From Cloacibacterium sp. TD35 (lineage in GTDB: Bacteria > Bacteroidota > Bacteroidia > Flavobacteriales > Weeksellaceae), in assembly GCF_028864635.1 (NCBI RefSeq), contig NZ_CP104850.1, positions 248,001-312,000 on the forward strand: 64,000 bases of DNA, given 5' to 3'. The translations under genes and the position numbers were made by a program. The notes beneath the pieces were generated by a model. The model was not told the origin of the DNA and did no database searches. It saw only the letters and a program-made list of their open reading frames with translations. This document shows, in pieces, positions 1 to 64,000 of the stretch (the stretch's first letter is position 1; the number at the start of each line of letters is the position of its first letter).

Positions 1-859
1 TTCGTTTGTTCGTCATGCTCAAGACATCATCGATTTAAAGAAATTAATTCAGGCGCATTCTGATTTCAAAATTCCAATTATTGCAAAAATTGAAAAACCA
101 GAAGGGGTAAAAAATATTGACGAAATTCTTCTAGAATGTGACGGATTAATGGTTGCACGTGGAGATTTAGGAGTAGAAGTTCCTATGGAAGAAGTTCCTG
201 TCATTCAGAAAAAATTAGTAGACAAAGCCAGATATTACTCTAAACCAGTAATTATCGCTACACAAATGATGGAAACCATGATTAGTAGCCTTACTCCAAC
301 TAGAGCCGAAGTAAATGACGTGGCAAATAATGTATTAGACGGTGCTGATGCGGTGATGCTTTCTGGCGAAACTTCTGTAGGAAAATATCCGGTAGATGTA
401 GTTAAAAACATCACGAAGATTATTAAGAATATAGAATCTACTAATCTTTACGAAAAGAAAAATGATATTATAGAAAAAATAACTTGTGTAGACGACCGTT
501 TCGTAACAGATATGGTTTGTCTAAATGCAGTTAAAATTGCAGAAACCACTGGTGCAGCAGCTATTATTACGCTTACTCACTCTGGTTATACTGCTTTCCA
601 AATTTCTGCACACAGACCTACTTCTAGAATTATCGTTTTCAGTTCAAACAGAAGAGTTCTTACCATGCTTAACCTTTTATGGGGAGTAAGAGCGTTCTAC
701 TATGATATGAACAAATCTACAGACGAAACGGTAATCCAAGTAAACATGTTGACACACCATTACGGCTATGTAGAAAAAGGAGATTTCGTAGTAAATCTTA
801 ATGCAATGCCAGTTTATGAAGGTGGAAAAACCAATACACTCAGATTAACAACTATATAA
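1..859 (+). CDS. pyk: Pyruvate kinase, C-terminal part (5' end outside window)
   Basis: Last enzyme of glycolysis: phosphoenolpyruvate plus ADP to pyruvate plus ATP, in the cytoplasm. The reading frame is open from base 2, so only the C-terminal portion (about 285 residues) is present. Visible family motifs are IAKIEKPEGVKNI with the active-site Lys, MVARGDLGVE with the Mg-binding Glu/Asp region, and KPVIIATQMMETM with the catalytic Thr. The rest is the PK C-terminal (allosteric) domain, which ends normally. A strong hairpin terminator follows immediately and separates it from the convergent aldehyde dehydrogenase gene. The identification is secure; the start lies to the left of the window. 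Confidence 0.97.
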   Translation, partial: SFVRHAQDIIDLKKLIQAHSDFKIPIIAKIEKPEGVKNIDEILLECDGLMVARGDLGVEVPMEEVPVIQKKLVDKARYYSKPVIIATQMMETMISSLTPTRAEVNDVANNVLDGADAVMLSGETSVGKYPVDVVKNITKIIKNIESTNLYEKKNDIIEKITCVDDRFVTDMVCLNAVKIAETTGAAAIITLTHSGYTAFQISAHRPTSRIIVFSSNRRVLTMLNLLWGVRAFYYDMNKSTDETVIQVNMLTHHYGYVEKGDFVVNLNAMPVYEGGKTNTLRLTTI

Positions 860-862
860 AAT

Positions 863-892
863 GAAAGCTCCAAATTTTGGAGCTTTTTTTTA
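863..892 (+). terminator. Rho-independent terminator after pyk
   Basis: Hairpin AAAGCTCCAAA/TTTTGGAGCTTT followed by a T run. It lies between the convergent pyk and aldehyde dehydrogenase genes and may serve both. Confidence 0.85.
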
Positions 893-901
893 TTTACACT
901 T

Positions 902-2197
902 CTAAAACTTACCGATAATGGTTTTGGGAGCGGTAAATTCTTTAAGTGCATAAAGAGACAATTCTACTCCATATCCAGAATTTTTTCTTCCACCAAAAGG
1001 TAATCTTACGTCGGAACGAAAAATTTGATTAACTGCCACACTTCCGCTTTCTAAATTATCAGCAAAGAACAAAGCTCTTTCTCTATTTGAGGTGAAAACA
1101 GCGTTTCCTAATCCAAACATTGTATTATTGGCAATTTGCAGAGCTTCTTCATCACTTTTCACTTTAAAAACCATTGCCAATGGACCAAATAATTCTTCCT
1201 GAGCAATGGGATTTTCGGGATTCATTTCTAAAATCCCAGGTTTAAAAGCCATATTTCCTGTAGATTCTAACTCTAAAATAGCTTTAGCTCCGTTTTTAAG
1301 GGCTGTTTGATATTGTTTATCTAAATCTGTAGCTAAATCTTCTCTCGCCATCCATCCTAGTTTTGTTTCTTCATTCATAGGATTTTCTGGTTGGTATTTT
1401 TTATACTCTTCGATAAAATTTTCTACAAAATCTTGATATATTTTTTCGTGAATAATAAATCTTTTCCCTGCCACACAAGTCTGTCCGTTATTCTGTAATC
1501 TTGCTGAAGCACCATATTTAGCTGCTTTTTGTACATCTGCGTCATCACAAACTATAAAAGCATCACTTCCACCTAATTCCATCACACATTTTTTTAAATT
1601 TTTCCCTGCGGTTTCGGCAATTTTTCTTCCTGCAGCTTCGCTACCTGTGAGAGAAACTCCTCTGATAATAGGATGAGCAATCATTTCTTCTACTTGCGCA
1701 TGAGAAACCTTTAAAAAAGTAAAAATGCCTTTTGGGAAACCTGCTTTTTCAAAAATTTCTTGCATGGTTTCACCAGATTTCTCACAAATAGAAGCGTGTT
1801 TCAACACAATTACATTTCCCGCTAAAATAGTAGGAACTGCAAATCTAATCGCTTGCCAAAAAGGAAAATTCCATGGCATAACTCCCAAAATAACACCCAA
1901 AGGTTCGTGATGGATTTCGGAAATTTGAAATTCTGTTTCTACTTGTTCTGTTTTCAGTACATTTTCTGCGGCAGCATAATAATCACATAACGCCGCACAT
2001 TTTTCTATTTCTGAAATGGATTGCGAAATAGGTTTATTCATTTCTTGGGTAATGATTGTCGCAAACTCTTGTTTTCTATTATTCAGAATTTCAGATAGTT
2101 GAGTAAAATATTTTTGTCTTTCTTCAAACGGAATTTTTCTCCATCTTTGGAAAGCGTCTTGAGAATTTTGTAAGGTATTTTGAAGGAACTGTTCCAT
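902..2197 (-). CDS. NAD(P)-dependent aldehyde dehydrogenase, succinate-semialdehyde dehydrogenase type
   Basis: Oxidises an aldehyde, probably a semialdehyde such as succinate semialdehyde, to the acid with NAD(P). At 431 residues it is somewhat shorter than classic ALDHs (about 480), as in the short GabD/Sad-like flavobacterial forms. The active site is intact: Asn110 in MPWNFPF, Glu207 in MELGGSD and the nucleophile Cys241 in NNGQTCVAGKR. A conserved LFGPLA stretch follows. Start chosen at the ATG at 2197; a TAnnTTTG -7 element (TATCTTTG, 2221-2228) lies about 25 bp upstream, which implies a short leader. It is on the same strand as the hut genes but separated by a 236-bp repeat-bearing spacer, so a role with them is not implied. 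The exact substrate is inferred. Confidence 0.88.
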   Translation of the reverse strand: MEQFLQNTLQNSQDAFQRWRKIPFEERQKYFTQLSEILNNRKQEFATIITQEMNKPISQSISEIEKCAALCDYYAAAENVLKTEQVETEFQISEIHHEPLGVILGVMPWNFPFWQAIRFAVPTILAGNVIVLKHASICEKSGETMQEIFEKAGFPKGIFTFLKVSHAQVEEMIAHPIIRGVSLTGSEAAGRKIAETAGKNLKKCVMELGGSDAFIVCDDADVQKAAKYGASARLQNNGQTCVAGKRFIIHEKIYQDFVENFIEEYKKYQPENPMNEETKLGWMAREDLATDLDKQYQTALKNGAKAILELESTGNMAFKPGILEMNPENPIAQEELFGPLAMVFKVKSDEEALQIANNTMFGLGNAVFTSNRERALFFADNLESGSVAVNQIFRSDVRLPFGGRKNSGYGVELSLYALKEFTAPKTIIGKF

Positions 2198-2220
2198 AAT
2201 TTTTGATTAAAAAAAGTGTA

Positions 2221-2228
2221 CAAAGATA
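2221..2228 (-). promoter_or_regulatory. Candidate -7 element for the aldehyde dehydrogenase gene
   Basis: Minus strand reads TATCTTTG, an exact match to the Bacteroidota -7 consensus TAnnTTTG, 24 bp before the ATG. No clear -33 element at the best spacing. Confidence 0.5.
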
Positions 2229-2318
2229 CTGTACTAAAGCCTAAACGTGGTTTTGCCAAAGATAAAAATTTTAAATGCTTATCATTTAAAAAAGTGAAAA
2301 TAAAACCGAAACTAATTT

Positions 2319-2402
2319 CAAGCCCTGATTGCAGTGGAAATCCTTTTATGTTGGCTGAGCTTGTTGAAGCCATAAAAAAGATTGTAATGAAAAGCAGGAC
2401 TG
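2319..2402. repeat. Flavobacterial-style intergenic repeat
   Basis: Reads AAGCCCTGATTGCAGTGGAA... and ends ...GAAAAGCAGGACT, enclosing a GGCTGAGCTTGTTGAAGCC core. The ends are imperfectly inverted (AGCCCTG / CAGGACT). From memory, AGCCCTGAT-GCAGTGGAAATCC / GATTGTA-TGAAAAGCAGGACT is a recurrent intergenic element in flavobacterial genomes. Not coding; occupies most of the spacer between the ALDH gene and hutG. Confidence 0.6.
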
Positions 2403-2433
2403 AAAGTGAAAGAAAACAGAAAATGTATTGCTT

Positions 2434-3351
2434 CTAAATCATAAACCACTCATTTACCAAACTGGCAGCCAATCTGGCGGTTCTTTCGGCAATGTCAAAA
2501 TCTGGATTTACCTCAGCAACATCTAGCGCGACCAATTTTTCTGACTTCAAAATATGTCTGTAAAAATGTAGAAAAGTAGCATCTGCAAAAATACCGTTGT
2601 ACGCAGCAGCCGAAACTCCAGGCGCAATAGAAGCGTTGAAAACATCCATACAAATGGTGAGGTACAATTGGTCTACCGAGGAAATGAGTTCGTCTATTTG
2701 CTGATAGATTTTGGGAAGATTTTCGAAGAAAATTTCGTCAGCCAAAATATATTTCATCCCGAATTGATGGGCTGTATCAAACAACTTCAAGGTATTAGAA
2801 TTTTTCTGAATTCCTATGTGCAATGAATGGATTTCTCCTTCTTGGGCAATTTGCCAAAAACCCGTTCCTGAGCTTGCTCCTACTCCATTTTCGGGTTCTC
2901 TGTTATCAAAATGTGCATCTAGATTTATGATTCCTATTTTCTGATGAGGAAATGCTTTTTTAATGCCAGAATAATGCGCAAAAGTCACTTCGTGACCGCC
3001 ACCTAAAACAATAGATTTTGCTTTTTTAACTAAAACTTGAGAAACTTTTTCAGCAAGATTTTCTTGAGTTTTTTCTAAATTTTGGTCTTCACAAGTTATA
3101 TTTCCAAAATCCAATAATTTAAAATCTGGAGAAACTACAGGAAAATTGCTCATGTTTTTTCGGATGATGTCTGGAGCTTTGGCAGCGCCAATTCTTCCTT
3201 TATTTCTTCTAACGCCTTCATCTACCGCAAAACCATGCAAAACGAAATTATTAGGTGAAATATTTTCATAGTTCTCCGATACTTTTACTAGTTGAAATAT
3301 TCTGTGATGAAGCGGAGAATCTCCGTCGTTTCTGCCTTGCCAATTTACCAT
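2434..3351 (-). CDS. hutG: Formimidoylglutamase, arginase/ureohydrolase family
   Basis: Hydrolyses N-formimidoyl-L-glutamate to glutamate and formamide, the last step of one branch of histidine degradation. The ureohydrolase fold shows GGGHE (His120) and NLDAHFDNR (Asp145, His147, Asp149), ligands of the Mn cluster. The third metal motif reads CMDVFNASIAPGVS, with Cys where the first Asp of the usual DxD is expected. I start at the ATG at 3351 (305 aa): the longer frame would need a TTG start at 3369, and MVNWQGRND resembles the family N-terminus. This ATG overlaps the stop of the upstream lipoprotein frame (TAATG), suggesting translational coupling. hutI lies upstream on the same strand; hutH and hutU are not in the window. 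Confidence 0.87.
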   Translation of the reverse strand: MVNWQGRNDGDSPLHHRIFQLVKVSENYENISPNNFVLHGFAVDEGVRRNKGRIGAAKAPDIIRKNMSNFPVVSPDFKLLDFGNITCEDQNLEKTQENLAEKVSQVLVKKAKSIVLGGGHEVTFAHYSGIKKAFPHQKIGIINLDAHFDNREPENGVGASSGTGFWQIAQEGEIHSLHIGIQKNSNTLKLFDTAHQFGMKYILADEIFFENLPKIYQQIDELISSVDQLYLTICMDVFNASIAPGVSAAAYNGIFADATFLHFYRHILKSEKLVALDVAEVNPDFDIAERTARLAASLVNEWFMI

Positions 3352-3890
3352 TATTCTTGTTGAATCCAATTAAATTTATTTTTATTAAAATATATAACTC
3401 CCCCTCCACTACTTTCTAATTGATGAATAAAAACTGCATTATTAGGTAAAGTTACTTTTGGCAGTTTATCAATGATGCTATCTTCAGTGATGATTTCTCC
3501 TTCATCATTTACATTATTCCAAAAAACCTCTCCTTTTTTACTCCAATCCAATTTAGGTCATCAAATCCTTGTTCTAAAACATCTTTTCCTGCACCTAAAA
3601 CTTCTTTTTTACCATTGGCAAAATGAAACTTCAAACCAAATCTTCCATTCTTAATGTTTTTAACGATAATAACACTGTCTCTTTTGCCATCGCCATCAAA
3701 ATCTGAAACTAAAAAATTTGGTTTATGTTTTTTTGAATAAATAAAGTCTGATTTTTCTTTTGTGGATGTTTTAAGCGAATCAACTATAGCTTTTTTTGAA
3801 ATTTCTGTATCAATATGAACAGCAGATTCCTCTTTCCTTGAACAAGAAAAAATAAGTATAGAAATTAATAAATATTTTATATTTTTTCAT
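3351..3890 (-). pseudogene. Frameshifted small lipoprotein with an EF-hand-like DxDGDG motif
   Basis: Reading the minus strand across frames gives one coherent lipoprotein of about 180 residues: an MKNIKYLLISILIFSCS-like lipoprotein signal, a Lys/Ser-rich linker, then VSDFDGDGKRDSVIIVKN (calcium-loop-like, as in FG-GAP/VCBS-type proteins), and a C-terminal part ending NKFNWIQQE. Two single-base indels break it. The run of six A after ATG (near 3880-3887) has one A too many for the signal-peptide frame. The AAA in CTAAATTGG (about 3551-3555) appears one A short, after which the frame continues as LDWSKKGEVFWNN. Both are homopolymers, so sequencing error is as likely as real decay. The stop overlaps the hutG start. 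Function unknown. Confidence 0.65.
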
Positions 3891-3922
3891 TTTCAAATTC
3901 TCAAAATTACCTCATCCCTAAA

Positions 3923-5149
3923 TTAAATTTTCTCTCCATCAATATAAACTTCACTTGCCAACAAACTTCCTTGGTTATACAAAATATTTTGGAAATTATC
4001 GGTTTCAAAAACTACGAAATCAGCTTTCATTCCCTTTTTCAGAATTCCTCTATCAGTTAAATTTAATGCTTTAGCAGCACGGAAGGTAATTCCTGCCAAA
4101 ACCTCGGCAGTGCTTAACTTCTGAAAAGTGGCTAAAATGGACGCTTGGGCAATGAGATTTCCCATCGGTGCAGAACCTGGATTCCAATCACTTGCAATAG
4201 CGAGAATTCCGTTGTGATCTAAAATTTTTCTAGCAGGCGTAAAAGGTTCTCCCAAACCTAAACTTGCACCCGGAAGTGCCACTGCAACGGTTTCTGAATT
4301 GGCTAAATATTCTATATCTTCGTCTATCGTAGCTTCTAAATGGTCAGCTGAAACTGCACCAACCTCAACTGCAATTCTGGAACTTCCTGCAGTGAATTGG
4401 TCTGCGTGAACCGTAATTTCAAAACCTAATGTTTTTGCTTTTTCTAAAAATTTTCGGCTTTCTTCTGGTTGGAATGCAGATTTCTCAATGAAAATATCTA
4501 CTCTTTTCGCTAAATTTTCTTCTTTTACTTTTGGTAAAATTTCATCTACAATATATTGTAAGTATTCTTCATTATTCCCTTCAAAATCTCTTGGTTTTAA
4601 ATGGGCAGAAAGACAAGTTGAGACTAAAGTTGCTTTGGTTTTAGTTTGTGCTTGTTGAATCACACGAAGCATTTTCAGTTCGCTTTCCACATTCAATCCG
4701 TAGCCAGATTTAATTTCGATGGTGGTAATTCCCAATGAGATTAATCGATTTATTCTTTCTAAAAGCGTTTCTAAAAGTTCTTTTTCGGAAGCATTTCTGG
4801 TATGCTGAACCGAACTCCAAATTCCACCTCCTTTTTCTGCAATTTCTAAGTAAGTTTTTCCTGCATTACGCATCGCAAAATCATTAGCTCTATTTCCTCC
4901 AAAACAAATATGAGTGTGACAATCTACAAAAGCAGGAAGGCAGATTTTATCCTTTTCTATTGTCTCAACCTCTATATTGGCGTAGTTTGATTTTAAACTT
5001 TCAAAATCATCAATTGCTTCAATTTTATGGTCAGAATTAATTAAAATTCCACCATTTTTGATTATTTCTAATTCTTCATCAGAGATTTTCCCTCTTAATG
5101 GAAGATGATTAAGGGTAAGAATTTGCTTGAAAGGACCGATTAGTTTCAT
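3923..5149 (-). CDS. hutI: Imidazolonepropionase
   Basis: Hydrolyses 4-imidazolone-5-propionate to N-formimidoyl-L-glutamate, the substrate of the downstream hutG product. It is an amidohydrolase-fold enzyme of 408 residues. Motifs: HTHICFGGNRANDFAMR (metal-binding HxH and the family's GGNR), EIKSGYGLN, HADQF (metal His), ADHLE and SDWNPGSAPMGNL (catalytic Asp region). I start at ATG 5149, giving MKLIGPFKQIL; the frame remains open 16 codons further upstream but that extension has no homology-like character and runs through a CCACAGAGAGACAAAG simple-repeat tract. Same strand as hutG, with the broken lipoprotein gene between them. Confidence 0.93.
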   Translation of the reverse strand: MKLIGPFKQILTLNHLPLRGKISDEELEIIKNGGILINSDHKIEAIDDFESLKSNYANIEVETIEKDKICLPAFVDCHTHICFGGNRANDFAMRNAGKTYLEIAEKGGGIWSSVQHTRNASEKELLETLLERINRLISLGITTIEIKSGYGLNVESELKMLRVIQQAQTKTKATLVSTCLSAHLKPRDFEGNNEEYLQYIVDEILPKVKEENLAKRVDIFIEKSAFQPEESRKFLEKAKTLGFEITVHADQFTAGSSRIAVEVGAVSADHLEATIDEDIEYLANSETVAVALPGASLGLGEPFTPARKILDHNGILAIASDWNPGSAPMGNLIAQASILATFQKLSTAEVLAGITFRAAKALNLTDRGILKKGMKADFVVFETDNFQNILYNQGSLLASEVYIDGEKI

Positions 5150-5225
5150 AGTTGTAAATTTAAAAAATTTAACCACAGAGAGACAAAGTTTTTCCACGAT
5201 AACCTGTAATTTGATTAAAAAGCAA

Positions 5226-5233
5226 TAAATTTG
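5226..5233 (+). promoter_or_regulatory. Candidate -7 element for ruvB
   Basis: TAAATTTG, an exact TAnnTTTG match, 19 bp before the ruvB ATG. A TTTG lies only 12 bp further upstream, closer than the usual -33 spacing. Confidence 0.4.
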
Positions 5234-5251
5234 AAGATATAATTTTCACTG

Positions 5252-6274
5252 ATGCCAGATTTTTTACACGCAGATAAAGAAAATTTCTCTGATGAGGAAT
5301 TAATGCAGGAAGAACAGATTCGTCCACAAAGTTTTAAGGATTTTGCGGGACAAAGAAAAACGTTGGATAATTTAGAGGTTTTCGTGGCGGCTGCTAAAAA
5401 TAGAGGTGGCGCTTTAGACCACGTACTTTTACACGGGCCTCCAGGTTTGGGAAAAACTACTTTGGCACATATTATTGCCAATGAACTGGGCGTAAATTGT
5501 AAAATTACTTCGGGGCCAGTTTTAGATAAACCCGGAAGTTTGGCTGGACTTTTAACGAATTTAGAAGAAAACGATGTGCTTTTCATTGATGAAATTCATC
5601 GACTTTCACCCGTTGTGGAAGAATATTTGTATTCTGCGATGGAAGATTATAAAATCGACATTATGCTGGAAACAGGTCCCAATGCTCGTTCTGTACAAAT
5701 TGGGTTGAATCCTTTCACTTTAGTTGGTGCTACTACTCGTTCTGGAATGCTTACCAAACCGATGTTAGCAAGATTCGGGATTCAATCTCGATTAGAATAT
5801 TACACGGTAGAACTTTTAGGAATGATTATCGAGAGAAGTGCAAGAGTTTTAGGCGTTCCTATTTATGAAGATGCTGCATTGGAAATTGCGAGAAGAAGCA
5901 GAGGAACACCAAGAATTGCCAATGCACTTTTGCGCAGAGTTCGAGATTTTGCAGAAATTAAAGGAAACGGCGAAATTGAAATAGAGATTACCAAGTTTGC
6001 ACTTAATTCTCTGAATGTAGATGAATATGGGTTGGATGATATGGACAATAAAATAATGCGTGTAATGATAGAAAACTTCAAAGGAAAACCAGTTGGTATC
6101 TCTGCTTTGGCAACTTCTATTGGCGAAAATCCTGAAACTTTGGAAGAAGTTTACGAACCGTTTTTGATTCAGGAAGGATTTATCATCAGAACTCCAAGAG
6201 GAAGAGAAGTTACAGAAAAAGCTTATAAACATTTAGGGATTATGAGGCCGAAAAATCCAGGAGAACTTTTTTAG
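5252..6274 (+). CDS. ruvB: Holliday junction branch-migration DNA helicase RuvB
   Basis: Hexameric AAA+ motor that drives RuvA-bound Holliday junctions during recombination and repair. 340 residues, the usual length. Walker A GPPGLGKT at residues 62-69, Walker B with DEIH ([10 protein letters not shown], about 109-118), the RuvB-specific [14 protein letters not shown] and [10 protein letters not shown] (sensor 1) segments, the arginine-containing [18 protein letters not shown] sensor 2 stretch (R-rich), and a C-terminal winged helix ending at the family motif [15 protein letters not shown]. First gene of a plus-strand run with the MBL hydrolase and coaE. ruvA and ruvC are not nearby. Confidence 0.98.
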
Positions 6275-6357
6275 GTTAAGGCAAAGAATTATGTTAAGAA
6301 AATGAAAAATATAAACTATCAGAAAATTAATTAAATTAGCACAAAATCACACTTTAT

Positions 6358-7224
6358 ATGAAACTCTATCCAATACAATGCGGAAATTTTAAATTAGACG
6401 GCGGTGCTATGTTTGGTGTCGTCCCGAAATCTCTTTGGGAACGTACTAATCCTGCAGATTCTAAAAATTTAATCGAACTAGGGACTCGTTCTCTTTTGGT
6501 GGAAGATGGCAAAAAACTCATCTTAATAGACTGTGGATTAGGAAATAAGCAAGATGAGAAATTTTTCGGGCATTATTCGCTTTATGGTGATGAATCTCTC
6601 GACAAAAATTTAAAAAAATTCGGGTTTGTAAGAGAAGACATTACAGATGTTTTCTTGACACACCTTCACTTTGACCATTGTGGTGGCGCCATTGAGTGGA
6701 ATGATGAAAAAACAGGTTACAGACCAGCATTTAAAAACGCACAGTTTTGGACCAACGAAAATCATTGGCAATGGGCAACTGAACCCAATCCAAGAGAAAA
6801 AGCAAGTTTCTTGAAAGAAAACATTTTGCCGATGCAAGAAAGCGGGCAATTGCAATTTTTGCCTACTCCAAAAACGGGAAATTATGGTTTTGCACCAGAT
6901 TTGAAAATGGATGTGATCTTTGTAGACGGTCACACCGAAAAACAAATGCTTCCTGTGATACAATATCAAGAAAAAACAATTGTTTTTGCAGCAGATTTAA
7001 TTCCAACAGCTGGACACATTCCGCAAGTTTACGTGATGGGATATGACACGAGGCCGCTTCTTACCATGGAAGAAAAAGGAAAATTTCTGAAGCAATGTGT
7101 AGAGAATGAATATTTACTGTTCTTCGAGCATGATGCTCATCATGAATTGGCAAGTCTGAAAATGACTGAAAAAGGCGTGAAGCTAGATGAAACTTTCAGT
7201 TTTAACGAAGTTTTTGGGTATTAA
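6358..7224 (+). CDS. MBL-fold metallohydrolase
   Basis: Metallo-beta-lactamase-fold hydrolase of 288 residues. The signature THLHFDHCGG (HxHxDH at 102-107) supplies the dinuclear zinc site; further metal ligands are likely the His of VDGHTEKQ and the His of FFEHDAHHE near the C-terminus. The layout (N-terminal GG-AMFGVVPKSLW segment, ADLIPTAGH) resembles the large AttM/lactonase-like group of secretion-signal-less cytoplasmic MBL proteins in flavobacteria, whose substrates are mostly unknown. It has no signal peptide. It lies 11 bp before the coaE start, so the two are probably cotranscribed. Substrate not assignable from sequence. Confidence 0.85.
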   Translation: MKLYPIQCGNFKLDGGAMFGVVPKSLWERTNPADSKNLIELGTRSLLVEDGKKLILIDCGLGNKQDEKFFGHYSLYGDESLDKNLKKFGFVREDITDVFLTHLHFDHCGGAIEWNDEKTGYRPAFKNAQFWTNENHWQWATEPNPREKASFLKENILPMQESGQLQFLPTPKTGNYGFAPDLKMDVIFVDGHTEKQMLPVIQYQEKTIVFAADLIPTAGHIPQVYVMGYDTRPLLTMEEKGKFLKQCVENEYLLFFEHDAHHELASLKMTEKGVKLDETFSFNEVFGY

Positions 7225-7235
7225 TTTGACGGAAG

Positions 7236-7856
7236 ATGGAAGATGGAATTTTAAAAACCACAAAAAAAATCATAGGAATTACGGGCGGAATAGGAAGTGG
7301 AAAATCTACGGTTTCTAAATTTATAGAAGAGTTGGGATTTCCTGTATATGATTCTGATTTTTGGGCGAAAGAACTGGTGAATATTGACGAAAATCTAAAG
7401 TCTAGAATTATAGAGCTTCTTGGTGAAGAATCGTATGATGAACACGGAAAATACAACCGGAAATTTGTTGCAGAAAAGGTTTTTGACCATCAAGAATTAC
7501 TTTTAAAACTGAATCAAATCATTCATCCTGCAGTGAAAATTCATTTTGAGAATTGGGTAAATGCTCAAAACGCTGAATTTGTTTTCAAAGAAACAGCATT
7601 GCTTTTTGAATTAAAATTAAATGAAAGTTGCTATCAATCTATTTTAGTTACTGCTGATGAAAACATCAGAATAAAAAGAGTGATGGATAGAGATAGCAGA
7701 ACGTACCGTGAAGTAAAAGAAATCATCGGAAAACAAATGCCTGAAGCCGAAAAAGTAAAATTAGCTGATTTTGTGATCCAAAACAATACTGATTTAAAGA
7801 CTTTAAAAGACTTTACTCATCAAGCAATGAATGAACTAAAAAGAATGGATTTGTAA
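7236..7856 (+). CDS. coaE: Dephospho-CoA kinase
   Basis: Last step of coenzyme A synthesis: phosphorylates the 3'-hydroxyl of dephospho-CoA with ATP. 206 residues, normal for the family. P-loop GITGGIGSGKST at residues 14-25, lid and substrate segments VYDSDFWAKELV, HPAVKIHFENW and VMDRDSRTYREVKEI. The chosen ATG gives a 10-residue tail before the first beta strand. The gene follows the MBL hydrolase by 11 bp and is closed by a strong terminator. Confidence 0.95.
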   Translation: MEDGILKTTKKIIGITGGIGSGKSTVSKFIEELGFPVYDSDFWAKELVNIDENLKSRIIELLGEESYDEHGKYNRKFVAEKVFDHQELLLKLNQIIHPAVKIHFENWVNAQNAEFVFKETALLFELKLNESCYQSILVTADENIRIKRVMDRDSRTYREVKEIIGKQMPEAEKVKLADFVIQNNTDLKTLKDFTHQAMNELKRMDL

Positions 7857-7875
7857 ATTCTATTCTTATAAAAAT

Positions 7876-7908
7876 AAAAACCCTTGAGATTACTCAAGGG
7901 TTTTCTTT
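7876..7908 (+). terminator. Terminator after coaE
   Basis: Hairpin AAAACCCTTGAG-ATTA-CTCAAGGGTTTT followed by CTTTTT. Nearly symmetric, and lies between convergent genes, so it may also stop the protease transcript from the other strand. Confidence 0.85.
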
Positions 7909-7923
7909 TTATGAAGTCAAAAA

Positions 7924-9897
7924 TTATTTTTTGATGAATTTTAATTTAGAAGTTGCTCCTTTTTCAGAAACTTCTATGAAATAAACTCCTTTTACAAGAG
8001 CTGCAACATCTACTTTATTATTGGTCACTTTTCCTTTTGAAATGAACTGACCCGAAATGTTATAAATCGTAAAGTTTGCATTATTAGATACTTTAGTAAC
8101 GTTTAAAACATCATTTGTAGGATTAGGGAAAATTTCTGTTATTAATTTATTTGTTTCTTTGATTCCTAAAATATTTCCTAAAACAAAGGCATATGAAGCC
8201 TCAGAAGAACTAAATGTACTATTGGTCATAATTGTACCCGTACTCGTTGTTAATTTATAATAACCACTTCCGTAATTGCAACATATTCCATCCCCTGCAC
8301 TATCATATATTTTGAAATAATAGCAAGTATTATTTGCTAAATTAAACGTATAATTTTTTACTGCTGGTGTAGTTGGATTGCTATTTTGATAGGTTTCACT
8401 TGTATATAAAGAATTTCCTAAGCCATCTATTAATTTCCAAGAAGTTTCTGAGCCAAAAATATCTAATTGTAATTCTAATAAAACTTGTGTAGCTGTAAAG
8501 CTTTGAGTAGCTGCATAAACAAGAGTGTTAGTATTATTAGAAACCCTATTATCAGTTGAAGAATTAACTGAATTAATAGTAACAGAAATATTATTACTGG
8601 TGCTTGTACCATTTAAACTAATTGGAATAAATGTTTCTGAATTTGTAGCTAAACTACCTGACCAGCTCTGATTATAAACAACTCCAGCATCATTCACAGA
8701 AATTATTGCGGAAGTAAGTGTATTGTTTCCTCTATTTATTAATCTAATTTGAGCCTTCTTAGGGAAAGAACAATCGGTATTATAAATTAATTGAACCTCT
8801 ACTTCTGCATCATTACTAACCAAAGCTACAGGAGTAAGTGCATCGGAAGTTAATAGTTCTTTTCTTCTTGGCGAGTTAGCTAAAACTGCATTAAACCTAT
8901 CTACTTGATTAATTGTAAAAATATTCATACAAGCATCATTGGTATAATCCATATAGTTTTCAAACATCTCGTCTGCCGTAGGAGGTGTACAAGTATTCGC
9001 CTTAGGATGCGTAAAACAGCCATAATTTTCAGTCTTATGAGTTGGAGTATCTGCTACATAATCTGTACCGCAATCTGAATCTCCCCAAATGTGACGTAGC
9101 CCTAGCCAATGTCCAACTTCGTGAGTGGCTGTTCTACCATAGCCATAGGTAGTATTTAAATTAAAACTTCCATCATTATAGTCTAAATTCCCAAAAAACT
9201 TATATCCAATGATAACTCCATCAGTATTTGCAGTAAAAGGAGGGTAATTCAATCCGCTTAATGTACTTGCTTCAGGAAACTGAGCATAACCCAAGTAACC
9301 ATTTAAATCTCCGCCAAAATTTACTACCCATAAGTTTAGATATTTTGTAGGATCCCAAATAGTATTAGGTTTTAATTCATTTTCAATGGAAAATTCATCC
9401 CAAGAATCTTTATTAAAAGAAATTCTATCAATACCATTTGTAGGATTCCCATTAGGATCTCTTACAGCTAAAGCAAATTCAATATTAGCATCAGCGCCAA
9501 CTGGATTAGTGTTATATCCTTTAGTTCCTATTTTTTTCCTGTAATCATTGTTTAGGGTGGTTATCTGAGAAATAACTTGAGCATCACTGATATTAGTTCC
9601 TGTCCCTACCGCTTCCCCTTTATTGATTACGTGTACTACTACAGGGATTGTTCTTATTGCAGAAAGTCTGTAATTGATAAGTTTTTGCTTAGATATTTTA
9701 TTTGAAATCCAATCTTCAAAAACATTTGTACTGACTCTTTTATTATTATTTTTCTGAAGATTATTTTCGTATTCTGTAGAATAACATCTTATGTATCCTT
9801 CTGGAGACCTATTAAGTATTTTATTCGATTTTTTTATTTGAGATGTAATATTAATGGTACAAAAAACCAATAATATCAAAAATAAAAACTTTTTCAT
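7924..9897 (-). CDS. Secreted M43 zinc metalloprotease with type IX secretion C-terminal domain
   Basis: Exported protease of 657 residues. An N-terminal Sec signal peptide (MKKFLFLILLVFCTINITSQ) is followed by a propeptide-like stretch and the M43 (cytophagalysin/pappalysin-like) catalytic domain, with the zinc motif HEVGHWLGLRH at 259-269 and a downstream Met-turn region (FENYMDYTNDACMNIF). The middle carries a CARDB-like beta domain and a FGSETSW...GDGICC domain. The last about 75 residues (EIFPNPTNDVLNV ... GVYFIEVSEKG ... KLKFIKK) form a type A T9SS sorting domain, so the protein should cross the outer membrane and be surface attached or released. TAACTTTG (9938-9945, minus) is a candidate -7 promoter element. 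It is paralogous in its catalytic domain to the lipoprotein protease at 59277. Confidence 0.93.
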   Translation of the reverse strand: MKKFLFLILLVFCTINITSQIKKSNKILNRSPEGYIRCYSTEYENNLQKNNNKRVSTNVFEDWISNKISKQKLINYRLSAIRTIPVVVHVINKGEAVGTGTNISDAQVISQITTLNNDYRKKIGTKGYNTNPVGADANIEFALAVRDPNGNPTNGIDRISFNKDSWDEFSIENELKPNTIWDPTKYLNLWVVNFGGDLNGYLGYAQFPEASTLSGLNYPPFTANTDGVIIGYKFFGNLDYNDGSFNLNTTYGYGRTATHEVGHWLGLRHIWGDSDCGTDYVADTPTHKTENYGCFTHPKANTCTPPTADEMFENYMDYTNDACMNIFTINQVDRFNAVLANSPRRKELLTSDALTPVALVSNDAEVEVQLIYNTDCSFPKKAQIRLINRGNNTLTSAIISVNDAGVVYNQSWSGSLATNSETFIPISLNGTSTSNNISVTINSVNSSTDNRVSNNTNTLVYAATQSFTATQVLLELQLDIFGSETSWKLIDGLGNSLYTSETYQNSNPTTPAVKNYTFNLANNTCYYFKIYDSAGDGICCNYGSGYYKLTTSTGTIMTNSTFSSSEASYAFVLGNILGIKETNKLITEIFPNPTNDVLNVTKVSNNANFTIYNISGQFISKGKVTNNKVDVAALVKGVYFIEVSEKGATSKLKFIKK

Positions 9898-9937
9898 CTA
9901 CATCTTATTTTATATTACACATTCATTTTACAAAACT

Positions 9938-9945
9938 CAAAGTTA
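9938..9945 (-). promoter_or_regulatory. Candidate -7 element for the T9SS M43 protease
   Basis: Minus strand TAACTTTG matches TAnnTTTG, 41 bp before the ATG. A TTG lies 12 bp upstream of it, off the usual spacing. Confidence 0.4.
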
Positions 9946-10018
9946 TACACATTTCATCAATAATTTATAAAAATTAACATTATTATCTAATAAAATATAA
10001 TATTATCATTAAAAACTC

Positions 10019-10669
10019 TTAAAACTGATACGCTAAATTCCAGCTAAAGCCAACATTAAATTTTGTAGAACTTTTCCCAAATCCTGGCACAATCATAGGA
10101 GTCATTCCTTCTTGTTTGGTAGAATATATTATAAATCTTGGTTGCGCATTTACATCTACATATAAATTTGATTTGAACAACTGAACTCTAGCTCCAGCAA
10201 AACCTTCTAACCAATAGGCAGACTGATTCACTGATGGAAAGGCAAGATATTGGTCGCTGCCGCCAAAACCACGAACTGGGACTTTTTTGTATTCTTGATT
10301 GTAAAAACTTGCCGCCATTTTCGCTCCTGCATAAAAACCATTATTAGGATTTTCGGTATCCATAGAAAGCATATAATATCCTCCTAATTTTCCGAAAATT
10401 CCATTTGCACTAGCATCATAACCGTTTTTCTGATAAATGTTTTTTTCAAAACCTACATCTAAAATCGCATGAAGATTTTTCTTAATCTCAGAAGAAACAT
10501 ATCCTTGAAATAATTTTCGATCACTAAAAGTAGATAATGCACCATTTAGTACATCTACTCCTACTGTAAAATTGGGTTTATATTGATATTTGGTTTTTGC
10601 TGAATCTTTCTCTTGAGAAAAACCCAAACAAAAACTAAAAAACAAGATAAAGGTGAGCTTTGTTTTCAT
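10019..10669 (-). CDS. DUF6048-type outer-membrane beta-barrel protein
   Basis: 216 residues with a Sec signal peptide (MKTKLTFILFFSFCLGFSQ). The body alternates short beta strands with aromatic/Gly-rich ends (GKLGGYYMLSMD, GFYAGAKMAASFY, WLEGFAGARVQLFKSNLYVDVN) and ends in the strand GFSWNLAYQF with a terminal Phe, as expected of a small outer-membrane barrel. Gene order (rlmD and then a DUF6452 lipoprotein just upstream) matches what I recall of the DUF6048/DUF6452 pair in flavobacteria. Its start overlaps the upstream gene by about 35 bp, so the two are coupled. Function unknown. Confidence 0.75.
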   Translation of the reverse strand: MKTKLTFILFFSFCLGFSQEKDSAKTKYQYKPNFTVGVDVLNGALSTFSDRKLFQGYVSSEIKKNLHAILDVGFEKNIYQKNGYDASANGIFGKLGGYYMLSMDTENPNNGFYAGAKMAASFYNQEYKKVPVRGFGGSDQYLAFPSVNQSAYWLEGFAGARVQLFKSNLYVDVNAQPRFIIYSTKQEGMTPMIVPGFGKSSTKFNVGFSWNLAYQF

Positions 10670-11108
10670 TGATAATTTGATTTTGATTGAGTTCTACTTT
10701 AGTGACTGGATTTACAGTTTCTAGAGTCCCAGAAAGGTTTTGATAAAGTCTTTTGAAGCCACAAGCTGGCGAAACATACTCAGAAGTGGTATTATAATTC
10801 AGTTTTATTTTAGAAACACTACCTTTTTTAGTGGTTCTTACATACAGTTCTGTAAAACCTGCGTCATCTACCCGAATAGGAACCAACGCAGAATCTACTT
10901 TAGCAGCTTTAATCACCGTTAAAACATTATTATTACCGTAGTCTACATCTAAATAAAGTGAATCTAATGTCTTCACTTTGTTATCTGTGCTTTTAAATTT
11001 AATTTTTAGTCTAGGTGTAGCTTCTCCACTTACGCAAACATCGTCATCGTTTTCGCAGGAAGTTAGCATAAACCCCAATATTAAAAAGGGAAAGATTAAT
11101 TTTTTCAT
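10635..11108 (-). CDS. DUF6452-type lipoprotein
   Basis: 157 residues. The N-terminus is a lipoprotein signal, with lipobox LTSC placing Cys18 as the acylated residue, followed by an acidic ENDDD stretch. The mature part has a second conserved-looking pair of cysteines (DVCVSGEATPRL, SPACGFKRL) and a beta-rich body (TLDSLYLDVDYG, KIKLNYN). It overlaps the DUF6048 barrel gene, and the pair may act together at the outer membrane. Function unknown. Confidence 0.75.
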   Translation of the reverse strand: MKKLIFPFLILGFMLTSCENDDDVCVSGEATPRLKIKFKSTDNKVKTLDSLYLDVDYGNNNVLTVIKAAKVDSALVPIRVDDAGFTELYVRTTKKGSVSKIKLNYNTTSEYVSPACGFKRLYQNLSGTLETVNPVTKVELNQNQIINENKAHLYLVF

Positions 11109-11226
11109 TTTTTAACGAGGAAATAATATTCTGAAAACGTTCTACTATTTGGTAGATTGTTCTCAGATATTTAACTTACTATTTTGATTTTTCTTATTTT
11201 AAATTTTCAGAAAAATCTCTTTTATA

Positions 11227-11268
11227 AAACAAAGTTCACCATTTTCTGGAAATGATGAACTTTATTTT
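11227..11268 (-). terminator. Terminator after the DUF5117-type protease
   Basis: Minus strand forms AAAGTTCATCATTTCC / GGTGAACTTT with a mismatch in the stem, followed by GTTTTA. Sits directly after the stop at 11273. Confidence 0.6.
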
Positions 11269-11272
11269 TCAA

Positions 11273-13792
11273 TTATTTTACTTCTAAAGCTTTATCTATC
11301 CTGTAAACCAAATCTTCTAAATGATATTTGGTCACTGGGTCTTGTACATTTTGTACATTTTTAGAAGCTTCTGTTTTTATTTCTCTTAAAACCCCTCTGG
11401 TTAATGATTTCACATCAGAATTATCAGAAACGGTTTCAGCATTTCTACCCGTGCTTGGTTTACTTGCCTGAGTTCTAGCAATTAAAGTTTCCACAAAATT
11501 TTTCTGTAAATTTCTTCTGTAAATATCAATTTTAGAAGAAGATTTCAACTCAGCAAATACACTGTTTTTAATATCTTGAAGATAATCATACACTGCATAA
11601 GCATTAGCATCTAAAGATTCTCCTTCGTATAATTTATTCAAAACGCCTTCGCTTAAAACTCTATTGAGCACTGTTTTTTGAAGATTTTCTACCACTTCTA
11701 CTGGCGATTTATCTATTTTAGTTAAAACAGAAGTTTTTAACAACCAATTTGGAGTCGTAAATACATTTTCTGATAAAAATTTCAAAGCTTCTTTTTGCTC
11801 TGATTTAGAAACCAATTCATAAATAGCTCCTTTTTGTTCTACCATTTTCGGCGTTTCTTTTACTCCACCAATGTATTTAGAAACGTGACCTAAATATCTA
11901 GCAAACTGTCCTGAAACTTGAGTAAATCTATTATTAAGACTGTTATAATCTTCATTTGGTTTTGTACTCCACGCTTCTATGTTTTCCATGATTCTCTGAA
12001 GGTTTTTCACTCCATATTTTCCAGCAAGCATAGGATTATCTCCTACTTGTTCGCTTTGTGAACGCGGGTCATAAGGATTGGTTTCTGTACCGAACCAAAG
12101 TCTAGGATTTTGTAATTTTTCGATTACCCATTTATTAAGATATGCTTTTTCTTTTTCTGGAGAATTATAGTTGTAAAATCTTCTATACCCCCATTCTATT
12201 GCCCAATCATCATAGTCACCAATTCTTGGCATTAATCCAGCTTCACCTACATTATCTTCTGGTTGTGCTACGTAGTTAAATCTCGCATAATCCATAATTG
12301 AAGGAGTATGACCATTGGCTTTTAACCAAGCTTTATTTCTAAGATTTTCTACAGGAACAGTAGAACTAGACCCGAAATTATGTCTCAAACCAAGTGTATG
12401 TCCCACTTCGTGTGAAGAAACAAATCTGATTAATTGCCCCATTAATTCATCATCAAAATCTACTTTTCTAGCTCTAGGATCATTCGGTGAAGCTTGTACG
12501 AAATACCAATCGTTCAAAAGTTTCATTACATTATGATACCAATTGATGTGACTTTCTAAAATTTCACCAGTTCTAGGATCCGCAATTGAAGGACCAGAAG
12601 CATTAGGAACATCTGAAGGTTTATAAACGATAGCCGAGAATCTTGCATCTTCTAAACTCCATTCTGGATCTTCTTTAGCATTAGGAACTTTTGCATAAAT
12701 CGCGTTTTTGAAACCTGCTTTTTCAAAAGCTTTTTGCCAATCATTTACCCCTTGAATTAAATAGGGAATCCATTTTTTTGGAGTTAATGGGTCTATGTAA
12801 AAAACAATTGGTTTCTCTGGCTCTACCAATTCTCCTCTTTTATATTTTTCTAAATCTTTTGCTTTTGGTTCAAGTCTCCATCTTTTTACCAAAGAAACTC
12901 TTTCTACGCCTTGAGGATTTTCATCAAAATCTGTATAACCTACTGTAAAATAACCTACTCTAGGATCGAAATATCTAGCCTGCATTTTATTTTCTGGCAA
13001 AAGAATAATAGAAGAATTCACTTCTACAGTATAATTTCCGCTCACTTCAGGTTTTGGAGCACCTGGAATTGGCGAAGCTTCTCCTGCGCTTCTGTTATAG
13101 GTTTTAGTAGTGTTAATTTCAATATTGGTAGGGAAAGATTTCACGAAATTGACAAAAGATTTATCTTTTTGAAAAGCGCCTACTCTAAATCCTTTCTTGA
13201 ATCGAGTGTCAAAAGAAACTACATCATTATCTGCATTGATAAAATCTGTAATATCTATCACGGTAGAGTTTTTTTCTTTACCGAAAGCTTTAATATCAAA
13301 AGCTTGTTCTATAGCATTTACGTTATTCCTCATCACCGTTTTATACATAGAAGAGGTAGAATCTTTAGCATAATCTACATAAGAAATAGAACGTAAAAAA
13401 ACCTTATCATTTGGGCCTTTCTCGAAACTGATAACGTTTTGACTGATTTGATCTCCCGCATAACCTACTGTTCCCATTCTCATTTCAGCACCAGCTTTGG
13501 TCAGTCTTGTGACTACCAAAAATTCTTTTTTCAGCGCTTTATCTGGAATTTCGAAATAGTATTTGTCTTCTACCTTGTGAACGGTAATAATTCCTTCATC
13601 GCTTACCGCTTTGCTGGTAATTACTTTTTCAAAAGGTTGAATTTTTTCTGGTTTTTTGTCTTTTGGTTTTGCAGTGTTTACGGTGTCTTTTTTAGCTTTT
13701 ACGTCTACTTTTACACTGTCTTTCTGTTGAGAAAATGCGCTCGCTGACATCATTAATGACAATGCGCAAAACAAATTCAGTACATTTTTCAT
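11273..13792 (-). CDS. Zinc-dependent metalloprotease, DUF5117/DUF5118 type
   Basis: Large exported protease of 839 residues. Signal peptide (MKNVLNLFCALSLMMSASAFS), a Lys-rich linker (KVDVKAKKDTVNTAKPKDKK), an N-terminal DUF5118/DUF5117-like region (KVITSKAVSDEGIITVHKVEDKYYFEIP), then the catalytic zinc motif HEVGHTLGLRHNF in the middle, with SIMDYARFNYV as the Met-turn. The C-terminal third is a helical domain seen in the family. No T9SS domain is evident at the C-terminus (ending RIDKALEVK), so it is probably periplasmic. The physiological substrate is unknown. Gene stands between rlmD and the DUF6452 gene on the same strand. Confidence 0.88.
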   Translation of the reverse strand: MKNVLNLFCALSLMMSASAFSQQKDSVKVDVKAKKDTVNTAKPKDKKPEKIQPFEKVITSKAVSDEGIITVHKVEDKYYFEIPDKALKKEFLVVTRLTKAGAEMRMGTVGYAGDQISQNVISFEKGPNDKVFLRSISYVDYAKDSTSSMYKTVMRNNVNAIEQAFDIKAFGKEKNSTVIDITDFINADNDVVSFDTRFKKGFRVGAFQKDKSFVNFVKSFPTNIEINTTKTYNRSAGEASPIPGAPKPEVSGNYTVEVNSSIILLPENKMQARYFDPRVGYFTVGYTDFDENPQGVERVSLVKRWRLEPKAKDLEKYKRGELVEPEKPIVFYIDPLTPKKWIPYLIQGVNDWQKAFEKAGFKNAIYAKVPNAKEDPEWSLEDARFSAIVYKPSDVPNASGPSIADPRTGEILESHINWYHNVMKLLNDWYFVQASPNDPRARKVDFDDELMGQLIRFVSSHEVGHTLGLRHNFGSSSTVPVENLRNKAWLKANGHTPSIMDYARFNYVAQPEDNVGEAGLMPRIGDYDDWAIEWGYRRFYNYNSPEKEKAYLNKWVIEKLQNPRLWFGTETNPYDPRSQSEQVGDNPMLAGKYGVKNLQRIMENIEAWSTKPNEDYNSLNNRFTQVSGQFARYLGHVSKYIGGVKETPKMVEQKGAIYELVSKSEQKEALKFLSENVFTTPNWLLKTSVLTKIDKSPVEVVENLQKTVLNRVLSEGVLNKLYEGESLDANAYAVYDYLQDIKNSVFAELKSSSKIDIYRRNLQKNFVETLIARTQASKPSTGRNAETVSDNSDVKSLTRGVLREIKTEASKNVQNVQDPVTKYHLEDLVYRIDKALEVK

Positions 13793-13877
13793 TCGATATT
13801 TTAATTTTTTATTTGGTTAAAATACCTCAACTATAAGATAAAAAAATTGAGGATTCTGTTTCGAACCCCCAATTTAG

Positions 13878-15287
13878 TTATTTTTTTATTAATAGCGCTA
13901 TATTTTCTACGTGATGTGTCTGCGGAAACATATCTACTGGTAAAATTTTAACCACATCATAATGTTCTTTCATCAGTGCTAAATCTCTGGCTTGAGTAGC
14001 AGAATTACAACTTACGTATACAATTTTAGGCGGTGCTAATTTCAGAATTTGCTCTACCACTTTTTGGTGCATTCCGTCTCTAGGTGGATCGGTAACCAAA
14101 ACATCTGCTTTTGGGTGATTGGCTAAAAACTCTTCGGTGAAAACGTCTTTCATGTCACCACAATAAAACTCACAGTTATCCAAACCATTGAGTTTAGCAT
14201 GTTCTTTTGCAGCATCAATCGCTTCTTGCACTGATTCTATCCCGATTACGTATTTTGCTTTTTTGGCAATATACTGTGCAATGGTTCCAGTTCCTGTGTA
14301 CAAATCGTACACTACATCATTTTCAGAAATTTCTGCAAATTCTAGTGTTTTTCTGTAAAGATTCAGCGCTTGTTTATAATTGGTTTGGAAGAAAGATTTC
14401 GGTCCGATTTTAAATTTCAGTCCATCCATTTCTTCATAAATAAAACCTTCACCAAAATATGTTTGTACGTCTAAATCATAAATAGAATCATTCTGTTTCG
14501 GATTGATTGCATAAACCAAAGTTTTAATCTGAGGGAATTTTTCTAAAATATATTCAAATAATTGCTCTCTGTTTTCTTTTTCTTCTCTGTAGAATTGAAA
14601 TAGTACCATCCATTCTCCTTGCGAGTTCTGGCGAAGCATTAATGTTCTCAAAAACCCTTCTTGATTTCTTACATCAAAGAAATCTAGACCTTTTGCGATG
14701 GCATAATTTCTAACTGCTAATCTTAAATCATTAGATGGCGCTTCTTGAAGGAAGCATTCTTGCAAATCTAAAATTTTGCTCCACATTCCTGGAATATGAA
14801 ATCCTAAAGCATCTTTATTCCCGAAATTTTCTTCGGAACTAATCTCGTATTGAGTAAGCCAACGAGCGTTTGAAAAAGAAAATTCCATTTTATTTCTGTA
14901 GAAATATTCTTGCTCTGAGCCGAGAATAGGCAAAGTTTCAAAATTTTCGATTCCTCCTATTCGTTTGATATTGTTATAAACTTCTTCTTGCTTGAAATCT
15001 AGTTGTTTTTGGTAAGAAAGGTTCTGCCATTTGCAACCACCGCAAACTCCAAAATGAATACATTTGGGCTCAACTCTGTAAGGTGATTTTTCTAAAATCT
15101 CTATGGCTTCTGCTTCGAAATATTTAGATTTAGACTTTTTCACTCTTGCGTTTACTACATCACCTGGAACCGCACCAGAAACCAAAACAGTTTTTCCTTC
15201 CTCAGTTTTTCCTACGGCTACACCTTTTGCACCAGCAGTAATTAATTTAATATTTTCTAAAATAATGTTTTTCTTTTTCTTACTCAT
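13878..15287 (-). CDS. rlmD: 23S rRNA (uracil(1939)-C5)-methyltransferase
   Basis: SAM-dependent m5U methyltransferase acting on 23S rRNA. 469 residues. An N-terminal TRAM domain (about 8-65), the Fe-S cluster cysteines Cys76, Cys82 and Cys85 in CIHFGVCGGCKW with Cys178 in LDLQECFLQ as fourth ligand, the SAM-binding segment YDLYTGTGTIAQYIAKKA, the TDPPRDGMH motif and the catalytic Cys in YVSCNSATQARDL. The RlmD versus RlmC/RumB assignment rests on the TRAM domain and the usual naming of flavobacterial orthologues. Separated from the upstream TlpA-like gene by a hairpin terminator. Confidence 0.92.
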   Translation of the reverse strand: MSKKKKNIILENIKLITAGAKGVAVGKTEEGKTVLVSGAVPGDVVNARVKKSKSKYFEAEAIEILEKSPYRVEPKCIHFGVCGGCKWQNLSYQKQLDFKQEEVYNNIKRIGGIENFETLPILGSEQEYFYRNKMEFSFSNARWLTQYEISSEENFGNKDALGFHIPGMWSKILDLQECFLQEAPSNDLRLAVRNYAIAKGLDFFDVRNQEGFLRTLMLRQNSQGEWMVLFQFYREEKENREQLFEYILEKFPQIKTLVYAINPKQNDSIYDLDVQTYFGEGFIYEEMDGLKFKIGPKSFFQTNYKQALNLYRKTLEFAEISENDVVYDLYTGTGTIAQYIAKKAKYVIGIESVQEAIDAAKEHAKLNGLDNCEFYCGDMKDVFTEEFLANHPKADVLVTDPPRDGMHQKVVEQILKLAPPKIVYVSCNSATQARDLALMKEHYDVVKILPVDMFPQTHHVENIALLIKK

Positions 15288-15356
15288 AACGTTGCAAAAT
15301 TAATGTTTTAAAACTAATTTTCAGAGTGATTGTTGATTTGATGTCTACTGAAAAAA

Positions 15357-15386
15357 TAAAAAGCGGACTAAAGTCCGCTTTTTGAT
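15357..15386 (-). terminator. Terminator after the TlpA-like lipoprotein gene
   Basis: Hairpin AAAAAGCGGAC-TTTA-GTCCGCTTTTT followed by a T run when read on the minus strand. It lies just past the stop at 15404. Confidence 0.85.
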
Positions 15387-15403
15387 ATGATGTTTTATCT
15401 TTT

Positions 15404-16915
15404 TTAGTGACCGTGACCATCATTAGCAGAATGCTGTTCTGTAGCTGAAGGCGCTGTCATTAAATCTGGTGCTTGAGGAACAGCAGTTGGAGCCTGTAGG
15501 CCTGAAGCTTTGTTTAATGCATCTACTAAGGCTGGATCTGCTATGTTTAGGTAAGTTTTACCTGCAATTTTTCCATCTTTATCGATGATGATGAAACTTG
15601 GCATTTTAAACCCATATATTGCAAATTTCTGAGCAATTTCAGATTTCATACCACCCGTTGCATAATAATTATTTCCTTGAACTCCTGTAAACATCGCTTT
15701 AGAAGTTTTCACGAATTGGTGTTGTGTATCATCTAAATTGATGAATGCAAAATTCATTTTTGAACCATAAAACTTCACCATTTCCTTTAGAACAGGAAGC
15801 GTACTTTCTGAAATATAAGGATTCCATGAAGCGTAGAATACTAATGCTGTAGGTTTTCCTTTAAGGTCTGCTAAAGTTGTTTTTTTACCGTCTTGTTTTA
15901 CTACATTTAAACTAGAAACATCTGTTCCTTGCTCAATTCCGTAAATTGCTTCTTCTAAATTTTTTAACTCTGATTTAATTGCAGAATTTTTGATTTTAGT
16001 ATCCAAAAATTTGAAAACTTCTTGTAATTTAGGATTTGCTGGCTCTCTCAAATCATATTGAGCCGCTACAGCAGCAATAAGATATTCTTTGGTTTTATCT
16101 GAAAGATCTTTTTGAGTATCTAAGAATTTAGAGAACATTTGAACATTAGAAGTAGGAGCGGTATTTTTTTGGCTTTCGAAGAATTTTTGGAAACCTGCAC
16201 TCAATTTGCTGATGTTATAAGTTCTATAGTTAGGCATATCTTCGATATAGTTATCGTTTTCAAGACCTTTTTGGAATGCCAATAATTTAGCACCTGCTTT
16301 ATACTTAGGGTCATTGGTAGCTTGACCATGCATGTTTTCGTATTGAGAAGAAATCATCAATAAAGTAACATCTAATTCTCTTTTATTGAATTTTTCTACA
16401 TCGCTATCTGGTTTTTTAACCTTAGCGATTTCATCCATTTTTTTAGAAATATCAGTTTTATATTTTTCTAATTCTTTTAAGAAATCTTCTTCTTTTTTAG
16501 TAATGATTGATTGGTCTAATTTAGACATGTATTGATTAATGAATTGCTGAGACTCCATTAAGTATTCTGTATTTCCTTTGGCATCACCAGAAATTTTCAT
16601 TCCTTGTGGGAAAAGCATTGCTTCAAAATCAATATTTACTTGATCACCACCTTTTAGATAAAGGAAGCCTGTGTTTCCACCGTAAGTAATTACGTATACT
16701 CCGTCTCTAGGGATTTCTACTGTTTCTGAGAAATTTCCTTTGGCATCTATACCAAAATTAGCAATAGGTAAAGTTGCAATTCCTGAGGCTTCTATAATTT
16801 CTAATCTTTCTAATGGAGAACCATTAGTCACTTTACCATTTATGGTTACTTTGCCACCTTTAGAACATGATAGCAGTAAAATGGAGAATAAGAATAATAA
16901 AAAATATTTTTTCAT
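15404..16915 (-). CDS. TlpA-like lipoprotein (DUF4369 plus thioredoxin fold) lacking the CxxC
   Basis: 503 residues from ATG 16915; the frame stays open 11 codons upstream but MKKYFLLFLFSILLLSCS is a clear lipoprotein signal (lipobox LLSC). The N-terminal region resembles DUF4369 (KVTINGKVTNGSPLERLEI), the middle is helical and charged, and the C-terminal about 150 residues form an AhpC/TSA-TlpA thioredoxin fold (ALVFYASWNPY...). At the redox site the usual WCxxC reads WNPYI, so both cysteines are absent and it should not act as an ordinary thiol oxidoreductase. A Pro/Ala-rich tail ends HSANDGHGH, which could bind metal. TATTTTTG (16950-16957, minus) is a candidate -7 element. Role unknown, probably periplasmic and membrane-anchored. 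Confidence 0.82.
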   Translation of the reverse strand: MKKYFLLFLFSILLLSCSKGGKVTINGKVTNGSPLERLEIIEASGIATLPIANFGIDAKGNFSETVEIPRDGVYVITYGGNTGFLYLKGGDQVNIDFEAMLFPQGMKISGDAKGNTEYLMESQQFINQYMSKLDQSIITKKEEDFLKELEKYKTDISKKMDEIAKVKKPDSDVEKFNKRELDVTLLMISSQYENMHGQATNDPKYKAGAKLLAFQKGLENDNYIEDMPNYRTYNISKLSAGFQKFFESQKNTAPTSNVQMFSKFLDTQKDLSDKTKEYLIAAVAAQYDLREPANPKLQEVFKFLDTKIKNSAIKSELKNLEEAIYGIEQGTDVSSLNVVKQDGKKTTLADLKGKPTALVFYASWNPYISESTLPVLKEMVKFYGSKMNFAFINLDDTQHQFVKTSKAMFTGVQGNNYYATGGMKSEIAQKFAIYGFKMPSFIIIDKDGKIAGKTYLNIADPALVDALNKASGLQAPTAVPQAPDLMTAPSATEQHSANDGHGH

Positions 16916-16949
16916 TTCTTTAAAAAAGTTGTTTTTAATTTTAATCACG

Positions 16950-16957
16950 CAAAAATA
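16950..16957 (-). promoter_or_regulatory. Candidate -7 element for the TlpA-like gene
   Basis: Minus strand TATTTTTG matches TAnnTTTG, 35 bp before the chosen ATG. Confidence 0.4.
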
Positions 16958-17019
16958 TACTTTTAGTTTTATTTGCAGAAAAAAACTTTGTGTTTTGGGA
17001 AAGTTTTAACGAAAAATCT

Positions 17020-19143
17020 TTAGATACTCTTGATTTTTGTGTCATCTATTTTGTAGATTTCTTTTGAAATAAGTACCAAATCTTCTAGATGATGGCTGAT
17101 GATAAAAATTATTGTTTTTTCTTTTAACCTATTAAGTAGTTGATAAATAAAATCTCTATTTCCTTTATCTAAAGAAGAGGTAGGTTCATCTAAAATTAAA
17201 AATTGAGGAGTATGGTATAATGCACGAAGCCATCCAAGAAGTTGCTTTTGCCCGCCTGAAAGATTGACTCCTTCTTCTCCTACAATAGTTAAAATATTTT
17301 GAGGAAGAGAATTAATGAATTTTTCAAAACCTAAGTTAATAACATTTTGAAGTTTTTGTTCATCCAAATGCTCATCTAAAATAATATTTTCTAAAACTGT
17401 TCCATTAAATAATTGAATATTCTGTGGAACAACTGAAATGTGTTTTCTCCAATTAGAAATAGATATTTCGCTTAAATTAATACTTGTATTGATTGTTATT
17501 TCTCCTTTTTCTTGAATATAATTCTTTTGCAAAATCTCCGCGAAAGTAGTTTTACCACTTCCGCTTTCACCGAGAAGGCATGTAATTTTACCTTTTTCTA
17601 GTTTCAAAGAAACATTATTAAGCAGTTTACCTCTTCCGTTAAATCTAAAATCTAGATTCTTAACTTCTATACTTTCTATATCTGAAACCTCTTTGCCTTC
17701 TGTTTTCTCTTTAGGTATTGAAGAATATTCAAACATTCTATCAAAAGCTACTTTAGCTTCTTGAATCGGAATGCTTACTAATGCCAGATTGGTAATAGAA
17801 GAAAGTAAAGAACTTGCAATACCAATAATTGCCATTAGTTCTCCTACTTTTATTTCATTATTTAGAACATTGTATGATGAGAAACTTAAAATAGTTACAA
17901 GAAAAACTACTAAAGCTAAACCCGAATAAAGTGCAATCTTAAGATTTAGCCTCCCCAATTCAAATATTTTGGTTTGAAAATTCCCAAAGATTAAGATATT
18001 TTTTTTTAAGAATAAATCTTGTTTGCCAAAACCTTTTATTACATCTATTCCTCTTATGCTGTCAATATAGTTCGCTTCATTAATACTATAAGATTGCATC
18101 ACATCTTTTTGAGACTCTATGATTTGTTTATTGAATCTAAAAATAATGTAAAAGATAATAGGTGAAATTACCAAACATACTATTGTTAATTTCCAAGAAT
18201 AATAAAATAAAAACCCAATTGAAATTAAGACCCCTAAAACATCTACCGCAGTATTGGTAATTAATTGCTTTATTACAGCTTGTATTCTTTGGGTATCATT
18301 AAGTCTTGCCACAAAGTCACCAATTTTTCTGGTGTCAAAAAACATTTTGGGTAGATGCAATAAAGAAGAAAAGAAATTTTTGTTAATCCTTTGATTAAAT
18401 TCCTTGCTTTGTTTTATGATATAAAACTCTCTTAAAGCCTGTATAATTAATCTAGCAAATAAAAGAAAACTTAAAAAGCCAATACTTAATAATAGTACAT
18501 TCAGTTTCTTTTTGGGTAAAATATCATCTATTAATTTCTGTGAAAAGATATACATAGACATCCCAAGAAGAGTAAATATAACGCCTAAAACTATAATGGT
18601 ATAAATAGACTCTTGGTCTTCTTTTACCAAATTAATCAACCATTGTTTTTTCTCTGAATTGGTTTTTTCTTTTTTTTCAAAATGCTCATTTGGTTTTAGG
18701 GTAAGACAAGTTTTAGAAACCCATACTTTTTCTAAATCTTCTTGAGTCCAATATTCTAAACCTTTGGTAGGATCTCCAATAAGAAATTTATAATCTCCAT
18801 TATGATTATAAGAATAATAGATGACATAGTGCTCGTATTTTTGGTCTATTATTACATGTAAAATTACAGGTTCTCCGTGTTCTATTAAGGCGTTAATATC
18901 TGCTTCGCAACCGTCAGCATTAAAACCAATTGCATTAGCACATTGGTATAAACCTAAAAGTGTAGTTCCTGTTTTGCTAGTTCCGCTTTTTTCTCTGAGT
19001 GTTTCTAGTGAAATGTCTCCGCCATAATATCTAACTAAAGATTGCAGGCAACCAACTCCGCAATCTGTTAAATCTTTTTGAAGAGAAAAAGTTTTTTTTA
19101 TCTGAGTTTCGAGTTTCGGAGAACGAGATTCGAGTTTAAACAT
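17020..19143 (-). CDS. Peptidase-containing ABC exporter (C39 peptidase, membrane domain, ATPase)
   Basis: 707-residue bacteriocin-type exporter that cleaves double-glycine leaders and pumps the peptide across the inner membrane. Domains: C39 peptidase (about 19-140) with Cys28 in QKDLTDCGVGCL, His105 in YEHYVI and Asp124 in LIGDP, an intact triad; six-helix exporter membrane domain (about 175-450); ATPase with Walker A GESGSGKTT, signature LSGGQ, Walker B LILDEPTSSLD and the H-loop IISHH. The first 15 or so residues (MFKLESRSPKLETQ) are encoded by five degenerate 7-bp repeats directly after the ATG. Upstream genes encode a thioredoxin-like protein, small membrane proteins and a GG-leader peptide, its probable cargo. 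No HlyD-type adaptor is nearby. Confidence 0.93.
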   Translation of the reverse strand: MFKLESRSPKLETQIKKTFSLQKDLTDCGVGCLQSLVRYYGGDISLETLREKSGTSKTGTTLLGLYQCANAIGFNADGCEADINALIEHGEPVILHVIIDQKYEHYVIYYSYNHNGDYKFLIGDPTKGLEYWTQEDLEKVWVSKTCLTLKPNEHFEKKEKTNSEKKQWLINLVKEDQESIYTIIVLGVIFTLLGMSMYIFSQKLIDDILPKKKLNVLLLSIGFLSFLLFARLIIQALREFYIIKQSKEFNQRINKNFFSSLLHLPKMFFDTRKIGDFVARLNDTQRIQAVIKQLITNTAVDVLGVLISIGFLFYYSWKLTIVCLVISPIIFYIIFRFNKQIIESQKDVMQSYSINEANYIDSIRGIDVIKGFGKQDLFLKKNILIFGNFQTKIFELGRLNLKIALYSGLALVVFLVTILSFSSYNVLNNEIKVGELMAIIGIASSLLSSITNLALVSIPIQEAKVAFDRMFEYSSIPKEKTEGKEVSDIESIEVKNLDFRFNGRGKLLNNVSLKLEKGKITCLLGESGSGKTTFAEILQKNYIQEKGEITINTSINLSEISISNWRKHISVVPQNIQLFNGTVLENIILDEHLDEQKLQNVINLGFEKFINSLPQNILTIVGEEGVNLSGGQKQLLGWLRALYHTPQFLILDEPTSSLDKGNRDFIYQLLNRLKEKTIIFIISHHLEDLVLISKEIYKIDDTKIKSI
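19104..19138. repeat. Five degenerate heptamers inside the start of the ABC exporter gene
   Basis: Plus strand reads GAGTTTC GAGTTTC GGAGAAC GAGATTC GAGTTTA, ending two bases from the start codon at 19141-19143. The same heptamer family (ATTCGAG/ATTCTTG) occurs at 50434-50489. Confidence 0.7.
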
Positions 19144-19154
19144 TTTCTTGTTTT

Positions 19155-19212
19155 TAAATTTTGGCTAAAGCCATTTGCATTTTTGAAATTTGAAAACGGG
19201 CTTTAGCCCGAT
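19155..19212. repeat. Paired GGCTAAAGCC / GGGCTTTAGCCC palindromes
   Basis: Two short palindromes (19163-19172 and 19197-19210) separated by an AT-rich loop fill the spacer between the exporter and the thioredoxin-like gene. GGGCTAAAGCCC...GGCTTTAGCC elements are, from memory, dispersed intergenic repeats in flavobacteria. Confidence 0.6.
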
Positions 19213-19213
19213 C

Positions 19214-19735
19214 CTATTGATAAACATTGAAATCCTTTAAAACTTTCTCTATTTTTATAGCGCCTGTACTGCGGTGTACCAATTTATTATTTTTATTGTA
19301 ACCTAAGAAATAAGGAATACCCGTCATTGCAAATTGTGTATAAACTTCTGCTCTAGGGTCTGTACACCATTTGATATTCTCTGCATTTTGCAAGTTGTAC
19401 TTTGTTGCAAAATTTTTAATTTCTGCTATACTTTGGCTACTAAACATAATCCATTGCATATCTAGATGTTTATTATTAATAGAAGAAAGCTCTTGCATCT
19501 CTGCTTGGCAATACTCACATTCTGGATTGAAATACACCAACAGTTTATTGCCTTCTTGTAAATTTTTGTTAGTAATAGTAACACCATTGATATCTTTTAC
19601 GGAAAAAGTAGGAATACTTTTCAATGCTTCTACTTTTGTTTTTTTGCTTTGATAATTGGTAAAAAGATACACCATTACTCCTATTAATACTGTAGGAATG
19701 GTAATGGCTAATATTTTTAAAGTTTTATTTTTCAT
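19214..19735 (-). CDS. Membrane-anchored thioredoxin-like protein with CxxC
   Basis: 173 residues. One N-terminal membrane segment (about 7-26, ILAITIPTVLIGVMVYLF) anchors a periplasmic AhpC/TSA-type thioredoxin fold. The redox motif CEYC (Cys73, Cys76) is intact and the cis-Pro region is GIPYFLGYN. Likely a thiol-disulfide oxidoreductase. Its place between small membrane proteins and the C39 exporter, downstream of a peptide gene whose product has two cysteines, suggests a role in making or proofreading a disulfide in the exported peptide. That role is inference. Confidence 0.82.
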   Translation of the reverse strand: MKNKTLKILAITIPTVLIGVMVYLFTNYQSKKTKVEALKSIPTFSVKDINGVTITNKNLQEGNKLLVYFNPECEYCQAEMQELSSINNKHLDMQWIMFSSQSIAEIKNFATKYNLQNAENIKWCTDPRAEVYTQFAMTGIPYFLGYNKNNKLVHRSTGAIKIEKVLKDFNVYQ

Positions 19736-19759
19736 AATCAGTAATGCGGCATAGGTTTC

Positions 19760-19910
19760 GGAGGCGTAAAGAAAATTTTAAAATATTACGTTAAAAAATC
19801 TTTATTGTTTGAGCGAAGCGAGTTATAAAGATTTTAGAAATATTTTAAAATTTTTAGCCGAGAAACCAAGCCTTGATTTTTTGGTTCTTTTGTATCAAGA
19901 CAAAAGAACA
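19760..19910 (+). repeat. Long intergenic repeat, copy 1
   Basis: About 150 bp beginning GGAGGCGTAAAG, with TTGTTTGAGCGAAGCGAGTT in the middle, then TTTTTAGCCGAGAA and ending TTGGTTCTTTTGTATCAAGACAAAAGAAC. A clearly related copy lies in opposite orientation at 47210-47358. From memory the element is widespread in Chryseobacterium and relatives. No coding capacity seen. Confidence 0.85.
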
Positions 19911-19915
19911 TTATA

Positions 19916-20557
19916 TTAATAAGAAACACTAAGTATCAAGAAACACACTACCCCTACCCAAAAGAGTAAACCTATACCATAAGTAAGCGCAACATAACCT
20001 AGAGACCTCTGGTAAGAAATCTTTTTATCTGCCAGTTGCCATATCCCCCAAGCTAAAACGCCCCAATACATCAGCTCAAAAACATTTACCAATTGCAATG
20101 GATAAGCCAACCATTTTTCTGTAGAGATGGCTTCTTTATAGTTAATAAGCGAAAGAGGATAATACGTTTGTAGAGTTTCTAATGTATAATCTGTATCTAT
20201 TAAATAGAAATTAAAAAACTTATAAAACCCTGCTATAATAAATACGAACTCTGCTATCAATACTACCGTAAGTATATCTCTAAACTTTACATCTTCTAGC
20301 TTCTCACTAATTATTTTTACAAAATTTAAACAAAATGCTACCAGCAACACTTTAATACCAATAAGTACAGGCGTTGTAGCATAGCTTACCCACCACCATT
20401 TTTTTTGGCTCTCCATATAATTTTGTACTACAGAACTGGGGTATTTATTTGCCAAATAATCAAAAATTTTAGATTCTGTTGCAATAAAATTCGAATCTAA
20501 AAAAGTTAAAGTATAGTATATAATTATAACGACAAAATATAATAATAACTTTTTCAT
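19916..20557 (-). CDS. Unrecognised multi-pass membrane protein in the peptide locus
   Basis: I do not recognise the family. 213 residues from ATG 20557 (an in-frame ATG at 20572 would add five residues; the 20557 start is chosen because the truncated paralogue at 20906-21076 starts at the matching MKKL). About five hydrophobic segments: 4-20, 68-88, 100-122, 150-172 and 188-211. A short extracytoplasmic-looking stretch, YPSSVVQNYMESQKKWWWVSY, follows the first helix. It lies between the small membrane protein and the thioredoxin-like gene; candidate immunity or accessory protein, but no function can be assigned. Confidence 0.72.
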   Translation of the reverse strand: MKKLLLYFVVIIIYYTLTFLDSNFIATESKIFDYLANKYPSSVVQNYMESQKKWWWVSYATTPVLIGIKVLLVAFCLNFVKIISEKLEDVKFRDILTVVLIAEFVFIIAGFYKFFNFYLIDTDYTLETLQTYYPLSLINYKEAISTEKWLAYPLQLVNVFELMYWGVLAWGIWQLADKKISYQRSLGYVALTYGIGLLFWVGVVCFLILSVSY

Positions 20558-20575
20558 TAATTGATTAGTCATTAT

Positions 20576-20860
20576 TTATGATGAAATATCAAATAATATA
20601 AAAGTAAAGAAAGCTGAAATTACAAGTATCTTAATTTTCTTTTTCTTCTCATTTTCTTTTTCTTTACTACCTATATTTTCGCTCAAAATCTTATTATTAA
20701 TATTTTTTTTATTAGAATCTATAAGTTCAGAAGTTATTATAAAAACAAAACTAAAGGCCAATAAAAATATATTATATTTTGGTTGATATTCCATTAAAAA
20801 ACAAAAAACATATGAAACCAAAAACACTAATGCTATATTTTTTAAAACTTTTTTTAACAT
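20576..20860 (-). CDS. Small unrecognised membrane protein
   Basis: 94 residues, ATG start. Hydrophobic segments near 6-23, 30-45 and 74-92 flank a very charged linker with EKENEKKKKIK. The gene begins about 45 bp downstream of the truncated membrane-protein copy and ends just before the next membrane-protein gene, so it fits the same transcript. Small membrane proteins of this kind often act as immunity proteins in bacteriocin loci; that is only an inference from position. Confidence 0.6.
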   Translation of the reverse strand: MLKKVLKNIALVFLVSYVFCFLMEYQPKYNIFLLAFSFVFIITSELIDSNKKNINNKILSENIGSKEKENEKKKKIKILVISAFFTFILFDISS

Positions 20861-20905
20861 AATTTAATGTTTATTTAAATAAAAAAAACATGTTAATAAT
20901 AGAAA

Positions 20906-21076
20906 CTAGATAAAATCTTTTAATTTGCTCTCCATATAGTTTTGCACTACAGAACTCGGATAATCTTTTGCCAGGAAATCAAAGATTTTGGAGGAAGTGG
21001 TGATGTAGGTTTTATCTAAAAATACAAGAAGTGAATATAAGAATATAATGAAAATAAATGTTATGAGTTTTTTCAT
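20906..21076 (-). pseudogene. Truncated tandem copy of the 213-residue membrane protein
   Basis: A 56-codon frame (ATG 21076, stop TAG 20906) that aligns with the first 50 residues of the full-length gene at 19916-20557: both start MKKL, share FLD, SSKIFD/ESKIFD and the identical segment YPSSVVQNYMES, then the copy diverges to KLKDFI and stops. The start codon overlaps the upstream gene's stop (ATGA). It is either a decayed tandem duplicate or a short single-helix protein kept in its own right. Below the usual gene-calling size. Confidence 0.75.
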
Positions 21077-21591
21077 GGACTATTATCAATTCTTTTTTTT
21101 GAAAAATCAACAGCTTTGATATATATTAATTTTTTGAATTTTTCAATTGTTTTACTGAAAACATTGTACAATCTTCTTTGATAAAAAGTATTTATAAAAA
21201 TTTTATTGTCCTCACATATAAATACAATAAACTCTTTATCGGCTCTATGTTGGAGTTCAAACATATACAGTCCATCTATAGTTGGAGACTGATAAACACA
21301 TTTCTGCTTTTCAGCAATATCTTTAATGATTCTAATGTTTTCTTCACAATGTAGATTTGTTTTAATGACTTTAAAAAAACGATTGTAAAATAATAAGACT
21401 AATATAAAAAGAGGAATTAATATAGTGATATTAATTAAAATAAAACCGTTATTAATAATTGAAATGATAGGAAATATTAGTAACAATAAAAAATTAAATA
21501 ATAAAAATTTTTCATTCAAAGAAAAAGGAAGAAAATATTGATTAAATATTTTTTTTATTTTTCTTTTATTAGCAATATCTATATACTTCAT
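21073..21591 (-). CDS. Unrecognised membrane protein next to the GG-leader peptide gene
   Basis: 172 residues from ATG 21591 (MKYIDIANKRKIKK). The frame extends to a TTG at 21627, but that would start inside the hairpin between it and the peptide gene. Basic, probably cytoplasmic N-terminus, two adjacent hydrophobic hairpin segments (about 30-49 and 52-70), then a soluble domain of about 100 residues rich in Lys, Ile and Phe. I recognise no family. First gene after the peptide, the position often taken by the immunity gene in bacteriocin operons, so that is the working inference. Very AT-rich, more than the housekeeping neighbours. Confidence 0.65.
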   Translation of the reverse strand: MKYIDIANKRKIKKIFNQYFLPFSLNEKFLLFNFLLLLIFPIISIINNGFILINITILIPLFILVLLFYNRFFKVIKTNLHCEENIRIIKDIAEKQKCVYQSPTIDGLYMFELQHRADKEFIVFICEDNKIFINTFYQRRLYNVFSKTIEKFKKLIYIKAVDFSKKRIDNSP

Positions 21592-21619
21592 TTCAAGTTT
21601 ATAAAAATAATTTTTTACT

Positions 21620-21652
21620 AAAGACAACCCACAACGTGTATGGGTTGTCTTT
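21620..21652. terminator. Hairpin after the GG-leader peptide gene
   Basis: Stem AAAGACAACCCA / TGGGTTGTCTTT with a loop of about nine bases, 16 bp beyond the peptide stop. The longer T run lies on the plus-strand side, so on the minus-strand transcript it may act as a partial terminator, attenuator or stabilising 3' end that gives more peptide mRNA than downstream mRNA. Confidence 0.65.
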
Positions 21653-21667
21653 ATTTTTTAGATTAAA

Positions 21668-21823
21668 TTACTCACAAAGCAACATACCTACTCCAAAAAT
21701 GAATATACCTGCACCACCAGCCAAAGCAGATGCTGCAGCCAAAAAGCCAGCATATACATATGTACATTTAGGTCTTTTACCCCCTTGCAAATTTTCCATT
21801 TGCGAAATTTCTAATTTTTTCAT
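21668..21823 (-). CDS. Double-glycine-leader peptide (bacteriocin-like precursor)
   Basis: A 51-residue product not called because of its size. The N-terminus MKKLEISQMENLQGG is a textbook GG leader (hydrophobic Leu, Ile, Met and Leu at the spacing C39 peptidases read, then Gly-Gly). Cleavage would release a 36-residue core starting KRPKCTYVYAG, with Ala/Gly-rich hydrophobic helix (GFLAAASALAGGAGIFIFG) and ending GMLLCE. Cys20 and Cys50 could form a disulfide bridging the ends. Small-residue GxxxG/AxxxA patterns resemble class II bacteriocins. A C39 exporter and CxxC protein are encoded downstream on the same strand. Bacteriocin versus signal peptide cannot be decided from sequence. Confidence 0.85.
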   Translation of the reverse strand: MKKLEISQMENLQGGKRPKCTYVYAGFLAAASALAGGAGIFIFGVGMLLCE

Positions 21824-21973
21824 GCTTGTTTAAAATTTAATATTAATAATTTTTTTAGCACTTTTGTTTTTTGCAAAAGCTGTACTCAAAGGTTAGAAAT
21901 AATTAACTGTTTTAAAAATATTTTTTGTAGAAATAAAAACATCTAAGTGTAGAAATATTACTATACATTAATA

Positions 21974-22007
21974 TAAAAAGACTCCCAAAATTTGGGAGTC
22001 TTTTTAT
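21974..22007 (-). terminator. Terminator after sdhB
   Basis: Symmetric hairpin AAAAAGACTCCCAAA / TTTGGGAGTCTTTTT directly downstream of the sdh operon; insulates it from the peptide gene, which needs its own promoter in 21824-21973. Confidence 0.85.
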
Positions 22008-22027
22008 AACATATAGTATTGATATGG

Positions 22028-22798
22028 TTAATCTACTGTAGTAAATTTAGCCGCAAGAAATTCTCTGTTCATTCTAGCGATGTTTTCTAGAGAAATTCCT
22101 TTAGGACATTCTATTTCGCAAGCCCCTATATTAGAACAGTTACCGAAGCCTTCTTCGTCCATTTGTTTTACCATGTTTAGCACTCTTCTCTTCGCTTCTA
22201 CTCTACCTTGTGGTAAAAGGGCAAACTGAGAAACTTTAGCGCCTACAAATAACATTGCAGAACCGTTTTTACAAGTGGCTACACACGCTCCACAACCGAT
22301 ACAAGCTGCAGCATCCATTGCTTTGTCTGCATCTTCTTTAGGAACTGGGATTGCGTTTGCATCTAATGTATTTCCTGAAGTATTTACAGAAACGAAACCA
22401 CCTGCAGCCATAATTCTGTCAAATGCGCTTCTGTCTACTACCAAGTCTTTGATTACTGGGAAAGCAGCACTTCTCCAAGGTTCAATAGTGATGGTTTCAC
22501 CATCTTTGAACATTCTCATATGCAATTGGCAAGTTGTAATTCCTGTATCTGGACCGTGAGCTCTACCATTAATGTACAATGAACACATACCGCAGATTCC
22601 TTCTCTACAATCGTGGTCGAATGCTACTGGTTCGCTTCCGTTATTTACCAATTGTTCGTTTAGCATATCTAGCATTTCAAGGAAAGAAGAATCCGTAGAA
22701 ACATCTGATATTTTGTAGGTCTCGAACTGACCTTTTGATTTATTATTTTTCTGTCTCCAAATTTTTAGAGTCAGGTTTAATCCTTTTTTTGCACTCAT
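22028..22798 (-). CDS. sdhB: Succinate dehydrogenase/fumarate reductase iron-sulfur subunit
   Basis: Electron-transfer subunit of respiratory complex II, on the cytoplasmic face of the inner membrane. 256 residues. Cluster ligands are all visible: [2Fe-2S] in CREGICGMC with a later Cys in ITTCQL, [4Fe-4S] in [14 protein letters not shown], and [3Fe-4S] in [15 protein letters not shown]. The order sdhC-sdhA-sdhB with a 22-bp gap to sdhA is the Bacteroidota arrangement. Last gene of the operon, followed by a terminator. Confidence 0.97.
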
Positions 22799-22820
22799 TT
22801 TTTAAATTATTTTATGGAGA

Positions 22821-24833
22821 TTATTTATAACTTCTCGTTTTCACTTCAATATTCTCGTACACCAATTCTTCTTTGTGCAATACTTCGGCGTTGATATCAT
22901 CACCTTTGTATTCCCAAGCTGCTACATATTTGTAGTTCTCGTCATCTCTTTCTGCTTCACCTTCTGGAGTAGCGTGATCCCAACGGAAGTGTCCTCCACA
23001 AGATTCTTTTCTTTCAAGAGCATCTTTCGCCATTAATTGACCTAGTTCTAAGAAATCTGCTACTCTGAATGCTTTTTCAAGCTCTGTATTCATTCCGTTT
23101 GCTTCGCCAGGAACTTTTACATTTTTCCAGAAATCATTTCTGATTTCTTCTATTTCCTTAATCGCTTCAGCTAGTCCTTCTGGAGTTCTTCCCATACCTA
23201 CTTTGTTCCACATTACGTTTCCTAGTTTTTTGTGGAAGTAGTCTACAGAGTGAGTTCCTTTATTGGTTAAGAAGAAGTTTACTTTGTCTTGAATTTCTTT
23301 TTCAGCTGCTTCAAATTCTGAAGAGTTAGTAGGAATTTGTCCTGTTCTGATGTCTGCAGAAAGATAATCTGCAATGGTATAAGGCAATACGAAATAACCG
23401 TCTGCTAAACCTTGCATTAAAGCAGATGCACCTAATCTGTTTGCGCCGTGATCTGAGAAATTAGCTTCACCTATTACGAAACAACCAGGAATAGTACTCA
23501 TTAAGTTATAATCTACCCAAACTCCTCCCATGGTATAATGAACTGCAGGATAAATTTTCATAGGAGTTACATATGGATCGTCTGCTGTAATCTTTTCATA
23601 CATTTGGAATAGGTTTCCGTATTTTTCTTCCACCCATTTTTTACCCAAATCGTAGATTTGTTGTTCAGAAGGATTGTGAATGTTTTTCTCAGTAGCAGCT
23701 TCTCTACCTTTTTTCATAATTTCTGTAGAGAAATCTAAGAATACACCTTCTTTAGTATCATTATTTTCGATTCCGAAACCAGCATCACATCTTTCTTTAG
23801 CGGCTCTAGAAGCTACGTCTCTAGGTACTAAGTTCCCGAATGCAGGATATCTTCTTTCTAAATAGTAATCTCTGTCTTCTTCTTTAATATTTTCTGGTCT
23901 TAGTTTTCCTTCTCTGATTGCTTGAGCATCTTCAATTTTTTTAGGAACCCAAATTCTACCAGAGTTTCTAAGAGATTCAGACATTAGCGTCAGTTTAGAC
24001 TGTTGTGTTCCGTGAACAGGAATACAAGTTGGGTGAATCTGCACGAAACAAGGATTTGCGAAATACGCTCCTTTTTTATGAATTTTCCAAGCCGCAGAAA
24101 CGTTAGAACCCATAGCATTAGTAGAAAGGAAATATACATTTCCGTAACCACCAGAAGCAATCACTACAGCGTGAGCAGAGTGTCTTTCGATTTCTCCTGT
24201 CACTAAGTTTCTTGCGATAATACCTCTAGCTTTGCCATCTACCATTACTAAATCCATCATTTCATGACGGTTGTACATCTTAATTCTACCTTTACCAATT
24301 TGACGGCTCATTGCAGAATATGCACCTAATAATAACTGCTGACCTGTTTGACCTTTTGCATAGAAAGTTCTCTTAACCTGTGTTCCACCGAAAGAACGGT
24401 TATCTAACTGACCACCATATTCTCTACCAAAAGGAACACCTTGCGCAACACATTGGTCTATAATATTTACAGAAACTTCTGCTAGTCTATGTACGTTAGC
24501 TTCTCTTGCTCTATAGTCTCCACCTTTGATGGTGTCATAGAATAATCTGTAAACAGAGTCACCATCATTCTGATAATTTTTAGCTGCATTAATACCACCT
24601 TGAGCTGCAATAGAGTGCGCTCTTCTTGGTGAATCTTGGTAGCAAAAAGCTTTTACATTATAACCTTGCTCTGCAAGAGTTGCCGCAGCAGAACCACCAG
24701 CTAAACCAGTTCCTACTACAATAATATCTATTTTATCACGGTTATTTGGTGCAACCAAATTCATGTGTGCTTTATGATTTTTCCATTTGTCTGCTAAAGG
24801 ACCTGCTGGAATTTTTGAATCTAATTTGCTCAT
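22821..24833 (-). CDS. sdhA: Succinate dehydrogenase/fumarate reductase flavoprotein subunit
   Basis: Catalytic subunit of complex II: oxidises succinate to fumarate with covalently bound FAD. 670 residues. FAD-binding [19 protein letters not shown] near the N-terminus, the [14 protein letters not shown] stretch that carries the FAD-linked His, the active-site region [15 protein letters not shown], the [12 protein letters not shown] motif and the C-terminal Arg/His-rich [20 protein letters not shown] segment. Length and form match the B-type (non-classical, single cytochrome b) enzymes of Bacteroidota. Cotranscribed with sdhC (13-bp gap) and sdhB. Confidence 0.97.
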
Positions 24834-24846
24834 AATATTATGTAAA

Positions 24847-25503
24847 TTATTGAGTTACGAAATGAAATACAGCTACTACGATAAATCCTAGCGGAATTAA
24901 AATAGAATACCAAGTTCCTAATGTGTTTACACATTTTAAATATTTAGGATGTCTCGCTCCAATCGACTGGAATGATGATTGGAAACCATGTGACAAGTGC
25001 AATCCTAATAGAATAAAAGAAATTACATAAAGAACTACTCTCCAAAGAGGTTGAAATTTTTCTTGCAAATGCTGAAAATCTGATTCAGCATGAACAGCAC
25101 CTAAGTAATTTTTAGAAATAGTTGGTATCCAAAAATCAGCTAAATGAATAAATAGATAAACTAGAATGAATGCTCCAGAAATAATCATGTTTCTAGACAT
25201 CCACGTAGAGTTCCCACTGTTGTTAGCAACTGCATATTTCACTGGTCTTGCACTTTTGTTTTTAATTTCTAAAACAAAACCCATTACAAAATGAAATATT
25301 ACACCCACAAATAATACTGGCTGCATCACAAACTGAATCAGAGGATTAGTCCCCATAAACTCAGATGCCGAATTAAATGCTTCCTCACTAAATACTGAGA
25401 TTAGATTTATCGACAAGTGAATTACTAAAAATATCAGCAAAAACATTGCTGAAAGCGCCATTAAAAACTTTCTACCAATTGTAGATTGAGTTAATCCTGC
25501 CAT
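24847..25503 (-). CDS. sdhC: Succinate dehydrogenase cytochrome b subunit
   Basis: Membrane anchor and quinone/haem-binding subunit of complex II. 218 residues with about five transmembrane segments (17-38, 56-78, 105-125, 155-175, 196-216). Histidines placed in helices ([45 protein letters not shown]) fit the two-haem, single-polypeptide B-type anchor. First gene of the sdhCAB operon; TAATTTTG (25529-25536, minus) is a good -7 candidate 25 bp upstream. Confidence 0.93.
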
Positions 25504-25528
25504 TGTTTATTATTTTTTTGAATTTTCA

Positions 25529-25536
25529 CAAAATTA
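25529..25536 (-). promoter_or_regulatory. Candidate -7 element of the sdhCAB operon
   Basis: Minus strand TAATTTTG matches TAnnTTTG, 25 bp before sdhC. Confidence 0.5.
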
Positions 25537-25603
25537 AGAATTTGTTAACGTTTGAAATTATGACAAATGTCATGTTTTTTAGTTTATAACAATTCTAAAT
25601 AAA

Positions 25604-27382
25604 TTATTCTACACTATAATTTCTGTCATTAATGACTAAAGATTTTACATTTTGAGGAACAATTATAATTTTAACAAAATTAGTTCTTTTAGCCACCAAA
25701 TAAGGCTCTATAATGTACTTTTTCTGTTTTTCAAAATTTTTAGAATCTTTTAAAAAGAAGACTATTTTATCTCCTTCCTTAACCGAAATTATTTTATGTG
25801 TGAAAAATTCATGAACAATTACCTCTGATTTTGAATATTCATAAATATTAAATCCTATTCTAATCATTAAAAATAAAATGACCAAAAAACCTACTTTGAA
25901 GAGTGATTTTAGATGATGAAGCCATAAAACTTTTCTCAAAAAGTAAATTATTATAAACAAAATAATGACTTCTAACCAATGCATTGAGACATTTTTAAAA
26001 AAGAAAGTGTCTAAATCTGCAAAAAAATGAATCACCTTCAACAAATAATGAACTCCAGAATCATAAATAGTATTTAACCAAGGAATTTCGAAGCCAAAAC
26101 CTAATAAAATGGCCATCGAAAGTGCAAAAATAATTATCATTTCAGAAAAAGGAATAACAACCAAATTGGCAATAACCGAAATTAAAGAATACTGATGAAA
26201 ATAATAAATTACTAATGGTATAGTCACTATTTGTGCTGCAATACTAATCGAAACTACGTTCACAAAAAAATTCTGAACACTATTTTTAGGCTTCGGCAGA
26301 TATTTTAGAATCGGTTCATTGAGCCAAAAAATCCCAAGAACAGCTATAAAACTCAGTTGAAATCCCACATCAAAAAGTTGGTTCGTATCAAAAATCAAAA
26401 TCGCGAAACCCGAAATCGCCATCGCATGTAAGAGATCTGGTTTCCGCTGTAATAAAACGTATAAATAATACGCAGTAATCATAATACAAGAACGCATTAC
26501 TGAACTTCCATAATCTATAAAAATCGCAAATAAACAAATGAAAATCAAAGAAATTACAATCGGAAAATTTCTAAACCTTGCAGTAAAAAGTGGCTTTAAA
26601 ATAAACAGAATTAGCCAAAAAATAATCGCCATGTGTGAACCTGAAATCGCCAAAATATGCACCAATCCAGATTTGCTAAAATCTTCTACAGTTTCCTGGT
26701 CCATTTCTGTACGGTCTGCCAAAATAATCCCTTTGGTAAACGCTCTAGCCTTTTCAGAAAGCTTTGCTTGGTCTATATTTCGCAAAACTTCTAATCGCTT
26801 TTGCTTTATTTTTTCAGACAAAGTAAGGTTTCCCTTGTCAGCAATTTGATAAGAATCAGAAGCATATCCTTGATAATAAATATGTTTTCTGGCTAGATAT
26901 TTTTGATAATCAAATCCGAAATTATGTTCAATTCCTTTTACTTTATTCAGATAAATTTCAGCATTATAAAAATGTTTGAAATCCAGTTCATTTTCTTCTT
27001 TTGGGACAAACAAAACCAAACCTAAATCAATTCGTTTTTCATTCACTTTCAGAACATTCACTTCATAGCGTTTATTTTTCTCATTAGAATTCAGTTTTTT
27101 ACTCAATGTAAAAATTACTTCCGAAGAATTAGGAAACTCAGGAAGCACCTTTTCTTTATTATTTAAATGATGAGCAAAAATTCCTAATACCACAAAGAAA
27201 ATAGACAATACATAGTCTTTGACTTTGCTAAAAAAGTCAATTTTAAAAAAGCTAAGAACTAAGAATAGGAAGCTAAAAATCAAAAATACATTCACTAAAA
27301 TAGCTGATAGACTTAATTTTTCGAAAATAAGAATCCCGAAAATAAAACAAAGCCACATGATTAAAAGTGGTTGCTTATGCAT
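25604..27382 (-). CDS. ComEC/Rec2-family competence membrane protein, without the beta-lactamase domain
   Basis: 592 residues, highly hydrophobic. An N-terminal pair of helices, a soluble DUF4131-type segment (about 70-200) and the Competence domain with the family stretch HILAISGSHMAII followed by many helices (DYGSSVMRSCIMI, FDVGFQLSFIAVLGIFW, QIVTIPLVIYYFHQYSLIS). In full-length ComEC a metallo-beta-lactamase domain follows; here the C-terminus is only a short soluble tail without an HxHxDH motif. ComEC forms the inner-membrane channel for DNA uptake. No other competence genes are nearby. Upstream of it on the same strand is lpxB. Confidence 0.88.
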   Translation of the reverse strand: MHKQPLLIMWLCFIFGILIFEKLSLSAILVNVFLIFSFLFLVLSFFKIDFFSKVKDYVLSIFFVVLGIFAHHLNNKEKVLPEFPNSSEVIFTLSKKLNSNEKNKRYEVNVLKVNEKRIDLGLVLFVPKEENELDFKHFYNAEIYLNKVKGIEHNFGFDYQKYLARKHIYYQGYASDSYQIADKGNLTLSEKIKQKRLEVLRNIDQAKLSEKARAFTKGIILADRTEMDQETVEDFSKSGLVHILAISGSHMAIIFWLILFILKPLFTARFRNFPIVISLIFICLFAIFIDYGSSVMRSCIMITAYYLYVLLQRKPDLLHAMAISGFAILIFDTNQLFDVGFQLSFIAVLGIFWLNEPILKYLPKPKNSVQNFFVNVVSISIAAQIVTIPLVIYYFHQYSLISVIANLVVIPFSEMIIIFALSMAILLGFGFEIPWLNTIYDSGVHYLLKVIHFFADLDTFFFKNVSMHWLEVIILFIIIYFLRKVLWLHHLKSLFKVGFLVILFLMIRIGFNIYEYSKSEVIVHEFFTHKIISVKEGDKIVFFLKDSKNFEKQKKYIIEPYLVAKRTNFVKIIIVPQNVKSLVINDRNYSVE

Positions 27383-27431
27383 ATAATTTGGTTATTAGTT
27401 TAACCAAATATAAAAATTTCTGAAGATAATT

Positions 27432-28538
27432 CTAAGAATTTACCAAAATTTCGGCTGCATTTTGGCTTGCTCCTTTACCTCCCAATTTTTCTCTGAGAAG
27501 TTCAAAGTTTTGAAGCATTTCATCCCGTTTTTGTCCATCTAGAATTTGTTGAAGCTCTGCAACTAAATTTTCTGTATTGAGTTGATTTTGAATTAATTCC
27601 TTTACCACTTCTTTATCCATTATCAAATTTACCAGAGAAATAAATTTGATATTTTTTACCACGCGCTTCCCGATTTCGTAAGAAATTTTACTGGTTCGGT
27701 AACACACAATTTCTGGAATATTCAGCAATGCCGTTTCGAGAGTTGCTGTACCCGAAGTCACCAAAGCTGCTCTAGAACATCTTAGTAAATCATAAGTTTT
27801 ATTGGAAACGAAATGCACATCATCATCCACAAATTTCTGGTAAAAGTCTTTGGGTAAACTTGGAGCACCAGCAATTACAAATTGATAATTTTTGAAATAA
27901 TCTCTCACAGAAAGCATTAAACTGAGCATTTTTTCTACTTCTTGTTCGCGAGAACCTGGTAAAAGTGCGATAATTTCTTTTTCATTTAAACCATTTTCCT
28001 TTTTGAAATTTTCAGCAGAAATTTCTGGCAAATCAGAAATCGCATCTAATAAAGGATGACCTACGAAATGCGCATCCACTTGATGTTTTTTATAAAAATC
28101 TTTCTCAAAAGGAAGAATCACCAGCATTTCATCTACATATTTTTTGATGGTTTCTACTCTGCCTTCTTTCCAAGCCCACAACTGAGGAGAAATATAATAA
28201 ACTACCTTTATTCCAAGATTTTTTGCAAACTCTGCAATCCTTAAATTAAAACCTGGATAATCTACCAAAACCAAGACATCTGGTTGATAATTCTTAACAT
28301 CTTCCTTACAAAGTTTTATATTTTTTAAAATCGTTCTAAGGTTCATCGCCACTTCCAAGAAACCCATAAAAGCCAGTTCTTTATAGTGTTTTACAGGTTT
28401 TTCACCAGCTACTTTCGCCATTAAATCTCCTCCCCAAAATCTGAATTCTGCATTTTGGTCTTTATGTAAAATGGCTTTCATTAAATTAGAAGCGTGTAAA
28501 TCTCCTGATGCTTCTCCTGCGATGATATAGTATTTCAT
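27432..28538 (-). CDS. lpxB: Lipid-A-disaccharide synthase
   Basis: GT19 glycosyltransferase that joins UDP-2,3-diacylglucosamine and lipid X to form the lipid A disaccharide at the inner-membrane face. 368 residues. Family motifs: N-terminal YYIIAGEASGDLHASNLM, FWGGDLM, VDYPGFNLRIAEFAK, YYISPQLWAWKEGRV, FVGHPLLD, LLPGSREQEV and SGTATLETALLNIPEIVCYRT. All key segments are present, confirming a Gram-negative host. Possibly cotranscribed with the downstream comEC (about 50-bp gap). Confidence 0.97.
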   Translation of the reverse strand: MKYYIIAGEASGDLHASNLMKAILHKDQNAEFRFWGGDLMAKVAGEKPVKHYKELAFMGFLEVAMNLRTILKNIKLCKEDVKNYQPDVLVLVDYPGFNLRIAEFAKNLGIKVVYYISPQLWAWKEGRVETIKKYVDEMLVILPFEKDFYKKHQVDAHFVGHPLLDAISDLPEISAENFKKENGLNEKEIIALLPGSREQEVEKMLSLMLSVRDYFKNYQFVIAGAPSLPKDFYQKFVDDDVHFVSNKTYDLLRCSRAALVTSGTATLETALLNIPEIVCYRTSKISYEIGKRVVKNIKFISLVNLIMDKEVVKELIQNQLNTENLVAELQQILDGQKRDEMLQNFELLREKLGGKGASQNAAEILVNS

Positions 28539-28614
28539 AAGTGAAAAAATAATGAGGAATAAATGATTTTATCAATTTCGAATATCAACCCTCAAATTTC
28601 AAATTATATTTAAT

Positions 28615-28622
28615 TAATTTTG
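28615..28622 (+). promoter_or_regulatory. Candidate -7 element for the DUF2480 gene
   Basis: TAATTTTG matches TAnnTTTG, 20 bp before the ATG, in the divergent spacer with lpxB. Confidence 0.45.
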
Positions 28623-28642
28623 CTCAAAGATAATAATAAAAA

Positions 28643-29152
28643 ATGTCAGAAGATTTTGAAATAAAAAATAAAGTAGCAGAAAGCGGTTTGGTGAATTTTG
28701 ATTTATCAGAACTTTCTCCTAAAGGCAAAAGAATCGGGATAGATTTAAAGGATTTCCTTTTCATGGAAATGATTTTGAAAGAAAAAGACTTCCGCGAAAA
28801 AGTTGCAGAAATAGACCCCGAAATCTATCGTGACTCTTTTGTTTACGTTTATTGTTCTGTAGACGCTATTATCCCTATTTGGGCTTATTTTCTAATCACT
28901 TCCAAACTCACGGGGGTTGCTAAAAAAATAGTTTATGGAACCAAGAAAGATTTAGAAGTGGTTTTAATGCACGAAGCAATTTCTAATTATAATTTCACTG
29001 ATTTAGAAGCTAAACGCGTTTTAGTAAAAGGGTGTAGCGAAGAAGACATTCCCGAAAATGCTTACATAGAGCTGGTAGAAAAACTGAAACCTATTGTAAA
29101 ATCACTCATGTTCGGTGAAGCCTGCAGCAATGTTCCGATTTTTAAAAATTAG
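28643..29152 (+). CDS. DUF2480-family protein
   Basis: 169 residues, cytoplasmic (no signal peptide or membrane helix). The segments GIDLKDFLFMEMILKEKDFR, VYCSVDAIIPIWAYF and VLVKGCSEEDIPENAYIELVEKLKP and the C-terminal FGEACSNVPIFKN with a conserved Cys match my recollection of DUF2480, a family essentially confined to Bacteroidota. Function unknown. Followed by a bidirectional terminator shared with the convergent bTHX gene. Confidence 0.8.
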   Translation: MSEDFEIKNKVAESGLVNFDLSELSPKGKRIGIDLKDFLFMEMILKEKDFREKVAEIDPEIYRDSFVYVYCSVDAIIPIWAYFLITSKLTGVAKKIVYGTKKDLEVVLMHEAISNYNFTDLEAKRVLVKGCSEEDIPENAYIELVEKLKPIVKSLMFGEACSNVPIFKN

Positions 29153-29165
29153 AAAAAGTCTCAAT

Positions 29166-29197
29166 AAAAAAACCGAAGATTATTCTTCGGTTTTTTT
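29166..29197. terminator. Bidirectional terminator overlapping the bTHX stop codon
   Basis: AAAAACCGAAGA-TTA-TTCTTCGGTTTTT with T runs on both sides. On the minus strand the last three bTHX codons and the stop form one arm. Confidence 0.85.
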
Positions 29198-29407
29198 CTT
29201 TCTAGTAGTTTTTGGCTTTTCTTCAGCTGTTTCTTCTTTTGGTTTTGCCACTTTTTTAGGCTTTTCAGCTTTTGCTTCCACTTCTTTTGGGGCTTTCTCT
29301 ACTTTAGGAGCGGCTACTTTTGCAATTCCAGATTTTCTAGGTCTTGTTTTACCATAGCTGCCTGCGGTAACTTTTCCTCTTCTCGTTTTTTTGTCTCCTT
29401 TTCCCAT
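29180..29407 (-). CDS. Ribosomal protein bTHX-like with Lys/Glu/Pro-rich tail
   Basis: 75 residues from ATG 29407. The first about 30 residues (MGKGDKKTRRGKVTAGSYGK, then TRPRK) match the tiny 30S protein THX, which binds the head of the small subunit; the rest is a low-complexity tail of Lys, Pro, Ala and Glu typical of the Bacteroidota version. The longer frame to 29464 runs through the promoter and is rejected. A well-formed promoter (TTTG-19 bp-TAACTTTG) stands upstream, consistent with strong expression. Confidence 0.8.
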   Translation of the reverse strand: MGKGDKKTRRGKVTAGSYGKTRPRKSGIAKVAAPKVEKAPKEVEAKAEKPKKVAKPKEETAEEKPKTTRKKKTEE

Positions 29408-29436
29408 AAAAATTAGTTTTAAGTAATTGGTTCTTA

Positions 29437-29467
29437 CAAAGTTAAAAAAATTAAAATAGTACACAAA
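29437..29467 (-). promoter_or_regulatory. Bacteroidota-type promoter of the bTHX gene
   Basis: Minus strand: -33 TTTG (29464-29467), 19-bp spacer, -7 TAACTTTG (29437-29444), 29 bp before the ATG. Close to consensus on both elements. Confidence 0.7.
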
Positions 29468-29489
29468 TGCATTTTATCATCTTAAAAAG

Positions 29490-29640
29490 TAGATTTTTTG
29501 GGCGTGTCTTTTTGTTTTTCGCCCCCCTTCATTCCTTACCAAAAAAAAACAAAAAGTCGGTCTTCACCTGCAATTCCTCGTTCCCATTCTTTTGCCTTAG
29601 CTTACTGCGGGATTTTCGGTTACGCCCTCACGCAAATTCA
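29490..29640. repeat. GC-richer intergenic repeat in the bTHX-aspS spacer
   Basis: The 323-bp spacer 29465-29787 holds a stretch from TTTGGGCGTGTCTTTTTG to CGGTTACGCCCTCACGC that is richer in G and C than its surroundings. Its ends (GGGCGT / ACGCCC) are complementary. It resembles, from memory, dispersed flavobacterial elements that begin GGGCGT and end CCCTCACGC or CCCTAACGC. The remainder of the spacer is AT-rich and contains the aspS promoter element. Confidence 0.6.
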
Positions 29641-29721
29641 TGTATTAAAATAAAGTTCAATATTCATTTTAAAAATATCAAAAACTTAGTTCCCAATTTT
29701 CCATCTTCCATCCTAAAATCT

Positions 29722-29729
29722 TATCTTTG
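29722..29729 (+). promoter_or_regulatory. Candidate -7 element for aspS
   Basis: TATCTTTG matches TAnnTTTG, 58 bp before the aspS ATG. Confidence 0.5.
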
Positions 29730-29787
29730 CAACTTGAAATTCAGAAAAATCTGAAATCAAAAATCTTACATCTAAAATTTAAATTTT

Positions 29788-31536
29788 ATGTTCAGAACTC
29801 ACACTAACGGAGAACTTACACTCAAAAATCTTAATGAAAAAGTTACACTTTCTGGTTGGGTACAAACCATCAGAGACAAAGGTTTTATGGTTTGGATAGA
29901 TTTGCGAGACCGTTACGGAATTACACAATTGGTTTTCGATGCAGACAGAACTTCGGCAGAAATTCTAGAAAACGCTAAAAAATTAGGTCGTGAGTTTGTC
30001 ATTCAGGCAGAAGGAACCGTAATTGAACGTGCTTCTAAAAACCCAAAAATCCCAACGGGAGAAATTGAAATTTTAGTAGAAAAATTAACGATTCTCAATA
30101 GCGCAGAATTGCCACCTTTCACCATAGAAGACGAAACCGATGGCGGCGAAGAATTGAGAATGAAATACAGATATTTAGACATCCGTAGAAATCCTGTGAA
30201 AGACAAATTGATTTTCCGTCATAAAATGGCGCAAAAAGTAAGAAATTACCTTTCAGAAAAAGGATTCATAGAAGTAGAAACACCTGTTCTCATAAAATCT
30301 ACTCCAGAAGGCGCGAGAGATTTCGTAGTACCAAGTAGAATGAATCAAGGGCAGTTTTATGCGCTTCCACAATCTCCACAAACTTTCAAACAACTCTTGA
30401 TGGTTGGTGGAATGGACAGATATTTCCAAATTGTAAAATGTTTTCGTGACGAAGATTTACGTGCAGACCGTCAACCAGAATTTACCCAAATAGACTGTGA
30501 AATGGCATTCGTAGAACAAGAAGATGTTCTAGAAATTTTCGAAGGAATGACGGCTCATTTATTGAAAGACATTACAGGAAAAGAATTCGGCAAATTCCCA
30601 AGAATGACTTTTGATGAAGCAATGAGAACTTACGGAAACGATAAACCAGACATCCGTTTCGGAATGAAATTCGTGGAAGTAAATGAATTGGTAAAAGGAA
30701 AAGATTTCAAAATATTTGATGAAGCAGAATTGGTAGTTGGGATTAATGTAGAAGGCTCGGCAGATTATACCAGAAAACAAATTGATGAACTCATTGATTG
30801 GGTAAAACGTCCACAAATTGGCGCTTCAGGAATGGTTTGGATAAAATTCCAAAATGATGGCGTGGTTACTTCATCTGTCAATAAATTTTACAACGAAGAA
30901 GACTTAAAGAAAATTGCAGAGAAATTCGGAGCAAAAGAAGGAGATCTAATGTTATTAATGAGTGGAAACGCCAATAAAGTAAGAACTCAACTTTCTGCAT
31001 TAAGAATGGAATTGGGTAACAGATTAGGTTTAAGAAAAGGCGATGAATTTGCTCCACTTTGGGTAATCGACTTCCCACTTTTAGAATGGGACGAAGAAAC
31101 TGGAAGATATCATGCAATGCACCACCCTTTTACTTCTCCAAAACCAGAAGATGTACATTTACTAGAAACTGAACCAGGAAAAGCAAGAGCAAACGCTTAC
31201 GACATGGTGCTTAACGGAAACGAAATTGGCGGTGGTTCTGTAAGAATTTTCAATAAAGAATTGCAGTCTAAAATGTTTGATTTATTAGGATTTTCTAAAG
31301 AAGAAGCAGAAGCACAGTTTGGTTTCTTAATGAATGCCTTCAAATTCGGCGCACCCCCTCATGCTGGTTTGGCATTCGGTTTTGATAGATTGGTTGCCAT
31401 TCTCGACGGAAACGAAGTAATTAGAGATTACATTGCATTCCCGAAAAACAATTCTGGACGAGACGTGATGATAGACGCGCCAAGTCCGATTGCCAATGAG
31501 CAACTTAATGAATTAGCATTGAAAATAAATTTATAA
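29788..31536 (+). CDS. aspS: Aspartyl-tRNA synthetase
   Basis: Class II synthetase that charges tRNA-Asp (or tRNA-Asp/Asn if nondiscriminating, which the sequence alone does not settle). 582 residues, the bacterial type with the GAD insertion. N-terminal OB-fold anticodon domain ([20 protein letters not shown]), motif 1 around [20 protein letters not shown], motif 2 [20 protein letters not shown], the insertion domain, then [10 protein letters not shown] and motif 3 [13 protein letters not shown]. Followed by a hairpin terminator. Confidence 0.98.
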
Positions 31537-31540
31537 ATTA

Positions 31541-31568
31541 GAGCGAGGTTTTTTCCTCGCTTTTTTTA
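31541..31568 (+). terminator. Terminator after aspS
   Basis: AGCGAGG-TTTTTT-CCTCGCT followed by seven T. Confidence 0.85.
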
Positions 31569-31640
31569 TGAAATTTAAACGATTATTTGATTTCTGATTT
31601 ATTTCAGTTACCATTTATTATTCACAAAATAACAATAGCG

Positions 31641-31648
31641 TAACTTTG
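31641..31648 (+). promoter_or_regulatory. Candidate -7 element for the AspT/YidE-type transporter
   Basis: TAACTTTG matches TAnnTTTG, 21 bp before the ATG at 31670. Confidence 0.55.
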
Positions 31649-31669
31649 TATTGTAAAAAAACTATTATT

Positions 31670-33358
31670 ATGTTTGAATGGCTTAAAACCTTACTATTCC
31701 CAGCTGAAGACCCAACTGTAATTCAATCATTAGTCACCATAATGCTTGCAATAGGTACTGGCGTTTTCTTTGGAAGATTGAAAATGGGCAAAATTACCTT
31801 CGGTGTTTCTGCAGTAATGTTTACTGGATTAATATTGGGACATTTTGGGTATAGAATGAATGAAGAAATCTTCGACTTCATCAGAGATTTTGGGTTAATT
31901 TTATTTGTATATGGTATAGGATTACAAGTAGGTCCATCTTTCTTCTCTTCTTTTAGAAATGAAGGATTAAAATTTAACATTCTTGCAGTTTCTACAGTTT
32001 TATTTGGTGGATTCATCACTTTTCTACTATTTAAATTCACAGGAGTAAGCATAGAAAACCTAGTGGGAATTATGAGTGGCGCTGTAACGAATACTCCAGG
32101 TTTAGGAGCTGCTAAAAACACCATTGTAGAACTAAAAAATCAGTTTCCTGATAAAACCTTTGACGACCCAACCATTGGTTATGCCATCACATATCCTCTA
32201 GGAGTTTTTGGAATTATTGGAACTATTATCCTTTCAAAAATTCTTTTGAAAATTCATCCTGATGTAGAGATGAGAAAATTCAGAATGAATAAAATTAATC
32301 GCGAAGAACCATTGGTCAACAAAAAACTAAGAGTGACCAATCCACAATATTTTGGAATTCCATTAGGTGAAGTTATTAGCAGTATAGGTCATGATATAGT
32401 AGTTTCTAGACTAAAACACAGTGGAGAAGTTTCTGTTTTCTCACCAAAATTAGACACAGAATTACAAGACAGAGATGTACTGATGATTGTAGGAAAAGAT
32501 GCAGAATTAGAAGACTTTATAAAAAAAGTAGGAAGACATTCTACTGACTCTTTCATAGAATCTGACTCTGACATTAATAAGAAAAATATTTTCGTGACCA
32601 AACCTTCTGCTGTTCACAAAACGCTCTCAGATTTAGACTTGTATAATGCTTATGATGTAAAAGTGACTAGAGTTTTCAGAGCGGGAAAAGAAATGATTCC
32701 TAGACCAAGTTTAGAGCTTTTCTATGGAGATATTTTGAGAGTTATCGGTACAGATCAAGGCATTAAAGAAGCAGAAAAAATCATTGGTAATCAAGAGAAA
32801 AAATTAATAGAACCAGATTTCTTATCTCTTTTCGGAGGTTTATTAATAGGGATAATCGTAGGCTCTATTCCATTAGTAATTCCGGGTTTACCAATTCCAT
32901 TAAAATTAGGATTTGCAGCAGGACCACTGATTGTAGCATTGCTTATTTCCAGATATGGTGGTATTTCTTTTATTCACTCTTACATCAATAATGGAGCGAC
33001 TTATTTCATGAAAGATTTAGGGATTTGTCTATTCTTTGCAGCTGTAGGTGTACATGCTGGAGAAGGATTTTATGAAAATTTCATAAAATATAACGGTTGG
33101 TTATGGATTTTATACGGTTCTGCGGTAACTTTCATTCCATTAATTTTGATGGTAATTATAGGCAGATTTTTCTTAAAGATCAATTATTTACAATTGGTAG
33201 GAATTATGAGCGGAAGCTATACAGACCCAGCTGCATTATCATTCAGTACTAATTATTTAGATTCAGACATCCCAATCCAAAGTTACGCACAAGTTTATCC
33301 TTTGGTTACCATTGCCAGAATTTTTACAGCGAGTTTATTAATATTACTACTGACTTAA
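31670..33358 (+). CDS. AspT/YidE/YbjL-type putative transporter with TrkA-C domains
   Basis: 562 residues from ATG 31670; the frame also reaches a TTG at 31646 that falls within the promoter element, so it is rejected. Two copies of the about 170-residue AspT/YidE/YbjL membrane unit, each with Gly-rich amphipathic segments (GIMSGAVTNTPGLGAAKNT in the first, GIMSGSYTDPAALSF in the second), flank a cytoplasmic region holding two TrkA-C (RCK-C) domains (about 205-375). Members include the aspartate:alanine exchanger AspT, but most are uncharacterised. Regulation by a nucleotide through the RCK-C domains is possible. Substrate unknown. Confidence 0.88.
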   Translation: MFEWLKTLLFPAEDPTVIQSLVTIMLAIGTGVFFGRLKMGKITFGVSAVMFTGLILGHFGYRMNEEIFDFIRDFGLILFVYGIGLQVGPSFFSSFRNEGLKFNILAVSTVLFGGFITFLLFKFTGVSIENLVGIMSGAVTNTPGLGAAKNTIVELKNQFPDKTFDDPTIGYAITYPLGVFGIIGTIILSKILLKIHPDVEMRKFRMNKINREEPLVNKKLRVTNPQYFGIPLGEVISSIGHDIVVSRLKHSGEVSVFSPKLDTELQDRDVLMIVGKDAELEDFIKKVGRHSTDSFIESDSDINKKNIFVTKPSAVHKTLSDLDLYNAYDVKVTRVFRAGKEMIPRPSLELFYGDILRVIGTDQGIKEAEKIIGNQEKKLIEPDFLSLFGGLLIGIIVGSIPLVIPGLPIPLKLGFAAGPLIVALLISRYGGISFIHSYINNGATYFMKDLGICLFFAAVGVHAGEGFYENFIKYNGWLWILYGSAVTFIPLILMVIIGRFFLKINYLQLVGIMSGSYTDPAALSFSTNYLDSDIPIQSYAQVYPLVTIARIFTASLLILLLT

Positions 33359-33380
33359 AAAATAATATTATACCAAATAA

Positions 33381-33416
33381 AAAAATTCCATCAAATTATT
33401 GATGGAATTTTATTTT
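33381..33416 (+). terminator. Terminator after the AspT-type transporter
   Basis: AAAATTCCATCAA-ATTA-TTGATGGAATTTT, T-rich on both sides; shared with the convergent yajC. Confidence 0.8.
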
Positions 33417-33439
33417 ATAAAACTTCTAATTTTTTAGAA

Positions 33440-33760
33440 TTATTTTCCTACTGTTTCTGGGAATCTTGCTTCTGTAAATTCTCTAGAAATTGCAGCTTTT
33501 TCAAATTTTAATTTACCGCTCATGGTTTCTAAAATCACGCCATCTTCTACTACTTGTACAATTTTAGCATGCATACCAGAAGTGGTTACTACTCTAGCAC
33601 CTGGTTTTAGAGAATCTTGAAATTGTCTTTCTTTCTTTTGCTTCGTAGTCTGTGGTCTCAAGATTAAGAAGTAGAAAATTACAATCATTAAGACAAATGG
33701 TAAAATCATTGAGAAGAAATCACCTCCACCTTGTGCTTGTAGAAATATTGTTGTAAACAT
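33440..33760 (-). CDS. yajC: Preprotein translocase subunit YajC
   Basis: Small single-pass inner-membrane protein associated with SecDF and the Sec translocon. 106 residues. An N-terminal transmembrane helix (about 15-36, FFSMILPFVLMIVIFYFLIL) is followed by the family signature RPQTTKQKKERQ and a small soluble domain (LKPGARVVTTSGMHAKIVQV). A Gly-rich AQGGGD stretch precedes the helix, common in Bacteroidota. It follows the DUF1573 lipoprotein gene by 11 bp and nusB, an arrangement common in flavobacteria. Confidence 0.95.
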   Translation of the reverse strand: MFTTIFLQAQGGGDFFSMILPFVLMIVIFYFLILRPQTTKQKKERQFQDSLKPGARVVTTSGMHAKIVQVVEDGVILETMSGKLKFEKAAISREFTEARFPETVGK

Positions 33761-33771
33761 TTTTTTATTTT

Positions 33772-34257
33772 TTAGGGTTGAATATCTGCTGAGAATCTAA
33801 TTTCGATAGGAACTTGTGCTACGTTTGCATAAACTTCTGCTGATTTATACACTACACCATCAAAATTTGTAGAATCAAATTTTAGCGTGATTTGACCTTT
33901 TTGACCTGGCATAATTGGTTCTTTAGTATAATCTGGAGCAGTACATCCGCAACCTGGTTTTACCGCAGAAATAATCAAAGGATTTTTACCTGTGTTGGTT
34001 ACTTCGTAAATGTGTTCTACCACATCTCCTTTTTTGATTTTTCCGAAATTAAAATCTGGTTCAGAAAGTGCTAATGTAGTTTCTGCATGATTTTTTGCTT
34101 CGCTTACTAAATCACTTTGTTTTACTACTCTATCATCTGCAAAAGGATATTTCTGCTCTGTAGCAGGAGTAGCAGTTGATGTTTGTGCTTCTTCATTTTT
34201 TTTACAAGAAGCTAAAGTCAAAACAGCTAGTAAGCTTAAACCTAAAATTCTTTTCAT
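33772..34257 (-). CDS. DUF1573 lipoprotein
   Basis: 161 residues. Lipoprotein signal with lipobox LASC (Cys18), a Thr/Glu-rich linker, then a DUF1573 beta-sandwich (NFGKIKKGDVVEHIYEVTNTG) with the family's VKPGCGCTAP motif and TLKFDST. DUF1573 proteins are envelope Ig-like domains of unknown function, abundant in Bacteroidota. Sits between nusB and yajC on one strand, probably cotranscribed. Confidence 0.9.
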   Translation of the reverse strand: MKRILGLSLLAVLTLASCKKNEEAQTSTATPATEQKYPFADDRVVKQSDLVSEAKNHAETTLALSEPDFNFGKIKKGDVVEHIYEVTNTGKNPLIISAVKPGCGCTAPDYTKEPIMPGQKGQITLKFDSTNFDGVVYKSAEVYANVAQVPIEIRFSADIQP

Positions 34258-34298
34258 TGATTCTGATTTTTTAAAATTTCCTCAAATTTAATCAAAAT

Positions 34299-35204
34299 TT
34301 ATGCTCTAGAAATATCTTTCGTGTATTTATCTAAGATTCCATTCACAAAAATCTGACTTCTATCGGTAGCAAACACTTTAGAAACCTCTATATATTCGTT
34401 GATTATTACTTTTGCTGGAGTGAGAGGGAAATTATCTATCTCTGTAATAGCTGTGATCAAAATCAATCTATCCATTAAAGAAATTCTTTCTAAATCCCAA
34501 TTTTCTAGTCTTTCTTCGATTTTTTTCTCAGAATTTTCCCAGTGAGAAATACATTGCAATAATAATTTTTTGGCAAAATGTCTGTCTTCTTCATCTTTAA
34601 GCATTTTGATTAAAGTATGACTCGGCTGATTTTGTTTCATAAAACCAATGGTCTTCTGAATCATAGAATTCGAAATATGGAAATCATCTGCCCAAGACAA
34701 TTCTAATTCTTCTAAACGCTCATGAAAATCTTCATTTTCGGCAACATATTTTAGAAATAATTTCCCAACAAACTTTTGGTCTTCTTCAAAACTAAGGCTT
34801 TCTTCGGCCATATATTCGTGATAACGCTTACTCGCAACGATTCTCTGAAATGTTTTTACTAACAATTCATCGTGTAAATCCCACTGATATTTTTTGTATT
34901 TTGAGTTAAAGGAAAGTCTTTCTTCGTTTTGATCAAGTTGTAAAAAAACTTGATTATTCACGAATTTCATGTTAGGATTAAGGTCTTCTTCAGTCTTAAT
35001 AAATTTATTTTTACCGATTTCAATTTGTCTTTCGGCAAGATCTTTTAATGCAACCAAGAAGTTGAGTTGATAAATATAGAGATAATAGATTTTTTCAATC
35101 TCTGTAAACATATTTTTCTCTAAAACATCAGTTTTTATAGGATTCTGATGATAAGAATATAGTGTCTGCACTACTTTTTCACGGATTTGTCTTCTTCCTA
35201 ACAT
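34299..35204 (-). CDS. nusB: Transcription antitermination factor NusB (long form)
   Basis: RNA-binding factor that joins NusE (S10) in antitermination complexes on rRNA operons. 301 residues from ATG 35204; the longer frame to 35234 lacks a good start. Begins MLGRRQIREKVVQTLYSYHQ, the NusB family start. It is about twice as long as the E. coli protein; the extra central helical region is normal for Bacteroidota, and the C-terminal part (LDRLILITAITEIDNFPLTP, INEYIEVSKVFATDRSQIFVNGILDK) carries the conserved NusB signature. Confidence 0.95.
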   Translation of the reverse strand: MLGRRQIREKVVQTLYSYHQNPIKTDVLEKNMFTEIEKIYYLYIYQLNFLVALKDLAERQIEIGKNKFIKTEEDLNPNMKFVNNQVFLQLDQNEERLSFNSKYKKYQWDLHDELLVKTFQRIVASKRYHEYMAEESLSFEEDQKFVGKLFLKYVAENEDFHERLEELELSWADDFHISNSMIQKTIGFMKQNQPSHTLIKMLKDEEDRHFAKKLLLQCISHWENSEKKIEERLENWDLERISLMDRLILITAITEIDNFPLTPAKVIINEYIEVSKVFATDRSQIFVNGILDKYTKDISRA

Positions 35205-35312
35205 TTTCAAAGAGCTTTTAATAAGATGCTGCAAAGATAGAAAAAAATGCTGGAAGTAAGAAACATGAAGCCAGAAGTTATTTTTGCTTCTTTTTCAAAC
35301 TTATATTTTCTG

Positions 35313-35320
35313 TATTTTTG
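35313..35320 (+). promoter_or_regulatory. Candidate -7 element for the ABC exporter at 35326
   Basis: TATTTTTG matches TAnnTTTG but only 5 bp before the ATG, implying an almost leaderless mRNA if used. Confidence 0.45.
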
Positions 35321-35325
35321 CAACT

Positions 35326-37005
35326 ATGAATTCACTTAAAACGCTTAATCCTTACTTTTGGAAACACAGAGTTCTGCTATTTTGGGGCTTGCTATTTATC
35401 ATAGCATCTAACTTTTTTGCTATTTATCAAGTACAGTTTGTAGGCAAGAGTGTAGATGTTATCAAAAGTGTTTTAGATAAAAAGAGTGTAGATAAAGAAT
35501 TATTATTCAATACTTTACTGATTAATGGAGCCATTATCGTAGGAACTTCGGTTTTGTCTGGAGTTTTCAGATTTATGATGAGACAAACTATTATTGTTGC
35601 CTCTAGAAGAATAGAATACGAACTCAAAAATAAAATTTACAGACATTATCAAGAGCTTTCGCTTACTACTTATAAAAAAACCACAATTGGTGATTTACTG
35701 AACAGACTTTCTGAAGATGTAGTGGCAATTAGAATGTACCTTGGTCCTGGTGTAATGTATGTGGTGAACTTGGTGATTTTATTAGTCATCACGAGTATTT
35801 ACATGCTCATGACTAATGTGCAAATGACACTTTGGACACTTATTCCTCTTCCTATTTTGTCTTTTTTGATTTACAAAGTAAGTTCTATTATCAACCGAAA
35901 ATCTAAAATTATGCAGAAAAGCCAAAGTGCGATTTCTACATTTGTACAGGATAGTTTTTCGGGAATTAGAGTGGTGAAATTTTTCAACAAAGAAAAGTAC
36001 ATCGAAAAAAATTACGGCGAAAAAGTAAAGGATTATCAAGACAAAGCATTAGATTTAGCCAAAACAGAAGCCTATTTCTTTACCATTATTTTATTTGTTA
36101 TTGGTTTATTGAATGTTGCCATTTTATACATCGGTGGTAAAAATTATTTCGAAGGAAAACTTACGGTAGGAACCATCGCAGATTTCTTCATGTATATAAA
36201 CATTCTGATTTGGCCATTTTCTATGGTAGGTTGGGTTTCATCTGTTAATCAAAGAGCTGCTGCTTCTATGACCAGAGTGAATGAATTTTTGGACATAAAA
36301 TCTGAAATCGTAAACAAAAATTTCGACCAATATGAAATTAAAGGCGATATAGAATTCAGAAATGTTTCTTACACCTATCCTAATACAGGAATTAAAGCTT
36401 TAGAAAATCTAAGTTTCAAACTAGAAGCTGGGAAATTTATGGCCATTATGGGAAAAACGGGCAGCGGAAAATCTACCATTGCACTATTGTTATGCAGATT
36501 GATTGACCCAGATGAAGGAGAAATTTTAATTGATGGAAAAAATCTAAAAGACCACAATCTAGAATTATACAGAAAACACATTGGCTATATTCCTCAGGAA
36601 AGTTACTTATTCTCGGATACTATTGAAAATAATATTGGTTTTGCAATAGACCAGCCTACGCATGATTTGGTAGAAGAATTTGCAAAAAAAGCAGATGTGC
36701 ATAAGAATATTGTAGAGTTCAAAGACCAATATAAAACCATGGTTGGCGAACGTGGCGTAATGCTTTCTGGAGGGCAAAAACAGCGTATTTGTATCGCAAG
36801 AGCGCTCATTAAAAAACCAGAAATTCTCATCTTTGATGATTCGCTTTCTGCACTCGATACAGAGACCGAAGAAAACATCCTTCAAAACATAGAAAAAGAT
36901 ATTAAATCTTGCACTTCCATTATAATAACTCACAGAGAATCAAGCGCAAAAAGAGCAGACTTTATTCTAAACCTTAGTGATTTAGATGCTACGGAAAACT
37001 CGTAA
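35326..37005 (+). CDS. ABC exporter, fused permease and ATPase (MsbA/MdlB-like)
   Basis: 559 residues from ATG 35326 (MNSLKTLNPYFWKHR); the frame remains open 14 codons upstream through the promoter. Six-helix exporter membrane domain (about 20-310) and a nucleotide-binding domain with Walker A GKTGSGKST, Q-loop IPQES, signature LSGGQKQR, Walker B ILIFDDSLSALD and H-loop IITHRESS. A half-transporter expected to dimerise. Similar flavobacterial proteins are annotated as multidrug or lipid exporters; the substrate cannot be told. Diverges from nusB, with the PUR-domain gene downstream on its own promoter. Confidence 0.92.
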   Translation: MNSLKTLNPYFWKHRVLLFWGLLFIIASNFFAIYQVQFVGKSVDVIKSVLDKKSVDKELLFNTLLINGAIIVGTSVLSGVFRFMMRQTIIVASRRIEYELKNKIYRHYQELSLTTYKKTTIGDLLNRLSEDVVAIRMYLGPGVMYVVNLVILLVITSIYMLMTNVQMTLWTLIPLPILSFLIYKVSSIINRKSKIMQKSQSAISTFVQDSFSGIRVVKFFNKEKYIEKNYGEKVKDYQDKALDLAKTEAYFFTIILFVIGLLNVAILYIGGKNYFEGKLTVGTIADFFMYINILIWPFSMVGWVSSVNQRAAASMTRVNEFLDIKSEIVNKNFDQYEIKGDIEFRNVSYTYPNTGIKALENLSFKLEAGKFMAIMGKTGSGKSTIALLLCRLIDPDEGEILIDGKNLKDHNLELYRKHIGYIPQESYLFSDTIENNIGFAIDQPTHDLVEEFAKKADVHKNIVEFKDQYKTMVGERGVMLSGGQKQRICIARALIKKPEILIFDDSLSALDTETEENILQNIEKDIKSCTSIIITHRESSAKRADFILNLSDLDATENS

Positions 37006-37049
37006 AAACTTAAAAATTACGCTAAAATCTCAATTTCTTTAAAATTTAT

Positions 37050-37079
37050 TTTGAGATTAAAAGAAATCTTTTATATTTG
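37050..37079 (+). promoter_or_regulatory. Bacteroidota-type promoter of the PUR-domain gene
   Basis: -33 TTTG (37050-37053), an 18-bp spacer and -7 TATATTTG (37072-37079), 28 bp before the ATG. Confidence 0.65.
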
Positions 37080-37107
37080 TTCAATAGGATTTCTAAAATA
37101 AGTAACA

Positions 37108-37443
37108 ATGAGTGATTACAAGGAGAGAAACGAAAATGAAATTTTCACAAAGGTGTTGAAGGCAGGTAGAAGAACTTATTTCTTTGATGTGCGCGAAACA
37201 AAAGCAGGAGACTATTATCTTACCATTACAGAAAGTAAAAAGAATTTTGGTGAGAATGGAGAAGCAACTTTCGAGAAGCATAAAATCTATTTATACAAAG
37301 AAGATTTTGCAAGTTTCAGAGAAATGTTTAATGAATCTACAGATTTTATCATTGCTCAAAAAGGTGAGGACGTAATTTCTGAAAAACATGACAAAGACTT
37401 TAAGTCTAGATCTTTCACTATCGAATCTGACGACGAAGTATAA
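37108..37443 (+). CDS. DUF3276 / PUR-domain nucleic-acid-binding protein
   Basis: 111 residues, cytoplasmic. GRRTYFFDVRETKAGDYYLTITESKK followed by HKIYLYKEDFASFREMF is the bacterial PUR-alpha-like (DUF3276) repeat; bacterial members form dimers that bind single-stranded DNA or RNA. The C-terminus is acidic (ESDDEV). Near-universal in Bacteroidota, and expressed here from its own promoter with its own terminator. The actual target is unknown. Confidence 0.9.
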   Translation: MSDYKERNENEIFTKVLKAGRRTYFFDVRETKAGDYYLTITESKKNFGENGEATFEKHKIYLYKEDFASFREMFNESTDFIIAQKGEDVISEKHDKDFKSRSFTIESDDEV

Positions 37444-37447
37444 AATT

Positions 37448-37478
37448 AAAAAAGCATCCTTTTTTAGGATGCTTTTAT
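37448..37478 (+). terminator. Terminator after the PUR-domain gene
   Basis: AAAAGCATCCT-TTTTT-AGGATGCTTTT; shared with the convergent lipoprotein gene. Confidence 0.85.
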
Positions 37479-37521
37479 ATTTTTAAATGATTCTTTTGAT
37501 CCAAATTCTTGGATTATTTTT

Positions 37522-38043
37522 CTATTGAATTGTCGCTGGAATACTTGAAAATCTCATGCTAATAGTGAGATTAGTATCATTAGTCGCCGTATTTTTCAAT
37601 ACATAAGCTACTCTAGCCTTTACAGAACCGCTTTTTACAATTTGGTCTAAAATTTTAGAAGTATCAGGATCTAAATTGAGCGTATTCCCAATATTAGAGC
37701 CAATATCTGTTCTTTGAGCCACTAAAATTTCACCAGTGTTATTTCCAGAAAGATAAACTTTAATGGATTTAAAAATTCCCAATTCGCCATTCGTACTCAA
37801 GTTGGTAGCAGTCGCTTTGGCGCTAGAAATTCTAATATCTTGAACCATGCTGGTTCCTGCTCCTACATATTGAGCGAAACTTGTAGCAGAAGACGTTACA
37901 GAAATTTCTTGATTTCCTGGCACTCTAGAAGAAACCAAAACATTAGTGGTATAAGGAACGGTATTCTGTACGATGCTTTGCACTGTACCACAACTCACTG
38001 TGGTGGCTGCAATTACAAAAGCTGATAAAATTAAATTTTTCAT
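37522..38043 (-). CDS. Hypothetical lipoprotein
   Basis: 173 residues, not recognised. Lipoprotein signal MKNLILSAFVIAATTVSCG with lipobox TVSC (Cys18). The mature protein is rich in Ser, Thr, Val and Asn with beta-type pattern (TTNVLVSSRVPGNQEISVTSSATS, KARVAYVLKNTATNDTNLTISMRF). Probably a small envelope beta-sandwich. Paired with another lipoprotein gene 24 bp upstream on the same strand. Confidence 0.7.
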   Translation of the reverse strand: MKNLILSAFVIAATTVSCGTVQSIVQNTVPYTTNVLVSSRVPGNQEISVTSSATSFAQYVGAGTSMVQDIRISSAKATATNLSTNGELGIFKSIKVYLSGNNTGEILVAQRTDIGSNIGNTLNLDPDTSKILDQIVKSGSVKARVAYVLKNTATNDTNLTISMRFSSIPATIQ

Positions 38044-38067
38044 ATCTACATTTTTACTTTTTTTATT

Positions 38068-38556
38068 TTATTCTACTGTCACGGAGATATTTCCCGTCAG
38101 TTTTCCTTCTGCCATAAGATTTTTGCCAAAAACAATCTTATAGGTTCCGCTTTGTTTTTTATTGTATTTCATTTCTCTTGAAAAAGGACCATCTGCAGAA
38201 CCATCTGGTAAAATAATTTGATTGATTCTGAGATTTCTACCTTTCTCTACAGTATTGATTTTAGCAGAAAGAGTGGGCTTATTAAAATTTTTAATCACCA
38301 GAATAAATTGTTGGTTCTCATCTGTAAACTCTTCACCAATGGTAAATGGAAGTTGAGAAGCGTCTACTGTCCTGATGATTTTATTACCTTCTACCGTTCT
38401 CATTGCACCTCGTCTTCCTTGTGATGGTTGAGAAGAATTATTTTCCATGATATCTGTTTTAGTTGTAGTTGTATTTACATTTTGAGAAATTCCGTTGTTT
38501 GTACAACAACTCACGCCTAAAATAGAACTCCATAAAACATTAATTAAAATTTTCAT
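38068..38556 (-). CDS. Hypothetical exported lipoprotein
   Basis: 162 residues, not recognised. A short signal with adjacent cysteines (GVSCCTNN) suggests lipidation at Cys17 or Cys18. A Thr/Asn/Gln-rich linker follows, then a beta-sandwich (FILVIKNFNKPTLSAKINTV, YKIVFGKNLMAEGKLTGNISVTVE). It lies just upstream of the 37522 lipoprotein gene, so the two are likely cotranscribed. No function can be proposed. Confidence 0.65.
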   Translation of the reverse strand: MKILINVLWSSILGVSCCTNNGISQNVNTTTTKTDIMENNSSQPSQGRRGAMRTVEGNKIIRTVDASQLPFTIGEEFTDENQQFILVIKNFNKPTLSAKINTVEKGRNLRINQIILPDGSADGPFSREMKYNKKQSGTYKIVFGKNLMAEGKLTGNISVTVE

Positions 38557-38658
38557 AACATTTAGTTTATCATTAGCGAACTAATATTATACCAAAGTTA
38601 CTTAATAAATTGTAGAATATTCAGCTTGATGTAAATGTTGTAACAATTCGTTAGAATT

Positions 38659-40020
38659 CTAAAAATCTAGCGTCTCGTAGTAAAGAATTTTTGATAAAAA
38701 CGGCTTTTTATCATTCAACCCTTTTTCATAATTCGCTCTTTCAGCCATTTCTTTCGGAAATTTTTCTTGAAGTATTTTATCATTGTAATTCAAAGAATAC
38801 AGAAATTTAAAATCTGCTTTTCCGTTATTAATATTGTAAACTGTGGAAAGATTTCCCCAATTGATAAAACTACACACCAAAATCGTTCCATAGAAATACC
38901 AAACCATTTGGTTAAAAAGATATGCATTGGTTTTTTGCTGATGAATTTTAATGAAAGTAAAAATCAATCCAATAATGGCTAAAATTAAAAATGCATAAAC
39001 ACCTAATCTTTTGTATGTTAAGCCTAAATTAAATACGTATTCAGAATTTTTTACAAAAGCCGAAATCACTAAAACTGCATTCAGAAATACCCAAATTTTT
39101 GCCAAAACTTTCAATGATTTTGCTTGTCTATCAAAATTGAAACTGCCTTTAAAATAGAACATAATCACACCTATTGCCATCACAATACTCGCAATTACCG
39201 CTCCTACTCTTTCGTGAGTTTCTTCGGCAAGTTGATTGGCAGTAGCTTTTGGTAACTCTACAAACTGCTCATAATTAAATGTGAAGATGAAGAATAACAA
39301 TAAAATATTCAATGCTACAAAAGAAACCACACCGCTTAATCTTTCAAAAGGAAGGTTTAGAAAATCGTATGTAGGGTTCAATTTTTTGTCTTCATTCAAA
39401 AAATCGTTTTTCAGATAATGATTGTTCTTGATAAAAAATTCATAAATCGAAAAGTTGAAATAATTAAAAGCCAAGAAAAAGCCTAAAATACTTAATGCGA
39501 TAACTTGCCAAAGATTGATATCTAATTCATAATCAGAAAAAAGCGAAGCAAAATGTGAACTTCCGTGCGTATAAATCGAAAAGAAAATCAACAAAAGAAA
39601 AGCTGGGATTAAAACCACCGCTAAAATTTTTTGCCAAAAACTTTCGGTTTTTCTCTGTGGCAACCATTGTTCCAACTGAAAAACACGGTAAATAAAAGTC
39701 ACAAAATTAATCGCAAAAACAGGAATTACGAAAATGGATTTAAGTTCTTTGTTTTTGGAAGTGAAACCCAATAAAAAAAGCGAAGTAAAAATTGCCAAAA
39801 AAGAGGCAAAATCACCATACCAAGCAAAAGCAATACTGCTTAAAATGCTGGTGGCCAAAACTGAATAAAAAGTTCGGGTTTTGAATCTTTTTTCGGTATT
39901 AAAATAAGTAAGAACCGCTACTAAAATCCCCAAAATTCCGATATTTAGTCCAGATTCTTGGTTATAAAACAGTACAACAAACATTGCTGTAACTAAAAAG
40001 ATTAAATGATGTGTTTTCAT
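38659..40020 (-). CDS. DUF4153/DUF4173-like integral membrane protein
   Basis: 453 residues with about eleven to twelve predicted membrane helices. The run from ERVGAVIASIVMAIGVIMFYF through FNLGLTYKRLGVYAFLIL fits the DUF4153/DUF4173 group of large membrane proteins of unknown function. It is the last gene of a minus-strand set (41890 to 38659) with three other membrane proteins and a winged-helix regulator. Confidence 0.72.
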   Translation of the reverse strand: MKTHHLIFLVTAMFVVLFYNQESGLNIGILGILVAVLTYFNTEKRFKTRTFYSVLATSILSSIAFAWYGDFASFLAIFTSLFLLGFTSKNKELKSIFVIPVFAINFVTFIYRVFQLEQWLPQRKTESFWQKILAVVLIPAFLLLIFFSIYTHGSSHFASLFSDYELDINLWQVIALSILGFFLAFNYFNFSIYEFFIKNNHYLKNDFLNEDKKLNPTYDFLNLPFERLSGVVSFVALNILLLFFIFTFNYEQFVELPKATANQLAEETHERVGAVIASIVMAIGVIMFYFKGSFNFDRQAKSLKVLAKIWVFLNAVLVISAFVKNSEYVFNLGLTYKRLGVYAFLILAIIGLIFTFIKIHQQKTNAYLFNQMVWYFYGTILVCSFINWGNLSTVYNINNGKADFKFLYSLNYNDKILQEKFPKEMAERANYEKGLNDKKPFLSKILYYETLDF

Positions 40021-40038
40021 AAGATTTTTTTATAAAAA

Positions 40039-40329
40039 TTAACTTCCCGCAACTGGACTTCCGAAAATTCCTACCGCTAATTCTGCCCAAATAAGAAATA
40101 ACGCTAACAGAATTATTACGATGTAAAACATTCTTTTCGCATTCTTTTTTTCCATTTTTAGAACCATATCTACACAAAATACTGTTCCAAAAAGGAGAAT
40201 TCCAGCTACTAAAAAGTCAAAACTTGACCAATTAATTTCTATGGTAAACTGCATCCCAATAAACGGAATGACTAATAATAAAGCTGCTATTCCATAAATT
40301 GCGAAGCTTCTTTGTTTGCTTGTTATCAT
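40039..40329 (-). CDS. Small three-helix membrane protein
   Basis: 96 residues, not recognised by family name. Three or four hydrophobic segments: about 9-26 (IYGIAALLLVIPFIGMQF), 36-54 (FLVAGILLFGTVFCVDMVL) and 67-90 (FYIVIILLALFLIWAELAVGI). Similar short proteins sit next to DUF4153-like genes in related bacteria, as far as I recall. Same strand and tight spacing with the large membrane protein downstream. Confidence 0.68.
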   Translation of the reverse strand: MITSKQRSFAIYGIAALLLVIPFIGMQFTIEINWSSFDFLVAGILLFGTVFCVDMVLKMEKKNAKRMFYIVIILLALFLIWAELAVGIFGSPVAGS

Positions 40330-40436
40330 AATTTTTAATTTAAATTTTATTTAAAGTACTTTGAATCACAAAGTAAATTACTAAAAATTAAAGGAAATAA
40401 TTTCCTTTTGAATTTTTATCGGCGCTTAATTTTTTA

Positions 40437-40727
40437 TTAATTCCTTAATAATTTTTCTAGAGCTGACAGATGTTCTTCGAAAGCTTTTCTTCCTGCTTGT
40501 GTAACTCGGTAAGATGTTTTTGGCTTTTTGCCTACAAATTCTTTCTTTATTTCTATGTAATTAGATTTTTCTAATGCAGAACTGTGACTTGCCAAATTTC
40601 CGTCCGTTACTTCTAAAAGTTGCTTCATTTCATTGAAATCAACCCAATCGTTAACCATCAAAACGGACATAATACCCAATCTGACACGGCTTTCAAATTC
40701 TTTGTTGAGTTGATGGATTTTTAACAT
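40437..40727 (-). CDS. Winged-helix transcriptional regulator (MarR/ArsR-like, HTH_34 type)
   Basis: 96 residues from ATG 40727 (a GTG at 40742 would add five). The whole protein is one winged helix: LNKEFESRVRLGIMSVLMVND, the recognition helix in LLEVTDGNLASHSSALEKSNYI and the wing IKKEFVGKKPKTSYRVTQAG. Such single-domain regulators in Bacteroidota usually control the adjacent membrane-protein genes, which fits here. It starts 2 bp after the upstream gene's stop, so translation is probably coupled. Ligand unknown. Confidence 0.85.
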   Translation of the reverse strand: MLKIHQLNKEFESRVRLGIMSVLMVNDWVDFNEMKQLLEVTDGNLASHSSALEKSNYIEIKKEFVGKKPKTSYRVTQAGRKAFEEHLSALEKLLRN

Positions 40728-40728
40728 T

Positions 40729-41280
40729 TTATATATTTGCACTTATATAATAGATAAGTTTTAATTTAGGTTTAATTATAATAATTTGCACAGAGTTTGG
40801 TTTCAAACCATTTGTTGCTATATACCAAGGATAAACAAAACAATCTTCATTAAAAATATCTTTTTCTTCGAGAAACCAAGGTGTTTTTTCATTAAACATT
40901 GTTCCAAAATTTAATGCCTCTTTCAATATTTCAGGTAACTGGTCTCCTCTATACCATTTTCCAGTTTGAGTATTCTGTAACTCTGAGATATTAAAATTTT
41001 TAATTTTTATAAGATATGCTTCATGATGATCTGAGGAAAAACCATTTTCTGAAACATAACTTTTTAAGACTTCATCAATTTTACTATCTCCAAGTTCACA
41101 CCAATTTAAAACAAATCTAACATCATTCTTACTTGCGAAATTTACTTTTTCTCTGTTTCCAATGGTTAGTGAATAAGTAATAAAAATAGCAATGAACAAA
41201 AAGAATACTGAAGAAAATACCCCAATAATAGCAAAAACTTTACGTATAAGATTATTCTGGAAAAATTTTATTTTATTCAT
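40729..41280 (-). CDS. Hypothetical membrane-anchored protein
   Basis: 183 residues. A single strong N-terminal helix (about 14-36, VFAIIGVFSSVFFLFIAIFITY) anchors a mostly soluble extracytoplasmic-looking domain with LNWCELGDSKIDEVLKSYV, a GKWYRGDQLPEI segment and a beta-rich C-terminus (SVQIIIIKPKLKLIYYISANI). No family recognised. It overlaps the upstream gene by 8 bp and abuts the regulator gene, so it looks like an insertion into a conserved membrane-protein/regulator pair. Confidence 0.65.
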   Translation of the reverse strand: MNKIKFFQNNLIRKVFAIIGVFSSVFFLFIAIFITYSLTIGNREKVNFASKNDVRFVLNWCELGDSKIDEVLKSYVSENGFSSDHHEAYLIKIKNFNISELQNTQTGKWYRGDQLPEILKEALNFGTMFNEKTPWFLEEKDIFNEDCFVYPWYIATNGLKPNSVQIIIIKPKLKLIYYISANI

Positions 41281-41890
41281 ACTTTTTATACATCACAATC
41301 CCATAAACAATATGCAAAATTCCAAAACCAATAGCCCAGAAAAATAAACCATACCCTAAAAAGAACAGTGATACAATTCCCAGTGCCATTTCGCACAATC
41401 CTAAATATTTAATGTCTGAAAAGGTGTAATTCCCTGCATTAAAAAGTGCTAATCCGTAGAAAATTAAAGTGGCTGGAGAAAGTAAACCATGTAAACCATG
41501 ATACAATAATCCTGCACAAAATAAACCTCCAATTCCTAATGGAATGGCAAAGTTATACAACAATTTCTTGGTGGTAGCATCCCAAATTTGGAGATGATGG
41601 GCTTTGCTCTTTTTAATGGTAAAATATGCTCCCGAAGAAATCGCTAAAACCATGACAACCATCGCTACGATAACCAAATGAGTAATGATATCTATTTCAT
41701 AGTATTTTACAGTTCCCTCGAAATAATCTACTCCATTTTTTTTGAAAAAGAAATAAACATAAATAGCACCAGCTAAAGCAAATAATCCTGCAAAAACGCC
41801 AGAAATTCCGCTCAACGAAATAAATCTAGAGCTTTTTTCCATCATTTTTCTGATGTGTTGCAAGTCTTCTTGGTAGTTTTTATTTTCCAT
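41273..41890 (-). CDS. Integral membrane protein paired with the winged-helix regulator
   Basis: 205 residues, about six membrane helices after a cytoplasmic N-terminal stretch (NYQEDLQHIRKMMEKSSRFISLSG). That N-terminal segment plus GVFAGLFALAGAIYVYFFF is familiar from flavobacterial membrane proteins encoded directly upstream of small winged-helix regulators. First gene of the 41890-38659 set. Function unknown. Confidence 0.7.
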   Translation of the reverse strand: MENKNYQEDLQHIRKMMEKSSRFISLSGISGVFAGLFALAGAIYVYFFFKKNGVDYFEGTVKYYEIDIITHLVIVAMVVMVLAISSGAYFTIKKSKAHHLQIWDATTKKLLYNFAIPLGIGGLFCAGLLYHGLHGLLSPATLIFYGLALFNAGNYTFSDIKYLGLCEMALGIVSLFFLGYGLFFWAIGFGILHIVYGIVMYKKYE

Positions 41891-41961
41891 AAATAAAGCA
41901 CTTTGAAATACAAAGTTAATATTTATTTTGAAACTGCAAAATTAATTTTGCAGTTTCTTTA

Positions 41962-42729
41962 TTATTTATTTCTAAGATTTTCTTTAATCTTTTCAATATT
42001 TTTCTTGGCTGTATCTTCCAAAATAAGACTTGCACTCATGTGAATTCTTTCTGGAGAAAGCTCTGTAAAGTGCTCTGTTCCTTCCCAAGAAACTTTTTTG
42101 ATTAAAGCTAAAGCATCTGAACTTCTAATCGCTAATTTTTCTAAAAATTGAGCAATCTCAGTATCCATTTCTGCAATCGTTGGAGAAACCGAATGGTAAA
42201 TATTATGCTGTTCTGCCCAATTTGCGCTTCGGAAATCTGCATCTATTGCCATCGCAGTAAATTGTGATTTACCTATTTTTCTTTCCACGTATGGACCAAT
42301 CACAAACGGACCGATTCCTAAATTAATCTCAGTAAGTGCCAAACTTGCATTTTCTGTCGCAAAACAATAATCTGCAGCACAAGCAATTCCTACTCCACCT
42401 CCAGTCGTTTTTCCCTGAACTCTTACCACTACAATTTTTCGGCAAGTTCTCATGGCATTAAGCACTTTAGCAAAACCTCCAAAGAAAGTTTTTGAGGTTT
42501 CTAAATCGTTGATTGCCAACAATTCATCAAAACTTGCTCCTGCACAAAACGCTTTTTCTCCTTCAGACTTTAATAAAATAGCTTTCACTTCTTCTTTAGC
42601 CGCTTCGTCTAATATGGTTTGTGCTAATTTTTCTAAAATTTCTCCGGGTAATGAATTGCTTTTTGGCGTCCCGAAAGTGATTTCGGAGATATTATTTTTT
42701 ATTTCTGATGTTACAAATCCTTTTTCCAT
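41962..42729 (-). CDS. Enoyl-CoA hydratase/isomerase family protein (possible PaaF)
   Basis: 255-residue crotonase-fold protein at the downstream end of the paa cluster. Oxyanion-hole segments are visible: GEKAFCAGASFDEL and GKTTGGGVGIACAADYCFA. One catalytic Glu is plausible in ALTEINLGI, but the usual PGxGGT second segment is replaced by GPFVIGPYVERKIG, so it is not a standard hydratase. By position it could fill the PaaF (2,3-dehydroadipyl-CoA hydratase) slot, since the other crotonase is PaaG-like. That is an inference from context. Confidence 0.75.
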   Translation of the reverse strand: MEKGFVTSEIKNNISEITFGTPKSNSLPGEILEKLAQTILDEAAKEEVKAILLKSEGEKAFCAGASFDELLAINDLETSKTFFGGFAKVLNAMRTCRKIVVVRVQGKTTGGGVGIACAADYCFATENASLALTEINLGIGPFVIGPYVERKIGKSQFTAMAIDADFRSANWAEQHNIYHSVSPTIAEMDTEIAQFLEKLAIRSSDALALIKKVSWEGTEHFTELSPERIHMSASLILEDTAKKNIEKIKENLRNK

Positions 42730-42736
42730 AAATTTA

Positions 42737-43978
42737 TTAAGGCTTCATTCCCAAAGCTTTGGTATAGCCTTCAATTTTTACACAGTTTTTAAATTTCATA
42801 TTTTCCAGTAAATCAAGCATCGCTTTTTTTACCAATTCTTGATTAGGTCTTGCATCTCTTACTTTCCCTAAATCAATTCTATCTTTTTTGGTATATTCTA
42901 CAATTAAATCCCAATTTTCTGGTTTTGGAATATACATCATTCCGCTCTTTTGAACCATTTTTTTGTATGGCCAATACGTCCAACCAATGTTATTTTCTTC
43001 TAAAGTAATTCTAAATTTTTCAACCCATTCATCGGTGTTTTCACCTGTTTCACCCATGTACATTGGCAGGTTTACTTTGTCTCTGAAATCTATAAAATCC
43101 TGAATACTTTGTTTGTCTGTTCCGCTCCAATAACGGTGGCAGGTAAACATAATTTTGTCATCATATTTCCAATCCGTAAAAATGGAAAAATTGCTATTCC
43201 ACTGCGCTCCGCCTAACATAATGATGTGGTTTTTATCGACTTTTCTAATCGCCAAAGTACATTCTTTGTATAATTTCTCTAGATTCTGATTAAGTCTAGG
43301 CAAATCATCTTTGAAATAATGAGCAATTGGTTCGTTAAGCAAATCGTAACCTAAAACAGTGGTGTTATTTGCATATTTTTTAGCAATTCTAGTCCAAATT
43401 TCTATAAATTGTTTCTGATTTTCAGCATTCTCCATTAACCAAGGATACGCATAACTGTCATCTATATTATCCCCAGTTTGTCCGCCAGGAGCATCGTGCA
43501 TGTCAAGAATTACGTAAATCCCTGCTTCTTTACACCACCCGATGACCTCATCTAAAATTTCAAAACCATTTTGGTTTTTGGTTTCTCCCATAAAATCTTC
43601 ATCGGTAAATAATTTATAATGAAACGGAATTCTCAAAGTATTCATTCCAGTAGATTTTATATAGAAAATATCTTCTTTGGTGATGTAATTTTTCTTAAAC
43701 TCTTTCCAAAATTTTGCTGTAAAATCTTCTCCCACCATTTCGCAAAAAGCCTGATTGATCAATCTATAACTAGATGCGTTTCCTTCGAAAAAAAACATAT
43801 AGCCTTCTGGATTAAGCCAATTCCCAAGATTAGTTCCTTTGATAAAGAATTTTTCATGGTTTGGCGTATACAGATTCGGACCATCTATGTATACAAACTT
43901 AGTTTTTTTAGCTTGAGAAAACATCGATAAGCTAAACAAAGTTAAAAACACCAAGAAAATTTTTGTTATTTTTTTCAT
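42737..43978 (-). CDS. Secreted glycoside hydrolase family 5 protein
   Basis: 413 residues with a signal peptide (MKKITKIFLVFLTLFSLSMFSQ). A (beta/alpha)8 GH5 domain: GTNLGNWLNPEG, MNTLRIPFHY, VILDMHDAPGGQTGDN, the acid/base Glu216 in YDLLNEPIAH, the CHRYW stretch and the nucleophile Glu310 in MYMGETGE. Likely acts on a beta-linked glycan (cellulase/glucanase/mannanase type) in the periplasm or outside. No T9SS domain. It lies 8 bp upstream of the enoyl-CoA hydratase-like gene and downstream of paaZ, an unexpected partner for aromatic-acid catabolism. Confidence 0.9.
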   Translation of the reverse strand: MKKITKIFLVFLTLFSLSMFSQAKKTKFVYIDGPNLYTPNHEKFFIKGTNLGNWLNPEGYMFFFEGNASSYRLINQAFCEMVGEDFTAKFWKEFKKNYITKEDIFYIKSTGMNTLRIPFHYKLFTDEDFMGETKNQNGFEILDEVIGWCKEAGIYVILDMHDAPGGQTGDNIDDSYAYPWLMENAENQKQFIEIWTRIAKKYANNTTVLGYDLLNEPIAHYFKDDLPRLNQNLEKLYKECTLAIRKVDKNHIIMLGGAQWNSNFSIFTDWKYDDKIMFTCHRYWSGTDKQSIQDFIDFRDKVNLPMYMGETGENTDEWVEKFRITLEENNIGWTYWPYKKMVQKSGMMYIPKPENWDLIVEYTKKDRIDLGKVRDARPNQELVKKAMLDLLENMKFKNCVKIEGYTKALGMKP

Positions 43979-44051
43979 TTTTTAAAATTTTAAGCAAATT
44001 TACATTACTGTGGCTTTCGCTATTTATATTTTCAGCTAAATTTTATCAGTT

Positions 44052-46544
44052 TTACAACAATCCAAATTGTTCAAAATGATGCGTAAAATGTTTTCTGTGC
44101 ATCAACTCCATCATTTCTTTATTGAGCTTTCCAAAGACAAAATGCATATGCTTCACTTCTGGATTTTCTCTGTAATAAATCTGATATTTCTGAAGATTTT
44201 CTAAAAATTTCTCTTTGGCTTGCTCCAGATTTTTATATTTCAACTCTAGTAAAGTTCCATCTTCTGGAAGGAACGGCGCAGGAAAATCTTTTGGCATTTT
44301 TCGGTGATTGTATAGAGAATTTTGATACTTTTCTAAATGTTCTTCTGGTGTGAAACATTTCTCCACTTCTGGTTCACCAATGCTGTACAGCAAAGTTATT
44401 TCTAAATGTTCCAGCATTTGTTGAGCAGTCATTTTTCCCCAATTCGGCTTCGTACTTTCAGTTAAGTTGTTCAATAATTTTTGAATATTTCTTTTATTCA
44501 GTTCAATGAAAGGAGATTTTTTGGCAACCAAAGTCAAAATGGTAGCGACACAAACCACTTCTTCTCTTTGATTGACTACTTCAACCAACCATTTTACCAC
44601 TCCACTTGGAATATTTCTGCCTTTTACTCCTCTGTTGATTTTTTCTTTAGCCGTCAAATAAACGGTAATAGTATCCCCAGCATAAACTGGCTTAAAGAAA
44701 CTTGCATTTTCTAGTCCATAATTGGCAATTACAGGCCCTTTTTTTCCTGAAACGAATAAACCAGCAGCAGCAGAAAGAATGAAATACCCATGAGCTACCG
44801 TTTTGTCAAAAATAGTTCCGTTTAAGCTGGTAGAGTCTGTATGTGCATAAAAATGATCCCAAGAAACATTAGAAAAATTCACAATATCTGCTTCCGTAAC
44901 TGTTCTTCCTGCGGTTTCTAGAGAATCTCCAACTTCTACTTCTTCAAAATATTTTTGGAAAGGATGCTTATCACTGAATTTCTTTTCTGCTCCTTGAGTA
45001 TAAACTTTTGTAATCGCCGTCAAAACATCTGGCGAACCTTGAATTGCAGTTTTTTGTAAAAAGAAATGAAGTCCGTTCAAACCTCCCATTTCTTCGCCAC
45101 CACCAGCTCTTCCAGGACCACCATGCATCAATGTAGGAAGCGGTGAACCATGACCTGTACTTTCTTTGGCATTATCTCTATTCAAAACAAAAATTCTTCC
45201 ATGAGAACTCGCCATTTTCCAAGAAGTTTCTGCCACAAATTTCTCATCATGCGAAATAATAGAACCTACTAAACTTCCTTTTCCTCGTTTTGCTAAAGCA
45301 GCAGCTTCTTCTGCATCTTTGTAAGGCATAATCGTAGAAACTGGGCCAAAAGCTTCGAGTTCGTGAGATATATTTTTTTCAAAAGGTTTATCATTATAGA
45401 AAACTTTCGGAGTAAAGAAAGCTCCGTTTTCATAATTTGCTTCTACCAAATCATGCTTTCCATCGTAGATGAGTTCTGTTTCTGCTTTTAAAAGATTTAC
45501 TTTTTCTTCTAAAATCTGCATTTGTTCTTTGCCTACGATGGAACCCATTTTGGTTTCTCTGCTTAATGGATTTCCAATTTTTGTAGCATCTAAAGCTTTA
45601 GACAAAGCATTTTGAACATCACCAACTAAATTTTCAGGAACAATGATTCTGCGGATGGCTGTACATTTTTGTCCAGCTTTTGTCGTCATCTCATTTTTAA
45701 CTTCTTTGATGAACAAATCAAATTCTGGAGTTCCCGGTTTGGCATCTAACCCAAGAATAGAACAGTTTAATGAATCTGCTTCCATATTAAAACGAACCGC
45801 ATTTCCAGAAATTGACGGTAGCACTTTCAGTTTTCTACCTGTATTTGCGGAGCCTGTAAAAACCACAGAATCTCCATCTTTTACAAAATTCAAAATATTG
45901 CCTGGTTCGCCACAAACCAACTGAACTGCACCTTCAGGAAGATAACCGCTTTCTATCATATCTTTGAAAACTTCATTCGTAAGATAAGAACTGTACGGCG
46001 AAGGTTTTACAACAGCTGGAACTCCTGCCAAAAGCGATGTAGACAATTTTTCTAACATTCCCCAAACTGGAAAATTATAGGCATTGATTTGTACAGAAAT
46101 ACCTTCACTTGGTGTCAGAATATGCGTTCCGAGATGCGTTCCGTTGGCAGAAATTTTCTGTGTATCTCCATCTACCCAAAATGGTGTATTGGGCAACATT
46201 CTTTTTGCCAAACCTGAATAGGTGAAAAAAGTACCGAAACCGCCTTCTATATCCACCCAAGAATCAATATGAGTGGCTCCTGTTTTATAAGAAAGTTCAT
46301 AGTATTTTTTCTTTCTTTCGAGGAGATAAAGTGCTACTTTTTTGAGCATTTCTCCACGGTCGTAAAAAGTCATAGAAGACAAGTTTTTATAACCTGTGGT
46401 TCTTCCAAAATGCAATGCTTCTTCAAAATCTAGTCCCGAAGTATCTGAAATGGCAACCAGTTCTCCGTTTACAGCATTATAAAGCGGAATTTCGTGGCCG
46501 TTTCCTTCAATCCATTGTCCTGATATATAGTTTTTTAGTTTCAT
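44052..46544 (-). CDS. paaZ: PaaZ: oxepin-CoA hydrolase / 3-oxo-5,6-dehydrosuberyl-CoA semialdehyde dehydrogenase, with extra C-terminal domain
   Basis: Bifunctional ring-cleavage enzyme of phenylacetate degradation. 830 residues. The aldehyde dehydrogenase domain (about 1-515) has Glu255 in FNMEADS and Cys294 in AGQKCTAIRR. The MaoC-type hydratase domain (about 530-675) has the active-site stretch SNVSWDHFYAHTD (Asp561 and His566 region) and AHGYFILSAAAGLF. A further about 150 residues (680-830), with MTAQQMLEHLEITLL and HFTHHFEQFGLL, are absent from the E. coli enzyme (about 680 residues) and look like a DUF1569/DinB-like four-helix domain with possible metal-binding His. Octamer repeats lie just upstream of the ATG. 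Confidence 0.93.
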   Translation of the reverse strand: MKLKNYISGQWIEGNGHEIPLYNAVNGELVAISDTSGLDFEEALHFGRTTGYKNLSSMTFYDRGEMLKKVALYLLERKKKYYELSYKTGATHIDSWVDIEGGFGTFFTYSGLAKRMLPNTPFWVDGDTQKISANGTHLGTHILTPSEGISVQINAYNFPVWGMLEKLSTSLLAGVPAVVKPSPYSSYLTNEVFKDMIESGYLPEGAVQLVCGEPGNILNFVKDGDSVVFTGSANTGRKLKVLPSISGNAVRFNMEADSLNCSILGLDAKPGTPEFDLFIKEVKNEMTTKAGQKCTAIRRIIVPENLVGDVQNALSKALDATKIGNPLSRETKMGSIVGKEQMQILEEKVNLLKAETELIYDGKHDLVEANYENGAFFTPKVFYNDKPFEKNISHELEAFGPVSTIMPYKDAEEAAALAKRGKGSLVGSIISHDEKFVAETSWKMASSHGRIFVLNRDNAKESTGHGSPLPTLMHGGPGRAGGGEEMGGLNGLHFFLQKTAIQGSPDVLTAITKVYTQGAEKKFSDKHPFQKYFEEVEVGDSLETAGRTVTEADIVNFSNVSWDHFYAHTDSTSLNGTIFDKTVAHGYFILSAAAGLFVSGKKGPVIANYGLENASFFKPVYAGDTITVYLTAKEKINRGVKGRNIPSGVVKWLVEVVNQREEVVCVATILTLVAKKSPFIELNKRNIQKLLNNLTESTKPNWGKMTAQQMLEHLEITLLYSIGEPEVEKCFTPEEHLEKYQNSLYNHRKMPKDFPAPFLPEDGTLLELKYKNLEQAKEKFLENLQKYQIYYRENPEVKHMHFVFGKLNKEMMELMHRKHFTHHFEQFGLL

Positions 46545-46553
46545 ATGTTTAAT

Positions 46554-46585
46554 GTGATGATGCGATAATTAGATAATTCTAAGAT
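46554..46585. repeat. Degenerate octamer array upstream of paaZ
   Basis: GTGATGAT GCGATAAT TAGATAAT TCTAAGAT, four 8-bp units in the paaY-paaZ spacer. The same family (TTGATAAT) recurs at 49250-49281. Confidence 0.65.
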
Positions 46586-46603
46586 TAAAAATTTTTGGCG
46601 CCA

Positions 46604-47194
46604 TTATTTTGTCCAAATCGTGTAATCTACAATTTTGGTGGGCGTTTGTTCTACAAATTCTGTGTACGGTTCGCAAGGTTGAATGGCAATGTGACCTTCA
46701 CGAGCCAATTCTTGATAAATAGCGGTTCCTTTGGTTTTCCAAGCAATCATTTCGTCTGAAACTTCGCGAATAATTTTTGCAGGACTGCCAACGATCAATT
46801 TTCTATTTTCCGAAATAAAACCAGTGGGAACGAAACTCAAAGCCCCGATAATGCATTCGTCTCCGATTTTGGCATTGTCCATCACTACGGCGTTCATCCC
46901 AACCAAACAATTTTTGCCAATGTGCGCCGAATGAATAATCGCACCGTGACCAATATGCGCCGATTCTTCTAAAATAGTCGGAATTCCCGGAAAAACGTGA
47001 AGCGTACAGTTTTCTTGAACGTTTGCGCCGTCTTTGATAATTATTTTTCCCCAATCTCCACGCAAAACAGCATTGGGACCGATGTATACTTCTTCCCCTA
47101 TTTCTACATTTCCTATAATTACCGCTTGAGGATGAATGTATGCTGATTTTCTAATGATGGGTTTTATGCCGTGGTATGAATAAATATTTGCCAT
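46604..47194 (-). CDS. paaY: PaaY-like gamma-carbonic-anhydrase-fold thioesterase
   Basis: 196 residues of left-handed beta-helix (hexapeptide repeats such as AVIIGNVEIGEEVYIGPNAVLRGDWG). The metal-binding His pattern HIGHGAIIHSAHIG is present. In paa clusters PaaY hydrolyses dead-end ring-epoxide CoA derivatives and protects the pathway; that assignment here rests on location between paaZ and paaJ and on the fold. The C-terminal helix (YQELAREGHIAIQPCEPYTE) is longer than in plain gamma carbonic anhydrases, as in PaaY. Confidence 0.88.
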   Translation of the reverse strand: MANIYSYHGIKPIIRKSAYIHPQAVIIGNVEIGEEVYIGPNAVLRGDWGKIIIKDGANVQENCTLHVFPGIPTILEESAHIGHGAIIHSAHIGKNCLVGMNAVVMDNAKIGDECIIGALSFVPTGFISENRKLIVGSPAKIIREVSDEMIAWKTKGTAIYQELAREGHIAIQPCEPYTEFVEQTPTKIVDYTIWTK

Positions 47195-47209
47195 ATATTT
47201 TTATTTATA

Positions 47210-47358
47210 TTCTTTTGTCTTGAAACAAAAGAACCAAAAGTTCAAGACTGTGAATTCTCGGCTAAAATTTTTCATTAATTCTAAAATCCCTGAAACTCGC
47301 TTCGCTCAAACAGCAGGAATTTTTTAACTAATCAATTTCAAAATTTTTTAACGCCTCC
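47210..47358 (-). repeat. Long intergenic repeat, copy 2
   Basis: Read on the minus strand it starts GGAGGCGTTAAAAAA, passes TTGTTTGAGCGAAGCGAGTT-like TGTTTGAGCGAAGCGAGTTT and AATTTTAGCCGAGAA, and ends TTTTGGTTCTTTTGTTTCAAGACAAAAGAA. Related to 19760-19910 throughout. Lies between paaJ and paaY inside the paa cluster. Confidence 0.85.
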
Positions 47359-47386
47359 AATTCAATGTCAAAAAAAGAAAAAGCTT

Positions 47387-48595
47387 TTAAATTTTTTCAA
47401 TGATCATTGCGTATCCTTGTCCAACTCCGATACAGAGCGTACAAAGTGCATATTTTTTATTTTTTTTCTGTAATTCTAAAGCAGCAGTTCCTACAATTCT
47501 AGTTCCTGACATTCCGAGAGGATGACCCAAGGCAATCGCACCACCATTTGGATTTAATCGTTCGTCTTTTGCATCAATCTCTAATTCCTGTAAAACTGAT
47601 AATGCTTGAGCTGCAAAAGCTTCGTTGAGTTCAATAATATCCATATCTTCTAACGAAAGACTGGCTCTAGAAAGCGCTTTTTTAGTCGCTTCTACTGGTC
47701 CGATTCCCATAATTCTAGGTTCTACACCAACCACTGCGCTTGAAATAATTTTTGCCAATGGCTTCAAATTATATTTTTTTACTGCATCTTCACTTGCCAA
47801 AATCATGGCAGCAGCTCCGTCATTTAAACCCGAAGAATTTCCTGCAGTAACACTTCCGTCTTCTTTTTTGAAAGCAGGTCTTAGCTTCGCTAATTTGTCT
47901 AAAGTAGTATCTGGTTTTACAAATTCGTCTTCTGAAAAGATTTTCGGTTCTCCTTTTTTTTGTGGAATTTCTACTTTTACAATTTCTTGAGCTAATCTTC
48001 CTGAATTTTGAGCAGAAGTAGCTTTTTGCTGAGAAAACAATGCGAATTCATCTTGCGCTTCTCTGGAAATTTTATAGATTTCGGCTAGATTTTCAGCGGT
48101 TTCTCCCATTCCATCAACTCCGTAGAGTTCTTTCATTTTAGGATTAATAAACCTCCACCCGAAACTGCTATCAAATAACTGTACGTCTCTGCCAAAAGGC
48201 TGAGCAGATTTACTCAAAACATAAGGCGCTCTAGACATCTGTTCAACTCCTCCAGTCAAATAAATTTCGCCTTCACCAATTGCAATAGCTCTGTAGGCAT
48301 TGGCAATTGCTGCCATTCCAGAAGCGCATAATCTGTTCACGGTTTCTCCACCAATTTTTATAGGAAGTTCTGCCAAAAGTGAAGCCATTCTTGCTACATT
48401 TCGGTTATCTTCGCCAGCTTGATTGGCACAACCTAAAATCACGTCTTCTATTTCTTCGGCGGGAATTTGTGGATTTCTCTTTACAATTTCCTTCAAAACG
48501 ATGGCTGCTAAATCATCTGCTCTTACTTCTGACAAGCCTCCTTGAAATTTAGCAATCGGTGTTCTGATGTAATCTATGATGTATACTTCTTTCAT
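47387..48595 (-). CDS. paaJ: PaaJ: 3-oxoadipyl-CoA / 3-oxo-5,6-dehydrosuberyl-CoA thiolase
   Basis: 402-residue acetyl-CoA acyltransferase that releases acetyl-CoA twice in phenylacetate degradation. Catalytic Cys90 in NRLCASGMAAIANA, the His in GGAIALGHPLGMSGTRI and the second Cys in CTLCIGVGQG are all present, as is the GGVEQMSRAPYV motif. Family membership is certain; the PaaJ assignment among degradative thiolases follows from gene context and good length match. Confidence 0.92.
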   Translation of the reverse strand: MKEVYIIDYIRTPIAKFQGGLSEVRADDLAAIVLKEIVKRNPQIPAEEIEDVILGCANQAGEDNRNVARMASLLAELPIKIGGETVNRLCASGMAAIANAYRAIAIGEGEIYLTGGVEQMSRAPYVLSKSAQPFGRDVQLFDSSFGWRFINPKMKELYGVDGMGETAENLAEIYKISREAQDEFALFSQQKATSAQNSGRLAQEIVKVEIPQKKGEPKIFSEDEFVKPDTTLDKLAKLRPAFKKEDGSVTAGNSSGLNDGAAAMILASEDAVKKYNLKPLAKIISSAVVGVEPRIMGIGPVEATKKALSRASLSLEDMDIIELNEAFAAQALSVLQELEIDAKDERLNPNGGAIALGHPLGMSGTRIVGTAALELQKKNKKYALCTLCIGVGQGYAMIIEKI

Positions 48596-48609
48596 ATCTG
48601 ATTTCGAAA

Positions 48610-49023
48610 TTATAAATCAACTACTTTTTTATCAATTTTATAAACAGTTCCTCTGAAACTTGCGACCACCACTTTATGCTGATTGGTAATCGCAATATCA
48701 TAAACTGCCGTTTTTCTGGTATCTGCCATGAGAATACTCTCGGCAAAAAGGGTGTCTCCTAAACGCACTGCTTTGGTAAAATTAATCATGCAATTTAGTG
48801 CAACTGCTGCATCTCCCGTATTGTTAGAAGAAAATGCCAATGCAGAATCTGCAAAAGCAAAAGTTACTCCGCCATGAACTGTTTTTAAGCCATTAATCAT
48901 CTCTTTTTTGATGGGCATTTCAATCAAACAGTAGTGTTCACGAACCTCAACCAGTTTTATCTCCATCCATTGAGAGAAGAAATCTTGATTGAGCATATAT
49001 TGTGCGGTTTCTAATGGTGTCAT
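48610..49023 (-). CDS. paaI: PaaI: hydroxyphenylacetyl-CoA thioesterase
   Basis: 137-residue hotdog-fold thioesterase. The active-site region INGLKTVHGGVTFAFADSALAFSSN (with the HGG and Asp) is typical of PaaI, which hydrolyses stalled phenylacetyl-CoA intermediates. It lies 14 bp upstream of the paaJ start, and with the 68-residue membrane protein gene 10 bp upstream. Confidence 0.92.
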   Translation of the reverse strand: MTPLETAQYMLNQDFFSQWMEIKLVEVREHYCLIEMPIKKEMINGLKTVHGGVTFAFADSALAFSSNNTGDAAVALNCMINFTKAVRLGDTLFAESILMADTRKTAVYDIAITNQHKVVVASFRGTVYKIDKKVVDL

Positions 49024-49033
49024 TTTTTTGAAA

Positions 49034-49240
49034 TTATTTAAGTTTTCTACCTTTTAAAAAGCTATTGTATATAGTGAAAATTAAAACAAATACTGCTAAA
49101 ATCAACCATTTATCTTGGAAAAACTGTACAAAAGTATCCTCAGAATTGTTAATGAATTTATTCATAAAAAAACTCATCGGAACAATAATTACGAAAGATA
49201 AAATAGCGTTTATGATTGCAATAATTAGTTTTGGATTCAT
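49034..49240 (-). CDS. Small two-helix membrane protein in the paa cluster
   Basis: 68 residues, not recognised as a paa component. Two hydrophobic helices (about 4-27, LIIAIINAILSFVIIVPMSFFM, and 45-61, WLILAVFVLIFTIYN) connected by a short acidic loop; basic C-terminus (KGRKLK). ATG start. It lies between paaH and paaI with tight spacing, so it is probably expressed with them. Could be a passenger gene. Confidence 0.6.
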   Translation of the reverse strand: MNPKLIIAIINAILSFVIIVPMSFFMNKFINNSEDTFVQFFQDKWLILAVFVLIFTIYNSFLKGRKLK

Positions 49241-49249
49241 ATTTTGAAT

Positions 49250-49281
49250 TTGATAATGCGTTAATGAGACAATTTGATAAT
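49250..49281. repeat. Degenerate octamer array between paaH and the small membrane protein gene
   Basis: TTGATAAT GCGTTAAT GAGACAAT TTGATAAT, four 8-bp units sharing a terminal AAT. Confidence 0.7.
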
Positions 49282-49298
49282 GAAACTCATCTCTTAAA

Positions 49299-50492
49299 TT
49301 AATTCAATTTTCTAAGCAACGGACTTTGTCTGTAGCGTTCTTCTTGGTACTCTTCGTAGAGATTTTGTAAGACTTCCGAAATTTTTGGATAACCTATTTC
49401 TTTTCCCCAATTCAATAATCCTTTCGGATAATTTACGCCTTTTTGCATCGCAGTTTCTATATCTTCATCATTGGCAATACCTAATCTTTTTGCTTCTACC
49501 GCTTCATTAATCAACATAGAAATAATTCTCATGAAAATCATTTCATACAGACTTTCATCTTTTTGAGGAACTTGTTTTTCACTTCCATCAGAATAATCAT
49601 AAAAGCCTTTTCCTGTTTTTCTACCAAGTAATTTGGCTTCGCTCATTCTTTGCTGAAGCAAGGAAGGTTTATATTTGGGATCGAAAAAATAATCTTGATA
49701 AACCGTTTTCGTTACCGAAAAATTAACATCAATTCCTATTAAATCCATCAATTCAAATGGTCCCATTTTAAAATTCCCCAAAGATTTCATCGCATCATCT
49801 ACTTGTTCTGGCGTTGCCAAATTTTCTTCTACAATTCTCAAAGCTTCACCATAAAAAGGTCTTGCAATTCTGTTGACAATAAAACCGGGAACATCTTTCG
49901 CTATGATAGGAGATTTACCCCAAGATTTCATTAAATCTACAATTTCTTGAGCCAAATTATTCTCAGTCAACAATCCTGAAATCACCTCCACCAAAGGCAT
50001 TAATGGTGCTGGATTGAAAAAATGAATTCCGATAAAACGTTCAGGATTTTTAAGCTCTGCCTGAAGTGATGTAATGGAAATAGACGAAGTATTAGAACCC
50101 AAAATACATTTTTCTGAAACATAGGTTTCTAATTCGGCGAAAACTTTTTGCTTGATTTCTTTATTTTCGATGATGGCTTCTATGACCAAATCACAATCTT
50201 TCAATTCCTTGATTTCTTGGCAAGGCTTAATTTGGCTGAAAATTTCTAAGGATTTTTCTGCAGAAATTTTTCCTTTTTCTGCTAATTTGTCTAATATAGA
50301 TTTTAAATTTTTTAGAGATTTTTCGGTTTGTGAGAAGTTAGCATCGTATAAAAAAACCCTACAATTTGCAGTAGCTGCCACTTGCGCAATGCCAATTCCC
50401 ATAGTCCCAGAGCCGATGATTCCTATTTTTGAGATTCCAGATTCGAGATTCGAGACTCTAGACTCTTGGTTCTTGATTCTTGATTCTTGCAT
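49299..50492 (-). CDS. paaH: PaaH: 3-hydroxyacyl-CoA dehydrogenase
   Basis: 397 residues. Oxidises 3-hydroxyadipyl-CoA to 3-oxoadipyl-CoA with NAD. Rossmann motif GIIGSGTMGIG (about 24-34), LVIEAIIENKEIKQ, the catalytic His in GIHFFNPAPLMPLVE, and two C-terminal 3HCDH domains (KDVPGFIVNRIARPF; GRKTGKGFYDYS). The first 20 residues (MQESRIKNQESRVSNLESG) are not family sequence: they are encoded by eight degenerate 7-bp repeats that begin right after the ATG. No other usable start exists between them and the Rossmann fold, so the repeat tract must be translated. Confidence 0.93.
   Translation of the reverse strand: MQESRIKNQESRVSNLESGISKIGIIGSGTMGIGIAQVAATANCRVFLYDANFSQTEKSLKNLKSILDKLAEKGKISAEKSLEIFSQIKPCQEIKELKDCDLVIEAIIENKEIKQKVFAELETYVSEKCILGSNTSSISITSLQAELKNPERFIGIHFFNPAPLMPLVEVISGLLTENNLAQEIVDLMKSWGKSPIIAKDVPGFIVNRIARPFYGEALRIVEENLATPEQVDDAMKSLGNFKMGPFELMDLIGIDVNFSVTKTVYQDYFFDPKYKPSLLQQRMSEAKLLGRKTGKGFYDYSDGSEKQVPQKDESLYEMIFMRIISMLINEAVEAKRLGIANDEDIETAMQKGVNYPKGLLNWGKEIGYPKISEVLQNLYEEYQEERYRQSPLLRKLN
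50434..50489. repeat. Eight degenerate heptamers within the start of paaH
   Basis: Plus strand: ATTCCAG ATTCGAG ATTCGAG then ACTCTAG ACTCTTG then GTTCTTG ATTCTTG ATTCTTG, directly abutting the paaH ATG (50490-50492). A unit of 7 bp changes reading frame with each gained or lost copy. Confidence 0.85.
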
Positions 50493-50497
50493 CTTTG

Positions 50498-51295
50498 TTA
50501 TTTTCCTGTATAATTAGGCTTTCTTTTTTCTAAAAATGCAGTAACGCCTTCTTTGAAATCTTGGGTTTCTGCTGCGTCTTGTTGATAAATTCCTTCTAAA
50601 TCTAATTGCTCTTTTAAATCGTTTTCATAAGAGTAATTGAATGCTTTTTTGGTTAACGCAATCGCTTTTGTTGGTAAATGAGAAAGCGTTTCTAGAACTT
50701 CCATATATTTTGTAGAAAATTCTGCATCACCGAAAACATCTGCAATTAAACCTAGTTTCAAAGCATCATTTGCCGTGAGTTTTTTCCCTGTAAAAGCAAG
50801 ATAATTCGCTTGTTGACGTCCTACTAACTTTGGCAACCAATACGTTCCGCCAGTATCTGGAATTAAGCCAATATTTACAAAAGCTTGAGAAAAATAGGAA
50901 TTTTCTGTAGCCAAACAAATATCACAAATCAGCGCCAACATTGCTCCAGCTCCAACTGCAGGACCATTCACCAAAGAAACGACTGGTTTTCTACAATGTG
51001 CTATTTCTTCTACTAAAGGATTGTAATAGTCTACCACCATTTTCTGAATCACTCTTTCTTCCTCTACATTTCCGAGTGAAAGTGCTTCCTTCAAATTTTG
51101 CCCCGAACAAAAAGCTTTTCCTCTGCCAGAAAGTGCTACACAACGCACGTTTTCATCTTCATTGCATTCTACAATGAAATTTTTCAACTCTTGGAGTAAA
51201 ACTTTATTGAGTGAATTATAAGTTTCGGGCTGATTGAGATAAGCGATTTTCAACTTACCCTCGAAATGGGCTTCTATTTCTATCTGAGTGTACAT
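50498..51295 (-). CDS. paaG: PaaG: 1,2-epoxyphenylacetyl-CoA isomerase
   Basis: 265-residue crotonase-fold enzyme that converts ring-1,2-epoxyphenylacetyl-CoA to oxepin-CoA. Segments GRGKAFCSGQNLKEA and GPAVGAGAMLALICDICLA form the oxyanion hole; VNIGLIPDTGGTYWLPKLVG is the PaaG-type central motif (IGLIPD replaces the two-Glu hydratase pattern). Ends NYTGK, typical C-terminal crotonase tail ...EKRKPNYTGK. Its start is followed upstream by a 115-bp spacer holding octamer repeats. Confidence 0.9.
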   Translation of the reverse strand: MYTQIEIEAHFEGKLKIAYLNQPETYNSLNKVLLQELKNFIVECNEDENVRCVALSGRGKAFCSGQNLKEALSLGNVEEERVIQKMVVDYYNPLVEEIAHCRKPVVSLVNGPAVGAGAMLALICDICLATENSYFSQAFVNIGLIPDTGGTYWLPKLVGRQQANYLAFTGKKLTANDALKLGLIADVFGDAEFSTKYMEVLETLSHLPTKAIALTKKAFNYSYENDLKEQLDLEGIYQQDAAETQDFKEGVTAFLEKRKPNYTGK

Positions 51296-51313
51296 TTTTC
51301 TTTAGAATTGTTA

Positions 51314-51345
51314 ATTTGTAAAATCGTAAAGTCGTTTTTACAAAT
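51314..51345. repeat. Inverted repeat in the paaD-paaG spacer
   Basis: ATTTGTAAAA...TTTTTACAAAT, a 10-bp stem with internal octamer-like units (GTAAAATC, GTAAAGTC). Could fold as an mRNA hairpin between paaD and paaG. Confidence 0.6.
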
Positions 51346-51369
51346 CTAATGTTTTTATGTGATTTTTTT

Positions 51370-51409
51370 AGTTCTGCGATTTTGCAACTTTACAGTTCCA
51401 CAATTTTAC
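51370..51409. repeat. Five degenerate octamers in the paaD-paaG spacer
   Basis: AGTTCTGC GATTTTGC then AACTTTAC AGTTCCAC then AATTTTAC, ending at the paaD stop region. Confidence 0.75.
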
Positions 51410-51410
51410 G

Positions 51411-51875
51411 CTAATGACATTTAAAATAATCAAAAGGTTCTAAACAATCTTGGCACTGATAACCGGCTTTGCAAAGTGTAGACCCAAATCTGCTGATTTG
51501 CATAGTATTTTCGCTACCGCATCTTGGACATTTTTTGGGAATGTGAAGATGGTTTTCGTCTGCACCTTTTTCTGGTGGAACAATTCCGTAAGCTCTCAAT
51601 TTTTCTCTAGCTTCATCAGTCATCCAATCAGTAGTCCAAATCGGAAACATTTTGGTAACTACTTTTGCAGAAATCCCTATTTCTTTAAACAGTTTGACAA
51701 TATCTTCTTCGATATTAAACATAGCCGGACACGCAGAATAAGTAGGCGTAATGATAATTTCTGCTTCTTTTTCAGAAATCATTTTTGCATCACGAACAAT
51801 CCCGAGCTCCACGATGTTAATCACTGGAATTTCAGGGTCTGGAATCTGAGTGAGTATTTCTAATAAATCTTGCAT
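51411..51875 (-). CDS. paaD: PaaD: phenylacetyl-CoA epoxidase accessory subunit
   Basis: 154 residues from ATG 51875 (MQDLLEILTQIPDPEIPVIN), 2 bp after the paaC stop; the frame opens five codons further up but that overlaps paaC. N-terminal MIP18/DUF59 fold and a C-terminal zinc-ribbon-like set of cysteines (CPRCGSENT... CKAGYQCQDC), both typical of PaaD. Needed for assembly or maturation of the PaaABC(E) monooxygenase. Part of the tight paaABCD block. Confidence 0.93.
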   Translation of the reverse strand: MQDLLEILTQIPDPEIPVINIVELGIVRDAKMISEKEAEIIITPTYSACPAMFNIEEDIVKLFKEIGISAKVVTKMFPIWTTDWMTDEAREKLRAYGIVPPEKGADENHLHIPKKCPRCGSENTMQISRFGSTLCKAGYQCQDCLEPFDYFKCH

Positions 51876-51877
51876 TT

Positions 51878-52618
51878 CTACCAAACACAATTTGGATAGG
51901 TTCTTTGCATATACTGTAATTCACACAAAATATACCCAAAATATTCGGTGTGAATTCCTTTTCTGCTTCCTTTTTGCATAAATTCTGAAGCAGGAATTTC
52001 TAAACCAAATTTGGCAAAATCTTCTGCGATTTTAGCTTTCCATTCTTCATGAAGTTGTTTGGAAGCAGGAGTTAAATTCAGTGCCACCAAATTTTCCTCT
52101 TCTTCTACTTCATCAAAAAGTCCACCTGTGTATTCCCAAAGATTTTCGAGAGCCGCTTCTATTCTTTTTCGGCTTTCTTCAGTTCCTTGAGCAAAAATGC
52201 GCATCCAAGTTTCAGTATGTGTATAGTGATATTTTACTTCTTTCAGAGATTTTTGAGCAATGGCTCTCAGGTCTTCATCTGCAGAATTGCTTAAATTTTC
52301 ATACAATAATTTTTGATAAACGGCAAAGAAATAAGCCTTCATAATGGTATTGGCATAATCACCGTTTGGTAATTCTACCAATTGTGCATTGAGGTATTCT
52401 TTTTCCACACGAAGCATGGCAAAATCATCTGCAGTTCTGCCGTCATTAAATAAATTTGCTGCTAAATTATAGAAATTATTGGCTTGCCCCAATTGATCAA
52501 GAGCGATGTTAATGACCGCAATATCTTCTTCCAAGTACGGACCTTTTCCGCACCATTCTGCCAATCTTTGCCCCATTATCAGGGAATCATCTGCGAGTTT
52601 TAGGAGGTAGTTTTTCAT
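51878..52618 (-). CDS. paaC: PaaC: phenylacetyl-CoA epoxidase structural subunit
   Basis: 246 residues, ferritin-like helical fold of the PaaA/PaaC type without the complete diiron ligand set. LADDSLIMGQRLAEWCGKGPYLEEDIA at the N-terminus, KEVKYHYTHTETWM in the middle and the C-terminal SRKGIHTEYFGYILCELQYMQ are family landmarks. Forms the PaaAC core with PaaA. Confidence 0.94.
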   Translation of the reverse strand: MKNYLLKLADDSLIMGQRLAEWCGKGPYLEEDIAVINIALDQLGQANNFYNLAANLFNDGRTADDFAMLRVEKEYLNAQLVELPNGDYANTIMKAYFFAVYQKLLYENLSNSADEDLRAIAQKSLKEVKYHYTHTETWMRIFAQGTEESRKRIEAALENLWEYTGGLFDEVEEEENLVALNLTPASKQLHEEWKAKIAEDFAKFGLEIPASEFMQKGSRKGIHTEYFGYILCELQYMQRTYPNCVW

Positions 52619-52623
52619 TTTTT

Positions 52624-52690
52624 TAGAATCAAAAAATAAGAACCAAGAACCAAGATAAAAAGTCTTACATCTTGATACTTGAATCTAATT
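52624..52690. repeat. Degenerate heptamer tract between paaB and paaC
   Basis: Contains AAGAACC AAGAACC AAGATAA on the plus strand and ATCTTGA TACTTGA ATCT further right, from the same ATTCTTG/GTTCTTG family seen at 50434-50489. Confidence 0.55.
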
Positions 52691-52697
52691 GTCTGTT

Positions 52698-52979
52698 TTA
52701 CATATTCTTCACATCATTAGGAATTTGGTAAAAAGTAGGATGACGATAGAGTTTATCATCTGCAGGATCAAAGAATGCTTCTTTGTCTATCCCTTCACTT
52801 GTTACCACATATTTGCTGGGAACTACCCAAATAGAAGTTCCTTCTCCGCGTCTTGTATAAACGTCTCTAGCGTTTTGAAGTGCCAGTTCTGCAGTTGGCG
52901 CTTGAACCGTTCCTGCGTGTTTATGAGAAAGTCCTGGTTTGGTTTGGATAAAAACTTCCCACATATCTAAATTGCTCAT
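52698..52979 (-). CDS. paaB: PaaB: phenylacetyl-CoA epoxidase subunit
   Basis: 93 residues from ATG 52979 (MSNLDMWEVFIQTKPGLSHK); the longer frame overlaps paaA and encodes a low-complexity LNLNLNL stretch, so it is rejected. HAGTVQAPTAELALQNARDVYTRRGEG is the conserved PaaB core. Small bridging subunit that tethers PaaAC dimers. Confidence 0.95.
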   Translation of the reverse strand: MSNLDMWEVFIQTKPGLSHKHAGTVQAPTAELALQNARDVYTRRGEGTSIWVVPSKYVVTSEGIDKEAFFDPADDKLYRHPTFYQIPNDVKNM

Positions 52980-52995
52980 ATATTTTAGGTTGAGA

Positions 52996-53946
52996 TTAAG
53001 GTTGAGTTTGAGTAGAATTTTCAGAAACTTTTGCAGCATACGTAATTGCAGCTTCTTTTACCCAAGCGTTTTCTGCTTGTGCTTTTCTTTTGGTTTCGAG
53101 GCGTTTTTTATTGCACGGTCCGTTTCCTTTTAAGATTTCATTAAATTCATCCCAAGGTAAATCGCCAAAATCATAGTGCTGTGTTTCTTCGTTCCATTTT
53201 AAATTTTTATCTGGAACTTTCAGTCCTAAAAACTCTGCTTGAGGAACGGTAACATCTACAAATCTTTGGCGGAGTGAATCGTTACTTTCTCTTTTTACTC
53301 GGTAATTCATTGATTTTTGAGAATTAGGAGAAGCATCATCATTCGGACCGAACATCATCAAAGCTGGCCACCAAAATCTATCTAATGCATCTTGAGCCAA
53401 TTGTTTCTGTTCTTTGGTCCCACGGCAAAGCGTCATCAGAATTTCGTAGCCTTGTCTTTGGTGAAAAGATTCTTCTTTACAAATTCTGAGCATAGCTCTG
53501 GAATAAGGACCGTAAGAATTTCCCATCAACATTACTTGATTCATAATGGCAGCACCGTCTACCAACCAGCCAATCGCTCCAATATCTGCCCAACTTAATG
53601 CTGGATAATTAAAAATACTAGAATATTTGGCTTTTCCAGAAAGCATATCATTATAAGTAGAATCTCTGTCTGCGGCTATTTCTCCGTTGTTCAGCGTTTC
53701 TGTAGCGGCATATAAGTACAAACCGTGACCTGCCTCGTCTTGAATTTTTGCCAAAAGTGCCATTTTTCTTCTCAAACTTGGCGCCCTGGTAATCCAATTG
53801 GCTTCTGGTAACATTCCGACTACTTCAGAATGAGCATGTTGCGAAATCTGTCTTACCAGAAGTTTTCTGTAATCTTCTGGCATCATATCTTTGGGTTCTA
53901 CCTTATTTTCGGCTTGAACGTATTGTAAAAATTTTTCTGTATCCAT
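52996..53946 (-). CDS. paaA: PaaA: phenylacetyl-CoA epoxidase catalytic subunit
   Basis: 316-residue diiron oxygenase subunit that forms the 1,2-epoxide of phenylacetyl-CoA. Diiron ligand segments are present: [24 protein letters not shown] (ExxH) and [16 protein letters not shown] (ExxH). Length is normal. First of the paaABCD block; a repeat-like CGCAAAGGCGCAAA tract lies upstream before the 85-residue protein gene. Confidence 0.97.
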
Positions 53947-53952
53947 ATTTTG

Positions 53953-54020
53953 TAACGCAAAGGCGCAAAATAATTTTTAAAAATTTTAATGTTTGTAAGA
54001 CGCAAATTTTGCCTTTGGCA
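53953..54020. repeat. CGCAAAGGCGCAAA-type repeat upstream of paaA
   Basis: ACGCAAAGGCGCAAAA and, 40 bp on, GACGCAAATTTTGCC; the second is also part of a GCAAAATTTGC-like palindromic TTTTGCCTTTGGCAAAA stretch. From memory GCAAAGGCGCAAAG tracts are frequent in flavobacterial intergenic DNA. Confidence 0.5.
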
Positions 54021-54025
54021 AAAAA

Positions 54026-54283
54026 TTATAGTTTTCCGTCGCTTAAATCGTCTTTTATATAAATCCCTACTTTAGAATTTACAAATTCTCCTGCAACGAA
54101 GTTTATTTTTTGGTCTCCGTTGGTAATTTCATACTCTTTGAAAAAGTAAACTTGCCCTTCATAAGGTCCTTTTACTTCTACTTTTTTGTTGACACAATGC
54201 CAATAATAATTCCAAATGTTTGTGCCATTTATTTTAAACTCTTCGTTTTCATCGATGGCTTTTGCGAATTTCCAATTGACCAT
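54026..54283 (-). CDS. Hypothetical 85-residue protein between paaE and paaA
   Basis: Not recognised. No signal peptide or membrane helix. Aromatic-rich start (MVNWKFAKAIDENEEF, IWNYYWHCVNKKVEV) followed by beta-type segments (GQVYFFKEYEITNGDQKINFVAGEFVNSKVGIYI). It lies in the middle of the paa cluster with short spacing to paaE (23 bp), so it is likely cotranscribed; whether it serves the pathway is unknown. Confidence 0.6.
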   Translation of the reverse strand: MVNWKFAKAIDENEEFKINGTNIWNYYWHCVNKKVEVKGPYEGQVYFFKEYEITNGDQKINFVAGEFVNSKVGIYIKDDLSDGKL

Positions 54284-54306
54284 TTTTTTAAATTTTTTAG
54301 AATGAA

Positions 54307-55392
54307 TTATACATCATAGTTCAGCATAACAATATTGGTAGTAGGGTGACACTGACAAGTTAATACAAAACCTCTTGCGACTTCGTCTTCGGTAAGCGCA
54401 AAGTTTTTTTCCATAAAAACCTCACCTTCCATCACTTGAGCTTTGCAGGTGCAACAAACACCGCCTTTACATGCAAACGGAACTGGTAAGTTTTCTTTCA
54501 ATGCTTTATCTAAAATACTTTCTTTTTTAGAATTGAGATGAATAGAATACTCATCATCATCTATAATCAGCGTTACAAAACTTTCTAAGTTGGGTATTTT
54601 CTTGAATTCCTCGCTCATTTCTGCATTATCTTCATCATCTGGAGCAGAGAAATATTCATATAAAACCTGCAATGCAGGAACTTTTCTTTCTTTTTTCAGA
54701 AAATCCGAAGTGGACTTAATCATTTCGGTTGGTCCACAAATGAAAAACGTAGAATCTTCTGGTTTTATTTCGAAATTTTTATCTAAAAGTTGGCCTAGCT
54801 TTTCAATAGTGATTCTTCCTTCAAAAAGAGCATCTTCTTGTGGCTCTCTACTCAAAATATACGTAACCTGAAATCTCTCTGGGAATTGCTCTTTCAAGGC
54901 ATCTAATTCTTCTTTGAGTAAAATATTTTGAGAGTCTTTATTGCCAAAAAACAATAAAACTTTAGCATTTGGCTCTTGAAATAATGCTTCTTTGAGATTA
55001 GACAAAACTGGAGAAATACCGCTTCCTGCTGCTATTCCTACATAGTTTTTGTGATTAGACGCGTGATAATTCGTACAGAAGTTTCCCATAGGTTGTTGCA
55101 CTTCTACCTCATCATTTTCTTTAAGATTTTGATTAAGATAGGTAGAAATAGTACCGTTTTCCATCTGTTTAACTAAAATGGAAAGCGTTTGAGAATTTTC
55201 TGAAGGAGCATCTATGATAGAATAGGAACGGCGAAACTCTTCTTCACCAAAATTAAACTTGAGGTTAAGATATTGCCCCTGTTTAAATTTAAATTTATCT
55301 TGTATTGTAGAAGGTATTTCGAAGGTAATTTTTACCGCTTCATTTGTAACCTTCTGAATTCTAGCTACTTTTAATGTATAAAAATGGTTCAT
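54307..55392 (-). CDS. paaE: PaaE: phenylacetyl-CoA epoxidase reductase
   Basis: 361-residue iron-sulfur flavoprotein that passes electrons from NADPH to PaaABC. FNR-like FAD domain (about 1-100, EEFRRSYSIIDAP; GQYLNLKF), NADPH domain (GIAAGSGISPVLSNLKE; FFICGPTEMIKS) and a C-terminal plant-type ferredoxin with ligands in PFACKGGVCCTCKAQ and VLTCQC. Downstream of the tetR-type regulator gene, so first enzyme gene of the cluster. Confidence 0.96.
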   Translation of the reverse strand: MNHFYTLKVARIQKVTNEAVKITFEIPSTIQDKFKFKQGQYLNLKFNFGEEEFRRSYSIIDAPSENSQTLSILVKQMENGTISTYLNQNLKENDEVEVQQPMGNFCTNYHASNHKNYVGIAAGSGISPVLSNLKEALFQEPNAKVLLFFGNKDSQNILLKEELDALKEQFPERFQVTYILSREPQEDALFEGRITIEKLGQLLDKNFEIKPEDSTFFICGPTEMIKSTSDFLKKERKVPALQVLYEYFSAPDDEDNAEMSEEFKKIPNLESFVTLIIDDDEYSIHLNSKKESILDKALKENLPVPFACKGGVCCTCKAQVMEGEVFMEKNFALTEDEVARGFVLTCQCHPTTNIVMLNYDV

Positions 55393-55464
55393 ATCAATTC
55401 ATTTCTTCGGAAGTAACCCGAGGTCAACAAATATAATATTTTATGCGAAAAATAAAAGATAAAT

Positions 55465-56052
55465 TTATTTTTTCCCAATAGCGCCATAAAGTAGCATACT
55501 TGAGAGAAAATGGTAGTGTTTTTTTAAATCAAAATTTTCTTCTGGAATATGCCTATACACATTATTTAAAACACTTAGGGCGAGCTTAGTAGTTAATTCT
55601 AATTCATCATCATCTTTTACTCCTAGAGAGGTTAAGTAATTTTTAATTATTTGACCAGAAAAATCTCTGTAAGAAATAATGATTTGAAAATATTTGTTTT
55701 GTTCTTTAAAATCTACTTTTAATCTATAAATATTGGTAAAAAAAACATCATAGGATTTTACATTATAGAACATAGCCTCTAAATGATTGGTTACCAATAT
55801 CCTTATTTTATCTACATATGACAAACCTGGAGTATTAATCTCAGCGTTTTTCTGCATAAGTCTGTTACGTACATCTTCACAAATCCACTCCATTATTTCT
55901 TCTTTTGACTTAATGTGAGCATAAAGTGATGCAGCTTTTACATTCATCACTTCTGCAATATCTCTCATTGAGGTATCTGCATAACCTCTTTTGTGGAACA
56001 AATCAAGAGCTACATTAAGTATCTCCTGTTGCCTAGGGGTGAGATGTTTCAT
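55465..56052 (-). CDS. TetR/AcrR-family transcriptional regulator of the paa cluster
   Basis: 195 residues. The N-terminal HTH (ILNVALDLFHKRGYADTSMRDIAEVMNV, then AASLYAHIKSKEEI) is a typical TetR domain; the C-terminal ligand-binding domain is all-helical. It is the first gene of the minus-strand paa cluster, replacing the PaaX (GntR-type) regulator of E. coli. Expected to repress paa genes until an aromatic acyl-CoA binds, by analogy with PaaR of other bacteria; the operator is not identified. Confidence 0.88.
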   Translation of the reverse strand: MKHLTPRQQEILNVALDLFHKRGYADTSMRDIAEVMNVKAASLYAHIKSKEEIMEWICEDVRNRLMQKNAEINTPGLSYVDKIRILVTNHLEAMFYNVKSYDVFFTNIYRLKVDFKEQNKYFQIIISYRDFSGQIIKNYLTSLGVKDDDELELTTKLALSVLNNVYRHIPEENFDLKKHYHFLSSMLLYGAIGKK

Positions 56053-56201
56053 TTGCGTAGGCGTTTATACAAATATACAATATAAAACTTTTAAAAAAAT
56101 ACGCATTTCATCATAAAATAAATAATTTTTAAAACTATTGATTATTAAACATCAAAACATACTTCAGAAATTCTTTCAATTTCCAATATTAGAAAAATTT
56201 C

Positions 56202-56258
56202 GAAATCAGAAATTTTGTCTCTAATTTTTTTGAAAATTATAGAAATCAGGAAATTTTG
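56202..56258. promoter_or_regulatory. Forty-bp-spaced direct repeats upstream of clpB
   Basis: GAAATCAGAAATTTTG (56202-56217) and GAAATCAGGAAATTTTG (56242-56258) lie in the 260-bp spacer between the divergent tetR and clpB genes. Their starts are 40 bp apart, close to four helical turns. Candidate operator or just local duplication; no other feature seen in the spacer. Confidence 0.45.
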
Positions 56259-56312
56259 ACTTGAAAAATACTTTAGAATACATTTTGAAGCATACCAATC
56301 AAAACCATTAAT

Positions 56313-58919
56313 ATGAACTTAAACCAATATACCACAAAATCACAAGAAGCCATTCAAAAAGCACAACAAATTGCGCTGGATTTTGGCCATCAAAGCATTG
56401 AACCACAACATTTATTAGAAGGTATTCTTCAAGTAGATGAAAATATTTCTGCTTTCTTAATGAAAAAATCAGAAGCAGACCTTAATCTTATAAGAGAAAA
56501 AAACCGTGAAGCTTTAGAAAAACTTCCAAAAGTAGAAGGTGGAAACATTTATCTTTCTCAATCAGCAAATAAAATTCTATTAGACGCTCCAAATATTGCC
56601 AAAAAAATGGGCGATGAATACGTAACCATTGAGCATCTTTGGCTTTCACTTTTAGATGTAAATTCTGAAGTTTCTAAAATTTTGAAAGATTCTGGAGTGA
56701 CTAAAAACTCATTAGAAACCGCTATCAAAGAATTGAGAAAAGGAAGCAAAGCAACTTCGGCAAGTTCAGAAGAAACCTATCAAAGTTTAAATAAATATGC
56801 TAAAAATTTCAACGAGCTCGCCGCAGAAGGAAAACTAGACCCTGTAATTGGTAGAGACGAAGAAATAAGAAGAGTTTTACAAATTTTATCAAGAAGAAAC
56901 AAAAACAACCCAATTCTGATTGGTGAACCAGGTGTAGGTAAAACCGCTATTGCAGAAGGAATTGCTCACAGAATCATTAGTGGTGATGTTCCTGAAAACC
57001 TAATGGATAAAACCATTTATTCACTAGATATGGGCGCATTAATTGCTGGTGCAAAATACAAAGGTGAATTCGAGGAGCGTTTGAAATCTGTAGTGAATGA
57101 AGTCATCAAAAGTGATGGACAAATCATTCTCTTCATCGATGAAATTCACACTTTAGTAGGAGCTGGTGGTGGAGAAGGCGCAATGGATGCTGCTAATATT
57201 TTAAAACCCGCACTAGCAAGAGGAGAACTCAGAGCAGTGGGCGCAACTACTTTAAACGAATATCAAAAATATTTTGAAAAAGATAAAGCTTTAGAAAGAC
57301 GTTTCCAAAAAGTAATGGTAGAAGAACCAGACACAGAATCTGCGATTTCTATCTTGAGAGGAATTAAAGATAAGTACGAAGCGCATCATAAAGTAAGAAT
57401 AAAAGACGAAGCCATTATTGCTGCTGTAGAAATGTCTCAAAGATATATTTCAGACAGATTTTTACCAGATAAAGCCATCGATTTAATAGATGAAGCTTCA
57501 GCAAAACTGAGAATGGAAATCAATTCTAAACCTGAAGAATTAGATGTTCTTGACAGAAAATTAATGCAGTTAGAAATAGAACTCGCAGCAATTTCTAGAG
57601 AGAAAAATGAATTGAAAATCAATCATCTGAAAGAAGATATTGCAAAAATTCAGGAACAAAGAAACGAAATTCATGCAAAATGGCTTGGCGAAAAACAAAA
57701 ATCAGAAGATTTAACCGCCATTAAAAAAGAAATAGAATCTCTGAAATTAGAAGCAGAAAGAGCTTCCAGAGTTGGTGATTACGCAAAAGTTGCCGAAATA
57801 CAATACGGTAAACTCAGAGAAAAAGAGGAAGATTTGAAAAAATTAGAACTCGAAATGCAAAATCATCAGAATGAACTTATCAAAGAAGAGGTAACCGCCG
57901 AAAACATTTCAGAAGTCATTGCAAAATGGACTGGGATCCCAGTTACCAAATTACTTCAATCTGAAAGAGAAAAATTACTAAATCTAGAAACCGAACTCCA
58001 CCACAGAGTAGTAGGTCAAGAAGAAGCTACCACTGCAGTTGCAGATGCCATTAGAAGAAATAGAGCAGGATTAAATGACGAGAAAAAACCTATCGGAAGT
58101 TTCCTATTCCTTGGAACCACTGGCGTTGGTAAAACAGAATTGGCAAAAGCTTTGGCAGAATTCCTATTCGACGATGAGAACAACATGACCAGAATAGACA
58201 TGAGTGAATATCAAGAAAGACACTCAGTTTCTAGATTAGTTGGTGCGCCTCCAGGTTATGTAGGTTATGACGAAGGTGGGCAATTAACCGAAGCCGTAAG
58301 AAGAAGACCGTATTCTGTGGTGCTTTTGGACGAAATAGAAAAAGCGCATCCAGATGTTTTCAATACGCTTTTACAAGTTTTAGACGATGGAAGATTAACC
58401 GATAATAAAGGACGAGTGGTGAATTTTAAAAATTCTATCATTATTATGACTTCCAACCTTGGTTCGCATATTATTCAGGAACGTTTTGACGCTGCACAGC
58501 GCGACAAAGATGACAATATCGATTTTGAAACTTTAGAAGCAACCAAAGAAGAAGTTTTCGGACTATTGAAACAATCTCTTCGTCCTGAATTTTTAAACAG
58601 AATAGATGAAGTGGTGCTTTTCCAACCGTTAAGCAAATCAGAAATTGGTAAAATCGTAAATTTCCAATTAAGAGGATTTAATCAAATGCTAGAAAAGAGA
58701 AACATCATCTTAACTGCAACCGAAGATGCTTTAAAATATCTAACGAACAAAGGTTATGACCCAGTTTTTGGAGCTAGACCACTGAAGAGAGTTCTTCAAC
58801 AAGAAGTGCTCAACAGATTGTCTAAAGAAATTCTAGCCGGGAAAATAAATGATGGCGACAGAATTACTCTAGATTATTTCGAAGAGAGCGGGCTGGTTTT
58901 TCGACCAGTTGAAATATAA
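56313..58919 (+). CDS. clpB: ATP-dependent disaggregase ClpB
   Basis: 868-residue Hsp100 chaperone that rescues aggregated proteins with DnaK. N-terminal Clp-N repeats (about 1-145, [33 protein letters not shown]), AAA-1 with GEPGVGKTA, a coiled-coil middle domain (about 400-525, long Lys/Glu-rich helices), AAA-2 with GTTGVGKTE and [13 protein letters not shown], and the C-terminal small domain with [13 protein letters not shown]. The middle domain identifies ClpB rather than ClpA/C. Own transcription unit. Confidence 0.98.
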
Positions 58920-58965
58920 CATTCATATTTTTCATATATAACTAACCATTTAAGTTTTTCATAGG

Positions 58966-59005
58966 AGATCCGTCTGGAATTTTTTCAGGCGGATTTTTCT
59001 TTTTT
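58966..59005 (+). terminator. Terminator after clpB
   Basis: ATCCGTCTG-GAATTTTTT-CAGGCGGAT followed by TTTTCTTTTTT, 45 bp past the stop. Confidence 0.8.
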
Positions 59006-59204
59006 AAAACATTACAAAAATTTTATCTAAAAAATAAATCTTCTGGAATTTTTCCTATCAACATTCCAAAAATAGCTTTGAAAGACAGTCATTTAAATTA
59101 CATAATTCGTAAAGATTTAAGTTATTTTAACACTCAAAACACAATTATAAAATGATTATAATGAATAAAAATTAAGGATTTTTGAAAAAAAATTTCAAAA
59201 AAAT
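59006..59204. other. Non-coding AT-rich spacer
   Basis: Part of the 357-bp gap between clpB and the M43 lipoprotein gene. Apart from the terminator before it and the promoter candidate after it I see no coding frame, repeat or structured RNA. Confidence 0.5.
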
Positions 59205-59205
59205 A

Positions 59206-59236
59206 TTGTACAATAATTTTCAACTCTATATATTCG
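59206..59236 (+). promoter_or_regulatory. Candidate promoter of the M43 lipoprotein gene
   Basis: TTG (59206-59208), a 20-bp gap and TATATTCG (59229-59236), one base off TAnnTTTG, 40 bp before the ATG. Confidence 0.4.
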
Positions 59237-59276
59237 CAATTGTGAATTAAACATTTTATTTAAAAATTAATTTTAT

Positions 59277-60260
59277 ATGAAGAAATTATTATTCGGAGTT
59301 ATGGCGCTAGGAATGTTAGCTGCATGTAACACAACTGAGGAAACTGCTAGCTTATCAGAAAGCACAGCTAGAACTGCAACTGCCTCTAGAAAGGCTTGTC
59401 CTTCTGAAGAAATCAGAGCAAACTTATTAAAAAGTGATGCTGGCGCAAGAGCTAGATACGCTGCCCTAGAAGCGAAAACTGAAAAATTCATCCAAGCTAA
59501 GAAATTAGGAAGAGTATTAGCTGATGGAACTGTAGAAATCCCTGTGGTTGTAAATTTACTTTACAGAACTACTGCAGAAAATTTATCAGACGCTAGAATC
59601 GCAGAACAAATTAACGTTCTTAACAAAGATTTTGGAGCAACAAACTCAGACGTTAGTAAAATTCCAGCAGAATTTACTTCAGTAGCTGCAGGTGATACTA
59701 AAGTAAGATTCAGACTAGTGAAAACTGTTAGAAAATCTACTAAGACAAGATCATGGAGAACTAATGACGCAATGAAAAAAACTTCATCTGGAGGAATTGA
59801 CGCTACAGATCCAACACAATATTTCAACATTTGGGTTGTAGGTGATATGGGAAGCATCTTAGGATATGCTACTTTCCCAGAATCTGCTGGTCTATGGAAT
59901 GATGGTGTTGTATTAGCTGCTCCATACACAGGTGTAACTGGTGCAACCGCTCCTTATAACCTAGGTAGAACTGCAACTCACGAAGTAGGTCACTATTTAA
60001 ACCTTCGTCATATCTGGGGAGATGCAACTTGTGGAAACGATTTCGTAGCTGACACTCCTACTCAAACTGGTTCTAATGGTGGATCACCAAGCTATCCTTT
60101 ATACAATACATGTGGTGGTGTACAAAGATCTGTTATGTTCATGAACTATATGGATTATGTATATGACTCTGCTATGTATATGTTCTCTGCAGGCCAAAGA
60201 GACAGAATGCAAGCTGTAGTAGCTGCAGGAGGTGTAAGAGCAGGTTTAAGAAATTTATAA
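59277..60260 (+). CDS. M43 zinc metalloprotease, lipoprotein form
   Basis: 327 residues. Lipoprotein signal with lipobox LAAC (Cys17), a Ser/Thr/Ala-rich linker, a propeptide region and the M43 catalytic domain: HEVGHYLNLRH at 235-245 (zinc ligands plus catalytic Glu), IWGDATCGNDFVADTPTQ and the Met-turn MFMNYMDYVYDSAMYMF. Unlike the paralogue at 7924-9897 it has no T9SS domain or accessory beta domains and ends soon after the catalytic domain, so it should stay lipid-anchored in the envelope. Codon use (many CTA, GCT, GGT) suggests fairly strong expression. Flanked by a terminator. Confidence 0.92.
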   Translation: MKKLLFGVMALGMLAACNTTEETASLSESTARTATASRKACPSEEIRANLLKSDAGARARYAALEAKTEKFIQAKKLGRVLADGTVEIPVVVNLLYRTTAENLSDARIAEQINVLNKDFGATNSDVSKIPAEFTSVAAGDTKVRFRLVKTVRKSTKTRSWRTNDAMKKTSSGGIDATDPTQYFNIWVVGDMGSILGYATFPESAGLWNDGVVLAAPYTGVTGATAPYNLGRTATHEVGHYLNLRHIWGDATCGNDFVADTPTQTGSNGGSPSYPLYNTCGGVQRSVMFMNYMDYVYDSAMYMFSAGQRDRMQAVVAAGGVRAGLRNL

Positions 60261-60276
60261 AATTCTATACATCAAT

Positions 60277-60308
60277 AAAAAAGCCGAATCTATGATTCGG
60301 CTTTTTGT
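60277..60308 (+). terminator. Terminator after the M43 lipoprotein gene
   Basis: AAAAGCCGAATC-TAT-GATTCGGCTTTTTG; shared with the convergent T9SS protein gene. Confidence 0.85.
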
Positions 60309-60309
60309 T

Positions 60310-62433
60310 TTATCTGTTTTTTAGAAGAATCCAACCCGTTCTGGTATAATGACCATCTATTTCCAGTACATACCAATAAGTTCCCGAAGGCAAAAGCCTA
60401 CCATTATATAATCCATCCCAATTAAATTTAACCAAATTTTCTGCAGTAAAAACCTGAGTCCCATATCTATCAAAAATCTTAAGTTTCACATTTGAGAAAA
60501 ATTCTATATTAGAAACCTTCCAAACATCATTATAACCATCTTGATTAGGCGTGAAAGCATTTGGAATAAAAAGCACCGCCGAAGTAGCTACTGCCGTACA
60601 GCTATTAACCTGAGATTTCACATAAACCTGATAAATACCCGCAGATAAATTTTTAAAGATATTGGAGGTTTGCCAGTTTACATTATCTAATGAATAAAAA
60701 TATGGTGGATTACCATTTTCTGCTATAATTTCTAGAAAATCCTCGCCACTTTTAACCTGAGTAATTACAGGAGTAACCCCTAGATTTACATTTACCGTTT
60801 GAATAGCTACACACCCTTTACTATCTGTAAGTTTTACAGAATATTGCCCAGGACTTGAAACTTGTAAAGTTTGACTTACTATTGGCGGAACCGTTTGCCA
60901 TTCTGCAATAAAACCAACACCAACATCTAAAACAATATTTTCTCCATCACAAATAGAAGTATCTTTTAAAACAGTGGAAAATGGAGCTTGTAGAATTTTA
61001 ACTTTTACTTCTGTCCTTTCACTTTCGCAGCCGTTAACCGTTTGTGACACCCAAAAAGAAAAATCTCCAGCAATTGAAGTATTAGGAATTGGAGCGACTG
61101 AATCCCCAGTACCTCCTGTTAAACTAGTATACCATTTCAAATCAGTTCCGACTGCTGACAAAGATGCGGCAGTGGAATTTTGACAAAATTCATAGTTTGA
61201 AACGATAGGAGCCGATGGATTATCAAGAATATTAACCGAAATTTTCGCTCTTGCACTCTCACAACCATTTACCGTTTGGGTAATCCAAAAATCTTTAGTT
61301 CCAACTACAGAAGTATCAATAATAGGAGTATTTATACTTCCTACCCCACCAGTTGCAGAAGTGTACCAAAGTATATTATTTTCTGGAATCGTGAGGGTTG
61401 CGGTAGAATTTTTACAAAAACTAAAACTCCTATTGCTTGGTGCACTAGGATAACCATTGATTTTAACAGTAGAAACACCAGACATTACCCTACAAGAAGT
61501 CAAATTAATATTTGCAGCCTCGCCTACTATAAATCTGAATTGGTCATTATTCTGATAACTCCCTGCCGGAATGGTAATATTAGGATTACTTGTTGCGCCA
61601 GTTAAATTTATCCAAGTATTTCCACCATCAGAACTTTTTTGCCAAATATAATTTACATTTAGAAAAGTATTTGCGCTCATCTGCGCTGTAAGAATAAAAT
61701 TTTGCGAATTATCACAAACCCCTGTTGTAAATATATTACCTAAAGTAGATGTAATAGAAGTTGATGGACCACAAGGCGAAAAACTTATATCATCTATAGC
61801 CAGATCGTTCCCGTTTCCTCCTGGTGAATTATTAATTAAAACTACATCTACTTCAGATGAAGAAGGATCTGATTTAAAATCCGTTGAAAAGTTTTTCCAT
61901 ACTTCTCCATTCTCTTCATTTAAATCTCCTGTAGAAAATGATTTTATAATAGCTCCTGAAGTACTTCTAATTTGAAACGTAACATTAGGTTTTATGATAT
62001 TCGCTCCTGCTCTATGTATATTTAATATCCATGCAGAAAATAGGTAGGTTTGGTTAGGACATAAATTTGATACTCTTCTTCTATAAAATTCTCCTGGAGT
62101 ATAATCTGCATTTACCACTAACATATTTCCGTAAGTTCCAGAGGGATCATTGGTATGATCTAATGATTTCTGCCAACCCCATGATAAATATTCAGTAGTA
62201 TTTGAAATTGTATAACGGCCGTCATTTGGCGGAAATGTAGATGAATAAATGTAATTCGTAAAAGCTGGTGGCACTAATGCTGGAGAAATCGTTTGAAATG
62301 AATTATTTACCCTTCCAAAATCTTCAATAAAAATAGGGGCTCCAAAAGAACCTCCACATGTCTGAGAATTTATCCTTCCAAAGAAAACCAAATTTAAAAA
62401 TAGTAGAAACTTAAAATAATTTTTCCACGACAT
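60310..62433 (-). CDS. Type B T9SS-sorted surface protein with Ig-like repeats
   Basis: 707 residues. Signal peptide (MSWKNYFKFLLFLNLVFFGRINSQ), a large N-terminal carbohydrate-binding-like beta domain (about 30-220, ending VDVVLINNSPGGNGNDLAIDDISF), then Ig-like modules of about 80 residues that repeat the pattern FCKNSTA...LWYTSATGG...FWITQTVNGCESARAKISVNIL and FCQNSTA...LKWYTSLTGG...FWVSQTVNGCESERTEVKVKIL. The last about 85 residues (FIPNAFTPNQDGYNDVWKV ... RYGTQVF ... GTYWYVLEIDG ... GWILLKNR) are the gliding-motility-associated (CHU_C, type B) sorting domain. Likely an adhesin or surface-layer component; ligand unknown. Confidence 0.92.
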   Translation of the reverse strand: MSWKNYFKFLLFLNLVFFGRINSQTCGGSFGAPIFIEDFGRVNNSFQTISPALVPPAFTNYIYSSTFPPNDGRYTISNTTEYLSWGWQKSLDHTNDPSGTYGNMLVVNADYTPGEFYRRRVSNLCPNQTYLFSAWILNIHRAGANIIKPNVTFQIRSTSGAIIKSFSTGDLNEENGEVWKNFSTDFKSDPSSSEVDVVLINNSPGGNGNDLAIDDISFSPCGPSTSITSTLGNIFTTGVCDNSQNFILTAQMSANTFLNVNYIWQKSSDGGNTWINLTGATSNPNITIPAGSYQNNDQFRFIVGEAANINLTSCRVMSGVSTVKINGYPSAPSNRSFSFCKNSTATLTIPENNILWYTSATGGVGSINTPIIDTSVVGTKDFWITQTVNGCESARAKISVNILDNPSAPIVSNYEFCQNSTAASLSAVGTDLKWYTSLTGGTGDSVAPIPNTSIAGDFSFWVSQTVNGCESERTEVKVKILQAPFSTVLKDTSICDGENIVLDVGVGFIAEWQTVPPIVSQTLQVSSPGQYSVKLTDSKGCVAIQTVNVNLGVTPVITQVKSGEDFLEIIAENGNPPYFYSLDNVNWQTSNIFKNLSAGIYQVYVKSQVNSCTAVATSAVLFIPNAFTPNQDGYNDVWKVSNIEFFSNVKLKIFDRYGTQVFTAENLVKFNWDGLYNGRLLPSGTYWYVLEIDGHYTRTGWILLKNR

Positions 62434-62478
62434 TATTGCCTTTTTTTGAGACTATAAAATTAGGTATTTAAAATTAAA

Positions 62479-62504
62479 AATCCCGAAAATAATTTTCGGG
62501 ATTA
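62479..62504 (-). terminator. Terminator overlapping the end of the frameshifted lipoprotein gene
   Basis: AATCCCGAAAA-TTA-TTTTCGGGATT followed by TTTAATTTT on the minus strand; one arm starts at the stop codon. Confidence 0.8.
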
Positions 62505-63250
62505 ATTTATAGTTTTGGTTCCATTTATTAAGAAAGGAAAATCAAATTTAGAATCTGGGTCTGTTGTAAAATAGGTTTCATTCAAATTATTTACCACGAA
62601 GTAGAATCCATTATTATTTTTAATTTTACTCTGAGGTAAATGTGGTGCAAAATAAAAAAAGTTCGCTCCTTCATATTTAGTAGTCATTTTAAAATAATAA
62701 TGACCACTTGATAAATTTAAATTTGGAATTTTAGCTTTTACACTATAAACCTGATGGGCTTCTGCTAGAGAAGTAGAATTGTAAGCAATCCTGTAAACAT
62801 CTGTAGCCTGAGATTTTAAAAATAAATTAGTAGAAAATCCCCGAAAATCTTACGTGAAGTATTTAACCTTGGATCTCCATCATAAATTTCTAACATAACC
62901 GCACTCACAGGGAAAATATCATTTTCCAACCCTTTGAAAAAATAAAATGTAAACTCTTCAATATTCCAAGTTTCATTTCCTGGGACTACGAAATCATCTC
63001 CTATATAATGTCTCCTATTTTGAATAGTAGGATGCGTAAATGAATAAAAACCCAAGTTTATATATCCATTTTCAAGTTCACTCAAAGAAAATCCGGTAGG
63101 AGCTTGAACTCCAGTAGAGCTTACTTTTCCTGTTACCAAAGAACCATTATCATAGTTTAAAGAAGTTATTTCAGAAGTACTCTGCAAACCATCACTAGAA
63201 CAACTGATTAAAGAAAATACAATTAAATTGGAAATAATTAGTTTTTTCAT
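62502..63250 (-). pseudogene. Frameshifted hypothetical lipoprotein
   Basis: Two frames make one protein of about 249 residues. The first part (from ATG 63250) has a lipoprotein signal (MKKLIISNLIVFSLISCSS, Cys17) and a beta-rich domain to EIYDGDPRLNTSRKIFGDF, after which it stops within eight codons. A different frame picks up seamlessly as STNLFLKSQATDVYRIAYNS and runs to ...FPFLINGTKTIN at 62502. Adding one base in the A/T run at 62834-62837 restores a continuous frame. Homopolymer location makes a base-calling error likely. Family unknown; resembles flavobacterial envelope proteins in general pattern. Confidence 0.75.
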
Positions 63251-63285
63251 GGCATTTTTCCCAAATATAATAAAAATCCTTTATC

Positions 63286-64000
63286 CTATTTAGACTTTTT
63301 TGCTTTTATCATCATTTCCAGCATATCCCACATTTCTTGCGGAATTTGTTCTAGCATATTAAATTCTCCAGCACCTTGCAACCATTCTCCACCATCTATA
63401 GTTACTACTTCTCCGTTAATGTACGCTGAATAATCAGAAACCAAATACGCCGCCAAGTTTGCTAATTCTTGATGTTCTCCTACTCTTCTCAATGGCACTT
63501 TTTTTCTCATGTCAAATTTTTCGGCTAAATCTCCCGGCAATAATCTTTCCCAGGCTCCTTTTGTAGGGAATGGACCTGGTGCAATTGCGTTAAAACGAAT
63601 ATTATATTTCGCCCACTCTACAGCTAAACTTCTGGTCATCGCTAAAACTCCTGCTTTCGCACAAGCTGAAGGCACTACATAAGCAGAACCCGTCCAAGAA
63701 TAAGTAGTAACAATATTAAGTACAGTTCCCGGAATTTTATTATCAATCCAATATTTTCCTACAGAAAGTGTACAGTTTTTGGTTCCTTTCAAAACAATAT
63801 CCAAAATAGAATCAAAAGCAGAATGCGTCAATCTTTCGGTTGGTGAAATAAAATTTCCTGCAGCATTATTGAGCAAAATATCTATTCTACCAAATTCTTT
63901 TATCGCAGCTTCTTTCATGGCTTCTACTTCGTCCCAATTTCTTACATCACAAGAAACACAAAGTACTTTTCCGCCAGTTTCTGCTTCTAATTCTGCAGCT
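63286..64000 (-). CDS. SDR oxidoreductase, 2,4-dienoyl-CoA reductase-like (N-terminus outside window)
   Basis: About 237 C-terminal residues; the frame is open to the window edge, so the Rossmann TGxxxGxG region is missing. Visible: LCVSCDVRNWDEVEA, IDILLNNAAGNFISPTERL, the active-site segment VVPSACAKAGVLAMTRSLAVEWAKYNIRFNAIAPGPF and the C-terminal YINGEVVTIDGGEW. In place of the usual YxxxK it reads S-A-C-A-K, keeping Lys but not Tyr; that is characteristic of the 2,4-dienoyl-CoA reductase branch, where the Tyr is displaced. Probable role in degradation of unsaturated acyl-CoA. Confidence 0.85.
   Translation of the reverse strand, partial: AAELEAETGGKVLCVSCDVRNWDEVEAMKEAAIKEFGRIDILLNNAAGNFISPTERLTHSAFDSILDIVLKGTKNCTLSVGKYWIDNKIPGTVLNIVTTYSWTGSAYVVPSACAKAGVLAMTRSLAVEWAKYNIRFNAIAPGPFPTKGAWERLLPGDLAEKFDMRKKVPLRRVGEHQELANLAAYLVSDYSAYINGEVVTIDGGEWLQGAGEFNMLEQIPQEMWDMLEMMIKAKKSK

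Follow-up and report, generated by a model that had tools for sequence, protein, structure and literature searches.

A probable bacteroidetocin-type bacteriocin locus with a candidate immunity gene in Cloacibacterium sp. TD35

Genes and site of the locus

The window analysed here is a stretch of 64,000 nucleotides from Cloacibacterium sp. TD35 (NZ_CP104850.1, positions 248,001 to 312,000). In agreement with the original prediction, it contains a precursor peptide gene, three membrane-protein genes with a partial copy of one of them, a gene for a CEYC thioredoxin-like (Trx) protein and a C39 exporter gene, all in their predicted places and every one on the minus strand. Alignment to the empty sites of congeners places the extra DNA at approximately 17018..22018, in the intergenic gap between sdhB and tlp. 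This gap measures 114-116 bp and is devoid of the locus in 6/6 congeners; the locus is an occupant of about 5 kb. The same site in genome G255 yielded no recognisable genes beyond a peptide with a leader and an ABC fragment of 158 aa. A scan for sigma-70-type promoters was no richer than shuffled sequences (28 found against 28.9 expected), and no match to a Bacteroidetes-type promoter consensus lay ahead of the precursor gene in the window or in genomes G136 and G276.

The precursor (21668..21823, minus strand; 51 aa), identified by its ORF and its homologues, is composed as predicted of a 15-aa GG leader followed by a 36-aa core. The core is glycine-rich and hydrophobic, carries two cysteines (Cys20 and Cys50) and, read from the sequence, lacks the YGNGVxC motif of class IIa (pediocin-like) peptides. 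Homologues were found in G136 (82% identity) and G276 (76%), both of another genus, so that the ORF is more than a chance one, and both cysteines are invariant in all three. Over 50 codons (one unaligned codon dropped), raw counts uncorrected for sites gave 19 synonymous and 9 non-synonymous differences with G136, 13 and 12 with G276, and 14 and 5 between G136 and G276; this is consistent with translation under purifying selection, the first and last comparisons being the clearest. When searched with a model built from these three positive genomes themselves, the precursor family exceeded 100 bits in 3 of the 320 genomes of the bacterial family, the next best score being 36 bits.

The adjoining gene, mem184 (21073..21591, minus strand), corresponds to the predicted 172-residue protein; it encodes 172 aa from its ATG and 184 aa from the TTG start of the ORF list. 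A single-sequence model of low confidence (mean pLDDT 64) displays two predicted transmembrane helices and a beta-rich C-terminal part. A PDB search with this model found nothing at E <= 0.001; the best-ranked entries, including many metallo-beta-lactamases, look meaningless. Full-length mem184 scored above 280 bits in 3/320 family genomes (next best 72.5 bits; this search model was likewise built from the three positive genomes). These are the same three genomes that have the precursor, and the two genes adjoin each other in each. Weaker homologues (45-73 bits) occur in seven genomes of genus g21 with no bacteriocin locus nearby, and a 53-aa mem184-like fragment lies beside a different peptide in G219.

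The third membrane-protein gene, mem94 (20576..20860, minus strand; 94 aa), is an orphan and is located directly upstream of mem218. Among the 320 family genomes, its own genome scored 178.6 bits and 22 others matched at E <= 0.01, none above 20.9 bits; it was not found in G136 or G276, the two genomes with the same core. It may once have given immunity to a peptide that has since been lost. The partial copy (20906..21076, minus strand) is a 56-aa N-terminal remnant of a mem218 gene, similar to mem218 residues 6-58. Its identity is 60% (32/53 aa) to the full mem218 of the window and 38/53 aa to the best g20 mem218 genes, and one stretch of 20 residues is identical in four g20 mem218 genes; at the DNA level, remnant and mem218 form a 75-nt repeat of 80% identity. 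In a DNA tree the remnant joins the window's own mem218 weakly (85/46), the test does not reject a position with the donor clade (p-AU 0.129), and segment identities gave no clear mosaic. The remnant is possibly the scar of a cassette exchange or of a duplication.

The predicted 213-residue protein is mem218 (19916..20572, minus strand), which has 218 aa from the first ATG and 213 from the methionine where most relatives start. It is a putative five-helix membrane protein, attributed to the export and maturation module by the conserved order of the latter; a low-confidence model (mean pLDDT 59) has five long helical stretches. Homologues are present in 22/320 family genomes and in 28/395 genomes drawn from the phylum. 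An assignment to Yip1 was considered: the window protein gave no hit, two of eight relatives scanned, both distant, matched nearly the whole domain below the Pfam gathering score (E 6e-4 and 3e-3), and comparing profiles with four Yip1 proteins lent the assignment no support, which leaves Yip1 as a lead only. A part of mem218 in thiol chemistry was also set aside, the sole column with at least three cysteines among ten diverse rows not being invariant.

The membrane-anchored TlpA/thioredoxin-like protein (19214..19735, minus strand; AhpC-TSA 1.6e-10) bears CEYC at residues 73-76, with CxxC in 21/21 family rows (20 genomes, one represented twice), and its gene is flanked by gaps of 180 and 70 bp. 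The exporter (17020..19143, minus strand; 707 aa) is a C39-peptidase ABC protein of the PCAT type according to its Pfam domains (Peptidase_C39 5.9e-28, ABC_membrane 1.5e-33, ABC_tran 8.5e-29). The three positions named in the prediction, Cys28, His105 and Asp124, are all present, together with Gln22, Walker A, LSGGQ and Walker B. The catalytic Gln22, Cys28 and His105 are invariant in 19/19 aligned rows (18 genomes, one represented twice), Asp124 being read in the window protein only. As also predicted, the window holds no HlyD adaptor, the 14 HlyD_3 matches of the genome all falling outside its range; with two query proteins, HlyD-like genes were detected near 2/21 family loci only, 5-6 kb from mem218 and on the opposite strand. 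A Pfam and NCBIfam scan of eight window proteins showed no core-modifying (lanthipeptide/RiPP) enzyme family.

A constant module with changing cargo

The order mem218-Trx-ABC is kept in 21 of the 22 family loci. At the level of the phylum, mem218 was accompanied by Trx and exporter matches in 11/20 fetched regions, two of them with a split exporter frame, and the mem218 family occurred without an exporter in the other nine (9/20). The exporter had no plasmid match at a strict limit of 1e-100, and the only plasmids found to carry mem218 were two from Flammeovirga.

The cores are diverse, and in several cases one locus encodes at least two different peptides; the partner membrane proteins change with the peptide. 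Pairing of the exporter with unrelated cargo had been named in the original prediction as an argument against it: the cargo does differ by locus, but a leader-bearing, Cys-containing small peptide is present at 20/20 loci counted. Indeed, at least two core cysteines were found in 36/36 peptides at these 20 loci (for scale, cysteine makes up 0.9% of the residues in window proteins of at least 200 aa).

The exporter tree conflicts with the distribution of the cargo. It rejects a clade of the three genomes that share precursor and mem184 (p-AU 7.8e-5; cargo defined the tested group, though a first tree had already been inspected), and the window exporter joins that of G110 (98/99), whose cargo differs. 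The cargo groups G110+G167 and G201+G276+G309 are also rejected as clades. Five genomes share both peptides of a two-peptide cassette together with an 80-93-aa membrane protein; this cassette was considered as a second conflict, but the exporter tree does not reject its grouping (p-AU 0.166) and we therefore regard it as evidence for linkage, not for transfer. In the group G201+G276+G309, the small membrane protein of G309 clusters apart from those of its two partners, and a relative of just one of the two peptides occurs in G184; the linkage between peptide and membrane protein is therefore clean for two families and less so for others. Taken together, the related genomes point to a cassette of peptide and probable protector that moves as a unit and is fitted into a conserved export machine.

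Relation to described bacteriocin systems

The prediction had presented the system as undescribed. Its reading as a peptide maturation and export locus stands, in that a GG-leader, bacteriocin-like peptide lies with such a module, but the kind of system is already known from the bacteroidetocin regions of gut Bacteroides (PMC6671954). These regions (bacteroidetocins A-D and relatives; Coyne et al. 2019, PMC6671954) are reported to encode a 5-TM protein of unknown kind, a small peptide with cysteines and a 15-aa GG leader, a thiol oxidoreductase and a C39-ABC protein; full toxin activity depends on both the TM protein and the oxidoreductase, neither of which is protective. Four genes are reported to have sufficed for toxin activity from E. 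coli (Coyne et al., PMC6671954), which leaves unproven the claim that a component encoded elsewhere is required for export. Bacteroidetocins A/B kill Bacteroidetes, with BamA as the reported target (PMC8546649). Producers are described as self-inhibiting, and the regions reported showed no immunity gene (PMC6671954, PMC8546649).

By sequence, the window likewise has the C39-ABC and thiol oxidoreductase genes of this type (class IIf of Coyne et al.), and its precursor has a 15-aa GG leader and two core cysteines, where the class calls for a leader of 15-16 aa and two or more cysteines. The likeness of mem218 to the published 5-TM protein (EH213_01845) is one of description, not of sequence comparison. 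Flanking genes are dissimilar between the two published bacteroidetocin regions, and they vary here too. The cores differ, with 42 aa and four cysteines reported for bacteroidetocins A/B against 36 aa and two cysteines here. The published gene order is TM, peptide, oxidoreductase, ABC, whereas in the window the peptide precedes the TM gene, and additional membrane genes separate the two. Moreover, the window has a candidate immunity gene linked to the peptide, and none was seen in the bacteroidetocin regions as described. The flavobacterial form of this type of locus looks new: among the literature matches listed, none dealt, by its title or the opening of its abstract, with flavobacterial relatives having immunity genes, and the supplements of PMC6671954, on peptides from four Bacteroidetes classes, may list such loci.

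Colicin V-type and Caulobacter Cdz-type systems, which use type I export, have the GG leader, the C39-ABC protein and a small glycine-rich cargo in common with the window; unlike these and canonical HlyB-HlyD type I clusters, the window locus has no HlyD adaptor. Class II bacteriocins of Gram-positive bacteria (IIa pediocin-like, IIb two-peptide) combine a GG leader, processing and export by a C39-ABC protein, a small glycine-rich core and a small membrane protein. The window shares with them the leader, the C39-ABC protein, a hydrophobic glycine-rich core and a linked membrane protein, and two peptides are found at several related loci, as in class IIb. Unlike class II, it has a dedicated oxidoreductase and a predicted five-helix protein; its core has no YGNGVxC, the class IIa motif also absent from the bacteroidetocins as reported.

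Proposed working and self-protection

As the locus has the same four components as the experimentally tested regions, we consider that it probably encodes a modular bacteroidetocin-type bacteriocin (unmodified, GG-leader, Cys-containing and class II-like) with mem184 as protector. The exporter would recognise the precursor by its leader, cut after Gly15 and carry the 36-aa core out of the cytoplasm, and the membrane-anchored CEYC protein would link Cys20 and Cys50 in the periplasm. As for the membrane proteins, mem218 would be a partner in maturation or export and mem184 would guard the producer. The mem218-Trx-ABC set would then be the constant machine, and the precursor with its cognate immunity gene the exchangeable cassette. 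The cleavage site, the disulfide, the antibacterial activity and the need for mem218 and Trx are those that we infer from the published relatives.

The prediction had included candidate immunity proteins. This applies well to mem184 and not to mem218, which belongs to the conserved module and is most likely a maturation or export part, because the 5-TM protein of the published system was required for full toxin activity and was not protective. The best candidate is mem184 because its high-scoring full-length homologues occur only in the three genomes with this core. Their co-occurrence makes it somewhat likely that mem184 protects the producer; it amounts to few events, two of the three genomes sharing one genus. 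Should an immunity role hold for mem184 and for the other membrane proteins linked to cassettes, self-protection in the bacteroidetocin class would become directly testable, the loci would form a ready set of candidate antibacterial peptides, and the platform would diversify by changing cargo and protector while the machine stays constant. The wider picture is evenly balanced: a flavobacterial platform may exist in which one conserved mem218-Trx-C39-ABC machine serves single- or two-peptide toxin/immunity cassettes that pass from strain to strain and from genus to genus. Such cassettes would include dedicated immunity proteins, mem184 and one or more further families, absent from the gut bacteroidetocins.

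Alternatively, the locus could be intact and antibacterial with self-protection provided by mem94, by the export module or by nothing, mem184 acting otherwise, for instance by helping this core. This is unlikely, though its probability overlaps with that given to mem184 as immunity protein, and the odds of the readings do not sum to one. It would accord with the position of mem94 directly upstream of mem218, with the mem184 relatives that exist without a bacteriocin and with the reported bacteroidetocin producers devoid of an immunity gene (PMC6671954); against it, mem94 was not found in the two genomes with the same core, and neither the TM protein nor the oxidoreductase of the published regions was protective (PMC6671954).

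It is improbable that the peptide is instead a pheromone-like GG signal passing through the C39-ABC module, with the small membrane proteins as receptors or accessory parts. GG-leader peptides with C39 exporters do also act in signalling (ComC/ComA). By reading of sequences, XRE-type regulator-like genes were named near some related loci, and response-regulator-like and histidine-kinase-like genes beside the module at a distant locus of G075 (L024). However, no sensor kinase or response regulator was found among the eight window proteins scanned, and the published relatives kill (PMC6671954). Toxin/immunity turnover fits better than signalling because cores are diverse, loci with several peptides exist and the partner membrane proteins change.

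Finally, a decaying remnant with no active product now, as could be suggested by the partial mem218 copy, the orphan 94-aa gene, the gaps of 180 and 70 bp around Trx and the decay of related loci (G294, G255, G335 and G024), is likewise improbable, since precursor, mem184, mem218, Trx and ABC are open and full-length with intact motifs, and the precursor differences are mostly synonymous in 2/3 comparisons. Among the decayed loci, that of G294 has a frame-broken mem218, and neither Trx nor ABC was seen within its 9.7 kb fetched; the exporter frames of G335 and G024 are split.

Gene content of the locus and its likeness to bacteroidetocin regions

The genome of strain TD35 is a single contig of 2.6 Mb (window at G000:C1:248001-312000), in which the bacteriocin-like locus is flanked by sdhB (22028-22798) and by tlp (15404-16948), whose lipoprotein product has a redoxin-like domain. 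The interval encodes, all on the minus strand, the GG-leader precursor, the candidate immunity membrane protein mem184, a 56-aa remnant, the small membrane protein mem94, the membrane protein mem218 with five predicted helices, a thioredoxin-like protein with a CEYC motif (Trx) and a C39-peptidase ABC exporter. In our scan of the locus, Pfam curated cut-offs were passed by the exporter and the thioredoxin-like protein, and by none of the precursor, mem184, remnant, mem94 and mem218. The top NCBIfam match of the exporter is TIGR01193 (peptide cleavage/export ABC transporter), with a score under the cut-off of the model; its C39 domain has Gln22, Cys28, His105 and Asp124, and the ABC motifs are also present.

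According to Coyne et al. 2019 (PMC6671954), bacteroidetocin regions encode a C39-ABC transporter and a thiol oxidoreductase together with a small peptide bearing a GG leader and an unknown protein with five transmembrane segments. All four components also occur in the window, mem218 being likened to the transmembrane protein by description only. The same paper reports relatives in four Bacteroidetes classes, all with leaders of 15-16 aa and at least two cysteines, features shared by the window precursor. It further reports that deletion of the peptide, transmembrane protein or oxidoreductase gene weakened toxin activity, that neither the transmembrane protein nor the oxidoreductase protected a sensitive strain, and that activity was obtained from E. 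coli carrying the four genes (PMC6671954). Because of these published relatives and the intact motifs, we propose by analogy that the C39-ABC exporter would remove the leader and export the peptide, that the CEYC protein would form the disulfide and that mem218 would assist the maturation and export machinery; mem184 would confer immunity, a role suggested by its linkage alone. Concerning passage of the outer membrane, the genome contains 14 HlyD_3 matches, all outside the window, and 26 OEP matches; release by secretion or by cell lysis was left undecided for bacteroidetocins by Coyne et al. (PMC6671954).

A constant module with variable cargo

Relatives of mem218 were found in 22 of the 320 Weeksellaceae genomes and in 28 of 395 genomes drawn from the phylum. 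Inspection of the gene neighbourhood in each of the 22 family genomes revealed the order mem218, Trx, ABC in 21 loci, with an extra small gene in between in two of them and a split exporter reading frame in G024 and G335; the exception, G294, is without Trx and ABC within the fetched stretch.

Cargo was counted at 20 family loci, excluding G046 and also G024, whose locus is truncated where its contig stops; the search pattern made no demand on cysteines and accepted leaders that do not end in GG. At least one leader-bearing peptide was present per locus (36 in total), and all 36 have at least two core cysteines. Clustering of the cores gave families common to 2-5 genomes, and three pairs of families are co-located at the same loci (one pair incomplete in G184), which recalls two-peptide bacteriocins. 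The best cases of linkage between peptide and membrane protein are the window core family with mem184 (3/3 genomes) and a two-peptide family with a protein of 80-93 aa (5/5 genomes); a 53-aa mem184-like fragment beside a different peptide in G219 counts against strict linkage. With search models derived from the three positive genomes themselves, the window core exceeded 100 bits in 3/320 genomes (next best 36 bits), and mem184 exceeded 280 bits in exactly these genomes, the next score being 72.5 bits. Seven weaker mem184 relatives all belong to one genus (g21), in genomes without mem218; six lie close to a gene reading like ndk, and no module genes occur in the viewed stretches of the seven genomes. 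Mem184 was probably recruited from a broader family.

Exporter phylogeny and proposed exchange of the cassette

In a tree of 18 genomes, the window exporter groups with that of G110 (support 96/99 with outgroup, 98/99 without) and not with the two genomes sharing its cargo; constraining those three together was rejected (p-AU 7.8e-5). The cargo of G110 is a different, two-peptide one, common to G167, and this sharing also conflicts with the exporter tree (p-AU 6e-67). Since the window and G110 loci occupy the same sdhB/lipoprotein gene interval and have sister exporters with different cargo, the simplest reading of these sequences would be that the cassette of peptide and probable immunity gene was swapped while the machine was retained. 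In G255 this site holds a relic, made up of an ABC fragment of 158 aa and a peptide with a leader. In all six congeners compared the site is empty (gap of 114-116 bp); it may have been occupied in a common ancestor and then lost, or filled repeatedly.

The 56-aa remnant, which overlaps the end of mem184 by 4 bases, corresponds to the first part of a mem218 gene. A full mem218 follows mem184 in G276; in G136 a 66-aa gene separates the two, and G294 has a similar remnant of 58 aa. This arrangement fits a scenario in which precursor and mem184 arrived together with a fragment of a donor mem218, an origin that a tree of the short remnant left undecided. Mem94, which has no relative above 21 bits in the 320 genomes, may have served as the immunity gene for a peptide that was replaced. 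The G294 locus (L066) is decayed, with a frame-broken mem218 and two peptides, and its remnant stops near the same residue as that of the window.

Relatives of mem218 beyond the family and other regions

The phylum sample comprised 20 regions from 19 other genomes (7 further matching genomes lay outside it), searched with Trx and exporter models made from the family loci. Eleven regions have mem218 with both matches, the exporter being split in two; nine have mem218 without this combination, six near a gene for a protein of about 400 aa, two beside a C39-similar protein and one with neither, which on gene context indicates that the mem218 family is broader than bacteriocin loci. In the six (L116, L117, L119, L120, L121 and L122), which are without exporter, the ~400-aa protein appears conserved by eye, and two of the mem218 relatives have sub-threshold Yip1 matches. 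In L114 and L115, mem218 adjoins a protein of 450-480 aa with C39 similarity (in L115 a Pfam C39 domain and no ABC domain) and a gene reading like an XRE regulator, L114 additionally having a small glycine-rich peptide; these two are possibly a variant without the usual exporter. A distant relative of the locus in G075 (L024) has several GG peptides and extra ABC genes, alongside response-regulator-like and histidine-kinase-like genes named from reading the sequence. On a Flammeovirga pectinis plasmid (NZ_CP034564.1, 38000-50575; L212), genes for a mem218 relative, a redoxin and an ABC transporter are followed by GLPGLI and LanC-family genes according to the record annotation, a gene content suggesting that modified peptides, too, can be cargo of this export module.

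A second C39-type ABC exporter of the TD35 genome (30% identical; L026, G000:C1:2522000-2537000) is accompanied by an HlyD_3 adaptor. Several cysteine-rich peptides with GG leaders lie there next to large proteins that, with names again given from reading, look like a lanthipeptide (LanB/LanC-like) cluster. In the window, a 30-base palindromic sequence occurs twice with 2 mismatches, at 19880-19909, where it separates the mem218 and thioredoxin-like genes, and at 47209-47238; no such repeat arose in 100 shuffles. A Flavo-1 RNA (RF01705) lies at 2317-2405 (63.8 bits).
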